From contig NZ_JACCBN010000001.1 in NCBI RefSeq assembly GCF_013409505.1, positions 1,488,001-1,552,000 of the forward strand: DNA of 64,000 bases. The letters are read 5' to 3'. Positions 1 to 64,000 of this stretch are shown in pieces (the first letter of the stretch is position 1; each line of letters starts with the position of its first letter). The DNA comes from Actinomycetospora corticicola (GTDB lineage Bacteria > Actinomycetota > Actinomycetes > Mycobacteriales > Pseudonocardiaceae). Below the pieces are notes generated by a model, which had not been told where the DNA came from, made no database searches, and worked only from the letters and a program-made list of their open reading frames with translations. The translations under genes and the position numbers were made by a program.

Positions 1-741
1 AGCTTCGACCTGCTGCCCGCCGTCGACGTCGTCGCCGGCCAGGCCGTCCGCCTCGTCCAGGGCGAGGCCGGCACCGAGACCGGGTACGGCGACCCCCTGG
101 AGGCGGCGCGCGGCTGGGTCGACGACGGGGCCCGCTGGATCCACCTCGTCGACCTCGACGCCGCGTTCCGGCGCGGGTCGAACGCCGACCTGCTGGCGTC
201 GCTGGTGGCCGCCACCCCGGTGAACGTCGAGCTCTCGGGCGGCATCCGGGACGACGAGTCGCTGCGCCGCGCGCTCGCCACCGGGTGCGCCCGGGTCAAC
301 ATCGGCACCGCGGCCCTCGAGGACCCGGAGTGGTGCGCGAAGGCCATCGCGGAGTTCGGGGACCGGGTGGCGGTCGGGCTCGACGTGAAGATTCGCGACG
401 GGGAGCACCGGCTCGCCGCCCGCGGGTGGGTGTCCGACGGCGGGGACCTGTGGGACGTCCTCGCCCGGCTCGACGCCGAGGGGTGCTCCCGCTACGTCGT
501 CACCGACGTGGGCCGCGACGGCACGCTGACCGGCCCGAACACCGAGCTGCTGACCGCCGTCTGCGAGCGCACCTCCGCGCCCGTGGTCGCCAGCGGCGGG
601 GTCGCGACCCTCGACGACGTCCGCGCGCTCGCGGCGCTCGCCCCGCAGGGGGTGGAGGGCGCCATCGTCGGTAAGGCGCTCTACGCGGGGGCGTTCACCC
701 TGCCCGAAGCGCTCGACGCCGCGGCGCGTCCGGCTCAGTAG
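1..741 (+). CDS. priA: PriA, phosphoribosyl isomerase (HisA/TrpF), 5'-truncated
   Basis: Isomerises ProFAR to PRFAR in histidine synthesis and, in actinobacteria, also phosphoribosylanthranilate in tryptophan synthesis. The reading frame is open from base 1 and lacks only the first few codons; the visible protein starts in the first beta strand ([15 protein letters not shown]) with the catalytic Asp, and carries the second catalytic Asp in [11 protein letters not shown]. The (beta/alpha)8 repeats LSGGIRDD and VASGGV are the two phosphate-binding halves. It is followed 9 bp later by hisF. No trpF occurs among the trp genes in this window, which fits the dual role; the dual role itself is known for the family, not shown here. 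Confidence 0.95.
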
Positions 742-750
742 GCTGATCGC

Positions 751-1524
751 ATGGGTGTGGCCGTCCGTGTGATCCCCTGCCTGGACGTCGACGCCGGGCG
801 CGTGGTCAAGGGCGTCAACTTCGTCGACCTCCGCGACGCCGGGGACCCGGTGGAGATGGCGCGGCTCTACGACGCCGAGGGCGCCGACGAGCTCACGTTC
901 CTCGACGTCAGCGCCTCGTCCGGCGAGCGCGAGACCACCTACGACGTCGTCCGGCGCACCGCCGAGCAGGTCTTCATCCCGCTGACCGTGGGCGGGGGCG
1001 TGCGGACCAACGAGGACATCGACAAGCTCCTGCGCGCCGGGGCCGACAAGGTCGGCATCAACACCGCCGCGATCGCGCGCCCCGAGTTCCTCGGGGAGTC
1101 GAGCCGCCGCTACGGCTCGCAGTGCATCGTGCTCTCCGTGGACGCCCGCCGGGTGCCGGCCGACGGGAAGCCGACACCCTCGGGCTTCGAGGTGACCACC
1201 CACGGCGGCCGACGGGGCACCGGCATCGACGCGTTGGAGTGGGCGCAGCGCGGTGCCGAGCTCGGCGTCGGGGAGATCCTGCTGAACTCGATGGACGCCG
1301 ACGGCACGAAGAACGGGTTCGACCTGGAGATGCTCCGCCGGGTCCGGGCGCTGGTGGACGTGCCGGTGATCGCGTCGGGCGGGGCCGGTGCGGTCGAGCA
1401 CTTCGCCCCGGCCGTGGAGGCGGGCGCCGACGCGGTGCTGGCGGCCAGCGTGTTCCACTTCGGCATGATGCGGATCGGCGAGGTCAAGGACGCCCTGCGG
1501 GAGTCCGGGGTGGAGGTCCGATGA
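751..1524 (+). CDS. hisF: Imidazole glycerol phosphate synthase subunit HisF
   Basis: Cyclase subunit that uses ammonia from HisH to turn PRFAR into imidazole glycerol phosphate and AICAR. 257 residues, the normal family length. Catalytic Asp residues lie in [14 protein letters not shown] (near residue 11) and VLSVDARR (near 130); phosphate-binding GGGV and ASGGAG motifs are present. The start ATG lies 6 nt after TAGGCT (739-744), a likely -10 box, so the gene may also be read from its own leaderless transcript. It overlaps hisI by ATGA. hisH is not in the window and presumably lies upstream of priA. Confidence 0.96.
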
Positions 1525-1871
1525 CCACGATGTCGCCCGAGCTCGCGGCGCGGGTGCGCTGGAACGCCGACGGCCTGGTGTGCGCGGTGGTCCAGCAGTA
1601 CGACACCCGCGAGGTCCTCATGGTCGCGTGGATGTCCGACCAGGCCCTCACCCGCACCCTCGAGACCCGCGAGGCCACCTACTGGTCCCGCTCCCGCCAG
1701 GAGCTCTGGATCAAGGGCGCCACCAGCGGCCACACCCAGGCGGTGCACGAGGTGCGGCTCGACTGCGACGGCGACACCCTGCTGGTGCTCGTCGACCAGC
1801 AGGGCGCGGCCTGTCACACCGGCGACCGCACCTGCTTCGACGCCGACGTGCTGCTCGCCGACGGGGCCTGA
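1521..1871 (+). CDS. hisI: Phosphoribosyl-AMP cyclohydrolase HisI
   Basis: Third step of histidine synthesis, opening the purine ring of phosphoribosyl-AMP. 116 residues, so a stand-alone HisI without the HisE pyrophosphohydrolase domain. Conserved [10 protein letters not shown], the metal-binding Asp-rich LDCDGD, and zinc-ligand cysteines in [10 protein letters not shown] are all visible. Its ATG overlaps the hisF stop, showing translational coupling. The last 58 bp are overlapped by the 3' end of the convergent LysR gene. Confidence 0.95.
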
Positions 1872-2794
1872 GCGGGCGGAGCCTGACCCGGCGCCCGGGC
1901 GGCCGCCGTCGCCCGCAGCGCGGTGACGGCCGCGCGGACCGCCGGGGTCTCCCGGTCGGTCCGCCACACGGCGTCCACGGTGCGGGCGAGCACGGGCGTC
2001 GTGGTCAGCATCCGCACCCCGGTCGGCACCACGGGCCGGGCGAGCCGGGGCACCATCGCCGCCAGCCCCGCGCCCGCGACCAGCTCGAGGTGGATGGCGA
2101 ACCCGCACACCCGGCTGGTCACCCGCGGCTCGACGCCTGCACGCCGCAACGTGTCGAGCAACCAGTCGTGCGCGCGGGAGCTGCGGGTGTCGGCCACCCA
2201 CTCCAGGCCCGCCCCGGCGAGCTCGGACAGCGCGACGTGGCCGGCGGAGGCCAGCGGGTGCTCGCAGGGGAGCGCCAGGTCGAGGACGTCGTCACAGAGC
2301 TGGGTGCGGCTGATGCCCGGCGGCGAGGGCGACGGCAGCCCCTCCCAGTTCTCCACCACCGCGAGGTCGAGGTCGCCCGCGAGCAGGGCCGGCATCGTCT
2401 CCTCCGCCTCGCCGTCGTCGAGCAGCACGGTGAGGTCGGGGTGGGCGACCCGCAGGCGGGCGAGGGTCGCGGGGGCCAGCGCGTGCGCCGACGTGGGGAT
2501 CGCGCCGATCCGCAGCGGACCCACTACCTCGTCGTCGAGGCGGTCGAGGTCCCGGCGGGCGGCGGCCATCCGGTCGAGCAGCGCGGCGGCGTGCTCGGCG
2601 AGCACCAGGCCCGCGGGCGTCAGGCGGATCCCGCGGCCCGCGGGCTCGGTGAGGCGGGTGCCCGCCTCGCGCTCCAGCGTCGCCAGCTGCTGGGAGACCG
2701 CGGACGGCGTGAGGTGCAGCGCCGTCGCGGCCCGCCCGACGGTGCGGTGGGTGGCCACCGCGTGCAGGGCCTGCAGCCGCGCGATCCCGAACAT
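1814..2794 (-). CDS. LysR-family transcriptional regulator
   Basis: 326 residues. The N-terminal winged helix-turn-helix (about residues 5-60) reads [20 protein letters not shown] then [14 protein letters not shown], typical of LysR proteins; the rest is a periplasmic-binding-protein-like effector domain. It is divergent from an EamA permease whose start is about 70 bp away, the usual arrangement of a LysR regulator and its target, so control of the permease is likely but inferred. The C-terminal tail is low-complexity Ala/Pro/Ser and its coding region overlaps the end of hisI on the opposite strand. Confidence 0.88.
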
Positions 2795-2866
2795 GCAGCG
2801 CAGCTTACGGTTCCCGGCGAGGAGAAGTCGCTGGTCCTGAACAGTGCGGCCCCGCAGGCTGGACCC

Positions 2867-3814
2867 GTGGCCGTCCCCGACACCCTCGCGACCCCCACCC
2901 GTCGTCGGGCCGCCGACCCGCGCCTCATGGCCGTGGTCGGCAGCCTGTGCATCGCGCTGTCCCCGATCCTCATCTCGCTGTCGGGCACCTCGCCGGGCAC
3001 CGCGACGGTGTTCCGCTGCCTGCTCGCGCTGCCGGTGCTGATCCCGCTCGCGCTGCTCGAGCGGCGCCGCACCCGCCGTGCGGCCCTCGGGACCGGGCGG
3101 CTCGGTCGTCCCTGGCTCGTCGTCGTCGGGGGCCTGCTGCTCGGGCTGGACATGACGCTGTGGACGGGGGCGATCCACGCCGTCGGCGCCGGGGTCTCGA
3201 CGGTGCTGGTCAACGCGCAGGTGGTCATCCTGCCGCTGCTCGCCTTCCTGGTGCTGGGCGAGCGCATCCGGCTGTCCTTCCTGCTCACCGTGCCGGTGCT
3301 GCTCGGTGGCGTCGCGCTCGCCGGGGGACTGGTCGACAGCGACCCGGGCACGGCACCGGACCCGGTGCTCGGCACCGTGCTCGCCCTGCTCGCGGCCTTC
3401 GCCTACGCGGGCTACCTGCTGTTCCTGCGCCTCGGGGCGGCGCCCGGCGAGAAGGCGGCCCCGGTCACCCTCGCGACCGTCGCGGCCGCGATCAGCTCGT
3501 TCGCGCTCGGCTCGGTCTGGGAGGGCGTCGACCTGACGCCGGGCTGGACGGCGATCGCGTGGCTGGCCCTGCTCGCGGTGGTCGGGCAGTCGATCGGCTG
3601 GGTGCTCATCGCGGGCGGCATGGCGGCGCTGCCCTCGTCGACCGGGGCGTCGATCCTGCTGCTGCAGCCGGTCGGCGCGGTCCTGCTCGGCATGCTGGTG
3701 CTCGGACAGTTCCCGACGGCGTGGCAGCTCGTCGGCTGCGCGGTGGTCATCGCCGCGGTGGCCGTCGCCGTGCGGCGCCGTGCCGAGCCGGCCCCGGAGG
3801 AGGCCGCCGCCTGA
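2867..3814 (+). CDS. EamA/DMT-family permease
   Basis: About 315 residues with ten hydrophobic segments arranged as two EamA repeats; conserved pieces include [21 protein letters not shown] ending each half with a glutamate-rich loop (LGERI) and [19 protein letters not shown]. Members export amino acids or other small metabolites; substrate unknown here. The GTG start at 2867 is chosen because CAGGCT (2855-2860), a -10-like hexamer, ends 6 nt upstream, suggesting a leaderless mRNA; a later ATG at 2928 is possible. Divergent from a LysR gene. Confidence 0.85.
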
Positions 3815-3846
3815 GAGTGTCGGACCCGGCGTCCACAATGGGCAGC

Positions 3847-5412
3847 GTGTCCGTGACCGACCCGCCGACCACCCTCGGCGCCGTCCAGCCGAGCCGCGAG
3901 CAGTTCCACGAGCTCGCCGCCCACCACCGCGTGATCCCGGTGGTGCGGCGCCTGCTCGCCGACGACGAGACCCCGCTGGGGGTGTACCGCAAGCTCGCGG
4001 GCCGGCGCAGCGGGACGTTCCTGCTCGAGTCGGCCGCCAACGGCGAGTCCTGGTCGCGCTGGTCGTTCGTCGGCGCCCGCAGCGCGGCGGCCCTCACCGA
4101 GCGCGGGGGCCGGGCGTACTGGACCGGGACGCCGCCGGTCGGGCTGCCGGGCGACGAGGAGAACCCGCTCGACGCGCTGCGCGAGACCCTCGAGCGCCTG
4201 CGCACCGATCCGCTGCCCGGGCTGCCGCCGCTCACCGGCGGACTGGTCGGGTACATCGGCTACGACGCGGTGCGCCGCCTCGAGCGGCTGCCCGAGCTCG
4301 CGGACGACGACCTGCGCATCCCCGAGCTCGTGATGCTGCTGGCCACCGACCTCGCCGCGCTCGACCACCACGAGGGCACGGTCACGCTGATCGCCAACGC
4401 GGTGAACTGGGACGACAGTCCGGAGCGCGCGGACGCCGCGTACGACGACGCGGTCGCCCGCCTCGACCGCATGACCGCCGAGCTGGGTGCCCCCGCGCCC
4501 TCCACCGTCGCGCAGTACGACCCGACGGCGGGGCGCTCGCCGCAGGTCCGGCGCCGCTTCGACCGCGACGCCTACCTCGCGGCGGTGGAGTCGGCCAAGG
4601 AGCGGATCCGGGCGGGCGACGCGTTCCAGGTGGTGGTCAGCCAGCGGTTCGAGTCCGACACCGACGCGGACGCGCTGGACGTCTACCGGGTGCTGCGGGC
4701 CACCAACCCCAGCCCGTACATGTACCTCCTGCGCCTCACCGACGCCGCCGATCAGCCGTTCGAGATCGTCGGCTCCAGCCCCGAGGCCCTGGTGACGGTG
4801 CGCGACGGCGTGGCCACCACGCACCCGATCGCGGGCACGCGCTGGCGCGGGACGGACGCCGAGGAGGACCTCCTGCTGGAGAAGGACCTCCTCACCGACG
4901 AGAAGGAGCGCGCCGAGCACCTCATGCTCGTCGACCTGGGGCGCAACGACCTCGGTCGGGTCTGCGTGCCGGGCACGGTGAAGGTGCACCGCTTCTTCGA
5001 CATCGAGCGCTACAGCCACGTGATGCACCTGGTCTCCACCGTGAGCGGCCGGCTCCGCGAGGGCTGCAGCGCCTTCGACGCGGTGGCCGCCTGCTTCCCG
5101 GCCGGCACGCTCTCCGGGGCCCCGAAGCCCAAGGCCATGGAGATCATCGAGGAGCTGGAACCGACGCGCCGCGGGCTCTACGGCGGGATCGTCGGCTACC
5201 TCGACTTCGCGGGCGACGCCGACACCGCGATCGCCATCCGCACCGGGCTGCTGCGCGACGGGGTCGCCCACGTCCAGGCCGGGGGCGGGGTGGTCGCCGA
5301 CTCCGACCCCGTCGCCGAGGACACCGAGGCGTCGAACAAGGCCCGGGCGGTGCTCGCCGCCGTCGCGACGGCGGCGACGCTGCGCGCCCCCGAGCCCGGC
5401 GCGACGACGTGA
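3847..5412 (+). CDS. trpE: Anthranilate synthase component I TrpE
   Basis: Converts chorismate to anthranilate, with the glutaminase TrpG supplied elsewhere. About 521 residues. The feedback-inhibition motif LLESA is at residues 59-63; the chorismate-binding core has the [18 protein letters not shown] and [10 protein letters not shown] motifs. Two starts are possible: ATG 3838 and GTG 3847. GTG is preferred since CACAAT (3834-3839) sits 7 nt before it, the same spacing as many leaderless genes here. The stop overlaps the next gene by GTGA. No leader peptide with Trp codons was found in the short gap upstream. Confidence 0.93.
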
Positions 5413-6029
5413 AGGGCTCCCGCCTGCTCGGCTTCGCGGTCGTCGGGCTGCTGCTCGCCGCCCTCGCGCTGTGGGGCGCCTCGCGGGGCACGTGGCTGAC
5501 CGCCACCTGGGACGTGCCGGTGCGGGGGAGGGTCGTGGTCACGGCGACCGGGGCGGACGCCGAGCCGGTCCTGGTGCCCTGGGCGCTGCTCGCGCTCGCC
5601 GCCATCGGCGGTCTGCTCGCGACGTCGGGGTGGGGCCGCCGGGCGGTCGGCGCCGTCGTCGGGGTCGCCGGGCTGTGGGCGCTGCTGCGCTCGCTGTCCG
5701 GGCTCGCGGCCCCCGCGCCCGACGCGCTGCCGGTCGCCGCGCAGCAGGCCGGCCGGGCGGTCGGGGTGCAGGCCTCGGTCGTGTGGCCGCTGCTCGGGGG
5801 CGTGGGCGGCCTGCTGCTCATCGGCGTGGGGCTGCTCGTGGCCCTGCGTGGCGCCGTGATGCCGCGCCTCGGCGCGCGGTACGACGCGCCGGGTGCCCCC
5901 GCCCGTCGTCGGGAGGACGACGAGGAGCGCTCCCTGTGGGAGGCGCTCGACGCCGGGGACGATCCCACGGCCCGTCCGCAGAGCCCGACACCGAGGGCAC
6001 CGGACGGAACCCAGGGGACCGGGAGTTAA
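5409..6029 (+). CDS. Trp biosynthesis-associated membrane protein (TIGR02234/PF09534 family)
   Basis: 206 residues with four membrane segments (about residues 5-25, 57-77, 80-100 and 130-155) and a charged, disordered C-terminus. Proteins of this family sit between trpE and trpC in actinobacteria; their molecular role is not known. The GTG start overlaps the trpE stop. A dispersed motif CCCGTCGTCGGGA (5902-5914) lies in the tail-coding part. Confidence 0.88.
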
Positions 6030-6123
6030 ACTTCCGGTGTACTCGCCAGGGACCGGATCCGGCGCCCCGCACCTGCAGGGAACCGGCTCGATCGAGAGCC
6101 CGAAGGATGGGGGCAGCAGCCGC

Positions 6124-6933
6124 GTGAGCGTCCTGGAGCAGATCCTCGAGGGGGTCCGGGCCGACCTCGCCGCCCGCGAGGCCGCCGTCGGATTCGACGA
6201 GGTCAAGGCGGCCGCCGCCGCCGCACCGCCGGCGAAGGACGCGCTCGCGGCCCTGCAGGGCCAGGGCATCGGGGTGATCGCCGAGGTCAAGCGCGCCTCG
6301 CCGTCGCGCGGCCACATGGTCGACATCCCCGACCCGGCGAAGCTCGCCCGGCAGTACGCCGAGGGCGGCGCGCGGATCATCAGCGTGCTGACCGAGCAGC
6401 ACTACTTCGAGGGGTCCCTGGCCGACCTCGACGAGGTGCGCGCGGCGGTCGACGTGCCGATCCTGCGCAAGGACTTCGTGGTCGGCACCTACCAGGTGCA
6501 CGAGGCGCGGGCCCACGGCGCGGACCTGGTGCTGCTGATGTGCTCGGTGCTCGAGCAGAACGCGCTCGACGCGCTGGTCGACCGGGTGCACTCCCTCGGC
6601 ATGACCGCGCTCGTGGAGATCCACGACGAGATCGAGGCCGACATGGCCCTGCAGGCGGGCGCGAAGCTCGTCGGCATCAACGCGCGGAACCTCAGGACCC
6701 TCGACGTCGACCGCGAGGTGTTCAGCCGGCTCGCCCCCGGGCTGCCCGGCGAGGTGCTGCGGGTGGCGGAGTCCGGCGTGCGCGGTCCCGGCGACCTCAT
6801 GACCTACGCCGGCCTCGGGGCCGACGCCGTGCTCGTGGGCGAGTCGATGGCCACCGCGGAGGACCCGCGGGCCGCCGTCCGCCAGCTGGTCACGGCCGGG
6901 TCGCACCCCGCCTGCCCGAAGCCGGCGCGATGA
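6124..6933 (+). CDS. trpC: Indole-3-glycerol phosphate synthase TrpC
   Basis: Closes the indole ring from carboxyphenylaminodeoxyribulose phosphate. 269 residues, a single-domain enzyme without fused Trp[13 protein letters not shown] (substrate phosphate and catalytic Lys), VLRKDF-like [18 protein letters not shown] and ESGVRG are present. The GTG start follows a GGATGGGGGCAG stretch. A 94-bp gap separates it from the membrane protein gene; TAAACT at 6027-6032 could be a -10 box for an internal promoter. Overlaps trpB by ATGA. Confidence 0.95.
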
Positions 6934-8240
6934 GCCCGACCCGGCCGGAGAGCCTGCCCACCGCCTCCGACGGTCTCGCCCGGCACGACCACGACCCCGA
7001 CGTCGGCGGCCACTTCGGCCGCTTCGGCGGCCGGTACATGCCCGAGGCCCTCATCGCCGCGGTCGACGAGGTCGCCGCTGAGTACGAGAAGGCCCGTCAG
7101 GACCCGGAGTTCCTCGCGGAACTCGACCGGCTGCAGCACGACTACGCCGGCCGACCGTCCCCGGTCACCGAGGCGCGGCGGCTGTCCGAGCACGCGGGCG
7201 GGGCGACCGTCCTGCTCAAGCGCGAGGACCTCAACCACACGGGCTCGCACAAGATCAACAACGTGCTCGGCCAGGCGCTGCTCGCGGTGCGGATGGGCAA
7301 GACCCGCGTCATCGCGGAGACCGGCGCGGGCCAGCACGGCGTCGCCACCGCGACGGCCGCGGCGCTGCTCGGGCTCGAGTGCGTCGTGTACATGGGCGAG
7401 GTCGACACCGAGCGGCAGGCGCTGAACGTCGCGCGGATGCGGCTGCTCGGCGCCGAGGTCGTCCCGGTGACCACGGGCTCGCGCACCCTCAAGGACGCCC
7501 TCAACGAGGCCTACCGCGACTGGGTCTCCACCGTGGGCCACACCCACTACGTGCTCGGCACGGCCGCCGGCCCGCACCCGTTCCCCATGATGGTGCGCGA
7601 CTTCCACCGCGTCATCGGGCTCGAGGCGCGCGCCCAGGTGCTGGCGAGTCACGGCCGCCTCCCGGACGCCGTCCTCGCCTGCGTCGGCGGCGGCTCCAAC
7701 GCCATCGGGATCTTCCACCCGTTCCTCGACGACACGGACGTGCGGCTCGTGGGGTGCGAGGCGGCGGGCGACGGCGTCGACACCGGCCGGCACGCCGCGT
7801 CGATCACCGGCGGATCCCCGGGCGCACTGCACGGCGCGCTCACCTACGTGCTGCAGGACGAGGACGGGCAGACCGTCGAGTCCCACTCGATCTCGGCCGG
7901 CCTCGACTACCCCGGCGTCGGGCCCGAGCACTCGTACCTCGCGGAGATCGGCCGGGCGGAGTACGTCCCCGTCACCGACACCGAGGCGATGGACGCGTTC
8001 CGGCTGCTGTGCCGGACCGAGGGCATCATCCCCGCCATCGAGACCGCCCACGCGATCGCCGGCGCGCTGCGCCTGGGCCGCGAGCTCGGGCCGGACGCGA
8101 TGCTGCTGGTGAACCTCTCGGGTCGCGGTGACAAGGACGTCGAGACCGCGGCGCGGTGGTTCGAGGTGGTCGACCCGGCCGCCCTGCCGACCACGGAGCC
8201 GGTGCCGGACGACGCGGCCGCGGGGGAGCGGGAGCTGTGA
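6930..8240 (+). CDS. trpB: Tryptophan synthase beta chain TrpB
   Basis: PLP enzyme joining indole and serine. 436 residues. The PLP lysine is in [11 protein letters not shown]; the glycine loop GGGSNA binds the cofactor phosphate; ETGAGQHG is the beta-site loop. The N-terminal [14 protein letters not shown] signature is typical of TrpB1, the form that complexes with TrpA. Overlaps both neighbours by 4 bp, so trpC-trpB-trpA is one translationally coupled unit. Confidence 0.97.
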
Positions 8241-9055
8241 GCGACACGGGCACCCGAACCGGCCTCGCGGTGCTCGACGAGGTCTTCAGCACCGCCCGCG
8301 CCGAGGGGCGCGCCGCGCTGATCGGCTACCTGCCCACCGGCTACCCGACGGTGGCCGGCTCGAAGGGACTGCTCGCCCAGACCCTCGACGCCGGCGCCGA
8401 CCTGCTCGAGATCGGGCTGCCCTACTCCGACCCGGTGCTCGACGGGCCGGTGATCCAGCACGCGGTGGAGACCGCCCTGCGGGCCGGGGTGCGCACGCGG
8501 GACACCCTCGACGCGGTCGAGTCCGTCGCCGCGCGCGGGGGACGGGCCGTCGTCATGACGTACTGGAACCCGATCCTGCGCTACGGCGTGGACGCGTTCG
8601 CCCGAGACCTGGCGGCCGCGGGCGGACTCGGGATCATCACGCCGGACCTGGTGCCCGACGAAGCGGCCGACTGGCTGACCGCCGGGGACCGGTACGGGCT
8701 CGGCCGGACCTTCCTGGTGGCCCCGTCGTCGACCGAGCAGCGGCTCGCGTCGACCGTCGCGGCCACGACCGGGTTCGTCTACGCGGCCTCCACCATGGGC
8801 GTCACCGGCGCCCGCGACGCCGTCTCCGACACCGCCCCGGCCCTGGTCGAGCGCACCCGGCGGCACACCGACCTGCCGATCGGGGTGGGTCTGGGTGTTC
8901 GCTCCGGGGCGCAGGCGGGCGAGGTCGCGCAGTTCGCCGACGGCGTCATCGTCGGGTCCGCGCTGGTCTCCGCCGCCGAGCACGGACGGGCCGCGGTCGC
9001 GCGGCTGACCACCGAGCTCGCGGCCGGCGTCCGGGGCAACCACACCGGGCGTTGA
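8237..9055 (+). CDS. trpA: Tryptophan synthase alpha chain TrpA
   Basis: Splits indole-3-glycerol phosphate to indole, which is channelled to TrpB. 272 residues. The catalytic Glu is in [11 protein letters not shown] and the catalytic Asp in VLDGP; the phosphate-binding [11 protein letters not shown] is near the C-terminus. GTG start overlapping the trpB stop. trpD and trpG are absent from this cluster. Confidence 0.95.
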
Positions 9056-9107
9056 GCCCGCCCCCACCTCACGGACGGTGTCGGGGGTGACCGATAGCGT
9101 GGCCACC

Positions 9108-10211
9108 GTGCTCGCGTCGCTGCCGATGACCATCCCCAGCCCTCCCCAGGGGGTCTGGTACCTCGGTCCGGTCCCGCTGCGGGCCTACGCGCTGTGCATC
9201 ATCGCGGGCATCATCGTGGCCGTCTGGCTGACCGAGCGGCGCTTCGTCGCCCGCGGCGGAGCGCCGGGGTTCGTCATCGACGTCGCGGTCTGGGCGGTGC
9301 CGTTCGGCCTCGTCGGCGGCCGGCTCTACCACCTGGCGACCGACTGGCGGACCTACTTCGGACCGGGCGGCGACCCGGTGGCCGCGCTGTACGTGTGGAA
9401 CGGCGGGCTCGGCATCTGGGGCGCCATCGCCCTCGGTGGTGTCGGCGCGTGGATCGCGTGCCGTCGTCGGGGGGTGCCGCTCACGGCCTTCGCCGACGCC
9501 GCGGCGCCCGGCATCGTGCTCGCGCAGGCGATCGGACGGCTGGGCAACTACTTCAACCAGGAGCTCTACGGCGCGCCGACCACCCTGCCGTGGGGGCTCG
9601 AGATCTACCGCCGGATCGACCCGGGCACCGGGGCGGTGGACAACCTCGCGGGTGTGGCGGTCGACCGCACGCCCCTCGAGATCGTCCAGCCGACCTTTCT
9701 CTACGAGCTGATCTGGAACATCCTCGTCGCCGTCCTCGTGATCTGGGCCGACCGACGGTTCACCCTCGCCCGCGGGCGGGCCTTCGCGCTCTACGTCGCG
9801 GGCTACACCCTGGGCCGCTTCTGGATCGAGATGCTGCGCACCGATCCCGCCCTCACCCGGGTCGAGGGCGTGCGGGTCAACGTGATCGTCGCGGCCGTCG
9901 TCTGTGTCGCGGCCCTGCTCTACCTCGCCCTCGCCCGCGGACCTCGCGAGGACCTCTCCGCGTCCATGCCGGTCGAGTCGGCCGGTTCGGCCGGGGGCGG
10001 CCCGGGTACGCCCGGACTCGTGACACCGAGGGATGACGAGAACGACGACGCCCGCGCCGCCCGGGCCTCGCGCGACGACGCCGCCGCGCCGGACCGGGAC
10101 GACACCGCCACCCACCACGGCGCCTCCGAACCGTCCGGGGTCGACGCCGAGCCCGAGGGCATGCAGCCCGAGGAGGACGCCTCGGCGGCCCCGCCGTCGA
10201 GCGCGCACTAG
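9108..10211 (+). CDS. lgt: Prolipoprotein diacylglyceryl transferase Lgt
   Basis: Membrane enzyme that moves diacylglycerol from phosphatidylglycerol to the lipobox cysteine of preprolipoproteins. 367 residues with about seven membrane segments; the signature GRLGNYFNQELYG is intact. The last ~90 residues are a hydrophilic, acidic, probably disordered tail, common in actinobacterial Lgt. The GTG at 9108 is chosen because TAGCGT (9095-9100) ends 7 nt upstream, a likely leaderless promoter; an upstream GTG at 9078 is in frame. The 52 bp after trpA hold this promoter and a weak hairpin. Confidence 0.92.
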   Translation: MLASLPMTIPSPPQGVWYLGPVPLRAYALCIIAGIIVAVWLTERRFVARGGAPGFVIDVAVWAVPFGLVGGRLYHLATDWRTYFGPGGDPVAALYVWNGGLGIWGAIALGGVGAWIACRRRGVPLTAFADAAAPGIVLAQAIGRLGNYFNQELYGAPTTLPWGLEIYRRIDPGTGAVDNLAGVAVDRTPLEIVQPTFLYELIWNILVAVLVIWADRRFTLARGRAFALYVAGYTLGRFWIEMLRTDPALTRVEGVRVNVIVAAVVCVAALLYLALARGPREDLSASMPVESAGSAGGGPGTPGLVTPRDDENDDARAARASRDDAAAPDRDDTATHHGASEPSGVDAEPEGMQPEEDASAAPPSSAH

Positions 10212-10405
10212 CTCGAACCGGGAGCGGAGCGGGCCCGGTCCCACACCTGCCCCCGGGCTCTGCACGCCCCGCCGCCGGCCGTCCGCCGGGCTAGACTCCC
10301 TCCCGGGCCATCGTCGTCCCGGATCACCACCATCCGGCTCGCGACGACCGCCGAGCGCCCGGCGGACCTCCGGGCGCGGAGCCCGGCGCCCAGGAGGCCC
10401 GCCCC
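10212..10405 (+). promoter_or_regulatory. gltB promoter and structured leader
   Basis: A 194-bp gap. TAGACT at 10292-10297 is a -10-like hexamer, giving a leader of roughly 100 nt. Inside it, 10355-10362 (GCGCCCGG) pairs perfectly with 10370-10377, while 10372-10377 (GGGCGC) can instead pair with 10386-10391 (GCGCCC), next to the ribosome binding site CAGGAGG (10391-10397). The two hairpins exclude each other. A regulatory function is inference only. Confidence 0.45.
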
Positions 10406-13400
10406 GTGCTGTTCTCGTCCGTTCCCGGGCCCCAGGGCCTCTACGACCCCGCCTTCGAGCACGACGCCTGCGGCGTCGGTGCCGTCGTCGACACCCAGGG
10501 TCGCCGCTCCCACGGCATCGTGGCCGACGCCCTGCAGGTGCTGCACAACCTCGACCACCGCGGCGCTGCCGGCAGCGAGCCGACCAGCGGCGACGGGGCC
10601 GGGATCCTGCTCGGCGTGCCCGACGAGCTGCTCCGCGCCACCGTCGACGCGGAGCTCCCGGCGCCCCGGCCCTCGGCCGACGGCGGCCAGGACGAGTACG
10701 CCTACGCCTGCGGCCTGATCATGCTGCCCGTCGACGAGGACGCGCGCACGAAGGCCGTCTCCCTGCTCGAGCGGATCACCGCCGAGGAGGGCCTCGAGGT
10801 GCTCGCGTGGCGCGAGACCCCGGTCGACCCCGACGGCGCCGACGTCGGGTCGGTCGCCCGGTCGGCGATGCCGCACTTCGCCCAGGTGCTCGTCGCCCAC
10901 CCCGAGCGGACCCTGGCCGGGATCGAGCTCGACCGGGTCGCCTGGGTCGTGCGCAAGCGCGTCGAGCGGGAGTCCGTCGAGCAGGGCTGCGGGCTCTACG
11001 TGACCTCGCTGTCGAGCCGGACCGTGACCTACAAGGGCATGCTCACCACCGACCAGCTGCCCCTGTTCTTCCCCGACCTGCGCGACGAGCGGCTGCGCAG
11101 CGCGGTCGCCGTGGTGCACAGCCGGTTCTCCACGAACACCTTCCCGAGCTGGCCGCTCGCCCACCCGTACCGCGCGATGGCGCACAACGGGGAGATCAAC
11201 ACGATCAAGGGCAACCGCAACCGCATGCGGTCGCGGGAGGCGCTGCTGGGCACCGACCACTTCCCCGGCGACCTGCAGCGGGCCATGCCGGTGTGCCCGC
11301 CCGACGCCTCGGACTCGGCGAGCTTCGACGAGGTGCTCGAGCTGCTCACCCTCGGCGGACGTTCGCTGCCGCACGCGGTGATGATGATGATGCCCGAGGC
11401 GTGGGAGAACCACGCCGAGATGCCCGCCGACCAGCGGGCGTTCTACCAGTTCCACGCGAGCCTCATGGAGCCGTGGGACGGCCCCGCGGCCGTGGTCTTC
11501 TCCGACGGCACCCTGCTCGGTGCGACCCTGGACCGCAACGGCCTGCGGCCGTGCCGGTGGTGGGAGCTCGCCGACGGCCGGGTGGTCCTGGCGAGCGAGT
11601 CCGGGGTGCTGGACGTGCCCGCCGAGAACGTCGTCGCGAAGGGCCGGCTGCGGCCGGGCCGGATGCTGCTCGTCGACACGCGGGGACGGGGCCTCGTCGA
11701 CGACGACGCCTTCAAGTCCGAGCTCGCCGCCGCCGAGCCCTACTCCGAGTGGCTGCACGCGGGTCTCGTCCGGCTCGACGAGCTCCCCGACCGCGAGCAC
11801 GTCGTGCACACCCACGAGTCGGTGATGCGCCGTCAGCAGACCTTCGGCTACACCGAGGAGGACCTGCGCATCCTGCTCGCCCCGATGGCGACGTCGGGCG
11901 CGGAACCGCTCGGGTCGATGGGCACCGACACGCCCACTGCGGCGCTCTCGCGCCGCGCCCGCCTGCTGTTCGACTACTTCGTGCAGCTGTTCGCCCAGGT
12001 GACCAACCCGCCGCTGGACGCGATCCGCGAGGAACTCGTCACCTGCATGGCCCGGCCCATCGGCGCCGAGCAGAACCTGTTCCACCCCGGGCCGGCCAGC
12101 TGCCGGCAGGTCGTGCTGCCGTACCCGGTGATCGACAACGACGAACTCGCGAAGCTCATCCACATCGACGCCGACGGCGACATGCCGGGCTTCGCGGCCA
12201 CGGTCCTCTCCGGCCTCTACGAGGTCGACGGCGGGGAGACCGCGCTCCGCGAGGCGCTGGACCGGGTGCGTCGGCAGGCGAGCGAGGCCATCGCGGACGG
12301 CAAGCGGATCCTCGTGCTCTCCGACCGGGACTCCGACGCCCGGTGGGCGCCGGTCCCGTCGCTGCTGCTCGTCTCGGCCGTGCACCACCACCTCGTGGCC
12401 ACCCGTGAGCGGACCCAGGTGGCCCTGGTCGTCGAGGCCGGCGACGCCCGCGAGGTCCACCACATGGCGCTGCTGCTCTCCTACGGCGCCGCCGCGGTCA
12501 ACCCCTACCTCGCGTTCGAGTCGATCGAGGACATGATCACCTCGGGGTGGCTCGACGACCTCGAGGTCGAGCAGGCCATCGCGAACTACGTGAAGGCCTG
12601 CGTCAAGGGCGTGCTCAAGGTGATGTCCAAGATGGGCATCTCGACGGTCAGCGGCTACACCGCGGCGCAGGTCTTCGAGGCCATCGGACTGTCGCAGGAG
12701 TTCCTCGACGAGTACTTCCACGGCACCTCCTCGAAGCTCGGCGGGGGCGGGCTGGACGTCCTCGCCGCGGAGGTCGCCACCCGACACCGGTCGGCCTACC
12801 CCGCCAACCCCACGGAGCGGGCGCACCGCCGACTCGACGTGGGCGGGGAGTACGCCTACCGGCGCGAGGGCGAGCTGCACCTGTTCACGCCGGAGACGGT
12901 CTTCCTGCTGCAGCACTCCACGCGCACGAAGCAGCGCGACGTGTTCCGGAAGTACACCGCCGAGGTCGACCGGCTGACCCGCAGCGGCGGGCAGCTCCGC
13001 GGCCTGTTCCGCCTGCGCCTCGAGGACCGCACCCCGATCGACCTCGACGAGGTCGAGCCGGCCACCGAGATCGTCAAGCGGTTCGCCACCGGCGCGATGA
13101 GCTACGGCTCGATCTCCGGGGAGGCGCACACCGACCTGGCGATCGCGATGAACAACATCGGCGGCAAGTCCAACACCGGGGAGGGCGGCGAGGACCCGGT
13201 CCGGCTCGTCGACCCGGCCAAGCGGTCGGCGATCAAGCAGGTCGCGTCCGGGCGCTTCGGGGTGACCAGCGAGTACCTGGTCAACGCCGACGACATCCAG
13301 ATCAAGATGGCGCAGGGCGCGAAGCCCGGCGAGGGCGGCCAGCTCGCGGGCAAGAAGGTCTACCCGTGGATCGCCGAGGTGCGGTACTCGACCCCCGGGG

Positions 13401-15010
13401 TCGGCCTGATCTCCCCGCCGCCGCACCACGACATCTACTCGATCGAGGACCTCAAGCAGCTCATCCACGACCTCAAGAACGCCAACGACGCCGCGCGGAT
13501 CCACGTCAAGCTGGTCAGCTCGGTGGGGGTCGGGACCGTGGCGGCCGGGGTGAGCAAGGCCCACGCCGACGTCGTGCTCATCTCCGGCTGGGACGGCGGG
13601 ACCGGCGCGGCCCCGCTGACCAGCCTCAAGCACGCCGGGGCACCGTGGGAGATCGGCCTCGCCGACACCCAGCAGACGCTCATGCTCAACGGGCTGCGCG
13701 ACCGCATCTCGGTGCAGGTCGACGGCGCGATGAAGACCGGCTTCGACGTCATCGTCGGGATGCTGCTGGGCGCCGAGGAGTACGGGTTCTCGACGGCCCC
13801 GCTGGTGGTCAACGGCTGCATCATGATGCGGGTCTGCCACCTCGACACCTGCCCGGTCGGCGTCGCGACGCAGAACCCGGAGCTGCGCAAGCGGTACACC
13901 GGGAAGCCGGAGTTCGTCGAGAACTTCTTCTGGTTCATCGCCGAGGAGGTCCGCGAGTACCTCGCGCAGCTCGGGTTCCGCACCGTCGACGAGGCGGTCG
14001 GCCACTCGGAGCTCATCGACGCGGGCGAGGCGGTCGACAACTGGAAGGCGCAGGGCATCGACCTGACGCCGCTGTTCGCGGTCCCGGACGTCCCGGAGGG
14101 CGCCTCCACCGACCGGCACCGCACGAAGTCCCAGGACCACGGGCTCGACGAGGCGCTGGACCGCACCCTGATCCAGCTCGCCGAGGGCGCGCTGGACGAC
14201 GCCCGACCCGTCCGGATCGACCTGCCGGTCCGCAACGTGAACCGCACGGTCGGCACCCTGCTGGGCGCGGAGGTCACCCGGCGCTACGGCCGGCACGGTC
14301 TGGCCGACGACACGATCCAGGTCGGGTTCACCGGATCGGCCGGCCAGTCGTTCGGCGCGTTCCTGCCGAAGGGCGTGACGCTCGACCTGGTCGGCGACGC
14401 CAACGACTACGTCGCCAAGGGCCTCTCCGGCGGCCGGGTGATCGTCCGCCCGCCCGAGGGTGCGCAGTTCACCGGGACGCCGGGCTCGCCGGACGACCCC
14501 GACGAGCTGCACACCATCGCCGGCAACGTCATCGCCTACGGCGCGACGTCGGGCGAGGTGTTCCTCCGCGGCCAGGTGGGGGAGCGGTTCTGCGTGCGGA
14601 ACTCCGGCGCGCTCGCCGTCGTGGAGGGCGTCGGTGACCACGCCTGCGAGTACATGACGGGCGGCCGGGTGGTCGTGCTCGGTGCCACCGGCCGCAACCT
14701 GGGCGCCGGCATGTCGGGCGGCATCGCGTTCGTGCACGACCTGCCCGCGATCCGGGTGAACGAGGAGATGGTCGACCTGCTCGAGGTCACCGGGGAGGAC
14801 GACGACTGGCTGCGTCACGTCGTCGAGCGCCACCTCGAGTACACCGGCTCCCCGAAGGCGGCCCGGCTGCTCGACGACTGGGAGAACCAGGTCGGGCACT
14901 TCACGAAGGTCATGCCGAGCGACTACCAGCGGGTGCTCGACGCCGAGCAGCGCGCCGCGACCGAGGGTCGCGACCCGAACGAGGTCATCATGGAGGTGGC
15001 TGGTGGCTGA
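10406..15010 (+). CDS. gltB: Glutamate synthase (NADPH) large subunit GltB
   Basis: Makes two glutamates from glutamine and 2-oxoglutarate with GltD. 1,534 residues, full length. The N-terminal glutaminase nucleophile Cys is at about residue 22 (HDACGVG), without a long propeptide; the central FMN/2-oxoglutarate barrel holds [13 protein letters not shown] and [11 protein letters not shown]; cysteines in [14 protein letters not shown] ligate the 3Fe-4S cluster; the C-terminal beta-helix GXGXG domain follows. GTG start preceded by CAGGAGG. It overlaps gltD by 8 bp. Confidence 0.97.
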
Positions 15011-16511
15011 CCCCCGCGGGTTCCTCACCCACGAGCGCGAGGACAACCCCAAGCGGCCCGTCGAACAGCGGCGGAACGACTGGCACGAGCTGTACGCCGA
15101 CGTCACCGACCCGGCGATCGAGGCCGGCACCCGCGACCAGGCGGCGCGCTGCATGGACTGCGGCATCCCGTTCTGCCACTCCGGCACCGCCGGCTGTCCG
15201 CTGGGCAACCTCATCCCGGAGTGGAACGACTTCGTCCGGCGCGGCGAGTGGGACCGGGCGAGCGAACGGCTGCACGCGACCAACAACTTCCCGGAGTTCA
15301 CCGGCGCGCTGTGCCCGGCGCCGTGCCAGGAGGCCTGCGTCCTGTCGATCACCGACCAACCGGGCTCGGTGACGATCAAGCGGATCGAGTGGTCGATCGC
15401 CGAGGTCGCCTGGCGGGACGGTCACGTCGCACCCCAGCCCGCCGCGGAGTCGTCCGGACGCAGCGTCGCCGTCGTCGGCTCCGGCCCGGCCGGACTCGCC
15501 GCGGCCCAGCAGCTGACCCGGGCCGGGCACGACGTCACCGTCTACGAGCGGGACGACCGGCTCGGCGGCCTCATGCGCTACGGCATCCCCGAGTTCAAGT
15601 TCGAGAAGTGGGAGCTCGACCGTCGCCTGGAGCAGATGCGGGCGGAGGGGACGCGCTTCGTCGTCAACTGCGAGGTCGGCGGCGAGGGGCTCCCGGTGGA
15701 GCGGCTGCGGGCCGAGTACGACGCCGTGGTGCTGGCCGTGGGCGCGCTCGAGGGGCGGGACGACCGGAGCATCGAGGGCCGCGACCTCGAGGGCATCCAC
15801 CTGGCGATGGACTACCTCACCCCGGCCAACCGGGAGTGCGAGGGCGACGGGCCGTCGCCCATCAACGCCCGCGGGAAGAACGTCGTCGTGATCGGCGGCG
15901 GCGACACCGGAGCGGACTGCTACGGCACCGCGACGCGGCAGGGCGCGATCGGGGTCCACCAGCTCGACCAGTACCCGGCGCCGCCGCAGACCCGCGACGA
16001 GTCGACCTCGCCGTGGCCGACGTGGCCGGTGATGTACCGGACGCCGCCGGCGCTGGAGGAGGGGGGCGAGCGCCTGTTCGCCTCCGCGGTGAAGCGCTTC
16101 GTCGGCGACGACCGCGGGCACGTCCGTGCGGTCGAGCTGTCGACGGTGGAGGTGCGCCGGACCGAGGACGGCCGCCGCGAGGTGGTGCCGACCTCCGAGG
16201 AGGTGCACACCCTCCCCGCCGACCTGGTGCTGTTCTCGATCGGCTTCACCGGGCCCGACGACCGGGCGCTCATCCCCGGCCTCGGGATCGAGCGCACGCC
16301 GAAGGGCACGATCGGCTGCGGCTCGGACTGGCAGACCGACGTGCCCGGGGTGTTCGTGTGCGGGGACGCCCACCGGGGCGCCTCGCTCATCGTCTGGGCC
16401 ATCGCGGAGGGCCGCTCGGCCGCTGCGGCGGTCGACGCCCACCTCGCCGCCGACGGACGCACCGACCTGCCGGCCCCCGTCCACCCCGGGGCGCTGCCGC
16501 TCAGCGTGTGA
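15003..16511 (+). CDS. gltD: Glutamate synthase small subunit GltD
   Basis: FAD/NADPH subunit passing electrons to GltB. 502 residues. The N-terminal ferredoxin-like part has CMDCGIPFC and CPAPCQEAC for two 4Fe-4S clusters; [15 protein letters not shown] is the FAD Rossmann loop and [12 protein letters not shown] the NADPH one; [15 protein letters not shown] is the C-terminal FAD contact. GTG start inside the end of gltB. Followed by a strong terminator. Confidence 0.97.
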
Positions 16512-16519
16512 GACCGGGC

Positions 16520-16558
16520 TTCCCGACGGCGGGTCGCGGCGCGACCCGCCGTCGGGAA
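16520..16558. terminator. Perfect bidirectional hairpin between gltD and the cyclophilin gene
   Basis: Two exact complementary 19-nt arms (16520-16538 and 16540-16558) starting TTCCCGACGGCGGG, with effectively a 5-nt loop. It lies 8 bp after the gltD stop and 7 bp before the end of the convergent gene, so it should stop transcription from both sides. No T-run follows, as is usual in actinobacteria. Confidence 0.85.
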
Positions 16559-16565
16559 CGGGCCC

Positions 16566-17363
16566 TCAGGACTGGACCTGGGCCTGCTGGATCTGGACCG
16601 CGGTGCGGGGCTTGCCGTCCCCGTCGCCGTTGGAGTTGTCGGTCCCGGCGGCGGCGACCTTGTCGAGCACGGCCAGGCCCTCCGGGGCGATGCGGCCCAC
16701 CACGGTGTACTCCGGCGGCAGCGCCGAGTCGGCGTAGACGAGGAAGAACTGGCTGCCGGTCGTGTCCGGCTGTGAGGTCTTGGCCATGGCGACGAGGCCG
16801 CGGGCGTAGTTCGACGCGCCCTGGCCGAGCGGGGACGGGGCGAGGTTGGTCGGGGGCTCCTCGGCGTAGCGGAAGCCCGGGCCACCCGAACCGGTGCCGC
16901 TGGGGTCGCCGCACTGCAGCACCTTGAGGCCCTCGCCGGTGGTGAGCCGGTGGCAGGGGGTGTCGTTGTAGAAGCCCTGCTGGGCGAGCGAGGTCACGGC
17001 GTTCACCGCGCACGGGGCCTGGGCACGGTCGAGGGTGAGCGGGATCGCGCCCTGCGAGGTCTGCAGGGTCAGCCCGACCACCCCGGTCCGCTCCGGGTTC
17101 GGGTCCGGCGTCTGCACGGGACGCGAGGCCTGGCCGTCCGCGGTGTAGGTGCAGGCGCCCGCCGCGGTCGCCGGGGCCGCGGTGGTGTCGGAGGGCCGGG
17201 TGGCGATGTAGATCGCGATCCCGGCGGCGAGCACGGCGACCACCGCGCCGACCGCGATGATCGACAGCCGCTGGCGACGCCGGCGCGCGCGTTCGGCCCG
17301 GCGCTCGATCTGTCGCTCCAGCTTGCGCTTGGCGGCCTTGCGGCGCTGCTCGTTGGTCGGCAC
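16566..17363 (-). CDS. ppiB: Membrane-anchored cyclophilin-type peptidyl-prolyl isomerase
   Basis: 265 residues: a very basic N-terminus (residues 1-33), one membrane helix (about 34-57), a Thr/Ala-rich linker, then a cyclophilin domain (about 85-260) facing outside the cell. The domain keeps GFYNDTPCHRL, TGSQFFLVY and the hydrophobic pocket, though the catalytic Arg region reads FYNDTPCHR and VLQCGDPSGTG rather than the textbook FHR/IQGGDP. GTG start; TAGGAT (17375-17370) lies 6 nt upstream, suggesting a leaderless mRNA. Equivalent to the gene next to the MBL/hisS pair in mycobacteria. Confidence 0.9.
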   Translation of the reverse strand: MPTNEQRRKAAKRKLERQIERRAERARRRRQRLSIIAVGAVVAVLAAGIAIYIATRPSDTTAAPATAAGACTYTADGQASRPVQTPDPNPERTGVVGLTLQTSQGAIPLTLDRAQAPCAVNAVTSLAQQGFYNDTPCHRLTTGEGLKVLQCGDPSGTGSGGPGFRYAEEPPTNLAPSPLGQGASNYARGLVAMAKTSQPDTTGSQFFLVYADSALPPEYTVVGRIAPEGLAVLDKVAAAGTDNSNGDGDGKPRTAVQIQQAQVQS

Positions 17364-17469
17364 GGCGGCATCCTAGGAAGTCAGGCCCGGGTGAGTTCGG
17401 GCAGGTCAGGGGAGGCCGGGCGACGCCGACTAGGCTGGACGCCAGTCGTCGCGAGGAGGGTGGACCCAC

Positions 17470-18162
17470 GTGCTGGTCGCCGGGTTCCCGGCCGGGAGTT
17501 TCCAGACCAACTGCTTCGTGATCGCCCCGGACGAGGGCGGTCCGTGCGTGGTCGTCGACCCGGGGCAGGACGCCGAGGAGCCGTTGCGCCGGGTGCTGGC
17601 GGAACGCCGGTTGAGCCCGGTCGCGGTGCTGCTCACCCACGGGCACCTCGACCACATGTGGTCGGTGACGCCGGTGTGCGACGGCGACGACATCCCGGCG
17701 TGGATCCATCCCGAGGACCGGTCGATGCTCGCCGACCCGCTCTCCGGGGTCGGCCCGATGGGCGCCCAGCTCGCCGCGATGTACCCGGGGCTGGAGTTCC
17801 GCGAGCCGCGGCGGGTGGAGACCCTCACCGACGGCGCCACCCTCGACCTCGCCGGTCTGCAGCTCACCGTCGACCACACGCCCGGCCACACCCGGGGCTC
17901 GGTGGTCTTCCGCGGCGCCACCGAGGACGGGGCGCCGTTCGTGCTCGCCGGCGACACCCTGTTCCAGGGCAGCATCGGGCGCACCGACCTCCCCGGCGGC
18001 TCGCTCGAGGAGATGATGACGAGCCTGCGGACCAAGCTCCTCACGCTGCCCGACGAGACGGCGGTCCTGCCCGGTCACGGGCAGCCGACCACGATCGGCG
18101 ACGAGCGGCACACCAACCCGTTCCTGCAGGGGCCGCAGAACGCCCCCGGCCGGAACCTCTAG
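17470..18162 (+). CDS. Metallo-beta-lactamase-fold hydrolase (glyoxalase II-like)
   Basis: 230 residues. The zinc motif is THGHLDHMW (HxHxDH), with further ligands in [14 protein letters not shown] and LPGHGQPT. Such proteins next to hisS are usually called hydroxyacylglutathione hydrolase-like, but glutathione is absent from actinobacteria, so the real thiol-ester substrate is open. The GTG start has a GAGGAGGG ribosome binding site. TAGGCT (17432-17437) is a possible -10 box. hisS starts 22 bp later, probably the same transcript. Confidence 0.9.
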
Positions 18163-18184
18163 AGAGATCGAAGGCGAGATCGCT

Positions 18185-19453
18185 GTGACATCCCTTCCGG
18201 CTGGCGGCTTCGCCGCGCCCAAGGGCATCCCCGAGTACGTCGGGCCCGACTTCGTCGCCGTCCGCGACACCCTCGTCCGCGAGGCCGACCGGGCCGGCTA
18301 CGCCCACCTGGAGCTGCCGGTCTTCGAGGACACCGCGCTCTACGCCCGCGGTGTGGGCGAGTCCACCGACGTCGTCTCCAAGGAGATGTACTCCTTCGCC
18401 GACCGCGGCGGACGCAGCGTCACCCTGCGCCCCGAGGGCACGGCGGGCGTGGTCCGCAGCGTCATCGAGCACGGGATGGACCGCGGCACCCTGCCGGTCA
18501 AGCTGCGCTACGCCGGGCCGTTCTTCCGCTACGAGCGCCCCCAGGCCGGCCGGTACCGGCAGCTCCAGCAGGTCGGCGTCGAGGCGATCGGCGTGGACGA
18601 CCCGGCGCTGGACGCCGAGGTGCTCGCCGTCGCCGACGCCGGGTTCCGCGCGCTCGGGCTCACCGGGTACCGCCTCGAGCTGACCTCGCTCGGCGACGCC
18701 GAGACGCGCCCGGCCTACCGCGCGGAGCTCCAGCGGTTCCTCGAGAAGTGCGACCTCGACGACGCCACCCGCGAGCGGGCCCGGATCAACCCGTTGCGGG
18801 TGCTCGACGACAAGCGCCCGGAGGTCCGCGAGCAGCTCGCCGACGCGCCGCTGATGGTCGACCACCTCTCGGACGCGGCCGCCGCGCACCACGCCAAGGT
18901 GACGCAGTACCTCGACCAGCTCGGCGTGGCCTACACCGAGAACCCCCGCATGGTCCGCGGGCTGGACTACTACACGAAGACGACGTTCGAGTTCGTCCAC
19001 GACGGCCTCGGCTCGCAGTCCGGGATCGGCGGCGGCGGGCGGTACGACGGCCTGATGGCCGAGCTCGGCGGGCAGTCCCTGTCCGGCGTCGGCTTCGGCA
19101 TCGGCGTGGACCGGACCCTGCTGGCCTGCCGCGCCGAGGGGCTCGAGGTCGCGCCCGCGCGCCGGGTCGAGGTGTTCGGCGTCGGGCTCGGCGAGGCCGC
19201 GAAGGACCACCTGGTCGGGCTCGTCGGGCAGCTCCGGCGCGCCGGGATCCGGTCCGACCTCGCGTACGGGGGCCGCGGGCTCAAGGGGGCGATGAAGGCG
19301 GCGGACCGGTCGGGCGCCCGCTACGCCCTGGTGCTCGGCGACCGGGACCTCGAGGCGGGGACGATCCAGCTCAAGGACCTGCGCGACGGGAGCCAGACCG
19401 AGGTCGCGCTCCCGGACGCGGCGGCCGCGGTCGACCGGGCGCTGCACGGCTGA
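18185..19453 (+). CDS. hisS: Histidyl-tRNA synthetase HisS
   Basis: Class II synthetase charging tRNA-His. 422 residues. Motif 2 ([16 protein letters not shown]), the HisRS-specific [12 protein letters not shown] and motif 3 [17 protein letters not shown] are all present, followed by the C-terminal anticodon-binding domain. GTG start with only a weak ribosome binding site, 22 bp after the MBL gene. A hairpin terminator follows directly. Confidence 0.97.
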
Positions 19454-19459
19454 GCCCGG

Positions 19460-19497
19460 ATCCGTCGTCGGGACCGCGGCAGGTCCTGACGACGGGT
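19460..19497. terminator. Bidirectional hairpin after hisS
   Basis: Arms 19460-19475 and 19482-19497 pair over 16 bp with two G-T wobbles around a 6-nt loop; the left arm contains CCGTCGTCGGGACC, a copy of the dispersed motif. It sits between the hisS stop and the stop of the convergent membrane-protein gene. Confidence 0.8.
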
Positions 19498-19502
19498 GCG
19501 GG

Positions 19503-20378
19503 TCAGGGCCGGGGGATGGGCCGGGTGAGGTCGTCCCCGGCCGGGACCGGGGTGGGCGCCGCGCCGGTGGGGGCGGCGTGCCGCCCGGCGGTGACCCGCA
19601 GCGGCACCCGGCCCGAGCCCGTCGTCGGGACCGGGGCGGCACCCGCGCGCTCGACCGCCTCGCGGGCGGCCTTCTCCGTGGCCGCGGCGAGCGTCCTCGC
19701 CATGACACGGCGCCCGAGCAGGATGCAGAGGTGACAGAGCGCGGCGTAGGCGAGGAACTTGACGACGTCCTCGGCGTGCCCGAGGAACGTCGCGATCGTC
19801 TCGTTGCGCCCCTCGAAGAGCGACTCTAGGACGTCGCCCCCGAGCGAGCCACCGAGCAGGGCGAGGCCGACGAGGAAGGTCAGTCCGAGGCGCTCGGCGC
19901 GCATCGGGCGGAACGCCCAGACGACGAGGGCGACACCGGCCAGGCCGTAGACGGCGAGCCCGGCGTCCTCCGGGATGCCCATGCCGGGCAGGACGGCGTC
20001 GTGGACCATCATCATGTCGTCGAAGCCGAGCCAGATGCACAGCACGGCGAGGGCCAGTCCGGCGGTGGCGGCGGGCGACGCGGTGCGGTCCGCGCCGGCG
20101 TACCGGACCCAGGCGCGGGAGACCACGAGCGACCCGAGGGCGATGCCCGCGCAGACCATGAGGGCGCTCGAGAACATGATCGTGAACAACCCGGAGTACT
20201 CGGAGTCCTCCGGGAAGCGGTCCTGCAGGACGATCGTGAGGTCGTGCCCGGTACCGCCGTACACCGCGAGCGCCAGGAGGAGCCCGACCCCGACGGGCAG
20301 GACCGTGCGCAGCAGCATCCGGCCGGCCTCGGCCAGGTCGGAGCGCTCGACCGGCGCCGGCCCCGCAGGATGCGACAT
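19503..20378 (-). CDS. Six-helix membrane protein of unknown function
   Basis: 291 residues with about six membrane helices between residues 20 and 225 and a Pro/Thr-rich cytoplasmic tail. Charged residues sit in or near helices: GFDDMMMVHD (about residue 117), GGDVLESLFEG, and GHAEDVVKF followed by ALCHLCILL. Such Asp/His placement resembles membrane metallohydrolases of the ceramidase-like CREST type, but the motif match is too loose to name it. The tail codes across one dispersed motif copy (19618-19632). Confidence 0.75.
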   Translation of the reverse strand: MSHPAGPAPVERSDLAEAGRMLLRTVLPVGVGLLLALAVYGGTGHDLTIVLQDRFPEDSEYSGLFTIMFSSALMVCAGIALGSLVVSRAWVRYAGADRTASPAATAGLALAVLCIWLGFDDMMMVHDAVLPGMGIPEDAGLAVYGLAGVALVVWAFRPMRAERLGLTFLVGLALLGGSLGGDVLESLFEGRNETIATFLGHAEDVVKFLAYAALCHLCILLGRRVMARTLAAATEKAAREAVERAGAAPVPTTGSGRVPLRVTAGRHAAPTGAAPTPVPAGDDLTRPIPRP

Positions 20379-20590
20379 GCTCGTGACTCCGTCCCGCCGG
20401 GCGACGCCCGCGATGAACGTGCTCGGTCGTGATCACGACGATCAGGTGAACGACACAGTAACGACCCATTTGGCACATCGGTTATCGCCCCCATGCTCAG
20501 CTTCTCCTCAGAACCCCTGGTCGGTACCCGCGGGTAACGCAGCGTGTGGGGCACGCTGACCGGCGACGGCCGGTAGGGGAGGAGCTCGCG
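20379..20590. promoter_or_regulatory. Divergent intergenic region with two perfect palindromes
   Basis: This 212-bp gap is less GC-rich than its surroundings around 20441-20515. GTCGTGATCACGAC (20426-20439) is a perfect 14-bp palindrome and TACCCGCGGGTA (20525-20536) a perfect 12-bp one; either could be an operator for the divergent promoters. The malic enzyme ribosome binding site is GGGGAGGAG just before 20591. No regulator gene is adjacent. Confidence 0.5.
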
Positions 20591-22240
20591 ATGACGGTGA
20601 CCGGGACGGGTGACGACGGCGTCATCCTCGACGACCCGATGCGGACGAAGGGCACCGCGTTCACCGCCGAGGAGCGCGCGGAGCACGGGTTGCGCGGGCT
20701 GCTGCCCTACGCGGTGACGACGCTCGAGGACCAGGTGCGCCGGTGCTGGGGCGAGGTGGACCGCCAGGCGACGGACCTCCAGCGCTACGTCTACCTGCGC
20801 TCGTTGCAGGACCGCAACGAGCACCTGTTCTACTCGGTGCTGGCCGCCGACGTCCCGACCGCGCTCCCGCTCGTCTACACCCCGACCGTCGCGGAGGGCT
20901 GCAAGCGGTTCTCCGAGCTGTGGCGCCGTCCGCGCGGCCTCTACCTGGCGTGGCCCGACCGCGACGCCCTGCGCGACATGCTCCGCAACCGTCCGCACGA
21001 CGAGGTCGACGTCATCGTCGTGACCGACGGCCAGCGCATCCTCGGCATCGGCGACCAGGGTGTCGGCGGCATGGGCATCCCGGTCGGGAAGCTCTCGCTC
21101 TACACCCTCATCGGGGGGATCGACCCGGCGCGCACGCTGCCGATCCTGCTCGACGTCGGCACCGACAACCCCGACCTGCTCGACGACCCGTTCTACCTCG
21201 GCTGGCGGCACCGCCGGATCGACGACGAGGACTACTTCGCGTTCGTCGAGGACTTCGTCGCCGCGGTCGAGGCCGAGCTGCCCGAGGTGCTGCTCCAGTG
21301 GGAGGACTTCGCGACGCCGCACGCGGCGCCGATCCTCGCGCGGTACCGCGACCGGCTGCTCACCTTCAACGACGACATCCAGGGAACCGCCGCCGTCGCA
21401 CTCGGCGCACTGCAGGGCGCCGCCGAGGTCGCCGGGACGCGGTTGGCCGACCAGCAGGTGGTCATGCTCGGCGCCGGGTCCGCCGGGATCGGTGTCATGG
21501 AGATGGTCCGCCAGGAGATGGTCGACCAGGGGCGCTCGCCGGACGAGGCCCGGTCCCGGTGCTGGGTCGTCGACGTGCGCGGGCTCCTGACGACCGACCG
21601 CGACGACCTCTCCGGCGACCAGCGGGCCTTCGCCCACGACCCGGCCGACGTCGCCGACTGGGACGTCGAGGGTCTGCCCGGGCTGGCGGACGTCGTCGAG
21701 CACGTGACCGTCGGGGTCCTGCTCGGGCTGTCCACCGCCCAGGGCGCCTTCACCGAGGACATCGTCCGGTCGATGGCGGCGAAGGTCGACCGTCCCGTCG
21801 TCTTCCCCCTGTCCAACCCGACGGCGAACGCCGAGGCCCGCCCGGCCGAGCTGGACTCCTGGACCGACGGGCGCGCGCTCATCGCGACCGGGTCGCCGTT
21901 CCCGCCCCTGGCCCGCGCCGACGGCCCGGACGTCCCGGTGGCGCAGTGCAACAACGTCTACATCTTCCCGGCCGTCGGGCTCGCGGTGACCGCCGCGAAG
22001 GCCACCCGGGTCACCGACGCGATGATGCGGGCGGCCGCCCGGGCCCTGGGCGACGCGTCCCCGGCCCTGCACGACCCGCACGCTCCCCTGCTGCCGGCGT
22101 GGGCCGACGTGCGGGCGGTCGCCGACGGCATCGCGTTGGCGGTGGCCCGCCAGGCGGTCGCCGACGGGGTCGCGCCGGAGGCGTCCGACGACGAGCTGCG
22201 CGACGCGATCCGCGCGACCCGCTGGGACCCGGCCTACTGA
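20591..22240 (+). CDS. NAD-dependent malic enzyme
   Basis: Oxidative decarboxylation of malate to pyruvate. 549 residues, the large eukaryote/SfcA-like form. PLVYTPTVAEGC, the tyrosine region RGLYLAW, VTDGQRILGIGDQG, TFNDDIQGTAAV (metal and substrate site) and the dinucleotide loop GAGSAGIGVME are all present, with PLSNPTANAE near the end. The glycine loop followed by an acidic-free segment does not by itself settle NAD versus NADP use. ATG start with GGGGAGGAG upstream. Confidence 0.93.
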   Translation: MTVTGTGDDGVILDDPMRTKGTAFTAEERAEHGLRGLLPYAVTTLEDQVRRCWGEVDRQATDLQRYVYLRSLQDRNEHLFYSVLAADVPTALPLVYTPTVAEGCKRFSELWRRPRGLYLAWPDRDALRDMLRNRPHDEVDVIVVTDGQRILGIGDQGVGGMGIPVGKLSLYTLIGGIDPARTLPILLDVGTDNPDLLDDPFYLGWRHRRIDDEDYFAFVEDFVAAVEAELPEVLLQWEDFATPHAAPILARYRDRLLTFNDDIQGTAAVALGALQGAAEVAGTRLADQQVVMLGAGSAGIGVMEMVRQEMVDQGRSPDEARSRCWVVDVRGLLTTDRDDLSGDQRAFAHDPADVADWDVEGLPGLADVVEHVTVGVLLGLSTAQGAFTEDIVRSMAAKVDRPVVFPLSNPTANAEARPAELDSWTDGRALIATGSPFPPLARADGPDVPVAQCNNVYIFPAVGLAVTAAKATRVTDAMMRAAARALGDASPALHDPHAPLLPAWADVRAVADGIALAVARQAVADGVAPEASDDELRDAIRATRWDPAY

Positions 22241-22297
22241 GCCGCCCACGCGCGTCGGGGGCACGACCCGTCGTCGGGAAGGTCTCCGGTGCCGGCG

Positions 22298-23818
22298 TCA
22301 GCCCTCGACGGCCTTCTGCTTCCGGCCCGACGGGAGCCGGTCGACGATGCGTCCGAGCCGCTCGGTGGTGCCCTGCAGCGGGGCGAGGGCGTCGGCGAGG
22401 ACCTTGATCTGGCCGTCGAGGTCCTCGATGCGCCCGGCGACCGTGCGCAGGTCCGGTGCGACGCGGACCAGCTCCGACGCCGCGACCGACAGCGACGAGT
22501 CGAGGGTCTGCAGGCGGGGCGGCAGCTCCGGGAACGTCGTGTCGGCGTGGTGGGCGAGCGTCTCGACGTGCTCGATCGCCGCCGTCAGCTTGCGGACCTC
22601 GGGGACGGCCTCGGCCAGCTCCCGGATGGCGGGGACGGCGTCGGCGATCTGCCGGACCGTCGGGACCGCGTCGACCACCGCCTGCACCGTCGGCACGGCG
22701 TCGGCCACCCGCTCGACGGTGGGGACGGCGTCGGCCAGGCGCCCGATCGTGCCGGTGGCCTCCGCGAGCCGTTCGATGGACGGCACCGCGCCGGCGATCT
22801 GCTCGATGGTGCCGACGGCGTCGGCGATCCGCTCGACGGTCGGGACGGCCGCGGCGATGGCCTCGACGGTGCCGACCGCGTCGGCGATCCGCTCGATCGT
22901 CGGGACCGCGGCGGCGATCTGCTCCACGGTGGTGACCGCGCCGGCGATCGTGCCGATGTCGTCGGTGGCGGCGGCGATGCGTCGGAGGTCGTCCACCGCG
23001 CTCCCGAGCTGAGCCAGCGAGTCGACGGCGCCGGTGAGCAGGTGGATGTCGGCTGCGGCGCCCCCGAGCTGCTGGAGGGCGGGGACCGCCTCGCGCAGCG
23101 CGTGGATGTCCTCGGCCGCACCCCCCAGCTGCTGCAGGGCGGGCACGGCCGCGGTGAGCGCGTGGATGTCCTCCGCCGCGCCGCCGAGCTGCTGCAGGGC
23201 GGGCACCGCCGCGGTCAGCGCGCGGATGTCGCCGGCCGCCCCACCGAGCTGCTGCAGGGCGGGGACCGCCTCGCGCAGCGCGTGGATGTCCTCCGCCGCG
23301 CCGCCCAGCTGCTGGAGCGCGGGGACCGCGGCCGTGAGTGCGCGGATGTCCTCGGCCGCGCCGCCGAGCTGCTGCAGGGCGGGCACGGCCGCGGTGAGCG
23401 CGCGGATGTCGCCGGCCGCTCCACCCAGCTGCTGCAGGGCGGGGACCGCCTCGCGCAGCGCGTGGATGTCGTCGGCCGCGCCGCCGAGCTGCTGCAGCGC
23501 CGGGACGGCCTGCGCGAGCGCGTGCAGGTCGGGCGTGGCGGAGGCCAGCTCGTCGAGCGAGCGCTGCAGGTCCTGCGCGAGCGGCAGGAGCTGCTCGAGC
23601 ACGGTCACCACCCGGGGGAGCGCCCGCAGCGCGTCCCCGACGAGCGGGGTCACCTCCACCGACACGGTGTGCGCCGCCGACGCGAGCCCCCGGACGATCG
23701 AGGGCCCGCGCAGCGTCAGTTCCACCGCGGTCCGCGCCGAGGCGGCCGCCAGGGCGTAGACGGTGTCGAACACCCCCGGGGCCGGCTCGGCACGACGAGA
23801 CGGCGGCGACTGCGTCAT
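22298..23818 (-). CDS. Decapeptide-repeat protein of unknown function
   Basis: 506 residues. A non-repetitive head (1-103) is followed by eight near-identical 20-residue units (104-263, consensus AVPALQQLGGAAEDIHALRE), one degenerate unit (264-283), then fourteen 10-residue units (284-423, consensus AVPTVERIAD), and a tail (424-506) that continues the heptad-like hydrophobic pattern and ends basic. Both unit types share a 10-residue rule: Ala-Val-Pro at 1-3 and hydrophobic residues at 5 and 8. No signal peptide, membrane helix or enzyme motif is seen. A long amphipathic, probably helical solenoid or rod is likely. Function unknown; scaffolding or polymer binding would be guesses. Convergent with the malic enzyme gene. 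Confidence 0.82.
   Translation of the reverse strand: MTQSPPSRRAEPAPGVFDTVYALAAASARTAVELTLRGPSIVRGLASAAHTVSVEVTPLVGDALRALPRVVTVLEQLLPLAQDLQRSLDELASATPDLHALAQAVPALQQLGGAADDIHALREAVPALQQLGGAAGDIRALTAAVPALQQLGGAAEDIRALTAAVPALQQLGGAAEDIHALREAVPALQQLGGAAGDIRALTAAVPALQQLGGAAEDIHALTAAVPALQQLGGAAEDIHALREAVPALQQLGGAAADIHLLTGAVDSLAQLGSAVDDLRRIAAATDDIGTIAGAVTTVEQIAAAVPTIERIADAVGTVEAIAAAVPTVERIADAVGTIEQIAGAVPSIERLAEATGTIGRLADAVPTVERVADAVPTVQAVVDAVPTVRQIADAVPAIRELAEAVPEVRKLTAAIEHVETLAHHADTTFPELPPRLQTLDSSLSVAASELVRVAPDLRTVAGRIEDLDGQIKVLADALAPLQGTTERLGRIVDRLPSGRKQKAVEG
22550..22969 (-). repeat. Fourteen degenerate 30-bp units in the repeat-protein gene
   Basis: Each unit encodes ten residues such as AVPTVERIAD, AVGTVEAIAA or AVPSIERLAE. 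They are more diverged than the 60-bp units, which look like fused and re-amplified pairs of this older 10-residue unit. Confidence 0.85.
23030..23509 (-). repeat. Eight tandem 60-bp units in the repeat-protein gene
   Basis: The period is exactly 60 bp and units are nearly identical at DNA level. Units 1-3 and 4-6 are more alike than neighbours are, so a 180-bp block was duplicated (for example 23221-23280 and 23401-23460 differ at two bases). Length change by unit loss or gain would stay in frame. Confidence 0.9.
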
Positions 23819-23895
23819 CGGTGACCCTCGCTACGACATCCGGGGGACGGGTGGTGTGGCAGAACCATAGAGGGTCGACCCCGACCCCGCCGTGA

Positions 23896-25260
23896 TCAGC
23901 GCCCGGGGGAGGCGAGTCGCCCGCCCAGCTCCAGGAGCCGGTCGGGCGCCTTCTGGGCGAGCTTCATGAACACCTCGCCGGCGCGGGCCCGCGCGAGCGA
24001 CCCGTGCCCGAACTTGCGGGACAGCCCCCCGTGGTCGCCGGGCAGCTGGTGGTGCTGGGGGGTCTGCGAGGCCTCGGTGGCCAGGGTGCGCCCGATGACC
24101 ATCCGCTGGATCTCGCTCGTCCCCTCGAAGATCGTGTAGAGCTTCGCGTCCCGGTACCACTTCTCCACGGGCAGGTCGGAGACGTAGCCCCAACCCCCGC
24201 ACACCTGGACGGCCTGTTCCGCCGCGCGCACGGCGACCTCCGAGGCCTTCAGCTTCGACATCGAGCCCTCGCCGAGGTGGAACGGCACGCCGTTCGCGGC
24301 CATCCAGGAGGCCCGCCAGCACAGGAGCCGGGCGGCGTCGATCTCGGCAGCGATGTCGACGAGCGGGAAGGCGACGCCCTGGTTCTCGATGACCGGGCCA
24401 CCGAAGGCCTCCCGGCGCGACGCGTAGTCGCACGCGTACTCGAAGGCCGCCCGGGCGACGCCGAGGGCCATCGCCGCCACCATGGGCCGGGTCTGCTCGA
24501 AGGTGCCGAGCGCCGCGGAGCGCCCCTCGCCGCGCCGCGCCTTCTCCAGCTTGTGCTCGAGCTTGTCGGCGCCGCCGAGCAGCTGGTCGCCGGGGATCCG
24601 GCAGTCGACGAAGGACAGCTCGGCGGTGTGCGAGGCCCGGTGGCCGAGCTTGTCGAGCCGCCGTACCTGGTCCATGCCGGGCGTGCCCTTGGGCACCAGG
24701 AACATCGCCTGGCCCTTGGTGCCGAGCTCCGGGTCGACCACGGCGTTGACGATCGTCACGTCGGCGATGCCGCCGTTGCCGATCCAGATCTTGGTGCCGT
24801 TCAGCACCCAGTCGTCGCCGTCGCGGACCGCGCGGGTCTGCAGGTTCGCGACGTCGCTGCCGCCCTGCGGCTCGCTGACGGCCAGGGCCGCGAGCTTGAT
24901 GTCGCCCGGTTCACCGAACATCTCCGGCGCCCACTTGGCGAGCTGCTCCGGGGTCCCGGCCTGGTTGAGGGCCGAGAGCGCGAGGGCGGGGAGCACGAGG
25001 GTCAGTCCGATGCCGGCACAGCCCCAGAAGATCTCCTCGAGGTACAGCGGCAGCGAGAGGCCCGAGGGGTCGGCGATCATGTCGGCGTAGAACAGCGGGC
25101 TGTAGAAGCCCTCGCGGGCGGCCGCGTCGACGATGTCCCAGGGGCACTCCTGGAGCTGGTCGTACTTCGCGGCCGCCGGCCGGATCACCTCCTCCGCGAA
25201 CGTGTGGGCGCGGCGCACCAGCTCGTGATGCGCCGGGGTGAGCTCGAGCGTGAACGCCAT
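23896..25260 (-). CDS. Acyl-CoA dehydrogenase
   Basis: FAD enzyme making a trans-2,3 double bond in an acyl-CoA. 454 residues, longer than the ~380 of short-chain family members owing to a C-terminal extension after residue ~400 (GGLSRKFGHGSLARARAG and on). LAVSEPQGGSDVANL is the FAD/substrate loop, GTKIWIGNGG and DKLGHRAS follow, and the catalytic Glu is in LYTIFEGTSEIQRM. ATG start at 25260; the longer open frame upstream crosses the SOS boxes and is not used. Acyl chain length cannot be told. Confidence 0.92.
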   Translation of the reverse strand: MAFTLELTPAHHELVRRAHTFAEEVIRPAAAKYDQLQECPWDIVDAAAREGFYSPLFYADMIADPSGLSLPLYLEEIFWGCAGIGLTLVLPALALSALNQAGTPEQLAKWAPEMFGEPGDIKLAALAVSEPQGGSDVANLQTRAVRDGDDWVLNGTKIWIGNGGIADVTIVNAVVDPELGTKGQAMFLVPKGTPGMDQVRRLDKLGHRASHTAELSFVDCRIPGDQLLGGADKLEHKLEKARRGEGRSAALGTFEQTRPMVAAMALGVARAAFEYACDYASRREAFGGPVIENQGVAFPLVDIAAEIDAARLLCWRASWMAANGVPFHLGEGSMSKLKASEVAVRAAEQAVQVCGGWGYVSDLPVEKWYRDAKLYTIFEGTSEIQRMVIGRTLATEASQTPQHHQLPGDHGGLSRKFGHGSLARARAGEVFMKLAQKAPDRLLELGGRLASPGR

Positions 25261-25329
25261 GGCACGTCCTCCCGGTCCGGTGTGATCTGCAGTACCGCGT
25301 ACCGGGGGTACCGAAACCAACCCGGCATG

Positions 25330-25362
25330 ATCGAACTTGCGTTCGATCCGAACACGTGTTCG
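25330..25362. promoter_or_regulatory. Two tandem LexA (SOS) boxes
   Basis: ATCGAACTTGCGTTCGAT (25330-25347) and CGAACACGTGTTCG (25349-25362) each match the Gram-positive/actinobacterial SOS box CGAAC-N4-GTTCG with no mismatch. The second ends 10 bp before the radical SAM start codon and would cover its likely -10 region, so LexA binding should repress it. The divergent acyl-CoA dehydrogenase starts 70 bp on the other side and could also be affected. From memory, the mycobacterial ortholog Rv2578c is listed among SOS-box genes. Confidence 0.9.
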
Positions 25363-25372
25363 ACTGCTGGTC

Positions 25373-26971
25373 ATGCGGTGGGCGGGTCAGCAGCTGGACG
25401 ACGACGGGACGTTGCCGGGGATGCCGGCCCTGAAGGGCCTCGTGCGCAGCGTGCAGACCCCCGAGTTCGCCGGCATCACCTTCCACGAGGTGCGGGCCCG
25501 CTCGGTGCTCAACCGGGTGCCGGGCGGCTCGCCGATGCCGTTCGCGTGGACGGTCAACCCGTACCGCGGCTGTTCCCACGCGTGCACCTACTGCACGGTC
25601 GGCTCGACACCGGTCCTGCGGGCCGACGGCGGCACCGTCGCGATGGCCGATCTGGCCGTGGGCGACGCGATCGTCGGCACCGTCACCGAGGGCGGCGTCC
25701 GGCGGCTCGTGCGGACCCACGTGCTCGCGCACTGGTCGAGCCGACGCCGGGTGGTGCGGGTCCGCCTGGCCGACGGCACGGAGGTCGTGGTCGGCGCCGA
25801 CCACCGGCTGCTGGCCCGCACCGGGTGGCGGCACGTCTCCCGGGCCGGCGCCGACGGGCACGGCGGCACGTGGCTGGTACCGGGGGACGCCCTGGTCGGC
25901 GCCGAGACCCTGCCCGCACCGGGCCTCGCCGGGGTCCGCGACGTCCTGGACGAGTCCCGGGGCGCCGACCGGACCCTCGTCGCCGTGGAGCCCGCGGGCG
26001 AGGAGACGGTCTACGACGTCACCACGACGACGGGCGACTACGTGGCCGTCGGCCTGGTCCACCACAACTGCTTCGCCCGGAACACCCACACCTACCTCGA
26101 CCTCGACGCCGGGGCGGACTTCGACCGGCAGGTCGTGGTCAAGCTGAACGCGCCCGAGGTGCTCGCCCGGGAGGTGCGCTCGCCGCGCTGGAACCGCGAG
26201 CACGTGGCGATGGGCACCAACACCGATCCCTACCAGCGGGCGGAGGGCCGGTACCGGCTCATGCCCGGCATCATCCGGGCGCTCGGCACGTCCGGGACGC
26301 CGTTGTCGATCCTGACGAAGGGCACGCTGCTCGCCCGCGACCTCCCGGAGATCGTCGCCGCGGGGCGAGACGTCCCGGTGGGTGTCGGGGTGTCCCTGGC
26401 GCTGCTCGACGCCGACCTGCACCGCTCCGTCGAACCCGGCACCCCCACCCCGCGGGCCCGGCTCGACCTCGTCCGTCGCATCGCCGGCGCCGGGCTGCCC
26501 GTGGGGGTGTTCGTGGCGCCGGTGCTGCCGGGGCTCACCGACTCCGACGAGGCACTGGACGCGCTGCTCGGGGAGATCGCCGCCGCGGGGGCGAGCGGGG
26601 CGTCGGTGCTCGCCCTGCACCTGCGGCCGGGCACGCGCGAGTGGTTCCACGGCTGGCTCGCGCGGGAACAGCCGCACCTGCTGGAGCGGTACGCGCAGCT
26701 CTACCGGCGGGGCGCGTACGTGCAGCAGGCCTACCGGGACGACCTCGCCCGGCGGGTGGCCGTGCTGCTCCGCCGGCACGGTCTCGATGGCGGGGGGCAC
26801 CACATGGGTGGGCGCCTCGACGGAGACGCAGCGAAGCGGAACTCGACCCGGGTGGACGGCGGGAAGGGCGTGGCGCCCGACAACCCCGAGCCGTGGCCCG
26901 ACGGCGCGCTGCCCCGGGTGCCGGCGGCCGTCGTCGAGCAGACCCCGCCGGAGCAGCTCTCCCTGCTCTGA
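25373..26971 (+). CDS. Rv2578c-family radical SAM protein (COG1533, SplB-like) with in-frame mini-intein
   Basis: 532 residues before splicing, 373 after. The mature protein would read GCSHACTY-CFARNTH, restoring the CxxxCxxC 4Fe-4S motif near residue 70, followed by the family's GTNTDPYQRAEGRYRLMP, SILTKGTLLARD and HLRPGTREWF. COG1533 proteins are annotated as DNA repair photolyase-like; activity is unproven. ATG 25373 is chosen since the protein then begins MRWAGQQL like mycobacterial relatives. No ribosome binding site is seen, so translation may be leaderless. The stop is followed by a 16-bp sequence repeated at 33301. Confidence 0.95.
   Translation: MRWAGQQLDDDGTLPGMPALKGLVRSVQTPEFAGITFHEVRARSVLNRVPGGSPMPFAWTVNPYRGCSHACTYCTVGSTPVLRADGGTVAMADLAVGDAIVGTVTEGGVRRLVRTHVLAHWSSRRRVVRVRLADGTEVVVGADHRLLARTGWRHVSRAGADGHGGTWLVPGDALVGAETLPAPGLAGVRDVLDESRGADRTLVAVEPAGEETVYDVTTTTGDYVAVGLVHHNCFARNTHTYLDLDAGADFDRQVVVKLNAPEVLAREVRSPRWNREHVAMGTNTDPYQRAEGRYRLMPGIIRALGTSGTPLSILTKGTLLARDLPEIVAAGRDVPVGVGVSLALLDADLHRSVEPGTPTPRARLDLVRRIAGAGLPVGVFVAPVLPGLTDSDEALDALLGEIAAAGASGASVLALHLRPGTREWFHGWLAREQPHLLERYAQLYRRGAYVQQAYRDDLARRVAVLLRRHGLDGGGHHMGGRLDGDAAKRNSTRVDGGKGVAPDNPEPWPDGALPRVPAAVVEQTPPEQLSLL
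25592..26068 (+). other. 159-residue mini-intein inside the radical SAM gene
   Basis: Begins at Cys1 (CTVGSTPVLRADGG, block A), has block B around VVVGADHRLLARTGW with the expected His, block F VYDVTTTTGDYVAVG and block G GLVHHN with penultimate His and terminal Asn, followed by Cys+1 of the extein. All splicing residues are therefore present. At 159 residues there is no room for a homing endonuclease. The insertion point is the third cysteine of the radical SAM CxxxCxxC motif: the unspliced protein cannot present a normal cluster loop. Confidence 0.93.
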
Positions 26972-27044
26972 CCACTACGACCACAACGCGGTCAATCTCC
27001 CGAACGGAGACACGGGTCGGCCGCACGGGGAGCATCTCGGAGCG

Positions 27045-27160
27045 CGGAGGGGAGTATCCCCGGAACGCCTGCGGGTGCCTCGTCAGCACGACGGCTCGGA
27101 CGCCGTCCGGGGCACCCGGTGCCGGGCCCACGACGGGTCCGGCGGCGGGAGAGACCTCCG
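27045..27160 (+). promoter_or_regulatory. yybP-ykoY (Mn2+) riboswitch aptamer upstream of terC
   Basis: The P1 helix is CGGAGG (27045-27050) with CCTCCG (27155-27160). The conserved loop strings follow in the right order: GGAGTA (27051-27056), CGTCAGCA in the distal loop (27081-27088) and GAGACC (27151-27156). This layout is that of the yybP-ykoY family, which senses Mn2+ and controls TerC/MntP-type exporters. Assignment is by pattern only. Confidence 0.82.
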
Positions 27161-27189
27161 GTGTGCACGTGATGCGTCGTCACCGGAGG
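27155..27189 (+). promoter_or_regulatory. Anti-ribosome-binding-site stem of the terC riboswitch
   Basis: CCTCCGGTG (27155-27163) is perfectly complementary to CACCGGAGG (27181-27189), which includes the terC Shine-Dalgarno GGAGG. The left arm is also the 3' strand of P1, so aptamer folding and sequestration exclude each other. Ligand binding should free the ribosome binding site, a translational ON switch. Confidence 0.78.
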
Positions 27190-27193
27190 AGCC

Positions 27194-28249
27194 ATGTCGT
27201 CTGCTGTTGTCCCACCCGTCCCCGCCCCGAGCGGTGAGCCGTTCTGGGTCTGGGCCCTGACCATCGCCGGACTCGCGGCGATCTTCGCGGTCGATCTGTG
27301 GGCCGGTCGTCGGGCCCGCGAGGTGACGATGCGCGACGCGGCCCGCGGGGTGGCGATCTACGTCGGGCTGGCCGTCGTGTTCGCGGCGGGGATCTTCTGG
27401 TTCGGGGGCCGCGAGCAGGGCACCGCGTTCGTCGCCGGGTACGTCACGGAGTACTCGCTGTCGGTGGACAACCTGTTCGTGTTCCTGCTGATCATGACCG
27501 CGTTCCAGGTCCCGAAAGCGTTCCAGCACCGGGTGCTGCTGGTCGGGATCCTCATCGCCCTGGTGATGCGCGGCGGGTTCATCCTCGCCGGCGCCGCGGT
27601 GATCGAACGGTTCTCCTGGGTGTTCTACCTCTTCGGCGCCTTCCTGGTGATCACCGCGGTGAAGGTCTGCCTCGAGAAGAGCGACGACTCGCACGAGTTC
27701 AGCGAGAACGCCCTGCTGCGTCTCGTGCGGCGCGCCGTCCCGGTGACCGACACCTACCGCGGGACTGCCCTCTGCGTGTGGGAGGCGGGGCGGTGGATGA
27801 TCACCCCGATGCTGATGGTGATGATCGCCATCGGGCTGACCGACCTGCTGTTCGCCCTGGACTCCATCCCGGCGATCTTCGGGCTCACCAAGGACCCCTA
27901 CATCGTCTTCACCGCCAACGCCTTCGCCCTGCTCGGGCTGCGCCAGCTCTACTTCCTGCTCGGCGGGCTGCTCTCCCGGCTGGTGTACCTGCAGTACGGG
28001 CTCGGGGTGATCCTGGCGTTCATCGGGGTCAAACTGGTCCTCGAAGCCCTGCACACCAACACCGTGCCGTTCATCCACGCCGGCCGGCCGGTCGAGGTGC
28101 CGCTGATCGGGATCGAGCTCTCCCTCGCCGTGATCATCGGCGTCCTCGCCGTCACCACCGTCGCCAGCCTCATCCGCACCCGCGGGCAGGGGCAGCCGGA
28201 CGGCGGGGACCCCGAGCAGTCCGAGCGAACGGCACTCTCGCGCACGTAG
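27194..28249 (+). CDS. terC: TerC-family integral membrane protein, probable Mn2+ exporter
   Basis: 351 residues with about nine membrane segments. The two TerC metal-site motifs are EYSLSVDNLFVF (about residue 87) and DLLFALDSIPA (about residue 220), each with a membrane-embedded acidic pair. TerC proteins downstream of Mn2+ riboswitches export manganese or metallate secreted enzymes; tellurite resistance in the name is historic. ATG start with GGAGGA 5 nt upstream, buried in the riboswitch expression stem. Confidence 0.93.
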   Translation: MSSAVVPPVPAPSGEPFWVWALTIAGLAAIFAVDLWAGRRAREVTMRDAARGVAIYVGLAVVFAAGIFWFGGREQGTAFVAGYVTEYSLSVDNLFVFLLIMTAFQVPKAFQHRVLLVGILIALVMRGGFILAGAAVIERFSWVFYLFGAFLVITAVKVCLEKSDDSHEFSENALLRLVRRAVPVTDTYRGTALCVWEAGRWMITPMLMVMIAIGLTDLLFALDSIPAIFGLTKDPYIVFTANAFALLGLRQLYFLLGGLLSRLVYLQYGLGVILAFIGVKLVLEALHTNTVPFIHAGRPVEVPLIGIELSLAVIIGVLAVTTVASLIRTRGQGQPDGGDPEQSERTALSRT

Positions 28250-28271
28250 ATGCTGCGAGCGGGCCGCTCGT

Positions 28272-28288
28272 GCAGACCTCCCGTCTGC
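28272..28288. terminator. Hairpin after terC
   Basis: GCAGAC (28272-28277) pairs with GTCTGC (28283-28288) across a 5-nt loop, 22 bp after the terC stop. A second, wider inverted repeat AGGCAG/CTGCCT lies further on. The 105-bp gap before the convergent lipoprotein gene holds nothing else recognisable. Confidence 0.5.
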
Positions 28289-28354
28289 GAGGGTCACGTC
28301 AGGCAGGTCCTGAGGCGCCCGGAGCTGCCTGGTGTACGTCTCGCGACGGTGAGC

Positions 28355-29302
28355 TCAGGGCGCGCCGGCGAGGGCGGCACGCACCCGGGCCCGCTCGGCG
28401 TCGAGGAACGACCCGAACGCCGCGCCGGTGAGGGGCGCGTCGGTCCACCCGTTGCGGGCGACCGCGGCGCGCCAGGCCGCGGTCGAGCGGACGTCCGCGG
28501 CCAGGGCGGTGAGCCGGTCGAGGTCGGCCGGGGCCAGGTCGGGCGGCGCGAGCAGGCCGCGCCAGTTCTCGAAGACCACGTCGACGCCGGCCTCGCGCAG
28601 GGTCGGTGCGTCGACGCGGGTGGAGCGGCTCGCCGAGGTCACGGCGAGGGTCCGGACCGTGCCGAGGTCCACCTGCGGCGCGGTCTCCGCGAGCCCGGTG
28701 ACCGCCACGGCCACGTCGCCGCGCAGGACGGCGGGGAGCAGCGCGTCCCCGGGCAGCGCGGTGTAGCGCAGCGCCCCCGGCGGGAGGCCGATCGCGGCGG
28801 CGAGCCGGGACGCCACGAGCCAGTCGGGACCGCCGCGGGCGGAGATCCCGCCGACCACCACCCGCGTCGGGTCAGCCCGCCACGCCGCCACGAGGTCGCC
28901 CAGGGTGCGGTACGGCGAGGCGGCCGGGACGGCGACGAGTTCCGGCTCGGTGATCAGCCGGGCCACCGGGGTGGCGCGCAGCCCGCCCGGACCACCCCCG
29001 TCGTCGGGAACGGCCCCCAGCAGCCCGAGGCCCATGACCATGAGCAGGTCGGGCCCCGAGTGCTCCGCCGCGAGGCGGGCGAGGGCGGCGCGCCCACCGT
29101 CGCCCGGCACGACGACGACGGCGGGGCCGGGCTCGCTCTCCTGCTCGGCGAGGGCGGCCGCGAGGGTGCGGGCGGTGAGGTCGTAGCCGCCGCCGACCTC
29201 GGTGGGGACGAGCAGGCGCAGGTCACCGGTGCCACTGGCGCAGCCCCCGAGGAGCACCAGCAGCACGGCGAGGACCAGGCCCGCTCGTCGCACGACGATC
29301 AC
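28355..29302 (-). CDS. TctC/Bug-family tripartite tricarboxylate-binding lipoprotein
   Basis: About 315 residues. A lipoprotein signal peptide ends in VLLVLLGGCASG with the lipobox Cys near residue 20, so the protein is tethered outside the membrane. The mature part has the Bug fold pattern: VPTEVGGGYDLTARTLA, then VVVVPGDGGRAAL, VVVGGISARGGPDW and FENWRGLLAPPDL. No TctA/TctB permease genes are near; the divergent neighbour is a carboxylate-type sensor kinase. It may thus act as a solute receptor for the kinase, as proposed for some Bordetella Bug proteins. GTG 29302 is preferred, with GTG 29326 as the alternative. Confidence 0.87.
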   Translation of the reverse strand: MIVVRRAGLVLAVLLVLLGGCASGTGDLRLLVPTEVGGGYDLTARTLAAALAEQESEPGPAVVVVPGDGGRAALARLAAEHSGPDLLMVMGLGLLGAVPDDGGGPGGLRATPVARLITEPELVAVPAASPYRTLGDLVAAWRADPTRVVVGGISARGGPDWLVASRLAAAIGLPPGALRYTALPGDALLPAVLRGDVAVAVTGLAETAPQVDLGTVRTLAVTSASRSTRVDAPTLREAGVDVVFENWRGLLAPPDLAPADLDRLTALAADVRSTAAWRAAVARNGWTDAPLTGAAFGSFLDAERARVRAALAGAP

Positions 29303-29355
29303 TGTCCCATCCGTCCCGCGTGTCACCCGCCCGCCGAGGCGCCAGACTGCTCGAC

Positions 29356-31005
29356 GTGACCGAGCCGCCCGCGACCCCTACCCGGGGGTGGGGCCGCCGC
29401 AGCACGCTGGCGGGCCAGGCGCTGGCCCTGCAGCTCGGGGTCGTGGCGCTCGTCCTCGTGGCGGTCGCGGCGGTGAGCGTCACGCAGTCCCTCGCCGCGT
29501 TCACCCGCACCGAGAGCCGGCGGGTGCTGGCCGTGGCCGAGGACGTCGCGGTGGACGGCGTGGTGCGCCAGGCGCTCCGCGCGCCCACGGTCTCGCCGCG
29601 CAACCCGGTGACCGCGGTCGCCGACGGCGCCCGCGCCGTCTCGGGGGCCACCGCCGTGGTGGTCACCGACGCCGATCTCACGGTCGTCACCGCCACCGAC
29701 CTCGCCCTGGTCGGCACCCCGTTGAGCACCGCCGACGCCGACGGCGGGGAGCCGAGCCGGGTCGCGGAGGGCCGCAGCTGGACCGGCTACCTCCGCCTCA
29801 CCCCCGACGGTCCGCTCGCCGTCGCGGCCCAGGTCCCGGTGCTCGCGACCGACGGCCGGCAGATCGGTGCGGTGGCGGTGACGAGCAACCTGCCGAACGC
29901 CCTGACCCGCCTGGCCGCCTCCGCGCCGGACCTGCTGACCTACCTCGGCCTCGCGAGCGCGCTCGGCGTCGTCGGGTCGCTCCTGCTCGCCCGGCGGGTG
30001 AAGCGCCAGACCCTCGGGCTGGAACCGCGGGAGATCACCGCCCTGGTCCAGCAACGGGAGGCGATGCTGCTCGGGATCCGGGAAGGCGTGCTCGGTGTCG
30101 ACGCGGACGGCCGCGTGGTGCTGGTCAACGACACCGCGCGGGAGCTGCTGGGGCTGCCGGAGCGCTCGGTCGGGCGCACCCTCACCGAGCTCGGCGTCGA
30201 CCCCGACGTGCGCGAGGTGCTGAGCGGACCCGACCGCACCGCGGAGGACGCCGTCATCCCGCGCGCCGACGCCGTCGTCGTCGCGAACCGGCGGCCCTTC
30301 GTGGTCGACGGGACGGTGCGGGGATGGGTGACCACCCTGCGCGACCGCACCGAGCTCGCCGCGCTGCAGCGCGAGCTGGGCACCACCCGCGGCACCACCG
30401 AGACGCTGCGGGCCCAGGCGCACGAGTTCTCCAACCGGCTGCACACCATCTCCGGGCTCATCGAGATCGGCGAGTACGACGAGGTGGTCCGCTACGTCGG
30501 GACGCTGCAAGGGTCCGCGGAGGACGACGCGGCCGTGACGGGGCGTGTCGGGGACCCGTCGCTCGCGGCCCTGCTCGTCGCGAAGGCACGGCTGGCGCGG
30601 GAGCGGGGCGTGGTCCTCGAGGTCACCGGATCGCTCGGGCGGGTCTCCGACGACCTGTCCGCGGACCTGGTCACCGTGGTCGGCAACCTCGTCGACAACG
30701 CGCTGGACGCCCTCACCGGGGGCACCGTGACGGTGGACCTCGCCGACCCGGACGGCGACGTCCACGTCGAGGTCTCCGATGACGGCCCCGGCGTCAGCAC
30801 CGACCCGCCGGACGCCGTGTTCGGGCGGGGCGTGTCGACCAAGGGCGACGGGCGCGGCATCGGGCTGGCCCTGGTGCGGGCGGTCTGCGTCCGCCGCGGG
30901 GGAGAGGTCGCGGTGACGTCGCGGTCGGGGGAGGGTGCGGTGTTCACCGCACGACTGCCGAGGGAGAGGACAGCGGATGACCGACGGGTCGGCGTCGGGC
31001 GGTGA
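29356..31005 (+). CDS. CitA/DcuS-type sensor histidine kinase
   Basis: About 549 residues: short basic N-terminus, membrane helix (about 22-45), extracytoplasmic sCache-like domain, second helix (about 200-222), a PAS domain (EGVLGVDADGRVVLVNDTA), the phospho-acceptor His356 in QAHEFSNRLHTISGL, then an ATPase domain with NLVDNALDA, DDGPGV and GRGIGLALV. The family senses citrate, malate or other di/tricarboxylates. The GTG 29356 start follows CAGACT (29343-29348) by 7 nt. It overlaps the response regulator gene by 29 bp. Confidence 0.93.
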   Translation: MTEPPATPTRGWGRRSTLAGQALALQLGVVALVLVAVAAVSVTQSLAAFTRTESRRVLAVAEDVAVDGVVRQALRAPTVSPRNPVTAVADGARAVSGATAVVVTDADLTVVTATDLALVGTPLSTADADGGEPSRVAEGRSWTGYLRLTPDGPLAVAAQVPVLATDGRQIGAVAVTSNLPNALTRLAASAPDLLTYLGLASALGVVGSLLLARRVKRQTLGLEPREITALVQQREAMLLGIREGVLGVDADGRVVLVNDTARELLGLPERSVGRTLTELGVDPDVREVLSGPDRTAEDAVIPRADAVVVANRRPFVVDGTVRGWVTTLRDRTELAALQRELGTTRGTTETLRAQAHEFSNRLHTISGLIEIGEYDEVVRYVGTLQGSAEDDAAVTGRVGDPSLAALLVAKARLARERGVVLEVTGSLGRVSDDLSADLVTVVGNLVDNALDALTGGTVTVDLADPDGDVHVEVSDDGPGVSTDPPDAVFGRGVSTKGDGRGIGLALVRAVCVRRGGEVAVTSRSGEGAVFTARLPRERTADDRRVGVGR

Positions 31006-31717
31006 CGCCACCGAAGCCCTGCGCGTCCTGGTCGTGGACGACGACTTCATGGTCGCGAAGGTCCACGGCGGGTTCGTCGCGCGGACCCCCGGCTTCAGCC
31101 CCGTCGGGGTGGCGCACAACGGGGCCGAGGCGCTCGCCCGCGCGGTCGAGCTGCGCCCGGACCTCGTGCTGCTCGACCTCTACCTGCCCGACCGCAGCGG
31201 CCTGGACGTCCTCGCCGACCTGCGGACCGCGGTGCCCGACGTCGACGTCCTCATGGTCACCGCCGCCCGGGACGCCGAGACGGTGCGCGCCGCCGTGCGG
31301 GGCGGGGTGGTGCACTACCTGATCAAGCCGTTCGGGTTCGAGGACCTGCGCGACCGGCTCCTGCGGTACGCCGCCGGCCGGCGGGCCCTGCCCGCCGAGC
31401 AGGACGCCGACCAGTCCGCCGTCGACCAGCTCTTCGGCGGCGGGCGGCCGGCCCCGGCGCCGTCGGGGCCCGGCACGCGGACAGGCCCCCGGGCGTCGTT
31501 GCCCAAGGGCCTGTCGGCGGAGACGGCGGATTTGGTCGCCGCCGCACTGCGGGCCGCCGAGGGCGACCTGTCGGCGGCGGAGACCGCGGAGCGGGTGGGG
31601 ATCTCGCGGGTGAGCGCCCGGCGCTACCTGGAGTTCTTCACCGACGGCGGGCGGGCCGAGGTCCGGTTGCGGTACGGGACCGCCGGTCGGCCCGAGCGCC
31701 GCTACCGGGCGCTCTGA
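30977..31717 (+). CDS. CitB/DctR-type response regulator
   Basis: 246 residues. Receiver domain with acidic pocket VVDDDF, phospho-acceptor Asp67 in LVLLDLYLP and Lys in YLIKPFGFEDL; a Pro/Gly linker; a C-terminal helix-turn-helix in which AETAERVGISRVSARRYLEFF is the recognition unit typical of CitB regulators. Partner of the kinase upstream. Probable targets are the flanking lipoprotein and CitMHS genes. ATG preceded by GAGAGGA. Confidence 0.93.
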   Translation: MTDGSASGGDATEALRVLVVDDDFMVAKVHGGFVARTPGFSPVGVAHNGAEALARAVELRPDLVLLDLYLPDRSGLDVLADLRTAVPDVDVLMVTAARDAETVRAAVRGGVVHYLIKPFGFEDLRDRLLRYAAGRRALPAEQDADQSAVDQLFGGGRPAPAPSGPGTRTGPRASLPKGLSAETADLVAAALRAAEGDLSAAETAERVGISRVSARRYLEFFTDGGRAEVRLRYGTAGRPERRYRAL

Positions 31718-31718
31718 C

Positions 31719-33197
31719 TCACGCCAGGAAGGGGATCGCGCCGACGAGCACCCCGACCACGAGCATCGCGACCGAGGCGAGGCCCGCCATCCAGAGCGCC
31801 TTGCGGTGGTGGTCGCCCAGGTCGACCTTCGCCAGCGCCACCAGCAGCAGGATCGCCGGGACGAGCGGGCTCTGCATGTGGACCGGCTGCCCGACGATGG
31901 AGGCGCGCGCCATCTCGGCGGGAGAGATGCCGTAGTTCGCGGCGGTCTCGGCGAGCACCGGCAGCACGCCGAAGTAGAAGGCGTCGTTCGACATCAGGAA
32001 GGTCAGCGGCATCGAGATCAGCGCGGTGACCACGCCCATGAAGGGGCCGAACGACGCCGGGATCACCGACACCATCCACTGCGCCATCGCGTCGACCATG
32101 CCGGTGCCGTCGAGGATGCCGATGAGCACGGCGGCCGCGAGGACCATCGAGACGACCGAGACGACGGACCCGGCGTGGGCCTTGAGCTCGGCGGCCTGCT
32201 CGTCGACCGAGCGGAAGTTCACGACGAGGGCGATCGCGCAGCCGATCATGAACAGCACGGCGATCGGGAGCACGTCGAGGATCAGCAGGCCCAGCATCGC
32301 GAGCGTCAGGGTCGCGTTGAACCAGTAGAGCCTCGGGCGCAGCGTGGCCCGGTTCGGGTCGAGCGCGTCGCCGACGCCGTCGTCGTGGGAGTCGTCCCCG
32401 GTCGCGGGTGTGCCGGATCCGGTCCGGCCGACGGCGGGCGTGCCCGAGGGCGGCGTCAGGACGGTCGTCGCGGTGCCGGTCGACGTGGTCGTGGTCGTGG
32501 TCGTGGTCGAGCTGGTGCCGGCGGCCTCCGCGACGAGGACCCGCTCGGCCCCGACCAGGCGGCGGGCCTCGGCGAACGGGTCCGTGCCGAGTCGGGTGCG
32601 CTCGCGGCGGCCGAGCACCCACGCGAGGAGCAGCACCGTCGCGATACCACCGAGCATCGACGGGATCATCGGCACGAAGACCTCGGACGGCGAGATCTTC
32701 AGCGCGCTCGCCGCCCGGGCCGTCGGCCCGCCCCAGGGGACGATGTTCATGACGCCGTTGGCGACGCCGGCGACGGCGGTGAGGATGACCGGGGAGAGCC
32801 CGAGGCGCCGGTACACCGGGAGCATCGCGGCCACGGTGATGATGAACGTGGTGGAGCCGTCGCCGTCCAGGGAGACGACCGCGGCGAGCACCGCGGTGCC
32901 GACCACCACCTTGGCGGGGTCGTCGCCGACGACGCGCAGGATGCCGCGGACGATCGGGTCGAACAGCCCGACGTCGATCATCGTGCCGAAATAGATGATC
33001 GCGAACATGAGCAGCGCCGCGGTGGGCGCGAGGCTCTTCACCGAGTCGATGACCATGTCGCCCAGGCCGAGGCCGGCGCCGGCGAAGAGCCCGAAGATCG
33101 TGGGCACCAGCACCAGGGCGACGACCGGGGTGAGCTTCTTCGTCATGATCAGGGTCATGAAGACCCCGATCATGAGGAAGCCGAGGATGACGAGCAC
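31719..33197 (-). CDS. CitMHS-family citrate/metal-citrate:proton symporter
   Basis: 492 residues with about twelve membrane helices. VLVILGFLMIGVFM opens the first helix; DGDGSTTFIITVAAMLPVYR and the matching second-half SNDAFYFGVLPVLAE are family signatures. The cytoplasmic loop between halves (about residues 245-320) is low complexity with eight Thr in a row, encoded by four GTGGTC repeats (32485-32508). GTG 33197 is chosen for its excellent AGGAGG site 6 nt upstream. It converges with the two-component genes, a likely regulatory link. Confidence 0.92.
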   Translation of the reverse strand: MLVILGFLMIGVFMTLIMTKKLTPVVALVLVPTIFGLFAGAGLGLGDMVIDSVKSLAPTAALLMFAIIYFGTMIDVGLFDPIVRGILRVVGDDPAKVVVGTAVLAAVVSLDGDGSTTFIITVAAMLPVYRRLGLSPVILTAVAGVANGVMNIVPWGGPTARAASALKISPSEVFVPMIPSMLGGIATVLLLAWVLGRRERTRLGTDPFAEARRLVGAERVLVAEAAGTSSTTTTTTTTSTGTATTVLTPPSGTPAVGRTGSGTPATGDDSHDDGVGDALDPNRATLRPRLYWFNATLTLAMLGLLILDVLPIAVLFMIGCAIALVVNFRSVDEQAAELKAHAGSVVSVVSMVLAAAVLIGILDGTGMVDAMAQWMVSVIPASFGPFMGVVTALISMPLTFLMSNDAFYFGVLPVLAETAANYGISPAEMARASIVGQPVHMQSPLVPAILLLVALAKVDLGDHHRKALWMAGLASVAMLVVGVLVGAIPFLA

Positions 33198-33363
33198 GGG
33201 GTTCCTCCTGGTGTGATCGACGACGACCGCTCCGGCGTGACGGGGACCACCGTGCGGGTCGACGCGGGGCGCGGTCGACGTTGGAGAACCGAAGCGCGTA
33301 GTGGTCGTAGTGGTCACGGGCGGAGCCGTTCTGGTCGTGGTCACGATCGGCGAGGCTCGGTCC
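33198..33363. promoter_or_regulatory. Divergent promoter region with GTGGTC direct repeats
   Basis: This 166-bp gap lies between the CitMHS and MFS starts. GTGGTC occurs at 33301-33306 and 33310-33315, nine bp apart, with further variants up to 33346. Direct repeats at one-helix-turn spacing would suit CitB-type regulators, but no known consensus was matched. The 16-mer 33301-33316 recurs inverted at 26969-26984. Confidence 0.35.
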
Positions 33364-34578
33364 GTGCGACGCGTCCCCGCCTGGTTCCTCGGCCTGCTGG
33401 TCTGCGTGTTCGCCACCCAGACCGCCCTGAACCTCGCGCGCCCGCTGGTCTCCTACCGGGCGATCGCGCTGGGGGCGGACGCGACGGCGGTCGGCGTCGT
33501 CACCGCCGCGTACGCGCTGCTGCCGATCGTCGTGGCGGTGCCGCTGGGCCGGGCGACCGACCGGCTGGGGCGCTCGGCCGAGGTGCTGCTGCTCGGCGTC
33601 GTGCTGCTAGGCGTCGGCCCCCTGCTGCTCGCCGGGGCGGACACGTTGGTCACGGTCGGGCTCGCCTCGACCGCGCTCGGCTTCGGCCACCTCGCCTTCA
33701 TGATCGCCGCGCAGGGCCTGGTCGCGGCGCGCAGCGCGAGCGGTGACCTCGACCGGACCTTCGGCGTCTTCACCGCCGTCACCTCGGCCGGTCAGCTCGT
33801 CGGCCCGCTGCTCGCGGGTGCCCTGCTCGGCGATGCGAGCGGCGCGGCGCTCCTGCCCGCCAGCCGCACGGCGCTGCTCGTCGCCGGCGCGTGCGTCCTC
33901 CCCGCCCTGCCGGTCGCGGCGGTGACCGCCGCACGCCGGCTGCGTCGCGCGATCCCTCTTCCCGACGCCGGGGCGGCGCCGGAGGGCGGGCGCACCGGCA
34001 TCCCCGCGCTGCTGCGCCGCCCCGGGATGCGTCCGGGACTGCTCGTCAGCCTCGCGCTGCTCGCCACCGTCGACCTCGTCACCGCCTACCTGCCGCTGCT
34101 CGCCGAGGAGCGGGGGATCGCCCCGTCCGTGGTCGGGCTGCTCCTCGGGGCACGGGCGGGCGCGTCGCTGGCCTCACGGCTGCTCCTGGCGCGCCTCGCG
34201 GCCCGGTGGTCGCGCTCGACCCTCGTCGTCGCGAGTGCGGCGGGTTCGGCGGTGGCCCTCGTGGTGGCCGCGTGGCCCGGCGCCGGGGTCCCGGTCCTCG
34301 CGGTCGCGCTGCCCCTGTGCGGGTTCTTCCTCGGGATCGGCCAACCCCTGACGATGACCCTGACGGTGCGCTCGGCCCCGGTCTCCGCCCGCTCGACGGC
34401 GCTCGCCCTGCGGCTGCTCGCCCACCGGCTCGGGCAGGTCGCGGTCCCGGCCGGCGCGGGCCTCGTCGCGGGGGCCACCGGCGCCGCGGGGGCGCTCTGG
34501 CTCGCGGGCGTCCTGCTCGCCGGATCGGCGGCCGCGGCGGCGGACGCCACGCGCCGCGGAGCGTTCGACGACGGCTGA
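33364..34578 (+). CDS. MFS transporter
   Basis: About 404 residues with twelve membrane helices. The loop 2-3 motif is PLGRATDRLGRSAE (GxxxDRxGR), and a second-half counterpart RLAARWSRS follows helix 8. Gly/Ala-rich drug-efflux-like family; substrate unknown. GTG 33364 gives a short cytoplasmic start before the first helix (PAWFLGLLVCVFATQ); a GTG at 33301 is also open. Confidence 0.82.
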   Translation: MRRVPAWFLGLLVCVFATQTALNLARPLVSYRAIALGADATAVGVVTAAYALLPIVVAVPLGRATDRLGRSAEVLLLGVVLLGVGPLLLAGADTLVTVGLASTALGFGHLAFMIAAQGLVAARSASGDLDRTFGVFTAVTSAGQLVGPLLAGALLGDASGAALLPASRTALLVAGACVLPALPVAAVTAARRLRRAIPLPDAGAAPEGGRTGIPALLRRPGMRPGLLVSLALLATVDLVTAYLPLLAEERGIAPSVVGLLLGARAGASLASRLLLARLAARWSRSTLVVASAAGSAVALVVAAWPGAGVPVLAVALPLCGFFLGIGQPLTMTLTVRSAPVSARSTALALRLLAHRLGQVAVPAGAGLVAGATGAAGALWLAGVLLAGSAAAAADATRRGAFDDG

Positions 34579-34581
34579 GCT

Positions 34582-34599
34582 CCCGGGGTACTCCCCGGG
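34582..34599. promoter_or_regulatory. Inverted repeat between MFS and PPOX genes
   Basis: CCCGGGG (34582-34588) and CCCCGGG (34593-34599) form a perfect 7-bp stem with a TACT loop, 3 bp after the MFS stop and 1 bp before the next ATG. It may be a terminator, or with TACTCC a -10 box within an operator for a leaderless downstream gene. Confidence 0.5.
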
Positions 34600-34600
34600 C

Positions 34601-35014
34601 ATGGACCTCGACCAGGCACGCTCCTACCTCCGCGAGCACCACCACGCCGTGCTCGCCACGACCCGTTCCGACGGCGCCCCGCAGCTCTCGCCCGTCGTCG
34701 TCGGGATCGACGACGACGGCGCCGCGGTGATCAGCACCCGGGAGACCGCGATGAAGGCGAAGAACCTGCGGCGCACGCCGCGCGCCTGGGTGTGCGTGTT
34801 CCCCGACGGGTTCTTCGGCGAGTGGGCGCAGGTGGAGGGGGACGTCGAGATCGTCGACCTGCCCGCGGCCCACGAGCCGCTGCGGGCGCTCTACCGACAG
34901 GTCACGGGCGGCGAGCACGACGACTGGGACGAGTTCGACGAGGCCATGCGCTCGGAGCGCCGGGTGGCGGTGCGGATCCACCTCGACCGGGCGGGGCCGA
35001 GCGTGAGCGGCTAG
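34601..35014 (+). CDS. PPOX-class flavin/F420-dependent protein
   Basis: 137 residues, a split beta-barrel of the pyridoxamine 5'-phosphate oxidase-like superfamily. HHAVLATTRSDGAPQLSPVV and ISTRETAMKAKNLRRTPRAWV are the usual cofactor-binding strands; many actinobacterial members bind F420, others FMN or heme. The substrate is unknown. TACTCC ends 6 nt before the ATG. Confidence 0.88.
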   Translation: MDLDQARSYLREHHHAVLATTRSDGAPQLSPVVVGIDDDGAAVISTRETAMKAKNLRRTPRAWVCVFPDGFFGEWAQVEGDVEIVDLPAAHEPLRALYRQVTGGEHDDWDEFDEAMRSERRVAVRIHLDRAGPSVSG

Positions 35015-35062
35015 ATAGCCTGGGAGTCTCCCCACCCGACGCGACCAGGAGATTCACCGCAG

Positions 35063-36922
35063 ATGATGCGCACGCACCCCGCCGGCACGCTGCGCGCCGA
35101 GCACGTCGGCGCCACCGTCACCCTCGCCGGATGGGTGGCCCGACGCCGGGATCACGGCGGCGTGGTGTTCATCGACCTGCGCGACGCCTCCGGGGTCGTG
35201 CAGGTCGTCTTCCGCTCCGGCGAGGTCGCCGAGGCGAGCCACCGGCTGCGCGCCGAGTACTGCGTGCAGGTGGTCGGCAGCGTCGAGGCCCGCCCGGGGG
35301 GCAGCGAGAACGCCGACCTCGCGACCGGCGCCGTCGAGATCAGCGCGACCGAGCTGACCGTGCTCTCGGAGTCCGCGCCGCTGCCGTTCCAGATGGACGA
35401 GACGCCCGGTGAGGACGTCCGGCTGCGCTACCGCTACCTCGACCTGCGCCGCGAGGGCCCGGCCCACGCGATCCGGATGCGCTCGCGGGCGAACAAGATC
35501 GCCCGCGACGTGCTCTCCGACCGCGACTTCGTCGAGGTCGAGACCCCGACCCTGACCCGGTCGACCCCCGAGGGCGCGCGCGACTTCCTCGTCCCGGCAC
35601 GGCTGCGCCCGGGCAGCTGGTACGCGCTGCCGCAGTCCCCGCAGCTGTTCAAGCAGCTGCTCCAGGTCGGCGGCCTCGAACGCTACTTCCAGATCGCGCG
35701 CTGCTACCGCGACGAGGACTTCCGCGCCGACCGCCAGCCCGAGTTCACCCAGCTCGACATCGAGGCGAGCTTCGTCGACCAGGACGACGTCATCGCGCTC
35801 GGCGAGGCCGTCATCGGGGCCCTGTGGTCGGAACTCGCGGGCTACGAGCTGCCCGCGCCGGTCCCGCGGATCACCTACGCCGACGCGATGGCGCGCTACG
35901 GCTCGGACAAGCCGGACCTGCGCTTCGGGATCGAGCTCACCGAGCTCACCGACTACTTCGCGGAGACGCCGTTCCGCGTCTTCCGTGCCCCGTACGTCGG
36001 CGCGATCGTGATGCCGGGCGGCGCGTCCCAGGCCCGCCGCACCTTCGACGGCTGGCAGGAGTGGGCCAAGCAGCGCGGTGCCCGCGGGCTGGCCTACGTG
36101 CTCGTCGGCGACGACGGCGAGGTCGGCATGGGCGGCCCCGTCGCGAAGAACCTCTCCGACGGCGAGCGGGAGGGCCTCGCGAAGGCCGTCGGCGCCGCCC
36201 CGGGCGACTGCATCTTCTTCGCCGCCGGGCCGCGCTCGTCCTCACGGGCGCTGCTGGGCGCCGCCCGCGGCGAGATCGCCCGTCGTCAGGACCTCATCGA
36301 GCCGGGCACGTGGTCGTTCGTGTGGGTGGTCGACGCGCCGCTGTTCGAGGCGGCCGACGAGGCGACGGCGGCGGGGGACGTCGCGGTCGGCTCCGGGCAG
36401 TGGACCGCCGTGCACCACGCGTTCACCTCGCCGACGCCGGAGTGGATCGACCGGTTCGAGGAGGACCCGGCGAACGCGCTGGCCTACGCCTACGACCTCG
36501 TCTGCAACGGCAACGAGATCGGCGGCGGGTCCATCCGTATCCACCGTCAGGACGTCCAGGAGCGTGTGTTCGCCCTGATGGGCCTGTCGGCCGAGGAGCA
36601 GCGGGAGAAGTTCGGCTTCCTGCTCGACGCCTTCTCCTTCGGCCCGCCGCCGCACGGGGGGATCGCCTTCGGCTGGGACCGCATCTGTGCGCTGCTCGCG
36701 GGGGTCGACTCGATCCGCGACGTGATCGCGTTCCCGAAGACCGGTGGTGGGTACGACCCGCTGACGGCCGCGCCCGCGCCGATCACGGCGCTGCAGCGCA
36801 AGGAGGCGGGGGTCGACGCGAAGCCCACGAAGCCGGCGGAGCCGGGATCGGGGACGCTGCCGGCGAACCCGGTGAAGCCCCAGGACCGGCCCGTGGAGGA
36901 CCCCGGGACGCAGCCCTCCTGA
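35063..36922 (+). CDS. aspS: Aspartyl-tRNA synthetase AspS, probably non-discriminating
   Basis: Class II synthetase, 619 residues, bacterial type with the GAD insertion domain. Motif 2 is [20 protein letters not shown] and motif 3 [23 protein letters not shown] binds aspartate. In the N-terminal anticodon domain, residue 31 is His (RRRDHGG) where discriminating E. coli AspRS has Leu, the mark of enzymes that also charge tRNA-Asn. A ~45-residue Pro-rich tail extends the C-terminus. Ribosome binding site CAGGAG; a second in-frame ATG follows directly. Confidence 0.95.
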
Positions 36923-36950
36923 CGCCGGGTCCGGGCCCCGACCCGACGTT

Positions 36951-36995
36951 CGGTTGCGCGCCGTCGCTCTCACAATCGGTGACGCCGCGCAACCG
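36951..36995. terminator. Long-loop inverted repeat after aspS
   Basis: CGGTTGCGCG (36951-36960) and CGCGCAACCG (36986-36995) are perfect 10-bp arms 25 bp apart, 29 bp after the aspS stop. The loop is long for an intrinsic terminator, so an operator role is also possible. Confidence 0.45.
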
Positions 36996-37051
36996 TATCG
37001 TGGGGCTCGGCTCACTCACGTGCATCGATTCCGAAGGCCGTCGGAGCGAAT

Positions 37052-37086
37052 TACTCGCGAGTAGTGCACGCCGCGGCCGGTAGGCT
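37052..37086 (+). promoter_or_regulatory. Operator-like palindrome and -10 box before the kinase-fold gene
   Basis: TACTCGCGAGTA (37052-37063) is a perfect 12-bp palindrome lying where the -35 box should be for the -10 hexamer TAGGCT (37081-37086); the ATG follows 10 nt later. The layout suits repression by a dimeric regulator, not encoded next to it. Confidence 0.55.
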
Positions 37087-37096
37087 CCATCGTCTG

Positions 37097-38347
37097 ATGA
37101 CCCCGCTCACGGCCGATGACTCCGACACGCCCTCCGTCCTCGACGCCACGGCGCCCTCCGACCGTTCGGTCGAGCGCACGGTCGCGCTGGCCGAGGAACT
37201 CCTCACCCGCCGGGCCGGCGCCCGCGTACGGCTCGCGGATGCGGAGGATCTGGGCGGGAGTTCCCGGTCGAGGGTGGTGCGGGTCCGGGTCGCGCAGAAC
37301 CCGTTCTCGCTGCCGCGCTCCCTCGTCGTGAAGCACTACCTCGGGGAGGCCACGGCCTCGGCCCGCACGTCGGCGACGGAGCGTGTCGATCCGTTCCCGT
37401 ACGAGGCCGCCAGCTGCCAGCTGTTCACGGCCATGCCCGCAGGCGACCGGGCGACCCCCACGCTCTACGCCAACGACCCGCAGCGACGCCTGCTCGTGCT
37501 CGAGGACCTCGGCCGCGGCGCGACGCTGGCCGACAAGCTCCACGGCGGGGACGCCAAGGCCGCCGAGCGCGCCCTGCTCGGCGCCACCCGTGCGCTCGGG
37601 CGGCTCCAGGCGGCGACGGCCGCCCGCGAGGGGGACTTCGGCGCCCTCCTGCGCCGCTCCGGCGTCAAGCACTGGCGGGACCCGCTCGCCGACGACGCCC
37701 GCACCGCGCTCGCGGAGATCCCGGACCTGCTGGCCCACCGGCTCCGTGTCGAGGCCGCGCCCGCGGCGGTCGAGCACGCCCGCAGCGCCGCGGCGCTCCT
37801 GGGCGGCACGCGGTACCGGGCCTTCAGCCCGTCGGAGGTGTCGCCGGAGAACTGCCTGCTCACCGGCGCCGGTGCCCGGTTCCTCGACTTCGAGTGGGGC
37901 TGCTTCCGCGACGTCGCCTTCACGGCCTCGTCGGTGCGGCTGCCGTTCCCGGGGTGGGCGGCGCCGTACGCACTGCCGACCGGGATGGCCGAGGCGATGA
38001 CGGCGTCGTGGCAGTCCGAGGTCGCCGGGGTGTGGCCCGAACTCGCCGACCCCGCCGTCGCCGGCCCGCGCCACCTCGCCGCGACGACGCTGTGGGTGTG
38101 GGTGTGCACGCGGTCGCTGCTGCCGCTCGTGGTCGGCGACGGGACGGTGCCCGAGCAGGTCGTCGTCGGGCGTCCGCCGATGCGCGCCGCGGCGGTGCTG
38201 TCGGGCTACTGGCAGCGCCTCGCGACCGACGCCGGTCGCCAGGGCGAGCCGGCCGTGGTCGACCTCGCCGAGGCGGTCGTCCGTGCGCTCGCCCCGTACG
38301 GCGGGCAGGTGCCGCTCCCGGTGTTCCCGGCCTTCGGCGGGCGCTGA
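37097..38347 (+). CDS. Aminoglycoside-phosphotransferase/protein-kinase-fold protein, degenerate active site
   Basis: 416 residues. VVKHYL resembles the ATP-binding Lys strand, and LLVLEDLGRG is the hinge typical of APH/choline-kinase folds. The Brenner motif HxDxxxxN appears as PSEVSPEN, so the His and catalytic Asp are replaced by Pro and Glu; the metal-binding DFG counterpart is FLDFEWG and keeps its Asp. It may be a pseudokinase or have an altered mechanism. ATG 37097 is preferred over GTG 37064 because of the TAGGCT box between them. The family is not recognised with confidence. Confidence 0.75.
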   Translation: MTPLTADDSDTPSVLDATAPSDRSVERTVALAEELLTRRAGARVRLADAEDLGGSSRSRVVRVRVAQNPFSLPRSLVVKHYLGEATASARTSATERVDPFPYEAASCQLFTAMPAGDRATPTLYANDPQRRLLVLEDLGRGATLADKLHGGDAKAAERALLGATRALGRLQAATAAREGDFGALLRRSGVKHWRDPLADDARTALAEIPDLLAHRLRVEAAPAAVEHARSAAALLGGTRYRAFSPSEVSPENCLLTGAGARFLDFEWGCFRDVAFTASSVRLPFPGWAAPYALPTGMAEAMTASWQSEVAGVWPELADPAVAGPRHLAATTLWVWVCTRSLLPLVVGDGTVPEQVVVGRPPMRAAAVLSGYWQRLATDAGRQGEPAVVDLAEAVVRALAPYGGQVPLPVFPAFGGR

Positions 38348-38361
38348 GAGGCGCCCGGACC

Positions 38362-38426
38362 CGGCGTCGGGAAGCGGCGCCGGGAACCGGCCTCGGGAAC
38401 TGACCTTCTGAAGCGACCTCAGGAAC
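38362..38426. repeat. Five tandem degenerate 13-bp repeats
   Basis: Units start at 38362, 38375, 38388, 38401 and 38414; the first three are CGGCGTCGGGAAG, CGGCGCCGGGAAC and CGGCCTCGGGAAC, the last two more diverged. They fill the gap between two convergent genes and the last unit enters the aminotransferase stop region. GGCGTCGGGAA resembles the dispersed motif elsewhere in the window. Confidence 0.7.
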
Positions 38427-39576
38427 CGATGAAGCGCGCGATCCGCTCGAGCGCGGTCTCGAGCTGGGGGAGCGCGGTCGCGTAGGAGCAGCGCACGTGG
38501 CCCTCGCCCGAGGGACCGAACACGTTGCCGGGCACCACGGCGACCTTCTCCTGCGTGAGCAGGCCCTCGGCGAACTCCTCGGAGGTCATGCCGGTCGACG
38601 CGATCGACGGGAAGACGTAGAAGGCGCCGCCGGGCACGGGGCAGGTGAGCCCGAGCTCGTCGAGGCCCTTGGAGAAGAGGCGACGCCGCCGGTCGTAGTC
38701 GGCGACCATCTCGTCGACGTCGTCCTGGGCGGTGCGCATGGCCTCGAGGGCGGCGATCTGCGACATGTGCGGGGCGCACAGCATCGTGTACTGGTGGATG
38801 CGGTGCATGAGCTGCGCGAGCGGCTCCGGGGCGCAGGCGTAGCCGACGCGCCAGCCGGTCATCGCGTAGGACTTCGAGAACCCGCCGAGGGTCACCGTGC
38901 GCTCCGGGGCGCTCACGGCCGCCGGGGTGTGCGTGCCGTGGTAGGTGAGCCGGTCGTAGATCTCGTCGGAGATCAGCCACAGGTCGTGCTCGCGGGCCAG
39001 CGCCGCGAGGGCCTCGAGGTCGGCGGCGCTCTGGGCGCTGCCGGTGGGGTTGGACGGCGAGCCGAAGAGGATCGCCTTGGTGTTCTCCGTGATCGCCGCG
39101 CCGATGATCGCCGGGTCGAGCCGGTAGGCGTCGCCGGGGTCGAGCGCGACGGGCACCGGGATGCCGCCCGCGAACGCGACGCACGGCTGGTAGGCGACGT
39201 AGCAGGGCTCCGGGACGATCACCTCGTCGCCCGGGTTGAGCAGCGCCCGCAGCGTGAGGTCGAGGCCCTCGGAGACGCCGCTGGTGATCAGGCACTCGTC
39301 GGCTGCGCGGTAGCGCACGCCGTAGCGGTCGGCGAGGTCGTCGGTGATCGCCTCGCGGAGCTCGAGCAGGCCCGAGTTGCTCGTGTAGGTCGTCGCGCCG
39401 TGCTCGAGGGCGTGGATCGCGGCCTCGCGGGCGCTCCACGGCGTCGGGAAGTCCGGCTCGCCCACGCCGAGGGAGATGACCCCCTGCATGCTCTGCGCGA
39501 GGTCGAAGAACTTGCGGATTCCCGACGGCGGGATGGCCGCGACCGTGCGGGAGAAGGGCTTCTGCGGGGCGCTCAC
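38419..39576 (-). CDS. PLP-dependent class I/II aminotransferase
   Basis: 385 residues. GVGEPDFPTP, NSGLLELREAI, SPSNPTGSA, ISDEIYDRL and the PLP lysine in GGFSKSYAMTGWRVGY are all present; the C-terminal Arg is in HVRCSYA. Subgroup I-gamma enzymes like this act on aspartate, alanine, methionine or aromatic substrates; the exact amino acid is not determinable. GTG start overlapping the stop of the Lrp gene, so the two form an operon. Confidence 0.92.
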   Translation of the reverse strand: MSAPQKPFSRTVAAIPPSGIRKFFDLAQSMQGVISLGVGEPDFPTPWSAREAAIHALEHGATTYTSNSGLLELREAITDDLADRYGVRYRAADECLITSGVSEGLDLTLRALLNPGDEVIVPEPCYVAYQPCVAFAGGIPVPVALDPGDAYRLDPAIIGAAITENTKAILFGSPSNPTGSAQSAADLEALAALAREHDLWLISDEIYDRLTYHGTHTPAAVSAPERTVTLGGFSKSYAMTGWRVGYACAPEPLAQLMHRIHQYTMLCAPHMSQIAALEAMRTAQDDVDEMVADYDRRRRLFSKGLDELGLTCPVPGGAFYVFPSIASTGMTSEEFAEGLLTQEKVAVVPGNVFGPSGEGHVRCSYATALPQLETALERIARFIGS

Positions 39577-40052
39577 GGCGTCACCGACAGCCGCTGGTCG
39601 GGCTCGGGATCGGTGAGCAGTTGACCGTCGTCCTTGTAGCGACGCAGCAGGAAGTGGGTGCTGGTCGCCGTGACCCGGTCGACGCCCGAGAGCTTCTGGG
39701 CGACGAAGTCGGCGACCTCCTTCATGGAGTCCCCCTCCACCTCGACCCGCAGGTCCTGCGCCCCGCTGACCAGGTGCACCGCCCGGATCTCCCGGAAGCG
39801 CGCGATCCGCTCGGCGACGTCGTCGAACCCGCGCCCGCGCTCGGGTGCCACGGTGACGTCGACGAACGCGGTCACGCGCTGGTCGCCGAAGCGGTCCCAG
39901 TCGACGACCGTCTTGTAGCGCCGGATCACCCCGGACGCCTCCCACGCGGCGATGTGCTCGCGCACCGTCGCCTCGTCGATCCCGGTCAGCGTCGCGATGC
40001 GCTCGGCGCTCGCGTGCGCGTCGGACTCCAGCACGGTGAGGATCTCCCGCAT
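39573..40052 (-). CDS. Lrp/AsnC-family transcriptional regulator
   Basis: 159 residues: helix-turn-helix (about 15-55, ERIATLTGIDEATVREHIAAWE then GVIRRYKTVVDW) and a RAM ligand domain. It probably senses an amino acid and controls its coupled aminotransferase. ATG start at 40052; TAGGGT (40066-40061) ends 8 nt upstream, a likely leaderless promoter that would sit under its own autoregulation. Confidence 0.92.
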   Translation of the reverse strand: MREILTVLESDAHASAERIATLTGIDEATVREHIAAWEASGVIRRYKTVVDWDRFGDQRVTAFVDVTVAPERGRGFDDVAERIARFREIRAVHLVSGAQDLRVEVEGDSMKEVADFVAQKLSGVDRVTATSTHFLLRRYKDDGQLLTDPEPDQRLSVTP

Positions 40053-40229
40053 GGTCGGTGACCCTAGTGGGGCCTCCACCGCGTCCGTGGCTGGCGGTTC
40101 AGCCGGAGTGGCAGGCGGGGCCGCCCGCCTCGGCCGCGAGGTGCACACCAGACACGGTCCGGGGTGCCGGAACCTGCCCCAGGTGAGTCTCGGGGCGGGG
40201 GGTCGGAGGTGGGCAGTAGCGTCGGGGGC

Positions 40230-41627
40230 GTGAGCGAGGAGGGGCTGTTCGACGTGGCGCCGCCGGAGCCCGAGCGGCCCGCCGTCGAGGACCTGCGCCC
40301 GGTGACGCGGGGCGTGGTCGAGGACCGTCCCATGCCGGCGGGCAATGACGTCCGCCCCCCGCTCGCCGTCCGGATGCGGCCCGCCTCGCTCGACGAGGTC
40401 GTCGGCCAGGACCACCTGCTCGCGCCCGGTGCCCCGCTGCGCCGTCTCGTCGAGGGCGCCGCACCCGCGTCGGTGCTGCTCCACGGCCCGCCCGGGACCG
40501 GGAAGACGACGCTCGCCCGGCTGATCTCGCTCGCGACCGGGCGGGCGTTCGAAGCGCTGTCGGCCCTCTCGGCGGGGGTGAAGGAGGTCCGCGGGGTCAT
40601 CGAGGTGGCCCGCCGACGGCTGGCCGCGTCCGACCCCCGCCGGACGGTGCTGTTCATCGACGAGATCCACCGCTTCAGCCGCACGCAGCAGGACGCCCTG
40701 CTCGGCGCGGTCGAGGACCGGGTCGTGCTGCTCGTGGGGGCGACGACCGAGAACCCGAGCTTTTCGGTCGTCGCCCCACTGCTCTCGCGGTCGCTGGTGC
40801 TCGGGCTGCATGCGTTGACCGACGACGCCGTCGCGACGCTGCTCGACCGCGCGGTCGCCGACGACCGTGGCCTCGCGGGCACCGTCACGCTCACCGACGA
40901 CGCACGTGCCCACCTCGTCCGGCTCGCCGCCGGCGACGGCCGGCGCTCGCTCACCGCCCTGGAGGCGGCGGCCGACGCCGTGGGGGAGGGCGGGACGATC
41001 GACCTGGCCGTGGTCGAGCAGGTCGTCGACGAGGTGGCGGTGCGCTACGACCGGGCCGGCGACCAGCACTACGACGTCATCTCGGCGTTCATCAAGTCGA
41101 TCCGCGGCTCGGATCCCGACGCCGCGCTGCACTACCTGGCCCGCATGATCGTGGCGGGGGAGGACCCGCGGTTCATCGCGCGCCGGCTCGTGGTGCACGC
41201 CAGCGAGGACGTCGGACTCGCCGACCCGACCGCGCTGCAGGCCGCCACCGCCGCGGCCCAGGCCGTCGCGCTGATCGGTCTGCCCGAGTGCCGGATCGCG
41301 CTCGCCCAGGCGACGATCCACCTCGCCACGGCGCCCAAGTCGAACGCCGTGATCACCGCGATCGACGCGGCCATGTCCGACGTCCGGACCGGCGCCGCGG
41401 GGCCGGTGCCGCCCCATCTGCGCGACGGGCACTACGCCGGGGCGCAGAAGCTCGGCAACGCGGTGGGCTACCGGTACCCGCACGACGAGCGCTCGGCCGT
41501 CGTCACCCAGCAGTACCCGCCCGACGAGCTGGTCGGCCGCGACTACTACGCCCCCACCGGGCGCGGGGAGGAACGGGCGATCGCCGAACGCCTCGCCCGG
41601 CTCCGCGAGGTGATCCGCGGTCGTTAG
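40230..41627 (+). CDS. rarA: Replication-associated recombination protein RarA (MgsA-type AAA+ ATPase)
   Basis: 465 residues. Walker [11 protein letters not shown], Walker [10 protein letters not shown], sensor 1 GATTENPSF and the RarA-specific [26 protein letters not shown] tetramer region (in pieces) are clear. It acts at stalled replication forks with SSB. GTG 40230 is chosen: TAGCGT (40217-40222) lies 7 nt upstream. Same gene order relative to alaS as in mycobacteria. Confidence 0.93.
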
Positions 41628-41819
41628 GCCCAGGTGCCGTCACGCCGGGCCGGAACCCCCTCACGGCCTGCGGAGATCCGGTCCACCATCGCCGGCGTGA
41701 CCGGCGGTGCCGCCCCGCGGCGCGGCCGGGGCACGCGCCGATCATGACCTACCGGTAGCCTTCCGCCACCGTCCGGCCCGCGGGCCGGGAGCGGACAGAC
41801 GACCACCAGCGAATGGGGA
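41628..41819 (+). promoter_or_regulatory. Promoter and hairpin before the DUF948 gene
   Basis: TAGCCT (41756-41761) is a -10-like hexamer overlapping the perfect palindrome CTACCGGTAG (41749-41758). Downstream, CCGGCCCGCGGGCCGG (41773-41788) is a perfect 16-bp palindrome in the presumed leader. No T-box or known riboswitch was recognised. Confidence 0.4.
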
Positions 41820-42230
41820 ATGACCGTGTCGGTCGGGCAGATCGCGGCCATCGTCGCCGCGGTGGCGTTCGTGATCCTGGTGCTGCTGCTGGCCGTTCCG
41901 CTGATCAAGCTGGGTCGCACGCTGGACGAGGCGACGATCGCCATCCGCAAGACGCACGAGGGGTCGGCGCCGCTGCTGAACGACGCGCAGGTCACGCTGA
42001 CCACGGTCAACACGCAGTTGGAGCGCGTCGACGGCGTCACCGCGAGCGCGCAGGCCGTGGCGGCCAACACCCGTGCGCTGAGCTCGTTGTTCACCGCCAC
42101 CCTCGGCGGCCCGCTGGTCAAGGCGGCCGCCCTGTCCTACGGGCTGCGCAAGGCCAGCCAGGCCCGGAAGCTGAAGAACGCACCGCCCTCGAAGCGGTCC
42201 ACCAGGAGCAAGCGGAGCGCCCGCGCATGA
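41820..42230 (+). CDS. DUF948 membrane-anchored protein
   Basis: 136 residues: one N-terminal membrane helix (about 8-30), an alpha-helical stretch with regularly spaced Thr/Val/Leu that suggests a coiled coil, and a strongly basic tail. Function unknown. Its stop overlaps the next gene's start by ATGA. Confidence 0.85.
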   Translation: MTVSVGQIAAIVAAVAFVILVLLLAVPLIKLGRTLDEATIAIRKTHEGSAPLLNDAQVTLTTVNTQLERVDGVTASAQAVAANTRALSSLFTATLGGPLVKAAALSYGLRKASQARKLKNAPPSKRSTRSKRSARA

Positions 42231-42538
42231 AGCGTCTGTTCTGGGTCGGGGTCGGCGTCGCGATCGGCGTCAGCGCCACCCGCAAGGTCAACCAGGTCAC
42301 GCAGCGGGCCACGCCCGCCGGGATCGGCACGAGCCTCGGCGAGGGGCTGCGCGAGCTCGGCGCCGGGCTCGGGGCCTTCGGGGCCGAGGTCCGCGCCGGC
42401 ATGAACGAGCGCGAGCAGGAGCTGTACTCGCTCGTCGAGGACACGACCGAGATCCCGGTGCGTCCGCAGCCGATCGTCGACCCGACGCCCAGTGGCCGCC
42501 ACGCACGAGCGTCCCGGCGGGGACCCGCCGGGCGCTGA
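42227..42538 (+). CDS. Small membrane-associated protein (DUF6167-like)
   Basis: 103 residues: a short N-terminal hydrophobic segment (RLFWVGVGVAIGVSA) then a charged helix and disordered basic end. It pairs with the DUF948 gene and precedes alaS, an arrangement seen in other actinobacteria; role unknown. Confidence 0.8.
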   Translation: MKRLFWVGVGVAIGVSATRKVNQVTQRATPAGIGTSLGEGLRELGAGLGAFGAEVRAGMNEREQELYSLVEDTTEIPVRPQPIVDPTPSGRHARASRRGPAGR

Positions 42539-42543
42539 GCGCG

Positions 42544-42557
42544 CCCGTCGTCGGGAC
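42544..42557 (+). repeat. Copy of the dispersed CCCGTCGTCGGGA motif
   Basis: One of at least eight exact CCCGTCGTCGGG copies in the window (others near 2898, 5902, 19618, 22267, 28997, 45958 and 52878), here directly after a stop codon. Its ends CCCG/CGGG are complementary. Confidence 0.6.
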
Positions 42558-42571
42558 CGTCCCGCACCCGA

Positions 42572-42593
42572 GCCACCCACCTCCGCGGGTGGC
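42572..42593 (+). terminator. Hairpin before alaS
   Basis: GCCACCC (42572-42578) pairs with GGGTGGC (42587-42593) around an 8-nt loop, between the DUF6167-like gene and alaS. Confidence 0.55.
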
Positions 42594-42664
42594 ACCCGTC
42601 GCTGCCCGTCGGGCACGCGGAATGATGGGTGCTGCCCGCACCACTGACGACGAGCAGGACTGAC

Positions 42665-45358
<2,694 letters not shown>

Positions 45359-45360
45359 GC

Positions 45361-45810
45361 GTGACCGGCCGTGTGCTGGGGGTCGACGTCGGCGCGGTGC
45401 GCGTCGGCGTCGCCCTCTCCGATCCCGCCGGAGTGCTCGCCACGCCGCTCGTTACGCTCGATCGGGACGAGACGACGTGGTCCGACCTGGACCAGCTCGT
45501 GGATCTCGTCGTCGAGCACGAGGTGGTGGAGGTGGTCGTGGGCCTGCCGCGCACCCTGGCCGGGCGTGAGGGCCCGGCCGCCGAGGCCGCCCTCGGGTAC
45601 GCCGACGACCTCCGCGAGGTGTTCGACGAGCGCGGGGTGTCGGGGGTGCCGGTGACGATGGCCGACGAGCGGCTCTCCACCGTGACGGCGGGGCGCATGC
45701 TCTCCGATCGCGGGGTCAAGGGGCGTGCGCAGCGCCGGGTGATCGACCAGGCGGCCGCGGTGGCGATCCTGCAGACCTGGCTGGACGCCCGCCGCGGGAC
45801 GGCCACGTGA
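45361..45810 (+). CDS. ruvX: RuvX/YqgF RNase H-fold nuclease (Holliday junction resolvase-like)
   Basis: 149 residues. LGVDVGAVRVGVALSD is the catalytic first strand, VGLPRTLAGREG and DERLSTVTAGRML hold the other acidic residues. The family matures 16S rRNA 5' ends and may cut Holliday junctions. It starts 3 bp after the alaS stop and overlaps mltG by GTGA. Confidence 0.93.
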   Translation: MTGRVLGVDVGAVRVGVALSDPAGVLATPLVTLDRDETTWSDLDQLVDLVVEHEVVEVVVGLPRTLAGREGPAAEAALGYADDLREVFDERGVSGVPVTMADERLSTVTAGRMLSDRGVKGRAQRRVIDQAAAVAILQTWLDARRGTAT

Positions 45811-47471
45811 CCCGGGAGGCCGGACGGCCTCGCCTGGTCCCGATGTCCACGTCCACCCGCTCCGACCGGCAGGACGACACCGGGTCGGAGGTGCGGATCC
45901 CGCGTCGCGAGCGCGGCCTGCGGCGCCCGGGCGGGCCGTCCGCCGAGGGCCACCCCACCCGTCGTCGGGAATGGGAGCCGCCCACCACCGCCCTCGCCGC
46001 CCGCGAGTCGGAGCAGGCCTCCGACGGGGCGGACGCGGTCACCGACACGATGCGGCGCGGGCACGTGCCCGAGGTCCCCTCGCGCGTCGCGCTGCCGCAC
46101 CCGCCCGAGCCGGTGCGGCCCCGCGGCGGTCCCGCGGAGCACCGCACCCAGCCCGTGGCCGCGGCCGCCCGCGCGTCCTGGGCCCCGACCGGCCCGACGC
46201 CCTCCGGCGGCGCGCGCCGCTCCGGCGCAGACCCGGCGTCGCGAGGTCCCGGGGGCTCCGGGGACGACCTGGACGTGCTCGGCGGGCTGGGCGAGCTCGG
46301 TCGATCCACGTCGACGCCGTCGTCGGGCGACCCGGCGGACGGGCAGCCGGCCCGGCGTCGGCTGGTCTGGCCGATCGTCGCCGCGGTGCTCGTCCTCGCC
46401 CTCGCCGGCGGGGCGTTCTTCGCCCGCGACCTCTGGGGTGTGGTGTTCCCCCCGGACTTCGACGGCCCCGGTTCCGGGCACGTCGTCGTGCAGGTGGCCG
46501 ACGGCGACTCGACCCGCGACATCGGGGAGTCCCTGGTGACGGCGGGGGTGGTGGCCTCGGCCCGCGGCTTCGGGCAGGCCGCCGAGGACGACCCCCGCGG
46601 CCGCGGCATCCAGCCCGGCTACTACGACATGGCCCGGCAGATGACGGCCGCCGAGGCGGTCGGACGGATGCTCGACCCTGCCTCGCGGCTCGGCCGTCTC
46701 GAGGTCCGCGGGGGGATCCAGCTCGACGACACGGCGGGAGTCGGTTCCGCCCGGGTGCCCGGTGTGCTGTCCCTGATCGCCCAGGCGACGTGCGTGGTCG
46801 AGGACTCGGGGCAGCGGCGGTGCGTGTCGGTGGACGACCTGCGGCGCGCGATGGTCGGGACCGACCCCGCCCAGCTCGGCGTGCCCGACTGGGCCCTCGA
46901 CGGCTTGCGGAAGGCTCCGCCCGAGCGGCGGCTCGAGGGCCTGGTCGCGCCCGGCACCTACGACGTGCGGCCCGGCTCCGACGCCGTCTCCGCGCTCACC
47001 ACGGTGGTGCGCACCTCCGCCGAGACGCTGGAGTCGGCGGGACTCGTGACGAAGGCCGCGGCCAACGACGTCACGCCCTACCAGGCGCTGATCATCGGCT
47101 CGATCGCCGAGCGGGAGGGCATCGAGTCCGACTTCCGGCGGGTCGCGCGGGTGATCTACAACCGGCTCCCGATCCCCATGCGGCTGCAGATGGACTCGAC
47201 GATCAACTACCCGCTCGACCGGCAGACCCTGCTGACCACGCCGGTCGACCGGGACACCCCGGGGCCGTACAACACCTACCTCAACTTCGGGCTGCCGCCG
47301 ACGCCCATCGGCGCGGTGTCCACGCCCGCGCTCACGGCGGCGCTGAACCCCGAGGTCGGGGCGTGGGTGTACTTCGTGAAGTGCGAGAAGGACGGCGCCT
47401 CCTGCTTCGCGGTGACGCCCGAGGAGCACGACGCGAACCGACGGCTCGCCCAGGACCGCGGCGTCTACTGA
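45807..47471 (+). CDS. mltG: Endolytic murein transglycosylase MltG
   Basis: Cuts nascent peptidoglycan and sets glycan strand length. 554 residues: a long disordered cytoplasmic N-terminus (1-185), one membrane helix (about 190-212, VWPIVAAVLVLALAGGAFF), a LysM-like part and the YceG domain with catalytic Glu in IIGSIAEREG and the MQMDSTINY-like region LQMDSTINYPL. The GTG overlaps ruvX; an in-frame ATG 36 bp later is possible. A dispersed motif copy sits in the disordered part (45958). Confidence 0.93.
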   Translation: MTREAGRPRLVPMSTSTRSDRQDDTGSEVRIPRRERGLRRPGGPSAEGHPTRRREWEPPTTALAARESEQASDGADAVTDTMRRGHVPEVPSRVALPHPPEPVRPRGGPAEHRTQPVAAAARASWAPTGPTPSGGARRSGADPASRGPGGSGDDLDVLGGLGELGRSTSTPSSGDPADGQPARRRLVWPIVAAVLVLALAGGAFFARDLWGVVFPPDFDGPGSGHVVVQVADGDSTRDIGESLVTAGVVASARGFGQAAEDDPRGRGIQPGYYDMARQMTAAEAVGRMLDPASRLGRLEVRGGIQLDDTAGVGSARVPGVLSLIAQATCVVEDSGQRRCVSVDDLRRAMVGTDPAQLGVPDWALDGLRKAPPERRLEGLVAPGTYDVRPGSDAVSALTTVVRTSAETLESAGLVTKAAANDVTPYQALIIGSIAEREGIESDFRRVARVIYNRLPIPMRLQMDSTINYPLDRQTLLTTPVDRDTPGPYNTYLNFGLPPTPIGAVSTPALTAALNPEVGAWVYFVKCEKDGASCFAVTPEEHDANRRLAQDRGVY

Positions 47472-47484
47472 TGGGCATCGCCTG

Positions 47485-48357
47485 ATGGGTGCGCCCCGGC
47501 GCGCCGCGGTCCTCGGCTCGCCGGTGGCCCACTCCCTGTCCCCGGTGCTGCACGGCGCCGCGTACGCGGCCCTCGGCCTGTCCGGGTGGACCTACGAGCG
47601 GCGCGAGTGCACGGCCGAGGAGCTGCCGGGCCTGGTGGACGGCCTGGACGGGGCCTGGGTCGGGCTGTCGGTGACGATGCCGGGCAAGAAGGCGGCGCTG
47701 GCGTACGCGATGACGGCGTCGACCCGGGCGCACCGGCTCGGAGTGGCCAACACCCTGGTGCGCACCGACGCGGGCTGGGCGGCGGACTGCACGGACGTCG
47801 ACGGGATCGCCGGTGCCCTGCGGGCGGCCGGGATCGTGGAGCCGGCGCCACTCGCCGCCGGCCTGCACGACGTGGTGGTCCTCGGCGCGGGCGCGACGGC
47901 GTCCGCGGCCGTGGGCGCCCTGGACGAGATCGGCAACGAGGACGTCCAGCTCGTCGTGCGGGACCCGGCACGGGCGGCGGAGACCGCGGTCGTCGTCGAG
48001 GCGTACGGCATGCGCGGCCTGGTGCGGACGTTCGACCGGCTCGACGAGGTCGACCTGTCCCGCGCTCGGGCCGTCGTCAACACCACGCCCGCCGGGGCGG
48101 TCGACGACGCGCTCGCCGACCGTCTGGTCGCCGGGGTGCCGGACCACGCCGTCGTCCTCGACGCCGTCTACCACCCGTGGCCCACGCCGCTCGCCGCGGC
48201 GGCCGCCCGGCGGGGGCTGGCCGTCGCCACCGGGCTGGACATGCTGCTGCACCAGGCGTTCGGGCAGGTCGAGCAGTTCACCGGGCGCAGCGCGCCCCGC
48301 CGGGAGATGCACCGGGCGCTGGTCCGCGCGACCGGCTTCGACGTCCGTCCGCCGTAG
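47485..48357 (+). CDS. aroE: Shikimate dehydrogenase AroE
   Basis: Reduces 3-dehydroshikimate with NADPH. 290 residues. Substrate-binding HSLSPVLHGAAY, catalytic Lys in SVTMPGKKAAL, catalytic Asp in CTDVDG, and the GAGATASA nucleotide loop are present. A four-codon mini-ORF (47471-47485) bridges the mltG stop and this start. Confidence 0.93.
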   Translation: MGAPRRAAVLGSPVAHSLSPVLHGAAYAALGLSGWTYERRECTAEELPGLVDGLDGAWVGLSVTMPGKKAALAYAMTASTRAHRLGVANTLVRTDAGWAADCTDVDGIAGALRAAGIVEPAPLAAGLHDVVVLGAGATASAAVGALDEIGNEDVQLVVRDPARAAETAVVVEAYGMRGLVRTFDRLDEVDLSRARAVVNTTPAGAVDDALADRLVAGVPDHAVVLDAVYHPWPTPLAAAAARRGLAVATGLDMLLHQAFGQVEQFTGRSAPRREMHRALVRATGFDVRPP

Positions 48358-48396
48358 CGCTCCGTCCCCACCGGCCTCGACGACCGCACCTGTCCC

Positions 48397-48411
48397 CAGA
48401 GCACTGCTCTG
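48397..48411. promoter_or_regulatory. Palindrome before the prepilin peptidase gene
   Basis: CAGAGCACTGCTCTG has perfect 7-bp arms around a single C and ends 3 bp before the ATG at 48415. It could be an operator or a small hairpin masking the start. Confidence 0.4.
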
Positions 48412-48414
48412 CAC

Positions 48415-49065
48415 ATGACGTCCGGGGTGGCCGCGGCCCACGCTCGGTCCGTGGCGATGTGGGTGGACGTGGTCCTCGGGGTGCTGGTGCCCCTCGGGAC
48501 GGGCGCGCTGGTCGGGGCCGCGGTGCGCCGCGGGCTGGCGGGTGTCCGCCGCGGGGTGCCGGTCGGCCCCGGGTGGTGCGAGGCGGGCGTGGCGGTGGCC
48601 TGGGCGACGGTCCTGACGGCGGCGGTGGTCGGCCTGGTGGCCGCGGCGTGGGTGCCCGCGCTGCTGCTGGTGTCGGTGGTGGCCGTCGCGGGGACCGCGA
48701 CGGACCTGACGTCCGGCCGGCTGCCGGACGTCGTGACCCTGCCCGCGATCCCGGCGGGGTGGGCCGCGCTGGTGCCGCTCGGCGGCGGCGCCGTGCTCGC
48801 CGGGATCGGCGGGACGCTGCTGCTCGGGGGGCTGCACCTCGCGGTGGCGCTGCTCGCACCCGGGTCGACCGGCGGCGGGGACGTGAAGCTCGCGGCTGCG
48901 CTCGGTGCGCCCCTCGCCGCGGTCGGCTGGTGGGCCCTCGGGGTGGTGCCGGTGGCCGCCGCCGCGGTGCTCGCGGTGACCGCGCTGCTCCGCCGCCGCC
49001 GCGCCCTGCCGCTCGGGCCGCCGCTGCTCGGGGTGAGCTGGATCGTCCTTCTGGCCGCGGGCTGA
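48415..49065 (+). CDS. A24-family prepilin peptidase
   Basis: 216 residues with about six membrane helices. The two aspartyl-protease Asp residues lie in [13 protein letters not shown] and [14 protein letters not shown]. The N-terminal methylase domain of classical PilD is absent, as is common in actinobacterial TadV-like forms. No pilin genes are in the window. A start at the downstream ATG (48457) is also reasonable. Confidence 0.88.
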
Positions 49066-49099
49066 GGGGAGGCGGACCGGACATGGAACGATGGCGGAC

Positions 49100-50292
49100 G
49101 TGTTGCGCTGGTTGACGGCAGGTGAGTCGCACGGTCCGGCCCTGATGGCGGTGCTCGAGGGCATGGTCGCGGGGGTGTCGGTGTCGTCGAAGGAGATCTC
49201 GGCCGAGCTGGCCCGCCGTCGCCTCGGCTACGGGCGGGGGGCCCGGATGAGCTTCGAGGCCGACGAGCTCGAGATCCTCGGCGGGGTGCGGCACGGGCTG
49301 ACCCAGGGCGGCCCGGTGGCGCTGCGCATCGGCAACACCGAGTGGCCCAAGTGGGAGACCGTGATGGCGGCCGACCCGGTGGACCCGGCGTTGCTGGAGG
49401 GGCGGGCCCGCAACGCGGCGCTGACCCGGCCGCGCCCGGGGCACGCCGACCTGGCCGGGATGACGAAGTACGGCTTCGAGGAGTCCCGCCCGGTCCTCGA
49501 GCGCGCGTCGGCGCGGGAGACCGCGGCGAAGGTGGCCCTCGGCGCGGTGGCCAAGGCGTTCCTGGCGCAGGCGCTCGGGGTGGAGGTGCTCTCGCACGTG
49601 ATCTCCCTGGGCACCGCCGACGCCACGCCCGACCTCATCCCGGCCCCCGGGGACGGGGAGCGCATCGACGCCTCGCCCACCCGCGCGGTCGACGAGGCCT
49701 CCACCGCGCGGATGGTCGCCGAGGTCGACGCCGCCAAGGAGGAGGGCGACACCCTGGGCGGGGTCGTCGAGGTCGTGGCGCACGGGCTGCCGGTCGGCCT
49801 CGGGTCCTACGTGCAGGCCGACCGTCGCCTCGACGCGCGCCTCGCCGCGGCCCTCATGGGCATCCAGGCGATGAAGGGCGTCGAGATCGGGGACGGGTTC
49901 ACCACCGCGCGGCGTCGCGGGTCGGCCGCCCACGACGAGATCGACGCCGCCGGCGAGGGCGGGATCGACCGCGCCTCCAACCGTGCGGGCGGCATCGAGG
50001 GCGGCATGACCAACGGCGAGCCGCTGCGCGCCCGCGTCGCGATGAAGCCGATCTCCACCGTCCCGCGCGCGCTGCGCACCGTGGACCTCGCCACGGGGGA
50101 GGCCGCGACCGCGCACCACCAGCGCTCGGACGTCTGTGCCGTGCCGGCCGCCGGTGTGGTCGCCGAGGCCCTGGTCGCCCTCGTGCTCGCCGACGCCGCC
50201 CTGGAGAAGTTCGGCGGGGACTCGCTGGCCGAGACCGCCCGCAATGCGGCGGCCTACCGCGCGGGGATCGATCCGTTGCGGGTCGTGGACCG

Positions 50293-50296
<4 letters not shown>
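49100..50296 (+). CDS. aroC: Chorismate synthase AroC
   Basis: Final step of the shikimate pathway, needing reduced FMN. About 398 residues. [26 protein letters not shown], the catalytic His and Asp in [14 protein letters not shown] and the [16 protein letters not shown] motif are intact. GTG 49100 is favoured because chorismate synthases start at this [11 protein letters not shown], and AACGAT lies 7 nt upstream; ATG 49091 is the alternative. Overlaps aroK by ATGA. Confidence 0.95.
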
Positions 50297-51907
<1,611 letters not shown>

Positions 51908-51922
51908 GCCGGTCGAGCGAGG

Positions 51923-52489
51923 ATGCGGCCCCGGGCCGACGTCGGAGGAGCGTTCGCCCGCACCGACCCCGGCCGCTACCAGCGCGCGGCGGACGGCTCG
52001 CCCTACCCCGCGAGCACCCGACCCGACGTCGTGCTCACCATGCTGCGCCTGCTCGACCTGGCCCAGGGCGGCACGGTCCTGGAGATCGGCACCGGCTCGG
52101 GCTTCGCCACCGCGGTGCTCTCCCGCGCCGTCGGTGACGGCGGGGCCGTGCACTCCGTCGACGTGGATCCCGGCGTGGTGGCCAGGGCGCAGGAGCTGCT
52201 CGCGGCCGACGGCCGGACCAACGTGCACCTGACGGCGGGCGACGCGCTCCGCGCCTTCCCTCCAGTCGGCCCGGTCGACCGGCTCGTGGCGTTCCTCTCG
52301 GTCGCCGCGGAGGTCCCGCCGCTCTGGGTCGCGGCGGTGCGTCCCGGTGGGCTCCTGGTGGTGCCGCGGCGCGCGGACGGCCGGGTCGTCCGGCACCGGC
52401 TCGGACCCACCGACGGTGTGCTGCGGGCCGAACGGGCCGTCGAGGCCGTCTTCGCCGAGCACAGGTCGGGGCGTGCGCCCGGAACGTGA
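51923..52489 (+). CDS. PCMT-like SAM-dependent methyltransferase
   Basis: 188 residues. SAM-binding motif I is VLEIGTGSGFATAVL, followed by VHSVDVDPGVV and the PCMT-type GDALRAFPP. DGSPYPASTRPDVVLTML resembles the N-terminal region of protein-L-isoaspartate methyltransferases, but the protein is shorter than those, so its substrate is uncertain. It starts 15 bp after aroB, probably the same transcript. Confidence 0.8.
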   Translation: MRPRADVGGAFARTDPGRYQRAADGSPYPASTRPDVVLTMLRLLDLAQGGTVLEIGTGSGFATAVLSRAVGDGGAVHSVDVDPGVVARAQELLAADGRTNVHLTAGDALRAFPPVGPVDRLVAFLSVAAEVPPLWVAAVRPGGLLVVPRRADGRVVRHRLGPTDGVLRAERAVEAVFAEHRSGRAPGT

Positions 52490-52505
52490 CCGGGTACGTG
52501 GGTCC

Positions 52506-52802
52506 ATGCGACATCAGGAGTTCCTCGACGGGGTGGCCACCCGCGCCGGCCTCGATCGCACCGATGACGCCCGCCGGGGCAGCACCGCGGCCCTGGGCGC
52601 CCTCGGCGCCGTCCTGCCCGCCGACGACCGCGCCGCCCTCGCCGCCGCGCTGCCCGCCCTGCTCGTGCGCGAGGCGGGCCTCGACACGGACACGTCGCCC
52701 GGGGCCGCCGACTCGCTGGTGGAGGACGTCGCGCGGCGGACCGGGTGGACCCCGGAGCGGGCCCGCTACACCGTCGTCGCGGTGGTCGGCTCCGGCGGCT
52801 AG
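52506..52802 (+). CDS. DUF2267 protein
   Basis: 98 residues. The alternation of a variable head with AALGALGAVLPADDRAALAAALP and a C-terminal helix matches DUF2267, small helical proteins of unknown function. ATG start with a weak ribosome binding site. Confidence 0.75.
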   Translation: MRHQEFLDGVATRAGLDRTDDARRGSTAALGALGAVLPADDRAALAAALPALLVREAGLDTDTSPGAADSLVEDVARRTGWTPERARYTVVAVVGSGG

Positions 52803-52838
52803 CGGCTCCGGCGGGCGGCGGGCAGGGGCCCGGCCGGG

Positions 52839-53735
52839 TCAGCCCACCGCCGGGGACGCCTCGCGGGCGACCCGCGGCCCGTCGTCGGGACGTCGGTCCC
52901 CGGTGCGGGCCGCCCCGACGCCCGCCGTCACCACGAGCACGATCCCCGCGACCGCGAGCACGGACGGCACCTGGCCGAGCACCACGGCGCCCACCAGCAG
53001 GGCGATCGCGGGCTCGAGCGCCATGAGCGTGCCGAAGGCCCCGGCGGCGAGCCGGCGCAGGGCGAGCAGCTCGAGGACGAACGGGACGACCGGCAGCAGG
53101 AGCGCGAGGCCGAGGCCGACGAGCAGCACGGGCCAGGTCAGCGCGCCGCCGAGGTCGGGCACGAGGGCCGAGGCCGCGACCGCGCTCACGAGGCCCGCGA
53201 CCGGCATCGAGACCGCCAGCCCCTGCAGCCCCGTCACCTCGTCGCCGACCCGCTGGGTGAGCAGGATGTAGCCCGCCCAGCAACATGCGGCGGCCAGGGC
53301 GAAGCCGACCCCGAGGAGGTCCGTGCCGCCCTGCCACGGCTCGGTCAGCAGGAGCACCCCGCCCGCGGCGAGCACCGGCCACAGCAACGCCCGGCCCCGA
53401 CCCCGCAGGACGGCGACCCCGAGCGGCCCGAGGAACTCGATCGCGCTGGCCGTCCCGAGCGGGATCCGGGCCACCGCGGCCATGAACAGCATCGTCAGCC
53501 CCGCCGTCACCACCCCGAGCAGCACCGCCGCGCCGAACGAGGACCGGGTGAACGACGAGGGCCGGGGCCGTGCGATCACGAGGAGCAGCAGCCCCGCCCA
53601 GCCCAGTCGCAGCGCGGCGACGCCCTCGGGCGGCACGACGGCGAACAGGCCGACGGACGCGGCGAGGCCGAGCTGGACGCAGGACATGGAGCCGAGGGCG
53701 AGCAGGGCACCCGAGCGGGCGCGGGGGGTCGTCAC
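52839..53735 (-). CDS. EamA/RhtA-like permease
   Basis: 298 residues with ten membrane helices in two EamA halves (AAVARIPLGTASAIEFLGPL and RRLAAGAFGTLMALEPAIA). RhtA-type members export threonine or homoserine. Divergent from a LysR gene with an operator-like repeat between. Its tail contains a dispersed motif copy (52878). Second such pair in the window. Confidence 0.88.
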   Translation of the reverse strand: MTTPRARSGALLALGSMSCVQLGLAASVGLFAVVPPEGVAALRLGWAGLLLLVIARPRPSSFTRSSFGAAVLLGVVTAGLTMLFMAAVARIPLGTASAIEFLGPLGVAVLRGRGRALLWPVLAAGGVLLLTEPWQGGTDLLGVGFALAAACCWAGYILLTQRVGDEVTGLQGLAVSMPVAGLVSAVAASALVPDLGGALTWPVLLVGLGLALLLPVVPFVLELLALRRLAAGAFGTLMALEPAIALLVGAVVLGQVPSVLAVAGIVLVVTAGVGAARTGDRRPDDGPRVAREASPAVG

Positions 53736-53782
53736 GGGCGACGAGTCAACGCCGCGCGACCGTCCGCGTCCACGTGAGGATC

Positions 53783-53804
53783 ACGGACGGAACGTCCGTA
53801 GGAT
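53783..53804 (+). promoter_or_regulatory. LysR operator-like inverted repeat with -10 box
   Basis: ACGGACG-GAA-CGTCCGT (53783-53799) is a perfect 7-bp inverted repeat whose right arm touches TAGGAT (53799-53804), the probable -10 of the LysR gene 7 nt before its GTG. This fits autorepression plus divergent control of the permease. Confidence 0.6.
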
Positions 53805-53811
53805 CAGGACG

Positions 53812-54699
53812 GTGGACACCCGCCGCCTGCCCCACCTGGTCGAGCTCGACCGCCTCGGCTCGATGCGCGCCGTCGCGGACGCGCTCGGCACGTCGACCTC
53901 CGTGGTGTCGCAGCAGATCGCGGCGCTCGCCCGCGAGGTCGGGGCCACGCTGGTCGAGCCCGACGGCCGCCGGGTCCGCCTCACGCCCGCCGGTCGCCGC
54001 CTCGCCGAGCACGGCCGCCGCATCGTCGCCGCCGTCGACGCCGCCCGCGACGACCTCGACCCCGCGGCCGAGCCCTCCGGCACCGTCCGCGTCGCCGGGT
54101 TCGCCAGCGCGATCCGCCGCTCCCTGATCCCGATCGTCGCCGACCTCGCCGTCCGGCACCCGGGCCTGCGGCTCACCTTCCACGAGCAGCAGCCCGCCGA
54201 GTCCCTCGCCCTCCTCGAGGCCGACGCCGCCGACCTCGCGCTCGTCTACGACTACGACCTCGCCCCGGCCGCCCCCATGCCGCCCTCCGTCCGGGCCGGC
54301 CGGCGGCTCTGGGAGGTCCGCTGGGGCCTCGGTGTTCCCGACGACGGGGCGGTGCCGGTCGGGGCGGCGACCTCGGCCGAGGTGCTCGCCGCCTACGCCG
54401 ACCGCGCCTTCATCGGGGACTCCCGCAACGACGCCGACGAACGGGTGCTGCGGCTCCTCGGGGCGGCGGCCGGGTTCGACCTGCACGTCACGCACGAGGC
54501 CGACAGCCTGGACCTGGTGGACGACCTCGTCCTCGCCGGTCTCGGGGTGGGGCTGCTGCCCACGAACCGGCCCACGCGCGACGGGATCCGGGTGTTGGAC
54601 CTGCCCGACCCGCCGGTGCGGTTGCGGTGCCGCCCGGTGGTGCGCCGCGGCCGGGAGACGTGGCCCCCGCTCGCCGCGGTGCTCGGCGCGCTGCGGTAG
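53812..54699 (+). CDS. LysR-family transcriptional regulator
   Basis: 295 residues. Helix-turn-helix: SMRAVADALGTSTSVVSQQIAAL; effector domain from about residue 90, with VRVAGFASAIRRSLIP and GLGVGLLPTNRP. Probable regulator of the divergent EamA permease. Confidence 0.88.
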   Translation: MDTRRLPHLVELDRLGSMRAVADALGTSTSVVSQQIAALAREVGATLVEPDGRRVRLTPAGRRLAEHGRRIVAAVDAARDDLDPAAEPSGTVRVAGFASAIRRSLIPIVADLAVRHPGLRLTFHEQQPAESLALLEADAADLALVYDYDLAPAAPMPPSVRAGRRLWEVRWGLGVPDDGAVPVGAATSAEVLAAYADRAFIGDSRNDADERVLRLLGAAAGFDLHVTHEADSLDLVDDLVLAGLGVGLLPTNRPTRDGIRVLDLPDPPVRLRCRPVVRRGRETWPPLAAVLGALR

Positions 54700-54703
54700 G
54701 TCC

Positions 54704-55516
54704 TCAGGCCTCGTCGTCGGACGGACGGCGAAGTCCGAACCGGCGGCGGGACGGCCGCTCCGGCGCCTCGTCGGGCTCGTCGGCGGCGGCGGGCCGGACC
54801 GTGTCGGGCAGCGGCGTGACCGGCGGCAGCACGGCGACGACGGGGGAGTGGGCGCCCGGACGCTCCGCGAAGGGCCCGGTGCCGAACGGCAGCCGCGTCG
54901 GCTCGTCGTCCGGGACACGCTGGGGACGGCGGGTACCCGTCGGTGCGGCCGCCGGCTGCCGCGTGCGGCCCCCGGCCCGCCGAGCGGCGACCTTCTCGGT
55001 GGTCGAGGCCGGCAGCACGGGCGGCTCGTCGGAGGTGCCGGCCACCGTCGAGGGGGCGTCCGGGGCGTCCCCGGCGGGGAGGTCGACGTCGGCGCCCGGG
55101 TCGTCGTCGGCGCGGGGGTCGTCCGCGCGGCGCAGCGAGAGCCAGCCGAAGCGGGCGCCGAGCGAGACCGAGGCGAGGATCAGCAGGATCGTGAACGACG
55201 CGCGTCCCACCAACGCGGCCCCGAGGTCCTCGACCCCGGTCGCGTCGACGAAGGACGCGAGTAGGATCCACGTGAGCAGCCCGGCGGCCGGGCCGGCGGC
55301 GAGCGACGCCTTGAGCCAGGTCCACTCCGGCGGCATGCGGTCGGCGATCACCTCCGCGCCGCCCCAGACCAGACCGACGAGCAGCAGCACGCCGAGCAGG
55401 AGCAGGGTCCACAGCAGCGAGAGCGACACGAACCGCGACGAGAGCGCCACGAACGTCGTCTGCCCCGCGCCGTAGAGCACGGTCATGACCAGAGCCCGCA
55501 GCAGCCAGGGACGCAC
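54704..55516 (-). CDS. Four-helix membrane protein (DUF6542/B-4DMT-like) with disordered tail
   Basis: 270 residues: four membrane helices (about 5-135) and a Pro/Asp/Arg-rich tail. The place next to pepQ matches mycobacterial Rv2536, called a B-4DMT half-transporter. GTG 55516 is preferred, with TACGGT (55529-55524) ending 7 nt upstream; GTG 55525 is in frame. Confidence 0.78.
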   Translation of the reverse strand: MRPWLLRALVMTVLYGAGQTTFVALSSRFVSLSLLWTLLLLGVLLLVGLVWGGAEVIADRMPPEWTWLKASLAAGPAAGLLTWILLASFVDATGVEDLGAALVGRASFTILLILASVSLGARFGWLSLRRADDPRADDDPGADVDLPAGDAPDAPSTVAGTSDEPPVLPASTTEKVAARRAGGRTRQPAAAPTGTRRPQRVPDDEPTRLPFGTGPFAERPGAHSPVVAVLPPVTPLPDTVRPAAADEPDEAPERPSRRRFGLRRPSDDEA

Positions 55517-55568
55517 GGGCCTCACCGTACGGTGCGGCAGGTCACGGCCCCGCACTACCCTCGCGCGG

Positions 55569-56696
55569 GTGACCGCCCCCCGTGCCGTGACCCGGCCCCG
55601 ACCGCATCCTGCGGGCACCCGCCGTCGGGAAGCCCTGCGGGAGCTGCTGCGCGCGGCGGCCGTGGACGCGCTGCTGGTCACCGACCTCGTGAACGTCCGC
55701 TACCTGACCGGTTTCACCGGCTCGAACGCCGCGCTGGTGGTCCACGCCGGGGACTCCGCCGACGCCGAGGACCGCACGGTGCTCGCCACCGACGGCCGCT
55801 ACACCACGCAGGCCGCGGCGGAGAGCCCCGACCTGCGGCTGCTGGTCGAGCGGCAGTGCGCGCCGGAACTGCTCACGCTCACGACGGCGGGTCGGGTCGG
55901 CTTCGACAGCGCGCAGGTCACCGTCGACGCCCACGACGTGCTCGCCGCCGCCGCCCGTGGCGAGCTCGTCCGCGCGCCCGGCCTCGTCGAACGGCTCCGT
56001 GCGGTGAAGGACGCCGCCGAGATCGACGCGCTGCGCCTCGCGTGCGCCGCGGCGGACGCCGCCCTCGCGGGCGCGATCGCCGACGGCGTGCTCGCCGCCG
56101 GACGCACCGAACGGGAGGTCGCGCACGAGCTGGAGGAACGGATGGTCGCGGCCGGGGCCACCGGGCCGAGCTTCGACACCATCGTCGCGGCCGGCGCCAA
56201 CTCGGCCATCCCGCACCACCACCCCTCGGACGCCCCCCTCGCCCCGGGCGACCTCGTGACGATGGACTTCGGCGCGCTGGTGGACGGCTACCACTCCGAC
56301 ATGACGCGCACCGTGCTGCTCGGCCCGGCGCAGGACTGGCAGCGGGAGATCTACGCGCTGGTCGACGCGGCCGCCGCGGCCGGGCGGGCCGCCCTGCGTC
56401 CCGGCGTCCCGACGAGCGCGATCGACGCCGCGGCCCGGGACGTCGTGGTCGAGGCGGGCTACGGCGAACAGTTCGTCCACCCGGTCGGGCACGGGGTCGG
56501 ACTGGTCATCCACGAGGCTCCGGCGATGTCCGCGAGTGCGACCGCTACCCTGGAGGCGGGCATGACGGTCACCGTCGAGCCGGGCGTGTACCTCCCCGGT
56601 CGCGGCGGTGTGCGGATCGAGGACCTCCTGGTGGTCACCGATTCCGGCGCCGAACCGCTGACCGCGTCGACGCGGGATCTGGTGGTCCTGGGCTGA
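55569..56696 (+). CDS. pepQ: Xaa-Pro aminopeptidase/dipeptidase PepQ (M24B)
   Basis: 375 residues. N-terminal creatinase-like domain ([17 protein letters not shown]), then the pita-bread domain with the dimetal ligands in [27 protein letters not shown] and [11 protein letters not shown]...GVRIED. GTG start; TACCCT (55556-55561) ends 7 nt upstream, a likely leaderless promoter, divergent from the preceding membrane-protein promoter. Confidence 0.93.
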
Positions 56697-56748
56697 CGGG
56701 TGCCCGGCGAGCAACCACACGATCACGAGCGCAGGAGACGACGCGGCA

Positions 56749-57312
56749 GTGGCGACGACGAACGACCTGAAGAACGGCCTGGTCCTGCGGATCGACGGCA
56801 ACCTCTGGTCCGTGACCGAGTTCCAGCACGTCAAGCCGGGCAAGGGCGGCGCCTTCGTCCGCACGACCCTGAAGAACGTGCTGACCGGCAAGGTGGTCGA
56901 CAAGACCTTCAACGCGGGCACCAAGGTGGAGACCGCGAACGTCGACCGGCGCGACATGACCTTCCTGTACCGCGACGGCGACGACTTCGTGTTCATGGAC
57001 GCGAGCGACTACGAGCAGATTCCGGTCCCGGCCGGCACCGTGGGCGACAACGCGCGCTTCCTGCTGGAGAACCAGGAGGTGCAGGTCTCCTTCAACGACG
57101 GCGCGCCGCTGTTCATCGAGCTGCCGTCCTCGGTGGAGCTCGAGATCACGCACACCGACCCGGGCCTGCAGGGCGACCGCTCCACCGGCGGCACCAAGCC
57201 CGCCACCGTCTCCACCGGCGCGGAGATCCAGGTGCCGCTGTTCCTGGAGACCGGCACCGTCGTCAAGGTCGACACCCGCGACGGTCGGTACCTCGGCCGC
57301 GTGTCGAGCTAG
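56749..57312 (+). CDS. efp: Elongation factor P
   Basis: Relieves ribosome stalling at polyproline. 187 residues, three beta-barrel domains. The tip loop is KPGKGGAF with Lys32 where E. coli EF-P is beta-lysylated; no modification genes are in the window. GTG start with GCAGGAGAC upstream; its TAG overlaps the GTG of nusB. Confidence 0.96.
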
Positions 57313-57860
57313 TGCCTGGGGAGACGCAGCGCAGCGGAGCTCGGGGCGCACCGCACGCGACACGTCGGGGATCCCGCTCGAAGGCCCGGAAACGGGCCCT
57401 GGACATCCTCTTCGAGTCCGAGGCCCGCGCGGAGGACCCGCTCGAGGTGCTCCGCCGTCGGATCGCGACCGCCGACGCCCCGCCGGTGTCGGACTTCGCG
57501 GCCACCCTCGTCGAGGGGGTCACCGAGCACCGCGACCACATCGACACCGCGCTCGGTGAGCTCGCCCGCGGCTGGTCGGTGGAGCGGATGGCCGCCGTCG
57601 ACCGCGCGATCCTGCGGATCGGGGCGTTCGAGATCCTCTTCACCGCCGACGTCGACGACGCGGTGGCGATCGACGAGGCGATCGGCCTCGCCCGGGAGCT
57701 GTCGACCGACGACTCGCCGCGCTTCGTCAACGGCGTCCTCGCCGCCCTGGCGTCGGGGGAGCGGGTGCCCGTGACGGCCCCGGCCCGCGAGCGGATCGAG
57801 CTGCCGCCGGACGCCGAGCCGGCCGGGGAGACGACGCCCTCCGACCCGGCCCCGGAATGA
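57312..57860 (+). CDS. nusB: Transcription antitermination factor NusB
   Basis: 182 residues with basic and acidic disordered ends. KARKRALDILFESEARA, the RNA-binding and NusE-contact helices AAVDRAILRIGAFEILF and FVNGVLAALA are typical. It acts in rRNA antitermination. The GTG overlaps the efp stop by one base. A strong hairpin follows. Confidence 0.94.
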   Translation: MPGETQRSGARGAPHATRRGSRSKARKRALDILFESEARAEDPLEVLRRRIATADAPPVSDFAATLVEGVTEHRDHIDTALGELARGWSVERMAAVDRAILRIGAFEILFTADVDDAVAIDEAIGLARELSTDDSPRFVNGVLAALASGERVPVTAPARERIELPPDAEPAGETTPSDPAPE

Positions 57861-57861
57861 G

Positions 57862-57906
57862 CGAAGGGCCCCGCCGGTCGAGGAGATCGACCGACGGGGC
57901 CCTTCG
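57862..57906. terminator. Bidirectional 20-bp hairpin between nusB and bldD
   Basis: Arms 57862-57881 and 57887-57906 pair over 20 bp with one mismatch-type C-A/G-T position and a 5-nt loop GGAGA; TTCGT follows. It ends transcription of the efp-nusB side and of bldD. Confidence 0.88.
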
Positions 57907-57931
57907 TTCGTCACGGCGTGGGTCGGGCGCG

Positions 57932-58420
57932 CTAGTCCTCGCGGGCCAGCCGCGCCTCGGGGGGCAGCACGCCCCACTCGACGAGCTGGTCGGACAGGTC
58001 GCCCGGGGTCATGTCGTAGATGATCGCGAGCGAGCGGAGGTCCTCGTTGCGGATCGAGAGGACCTTGCCGTTGTAGTCGCCGCGCTGGCTCTGGATCGCC
58101 GCGGCGTAGCGGGCGAGCGGCCCGGCCTTGTCCGCGGGCAACTGCTGGAGCCGCTCCAGGTTGATCACGATCTTCGCCGCCGGCTCGGACCCCGACGGGA
58201 TCCGGCCCTCGGGCAGCAGTTCGGCCACCGGCACGCCGTAGAAGTCCGCCAGCTCGGCGAGCTTCTGCACGGTCACCGCCCGGTCGCCGCGCTCGTAGGA
58301 TCCGACGACGACCGCCTTCCAGCGACCGCCCGACTTCTGCTCGACGCCGTGCAACGAGAGACCCTGCTGCTGCCGGATCCCCCGAAGCTTGGCGCCCAGC
58401 GCCTTCGCGTAGTCGCCCAT
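57932..58420 (-). CDS. bldD: BldD, c-di-GMP-responsive developmental regulator
   Basis: 162 residues. Xre-type helix-turn-helix with LHGVEQKSGGRWKAVVVGSYE (in pieces) and VQKLAELADFYGVPVAELLP; the C-terminal domain has the c-di-GMP signature RGD-x8-RxxD as RGDYNGKVLSIRNED (residues 113-127). In streptomycetes c-di-GMP drives BldD dimerisation and repression of sporulation genes. ATG 58420 is chosen since BldD starts MGDYAKALG; the longer frame upstream is not used. Divergent from pyrR. Confidence 0.95.
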   Translation of the reverse strand: MGDYAKALGAKLRGIRQQQGLSLHGVEQKSGGRWKAVVVGSYERGDRAVTVQKLAELADFYGVPVAELLPEGRIPSGSEPAAKIVINLERLQQLPADKAGPLARYAAAIQSQRGDYNGKVLSIRNEDLRSLAIIYDMTPGDLSDQLVEWGVLPPEARLARED

Positions 58421-58696
58421 GTGGCGGCACCCCGTTCCCCGCGCGCCGAGCTGTGGGTGCTCCGACGCAGCCATGCTGAAGTCGATACGGAGAGTGATGA
58501 TGCGCCCTCGGCGATCACGAGGTCAAGCCGGGGTGCTCCCAGGGTTCCTCCGGTGTGTCGCGCGGCACGCCGGTCCGGTCGGGTGGATTCGCTTGCCCGC
58601 CACTGAACGCCCCCCGTGATCGTGTGGCCGCGCTGCGCCCGCACGGAGGCGTCGAGCGTGGCGGAACCGACGCGATCGGTCGCAGAACGTGGCTGA
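58421..58696. other. bldD-pyrR divergent intergenic region
   Basis: Together with the pyrR leader this is a 345-bp gap. Beyond the pyrR promoter I see only a possible BldD half-site AGTGA at 58493-58497, which could be autoregulatory. No convincing small ORF, tRNA or further hairpin was found. Confidence 0.4.
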
Positions 58697-58765
58697 TAGT
58701 GTCGGTCACGACCCATCAGACGTCCTTTAAGAGCCGTCCCGCGAGGCGGAGAAGGAGGTCCCCGA
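58697..58765 (+). promoter_or_regulatory. pyr operon promoter and PyrR-binding leader
   Basis: TAGTGT (58697-58702) is the likely -10 box, giving a leader of about 57 nt. It contains the actinobacterial PyrR anti-antiterminator-like loop: TCCTTTAAG, GCCGTCCCGCGAGGCGG and AAGGAGG in order (58723-58758). TCCTT (58723-58727) pairs with AAGGA (58752-58756), so the fold hides the pyrR ribosome binding site. PyrR plus UMP should stabilise it and repress translation. Confidence 0.8.
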
Positions 58766-59350
58766 GTGCCCACGCGGCGCCGGGGCGGTCCCGTACCGAA
58801 CGGTGCGTCGAACGCCGAGGGTGAGCGCGAGCTCCTCTCCTCGGCCGACCTCGCCCGGACGGTGGCACGGATCGCCCACGAGATCCTCGAGAAGACCGCG
58901 GAGTCCGGAGCACCCGTCGTGCTCCTCGGGCTGCCCACCCGCGGCATCCACCTGGCCCGTCGCCTGGCCGAGCGCATCACCGCGATCGACGCGGACACGA
59001 CCGTCGGGGTCGGCACCCTCGACCCGACGCTCTACCGCGACGACCTCCGGCGCCAGCCGACCCGGCCGCTCGCCGAGACCGACATCCCCGCCGGCGGCAT
59101 CGACGACGTGATCGTCGTGCTGGTCGACGACGTGCTGATGTCCGGTCGCACCGTGCGGGCCGCCCTCGACGCGTTGCGCGACCACGGCCGCCCGCGCGCC
59201 GTGCAGCTCGCCGTGCTCGTCGATCGCGGGCACCGGGAGCTGCCGATCCGCGCGGACTACGTCGGCAAGAACGTGCCCACCAACCGCGCCGAGGACGTGG
59301 CGGTCTCGCTGCTCGAGTCCGACGGCGCGGACGGCGTGGCGATCCGATGA
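58766..59350 (+). CDS. pyrR: PyrR, pyrimidine operon regulator/uracil phosphoribosyltransferase
   Basis: 194 residues. PRPP-binding motif [18 protein letters not shown] and [14 protein letters not shown] are diagnostic; basic residues around RRGGPVPNG extend the N-terminus. It binds the leader RNA with UMP. GTG start with AAGGAGG. It overlaps pyrB by ATGA. Confidence 0.95.
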
Positions 59351-60330
59351 GCGCGCCGGACGACCACATCGGGCTGCGCCACCTGCTCTCCACCGAGGGA
59401 CTGCGCCGCGAGCAGGCCGAGGCGCTGCTCGACACCGCGGCGAGCATGGAGCAGGCCCTCACCGGTCGGGCCGTGCGCAAGCTGCCGACGCTGCGCGGGC
59501 GCACCGTGGTGACGCTGTTCTACGAGAACTCCACCCGCACCCGGGTCTCCTTCGAGGTCGCGGGCAAGTGGATGAGCGCCGACACCATCAACGTGTCCGC
59601 GAGCGGCTCCAGCGTGGGCAAGGGGGAGTCGCTGCGCGACACCGCGTCCACGCTCGCGGCCGCCGGAGCGGACGCGATCGTCGTCCGGCACCCGGCGTCG
59701 GGGGCCCCGCACCGCATCGCGGGCTGGCTCGACCGGGTCGGGCACTCGCACACCGACGGCCACGTCGCCGTGGTCAACGCCGGTGACGGCACGCACGAGC
59801 ACCCCACCCAGGCGCTGCTCGACGCCGCCACCCTGCGCAAGCGGCTCGGCACCGACCTCACGGGACGGCGGGTCGCGGTCGTCGGCGACGTGCTGCACAG
59901 CCGGGTGGCGCGCTCCAACGCCCACCTGCTGGCGACGCTCGGCGCCGAGGTCACGCTCGTGGCCCCGCCGACCCTGCTGCCCGCGGGCGTCGACGCGTGG
60001 CCGGTCACGGTGACCCACGACCTCGACGCGCACCTCGCCACCGGCCCGGACGCCGTGATGATGCTGCGCGTGCAGGCCGAGCGGATGCACGGCGGCTTCT
60101 TCCCGAGCGCGCGGGAGTACGCCGTGCGCTTCGGGCTCAACCAGCGGCGCGCCGACACGCTGCCCGACCACGCCGTGGTCCTGCACCCCGGCCCGGCCGT
60201 CCGCGGCATGGAGATCGCCAGCTCCGTGGCCGACTCCGACCGGGCCGCCATCGGCGAGCAGGTCACCGCCGGGGTCCACGTGCGGATGGCCGTGCTCTAC
60301 CACCTGCTGGCCGGAGAGGACGTCGCATGA
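59347..60330 (+). CDS. pyrB: Aspartate carbamoyltransferase PyrB
   Basis: Joins carbamoyl phosphate and aspartate. 327 residues. [13 protein letters not shown] binds carbamoyl phosphate, [14 protein letters not shown] and [13 protein letters not shown] follow, and [11 protein letters not shown] is near the end. Overlaps both neighbours by 4 bp. Confidence 0.96.
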
Positions 60331-61628
60331 GCACCACGAGGATCGCGAACGCCCGCCCCTACGGCGAGGACCCGACCGACCTGTACGTCTCGGGCGGCGT
60401 CCTCGTCGACGCGGTGGACGACCCCGACGAGACCGTCGACGCCGAGGGCCTGATCGCCCTCCCGGGCCTGGTGGACCTGCACACCCACCTGCGCGAGCCG
60501 GGCGGCGAGGAGGCCGAGACCATCGCCACCGGGTCGGCCGCGGCGGCGCTCGGGGGCTACACCGCGGTGTTCGCGATGCCGAACACCGATCCCGTGCAGG
60601 ACTCGCCGGTCGTCGTCGAGCACGTCTGGCGACGCGGACGCGAGGTCGGGCTGGTCGACGTCCACCCGGTCGGCGCGGTCACCGTCTCACTCGGCGGGGA
60701 GCGCCTCGCCGAGATGGGGATGATGGCCGCCTCCGCGGCCGGCGTCCGGATGTTCTCCGACGACGGCCGCTGCGTGAACGACCCGCTGATCATGCGGCGC
60801 GCCCTCGAGTACGCGCGCTCGCTCGACGTCGTGGTGGCCCAGCACGCCGAGGACCACCGGCTCACCGTCGGCGCCCAGGCCCACGAGGGGCCGGTCGCGG
60901 CGCGGCTCGGTCTCACCGGGTGGCCCGCCACCGCCGAGGAGTCGATCGTCGCCCGCGACGCGATGCTCGCGGCGGCCGCCGGGGCCCGGCTGCACGTCTG
61001 CCACCTCTCGACGGCGGGCTCGGTCGAGGTCCTGCGCTGGGCGCGGGACACGCTGCTGCCGGGGACCGGGGCACGGGTCAGCGCCGAGGTCACCCCGCAC
61101 CACCTGCTGCTCACCGACACCGCGGCCGAGGACTACGACCCGGTGCACAAGGTCAACCCGCCGCTGCGCCCGGAGGCCGACACCCTCGCGCTGCGCCGGG
61201 CGCTGGCCGACGGGCTGATCGACTGCGTCGCCACCGACCACGCACCGCACGCGGTGGAGGCGAAGGACTGCGAGTGGTCGCAGGCCCGACCCGGCATGCT
61301 GGGACTGCAGACCGCGCTCCCGGTCGTCGCCGCCACCATGGTGACGACGGGTCTGCTCGACTGGCGCGGCGTGGCGCGGGTCACGAGCGAGGTCCCGGCC
61401 GCGATCGCCGGGCTGTCCGACCAGGGCCGCCCGCTCGTGGTCGGCGAACCCGCGAACCTCGTGCTGGTCGACCCCGACGCCCGCTGGACGGTGCGCGGGG
61501 CGGACCTCGCGAGCATTGCCGACAACACCCCCTACGAGGGGATGGAGCTCCCCGTCGGCGTGGTGCACACCATGCTGCGGGGACGATGGACCGTGCAGGA
61601 CGGAAAGGTCATCACTCATGAGGTCTGA
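60327..61628 (+). CDS. pyrC: Dihydroorotase PyrC (class I)
   Basis: 433 residues. Zinc ligands lie in [11 protein letters not shown], further His in VAQHAEDHR and CHLSTAGS, and catalytic Asp in [12 protein letters not shown]. The MPNTDPV motif marks class I enzymes. Overlaps carA by 11 bp; the membrane-protein gene that lies between pyrC and carA in mycobacteria is absent. Confidence 0.95.
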
Positions 61629-62730
61629 GGCGTTGCTGGTGCTGGAGGACGGCACCGTCCATCGCGGCGAGTCCTTCGGGGCGACCGGCCGCACCCTCGG
61701 CGAGGCCGTCTTCACCACCGGCATGACCGGCTACCAGGAGACGCTCACCGACCCGAGCTACCACCGCCAGATCGTCGTGGCGACCGCGCCGCACATCGGC
61801 AACACCGGGTGGAACGACGAGGACGACGAGTCCACGCGCATCCACGTCGCCGGCTACGTGGTGCGCGACCCGGCGCGGACGCCCTCGAACTGGCGCTCCC
61901 GGCGAACCCTCGACGACGAGCTCGAGCGGCAGGGGGTCGTCGGTCTCGCCGGCGTCGACACCCGCGCGGTGACCCGACGGCTGCGCGAGCACGGCTCGAT
62001 GCGCGCCGGGGTCTTCTCCGGCGACGGGCTCGCGACCGAGCGCGAGATGCTCGGGGCCGTCCGCGACAGCCCCGAGATGGCGGGCGCCGACCTCGCGGGC
62101 GCGGTGACCACCGCCGAGCCCTACGTCGTCGCCGCCGAGGGCACCCGGCGCTTCTCCGTCGCCGCCCTCGACCTCGGCATCAAGGCCAACACCCCCCGCA
62201 TGCTCGCGCAGCGCGGGATCGAGACCCGGGTGCTGCCGAGCACCACGACCCTCGACGAGCTGCTCGACGGGTCCCCCGACGGGGTGTTCCTCTCCAACGG
62301 CCCGGGCGACCCGGCCACCGCCGACCACGCCGTCGAGCTCACCCGCGGCGTCCTGGAGCGCGGCGTCCCGCTGTTCGGCATCTGCTTCGGCAACCAGATC
62401 CTCGGGCGCGCCCTGGGGATGGGGACGTTCAAGCTGCGCTACGGCCACCGCGGGATCAACGTGCCGGTGTACGACCACACCACGGGGACCGTCGCCATCA
62501 CGAGCCAGAACCACGGGTTCGCGCTCACGGGCACGCCCGGTGAGCACGTGGACTCCCCGTTCGGCCGGGTGCACCTCTCGCACGGCTGTCCGAATGACGA
62601 CGTCGTCGAGGGCGTGACCTGCACGTCGGTCCCCGCGTTCTCCGTGCAGTACCACCCGGAAGCGGCCGCGGGCCCGCACGACGCCGCCGACCTCTTCGAC
62701 CGATTCGCAGCCCTGATGGGAGGGCGCTGA
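61618..62730 (+). CDS. carA: Carbamoyl phosphate synthase small subunit CarA
   Basis: Glutaminase subunit. 370 residues. N-terminal [14 protein letters not shown]; class I amidotransferase domain with catalytic Cys in [15 protein letters not shown] and His/Glu in [16 protein letters not shown] start within the end of pyrC. carB follows 5 bp later. Confidence 0.96.
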
Positions 62731-62735
62731 CACTC

Positions 62736-64000
62736 ATGCCGCGCCGCGAGGACATCCACCACGTCCTGGTCATCGGGTCCGGCCCGATCGTGATCGGGCA
62801 GGCCGCCGAGTTCGACTACTCGGGGACGCAGGCCTGCCGGGTCCTGCGCGAGGAGGGCCTGCGCGTCTCGCTGGTCAACTCGAACCCGGCGACGATCATG
62901 ACCGACCCCGAGATCGCCGACGCCACCTACGTCGAACCGATCGACGTCGCCCACATCACCCAGGTCATCGAGGCCGAGCGACCCGACGCCCTGCTCGCGA
63001 CGCTGGGCGGGCAGACCGCCCTGAACGCCGCGATCGCCCTGCACGACGCCGGGGTGCTCGAGCGCTACGGCGTCGAGCTGATCGGCGCCGACGTCGACGC
63101 GATCCAGCGGGGCGAGGACCGGCTGAAGTTCAAGGACATCGTCCGCTCCGTCGGCGGCGACGTCCCGCGCTCCGAGGTCTGCCACTCCATGGCGGAGGTC
63201 CGGGCGACGGTCGCCGAGGTCGGGCTGCCCGTGGTCATCCGGCCGAGCTTCACGATGGGCGGGCTCGGCTCGGGCCTGGCCTACACCGACGAGGAGCTCG
63301 AGCGCCTCGCGGGCACCGGCCTCGCCGCCAGCCCGGTGCACGAGGTCCTCATCGAGGAGTCGGTGCTCGGCTGGAAGGAGTACGAGCTCGAGCTCATGCG
63401 CGACCACCGCGACAACGTGGTGGTCATCTGCTCGATCGAGAACGTCGACCCGATGGGCGTGCACACCGGCGACTCGGTGACCGTCGCGCCCGCGATGACG
63501 CTCACCGACCGCGAGTACCAGCTCATGCGCGACATGGGCATCAAGGTGCTCCGCGAGGTCGGCGTCGAGACCGGCGGCTGCAACATCCAGTTCGCGGTGC
63601 AGCCCGACACCGGCCGCCTCGTCGTCATCGAGATGAACCCGCGCGTCTCCCGCTCGAGTGCGCTGGCCTCGAAGGCCACCGGCTTCCCGATCGCGAAGAT
63701 CGCCGCGCGCCTCGCCGTCGGCTACAGCCTCGACGAGATCACCAACGACATCACCGGCGAGACGCCGGCGAGCTTCGAGCCGACGCTCGACTACGTCGTG
63801 GTCAAGGTGCCGCGGTTCGCCTTCGAGAAGTTCCCCGGCGCGGACCCCACCCTCACCACGACGATGAAGTCGGTCGGCGAGGGCATGGCGCTCGGCCGCA
63901 GTTTCCCCGAGGCGCTCAACAAGGCGCTGCGTTCCGCCGAGACCAAGGACGCGGGCTTCGGCACGCGACCGGACCCGGAGGGCCTGTCCGCCGCCGACGC
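62736..64000 (+). CDS. carB: Carbamoyl phosphate synthase large subunit CarB, 3'-truncated by the window
   Basis: First ~421 residues of a protein normally about 1,100 long. [21 protein letters not shown] opens the first ATP-grasp domain; [20 protein letters not shown] and [18 protein letters not shown] are typical. The frame is open to the last base, so truncation is only the window edge. Confidence 0.97.

Follow-up and report, generated by a model that had tools for sequence, protein, structure and literature searches.

The combination of a radical SAM protein of the Rv2578c type with an intein is already recognized as a protein family, as NCBIfam model NF038136 describes exactly this host together with its intein. 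MoaA, which is the host of another intein, is a radical SAM enzyme too. In Pyrococcus abyssi MoaA, a native disulfide between Cys-3 and Cys1 stops splicing by blocking the first step until it is reduced (PMC10663303, PMC3922620), and redox traps have been made in the Ssp DnaE intein by introducing a cysteine at -3 (PMC3922620). The mycobacterial SufB intein also has an iron-sulfur host and is preceded by a conserved N-extein His-5 (PMC8891592). Mycobacterial DnaB inteins are influenced by zinc, reactive chlorine and oxidative stress; a review of 2014 stated that conditional splicing of physiological relevance had yet to be found (PMC4031507). Judging by titles and the opening lines of abstracts, none of the papers found on Rv2578c or on inteins in radical SAM enzymes studies the Rv2578c-site intein.

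Here, we examined a window (that is, the whole stretch of DNA that was analyzed, 64,000 nucleotides) from Actinomycetospora corticicola, in which one gene combines such a host with an intein. Its features are as follows, with positions numbered from the first letter of the window.

25373-26971, + strand: precursor coding sequence, intein-containing Rv2578c-family radical SAM protein, 532 aa (NCBIfam match)
25373-25591, + strand: N-extein, 73 aa, ending G-C(-7)-S-H(-5)-A-C(-3)-T-Y(-1) (sequence)
25571-25573, + strand: Cys67 (C-7), first cluster ligand (sequence, alignment)
25583-25585, + strand: Cys71 (C-3), second cluster ligand, spaced from Cys1 as is the N-extein cysteine of the redox trap PDB 3nzm
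25592-26068, + strand: mini-intein, 159 aa, with Cys1 (25592-25594) as its only cysteine
25793-25804, + strand: block B, G-A-D-H, with conserved His71 of the intein and Gly at the Thr/Ser position
26015-26017, + strand: block F Asp, intein residue 142
26063-26068, + strand: block G penultimate His and terminal Asn
26069-26071, + strand: Cys+1 (Cys233), predicted step 2 nucleophile that would serve as third cluster ligand after splicing
26069-26968, + strand: C-extein of 300 aa with the radical SAM barrel (PF04055 at 59.5 bits; best stretch 260-394)

The precursor scored 773.7 bits against NF038136 (cut-off 700) and 517.8 bits against NF038135 (cut-off 430), and no other gene of this genome matched NF038135 at E<=0.001. 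The first-pass annotation, which was made from the letters alone, had placed a mini-intein of 159 residues at 25592-26068. Both the coordinates and the length proved exact: the insert starts with Cys, ends with His-His-Asn and is followed by a Cys codon, so that the precursor reads CSHACTY, the 159-aa insert (Cys ... HHN) and CFARN. The annotation was also right that NCBI family names cover intein-containing Rv2578c proteins, NF038136 being matched above its cut-off. Sequence, family models and fold all agree with its proposal that the intein interrupts CxxxCxxC, with Cys1 mimicking the third ligand and Cys+1 restoring it, and in intein-free homologs, whose comparison with intein-bearing ones it had suggested, CFAR or a similar motif directly follows CxY. 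The gene lies between a divergent acyl-CoA dehydrogenase gene (23896-25374, - strand) and a gene for a TerC-family membrane protein (27194-28249, + strand), and these two neighbors give no clue to the substrate of the enzyme.

The motif of the spliced protein, C67-x3-C71-x2-C233, was invariant in an alignment of 31 rows. The CX3CX2C expected after splicing and the partial barrel matched by PF04055 are both features of radical SAM enzymes, and the model of an intein-free homolog had spore photoproduct lyase 4fhg as its nearest structural match (8.8e-7; TM-scores below 0.5). As a radical SAM enzyme, the precursor is very probably inactive, because its first two ligands lie 159 residues away from the third ligand and the barrel. 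In the AlphaFold2 model of the precursor, pLDDT fell below 50 at residues 61-72 and 234-247. The low pLDDT of the cluster loop was considered, and rejected, as a sign that the loop cannot form before splicing, since the intein-free homolog was equally uncertain there (49-86).

In the same model, the insert had 10-residue pLDDT means of 70-96 (whole-protein mean 73.6). Foldseek placed solved inteins and an intein-like domain at the top ranks for it (6frg at 1.3e-9, 1mi8, 6y75 and 4o1r), and the leading matches included Ssp DnaB, BIL2 and Npu DnaB; the predicted structure has the Hint fold of a class 1 intein. A profile built from 30 inteins of the Rv2578c site also recovered, by sequence, PDB entries of DnaB, DnaE and RecA inteins. 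The intein is a divergent one, as the generic intein models matched only below their cut-offs (PF14890, 22.3 against 35.8; TIGR01445, 18.4 against 24.5). The class 1 residues found in the window are Cys1, the block B His, the block F Asp, the penultimate His, the terminal Asn and Cys+1. The first five occurred in each of the 88 distinct inteins at this site, a set that includes the window's own intein and for which Cys1 and Cys+1 belonged to the pattern used to parse the loci. No endonuclease domain was found in the 159 residues at E<=1, save a weak match to the Hint part of Hom_end_hint. Thus, the earlier remark that the insert has no room for an endonuclease agrees with its length and with the lack of a LAGLIDADG or other endonuclease match at that threshold.

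The claim that all splicing blocks are present stood for the five conserved residues named above, but not for the Thr/Ser position of TxxH in block B, where the window reads G-A-D-H. Ser occupied this position in 76 of the 88 distinct inteins and Gly in the other 12, which comprise all seven distinct inteins of the window's 159-aa sub-clade and five more outside it. The Thr/Ser of block B is not taken here as strictly defining class 1, the His being retained. In other inteins, the block B Thr helps to strain the first scissile bond and thereby aids step 1, according to a review (PMC10663303). By analogy, the missing hydroxyl may make step 1, and with it splicing, slower in the window's intein. 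Compared with the NF038136 family, which has the same host protein and intein, the 159-aa sub-clade is essentially no different, except for the Gly in block B and for the lack of an inner cysteine in its nearest members.

With regard to distribution, all 18 Actinomycetospora genomes searched had a match to the family and 17 of them carried the intein: 16 scored above the cut-off, all with a mini-intein, and one more had intein pieces on two contigs. In the remaining genome the gene was cut by a contig end. Among 150 genomes of the taxonomic family, 123 contributed 126 gene rows and 27 had no match at E<=1e-60. Judged by match span, 60 rows had no insert, 15 a mini-intein, 41 a large intein and 10 were partial; on reading, five of the partial rows had inteins, two of these with a frameshift and three with a split behind the intein, whereas four were intein-free and one was unassignable. 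Accordingly, 64 of the 126 rows were intein-free, 61 intein-bearing and one unassignable, 116 being typed by match span alone and 10 by reading. Of 202 loci collected, 175 could be parsed by a script that covered this one insertion site (17 of the 27 unparsed loci were read): 106 had an insert of 138-519 aa at the site and 69 were intein-free. Five further loci (L020, L176, L179, L197 and L202) have an intein at the site and stand outside the counts of 106 and 88. In L176 and L179, which come from two species of one genus, the reading frame of the intein is disrupted, at a different point in each, which reflects either decay or sequencing error.

Inteins at this site differ in content as well as in length. 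One relative of 340 aa passed Pfam LAGLIDADG_3 (27.5 against 22.5), and LAGLIDADG was sought with no match in relatives of 190, 252, 292 and 519 aa. The last of these, in Pseudonocardia dioxanivorans (L013, 1540-3096), occupies the same site and has a weak collagen-repeat match, which hints at low-complexity extra sequence. An extein tree was obtained by a quick search from 151 distinct rows (88 intein-bearing and 63 intein-free) and left many forks open. On this tree, at least 17 changes between an occupied and an empty site and at least eight changes between mini (<=200 aa) and large inteins were counted. L066 and L050 stand side by side on it with near-identical exteins, one with and one without a large intein, as would be expected of a mobile element. 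The two Actinomycetospora intein types (159 aa and 165-166 aa) each formed one clade in an intein tree of 136 columns, and the two clades joined with a support of 91 (not starred). This pattern fits an old, vertical carriage of an intein that lacks an endonuclease.

Selection on the gene was measured as dN/dS by the Nei-Gojobori method. Among the five nearest species (L001-L005, 10 pairs), intein values were 0.108-0.210 and C-extein values 0.056-0.127; the pair L006/L007 gave 0.177 for the intein, and the C-extein range across 21 pairs was 0.056-0.135. The intein thus changes more quickly than the exteins do, but its low values argue for purifying selection and hence for a function being kept. 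The 10 pairs between L001-L005 and L006/L007 gave 0.317-0.516 for the intein, where dS is probably compressed by high G+C. The frame was open in all 13 loci of the sub-clade.

On the basis of these results, the window's intein is most likely what remains of a mobile element after the loss of its endonuclease, and one that must splice, since its relatives at the site range from intein-free alleles to larger inteins, one of them with a LAGLIDADG match. We put the probability at roughly 0.7 that it is a class 1 mini-intein relic without a homing endonuclease, whose splicing would be obligatory for the enzyme and most likely constitutive. Cys1 would attack the Tyr-1/Cys1 bond in an N-S shift, the N-extein would be transferred to Cys+1, and Asn159 would cyclize, so that the exteins would join as ...CSHACTYCFAR... 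and complete the CX3CX2C loop. The intein would then persist because its loss needs a precise event while splicing is under selection. We infer splicing itself, as well as its non-conditional nature, from what was observed: where the insert lies, its residues, its family and predicted fold, and how it is conserved and distributed over the phylogeny. A relic of a mobile element with constitutive splicing would explain the sequence with no need for a switch, because about half of the family rows are intein-free and because the gene is the usual, highly conserved kind of target of a homing endonuclease. Three observations speak against this explanation: block B lacks the hydroxyl in all seven distinct inteins of the sub-clade, the intein outpaces the exteins in evolution and its dN/dS between the two groups reaches 0.317-0.516, and the extein cysteines beyond the splice site are gone in the sub-clade, which a switch would also predict.

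The best of the other explanations, although a good deal less probable, is the redox or metal gate that the first-pass annotation had proposed. A disulfide (C-3/C1 or C1/C+1), Zn(II) or a premature cluster would block step 1, so that an oxygen-sensitive enzyme would be freed in reducing conditions only; before splicing, C-7, C-3 and C1 already form a CX3CX2C pattern, and C+1 follows behind them. Several known systems bear comparison. The precursor has a cysteine at -3 next to Cys1, as does the P. abyssi MoaA intein, which sits in a different protein and was presumably inserted independently, and whose disulfide is reported, whereas here such a disulfide is hypothetical. In the Ssp DnaE redox traps 3nzm and 4gig, C-x-x-C1 (CPGC1 in 3nzm) aligns in register with C-T-Y-C1 of the window, at E values of 1.8 and 0.95, the former being weak; 3nzm and other DnaE intein structures are also among the Foldseek matches to the fold. 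The -3 cysteine was introduced in these traps, whereas it is native here. By its structure title, 4gig is a T69A mutant, and we take T69 to be the block B Thr, the residue whose missing hydroxyl could slow step 1 in the window and so assist a gate. The window shares His-5 with the mycobacterial SufB intein, although SufB is a cluster scaffold and the host here is a radical SAM enzyme. The retention of the intein in 17 of 18 Actinomycetospora genomes is a further point in favor. The idea of thiol-gated splicing is reasonable, chemically sound and has a precedent, but regulation of this intein stands as a proposal.

The cysteines of the precursor offer additional support for such a gate. In its 532 residues they number only four, C67, C71, C74 and C233 (C-7, C-3, C1 and C+1), all of them cluster or splicing thiols, and the predicted spliced enzyme would keep three, all cluster ligands. 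In a census counted from an MRW-like start (L010, with no recognisable start, was left out, and the loci include same-species repeats), just these four cysteines were present in nine of the 13 sub-clade loci (five of seven distinct) and in none of 92 other intein-bearing loci. No sub-clade locus of the 13 had an extra extein cysteine. However, the insertion site itself dictates how the cysteines are arranged, and the arrangement recurs in every parsed intein there: any Cys1 intein placed before a conserved Cys creates it, so the four-thiol arrangement is no evidence of a selected switch. The absence of extra extein cysteines is also not linked to the intein, as seven of 69 intein-free loci likewise have only the three ligand cysteines. 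Moreover, intein-free alleles are common (64 of 126 rows), one of them (L071) lying among 143-aa mini-intein alleles, and block B Gly occurs in five inteins outside the sub-clade. The four-cysteine state, being limited to one sub-clade, may be drift and is not read as selected. Cysteine avoidance inside the intein was separately considered as a trait of the family and rejected, since larger inteins hold up to seven inner cysteines.

A stronger version of the gate is more doubtful still. In it, the precursor would be a dedicated four-thiol sensor that captures an oxidant, Zn(II) or a premature cluster on a seemingly complete CX3CX2C belonging partly to the intein; the loss of the block B hydroxyl would make step 1 so slow that capture decides the outcome, and the intein would be kept throughout the genus to release the oxygen-sensitive enzyme only when the cell is reducing and replete in iron-sulfur clusters.

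It is quite improbable that the intein is degenerate, splicing poorly or never, in a gene heading towards a pseudogene. The missing block B hydroxyl and the 27 of 150 family genomes with no match at E<=1e-60 would suit such a fate. So would the apparent dispensability of the gene in Streptomyces, where its ortholog is the integration target of the integrase of phage Samy and where the authors suggest that its loss has little fitness effect (PMC12924846). However, purifying selection acts on the intein as well as on the exteins, and none of the 13 sub-clade loci has an interrupted frame. That the insert belongs to the enzyme as an ordinary loop or domain, and is no intein at all, deserves next to no weight in spite of the low-scoring generic profiles, as it is already contradicted by the Hint fold, by the NF038136 score above cut-off and by insert-free relatives that show CFAR or similar directly after CxY (69 of 175 parsed loci).

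Rv2578c genes also harbor other insertions. In two genomes of one genus (G480 and G472), the gene consists of the N-extein, a full-length intein ending SHN, a Cys, other DNA of 13,848 bp (G480; loci L218-L219) or 22,220 bp (G472; L220-L221), the sequence ...CCACAAC and the C-extein. The first gene inside the G480 element encodes a large serine recombinase (Pfam Resolvase, Recombinase and Zn_ribbon_recom), to which the G472 copy is 80% identical. A third genome, G491, has the same two ends on two contigs (L224 and L225) and a recombinase gene in three fragments. The ends of the elements share CCACAAYTGY (G480, G472) or ACAACTGT (G491), that is, the codons of the last intein residues and Cys+1, so the attachment site coincides with the intein/extein junction in all three genomes. 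This attachment site appears to have been created by the intein, as a sequence existing only where an intein has inserted; integration itself, at the HN/C junction of Rv2578c, would follow from these junctions, which are small in number.

Close recombinases were found in these three genomes only among the 150 family genomes; two distant ones (40% and 38%) lay on contigs other than that of the Rv2578c gene. Near matches were likewise confined to the same three in searches of 397 genomes of the order, drawn without those three, and of 7 + 6 genomes by genus, although the 6-genome search (E<=1e-90) missed the fragmented G491 recombinase and broken copies could escape both. In the genus of G472, the element was present in two of four intein-bearing and in neither of two intein-free genomes, the seventh genome lying outside the typing. 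The element cannot be called a phage, because all 162 matches of its recombinase in phage records were below 60% identity (best 26%). The best 15 of 18 papers on inteins, attB and serine integrases dealt, by their titles and abstract openings, with tools or unrelated subjects, and we found among them no report of attachment sites at an intein junction.

A different insertion of ∼15 kb interrupts an intein-free Rv2578c gene in G421 (L222-L223). The shared end of this insertion is CACGCGTG, 7-15 nt upstream of the intein site, and one gene inside it begins, by eye, like a tyrosine integrase. The annotated 12-bp att repeat of phage Samy (L233, 572-583) matches ∼139 nt upstream of the intein site with one mismatch; this match was present in the three Streptomyces genes examined and absent from the Streptacidiphilus gene. 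Use of the intein site by Samy was rejected, as the att match lies in the same gene at another place.

In the relatives, one codon of this gene has been struck by two kinds of mobile DNA, namely inteins and the junction breaks seen in three genomes, with a recombinase-bearing element in two of them. The locus is also a natural test case of unusual clarity for whether inteins of iron-sulfur proteins act as sensors or are mere leftovers, because the precursor contains only the four relevant cysteines and the excised intein would contain only Cys1, and because the gene occurs in related species with a larger intein, with a mini-intein or without one.
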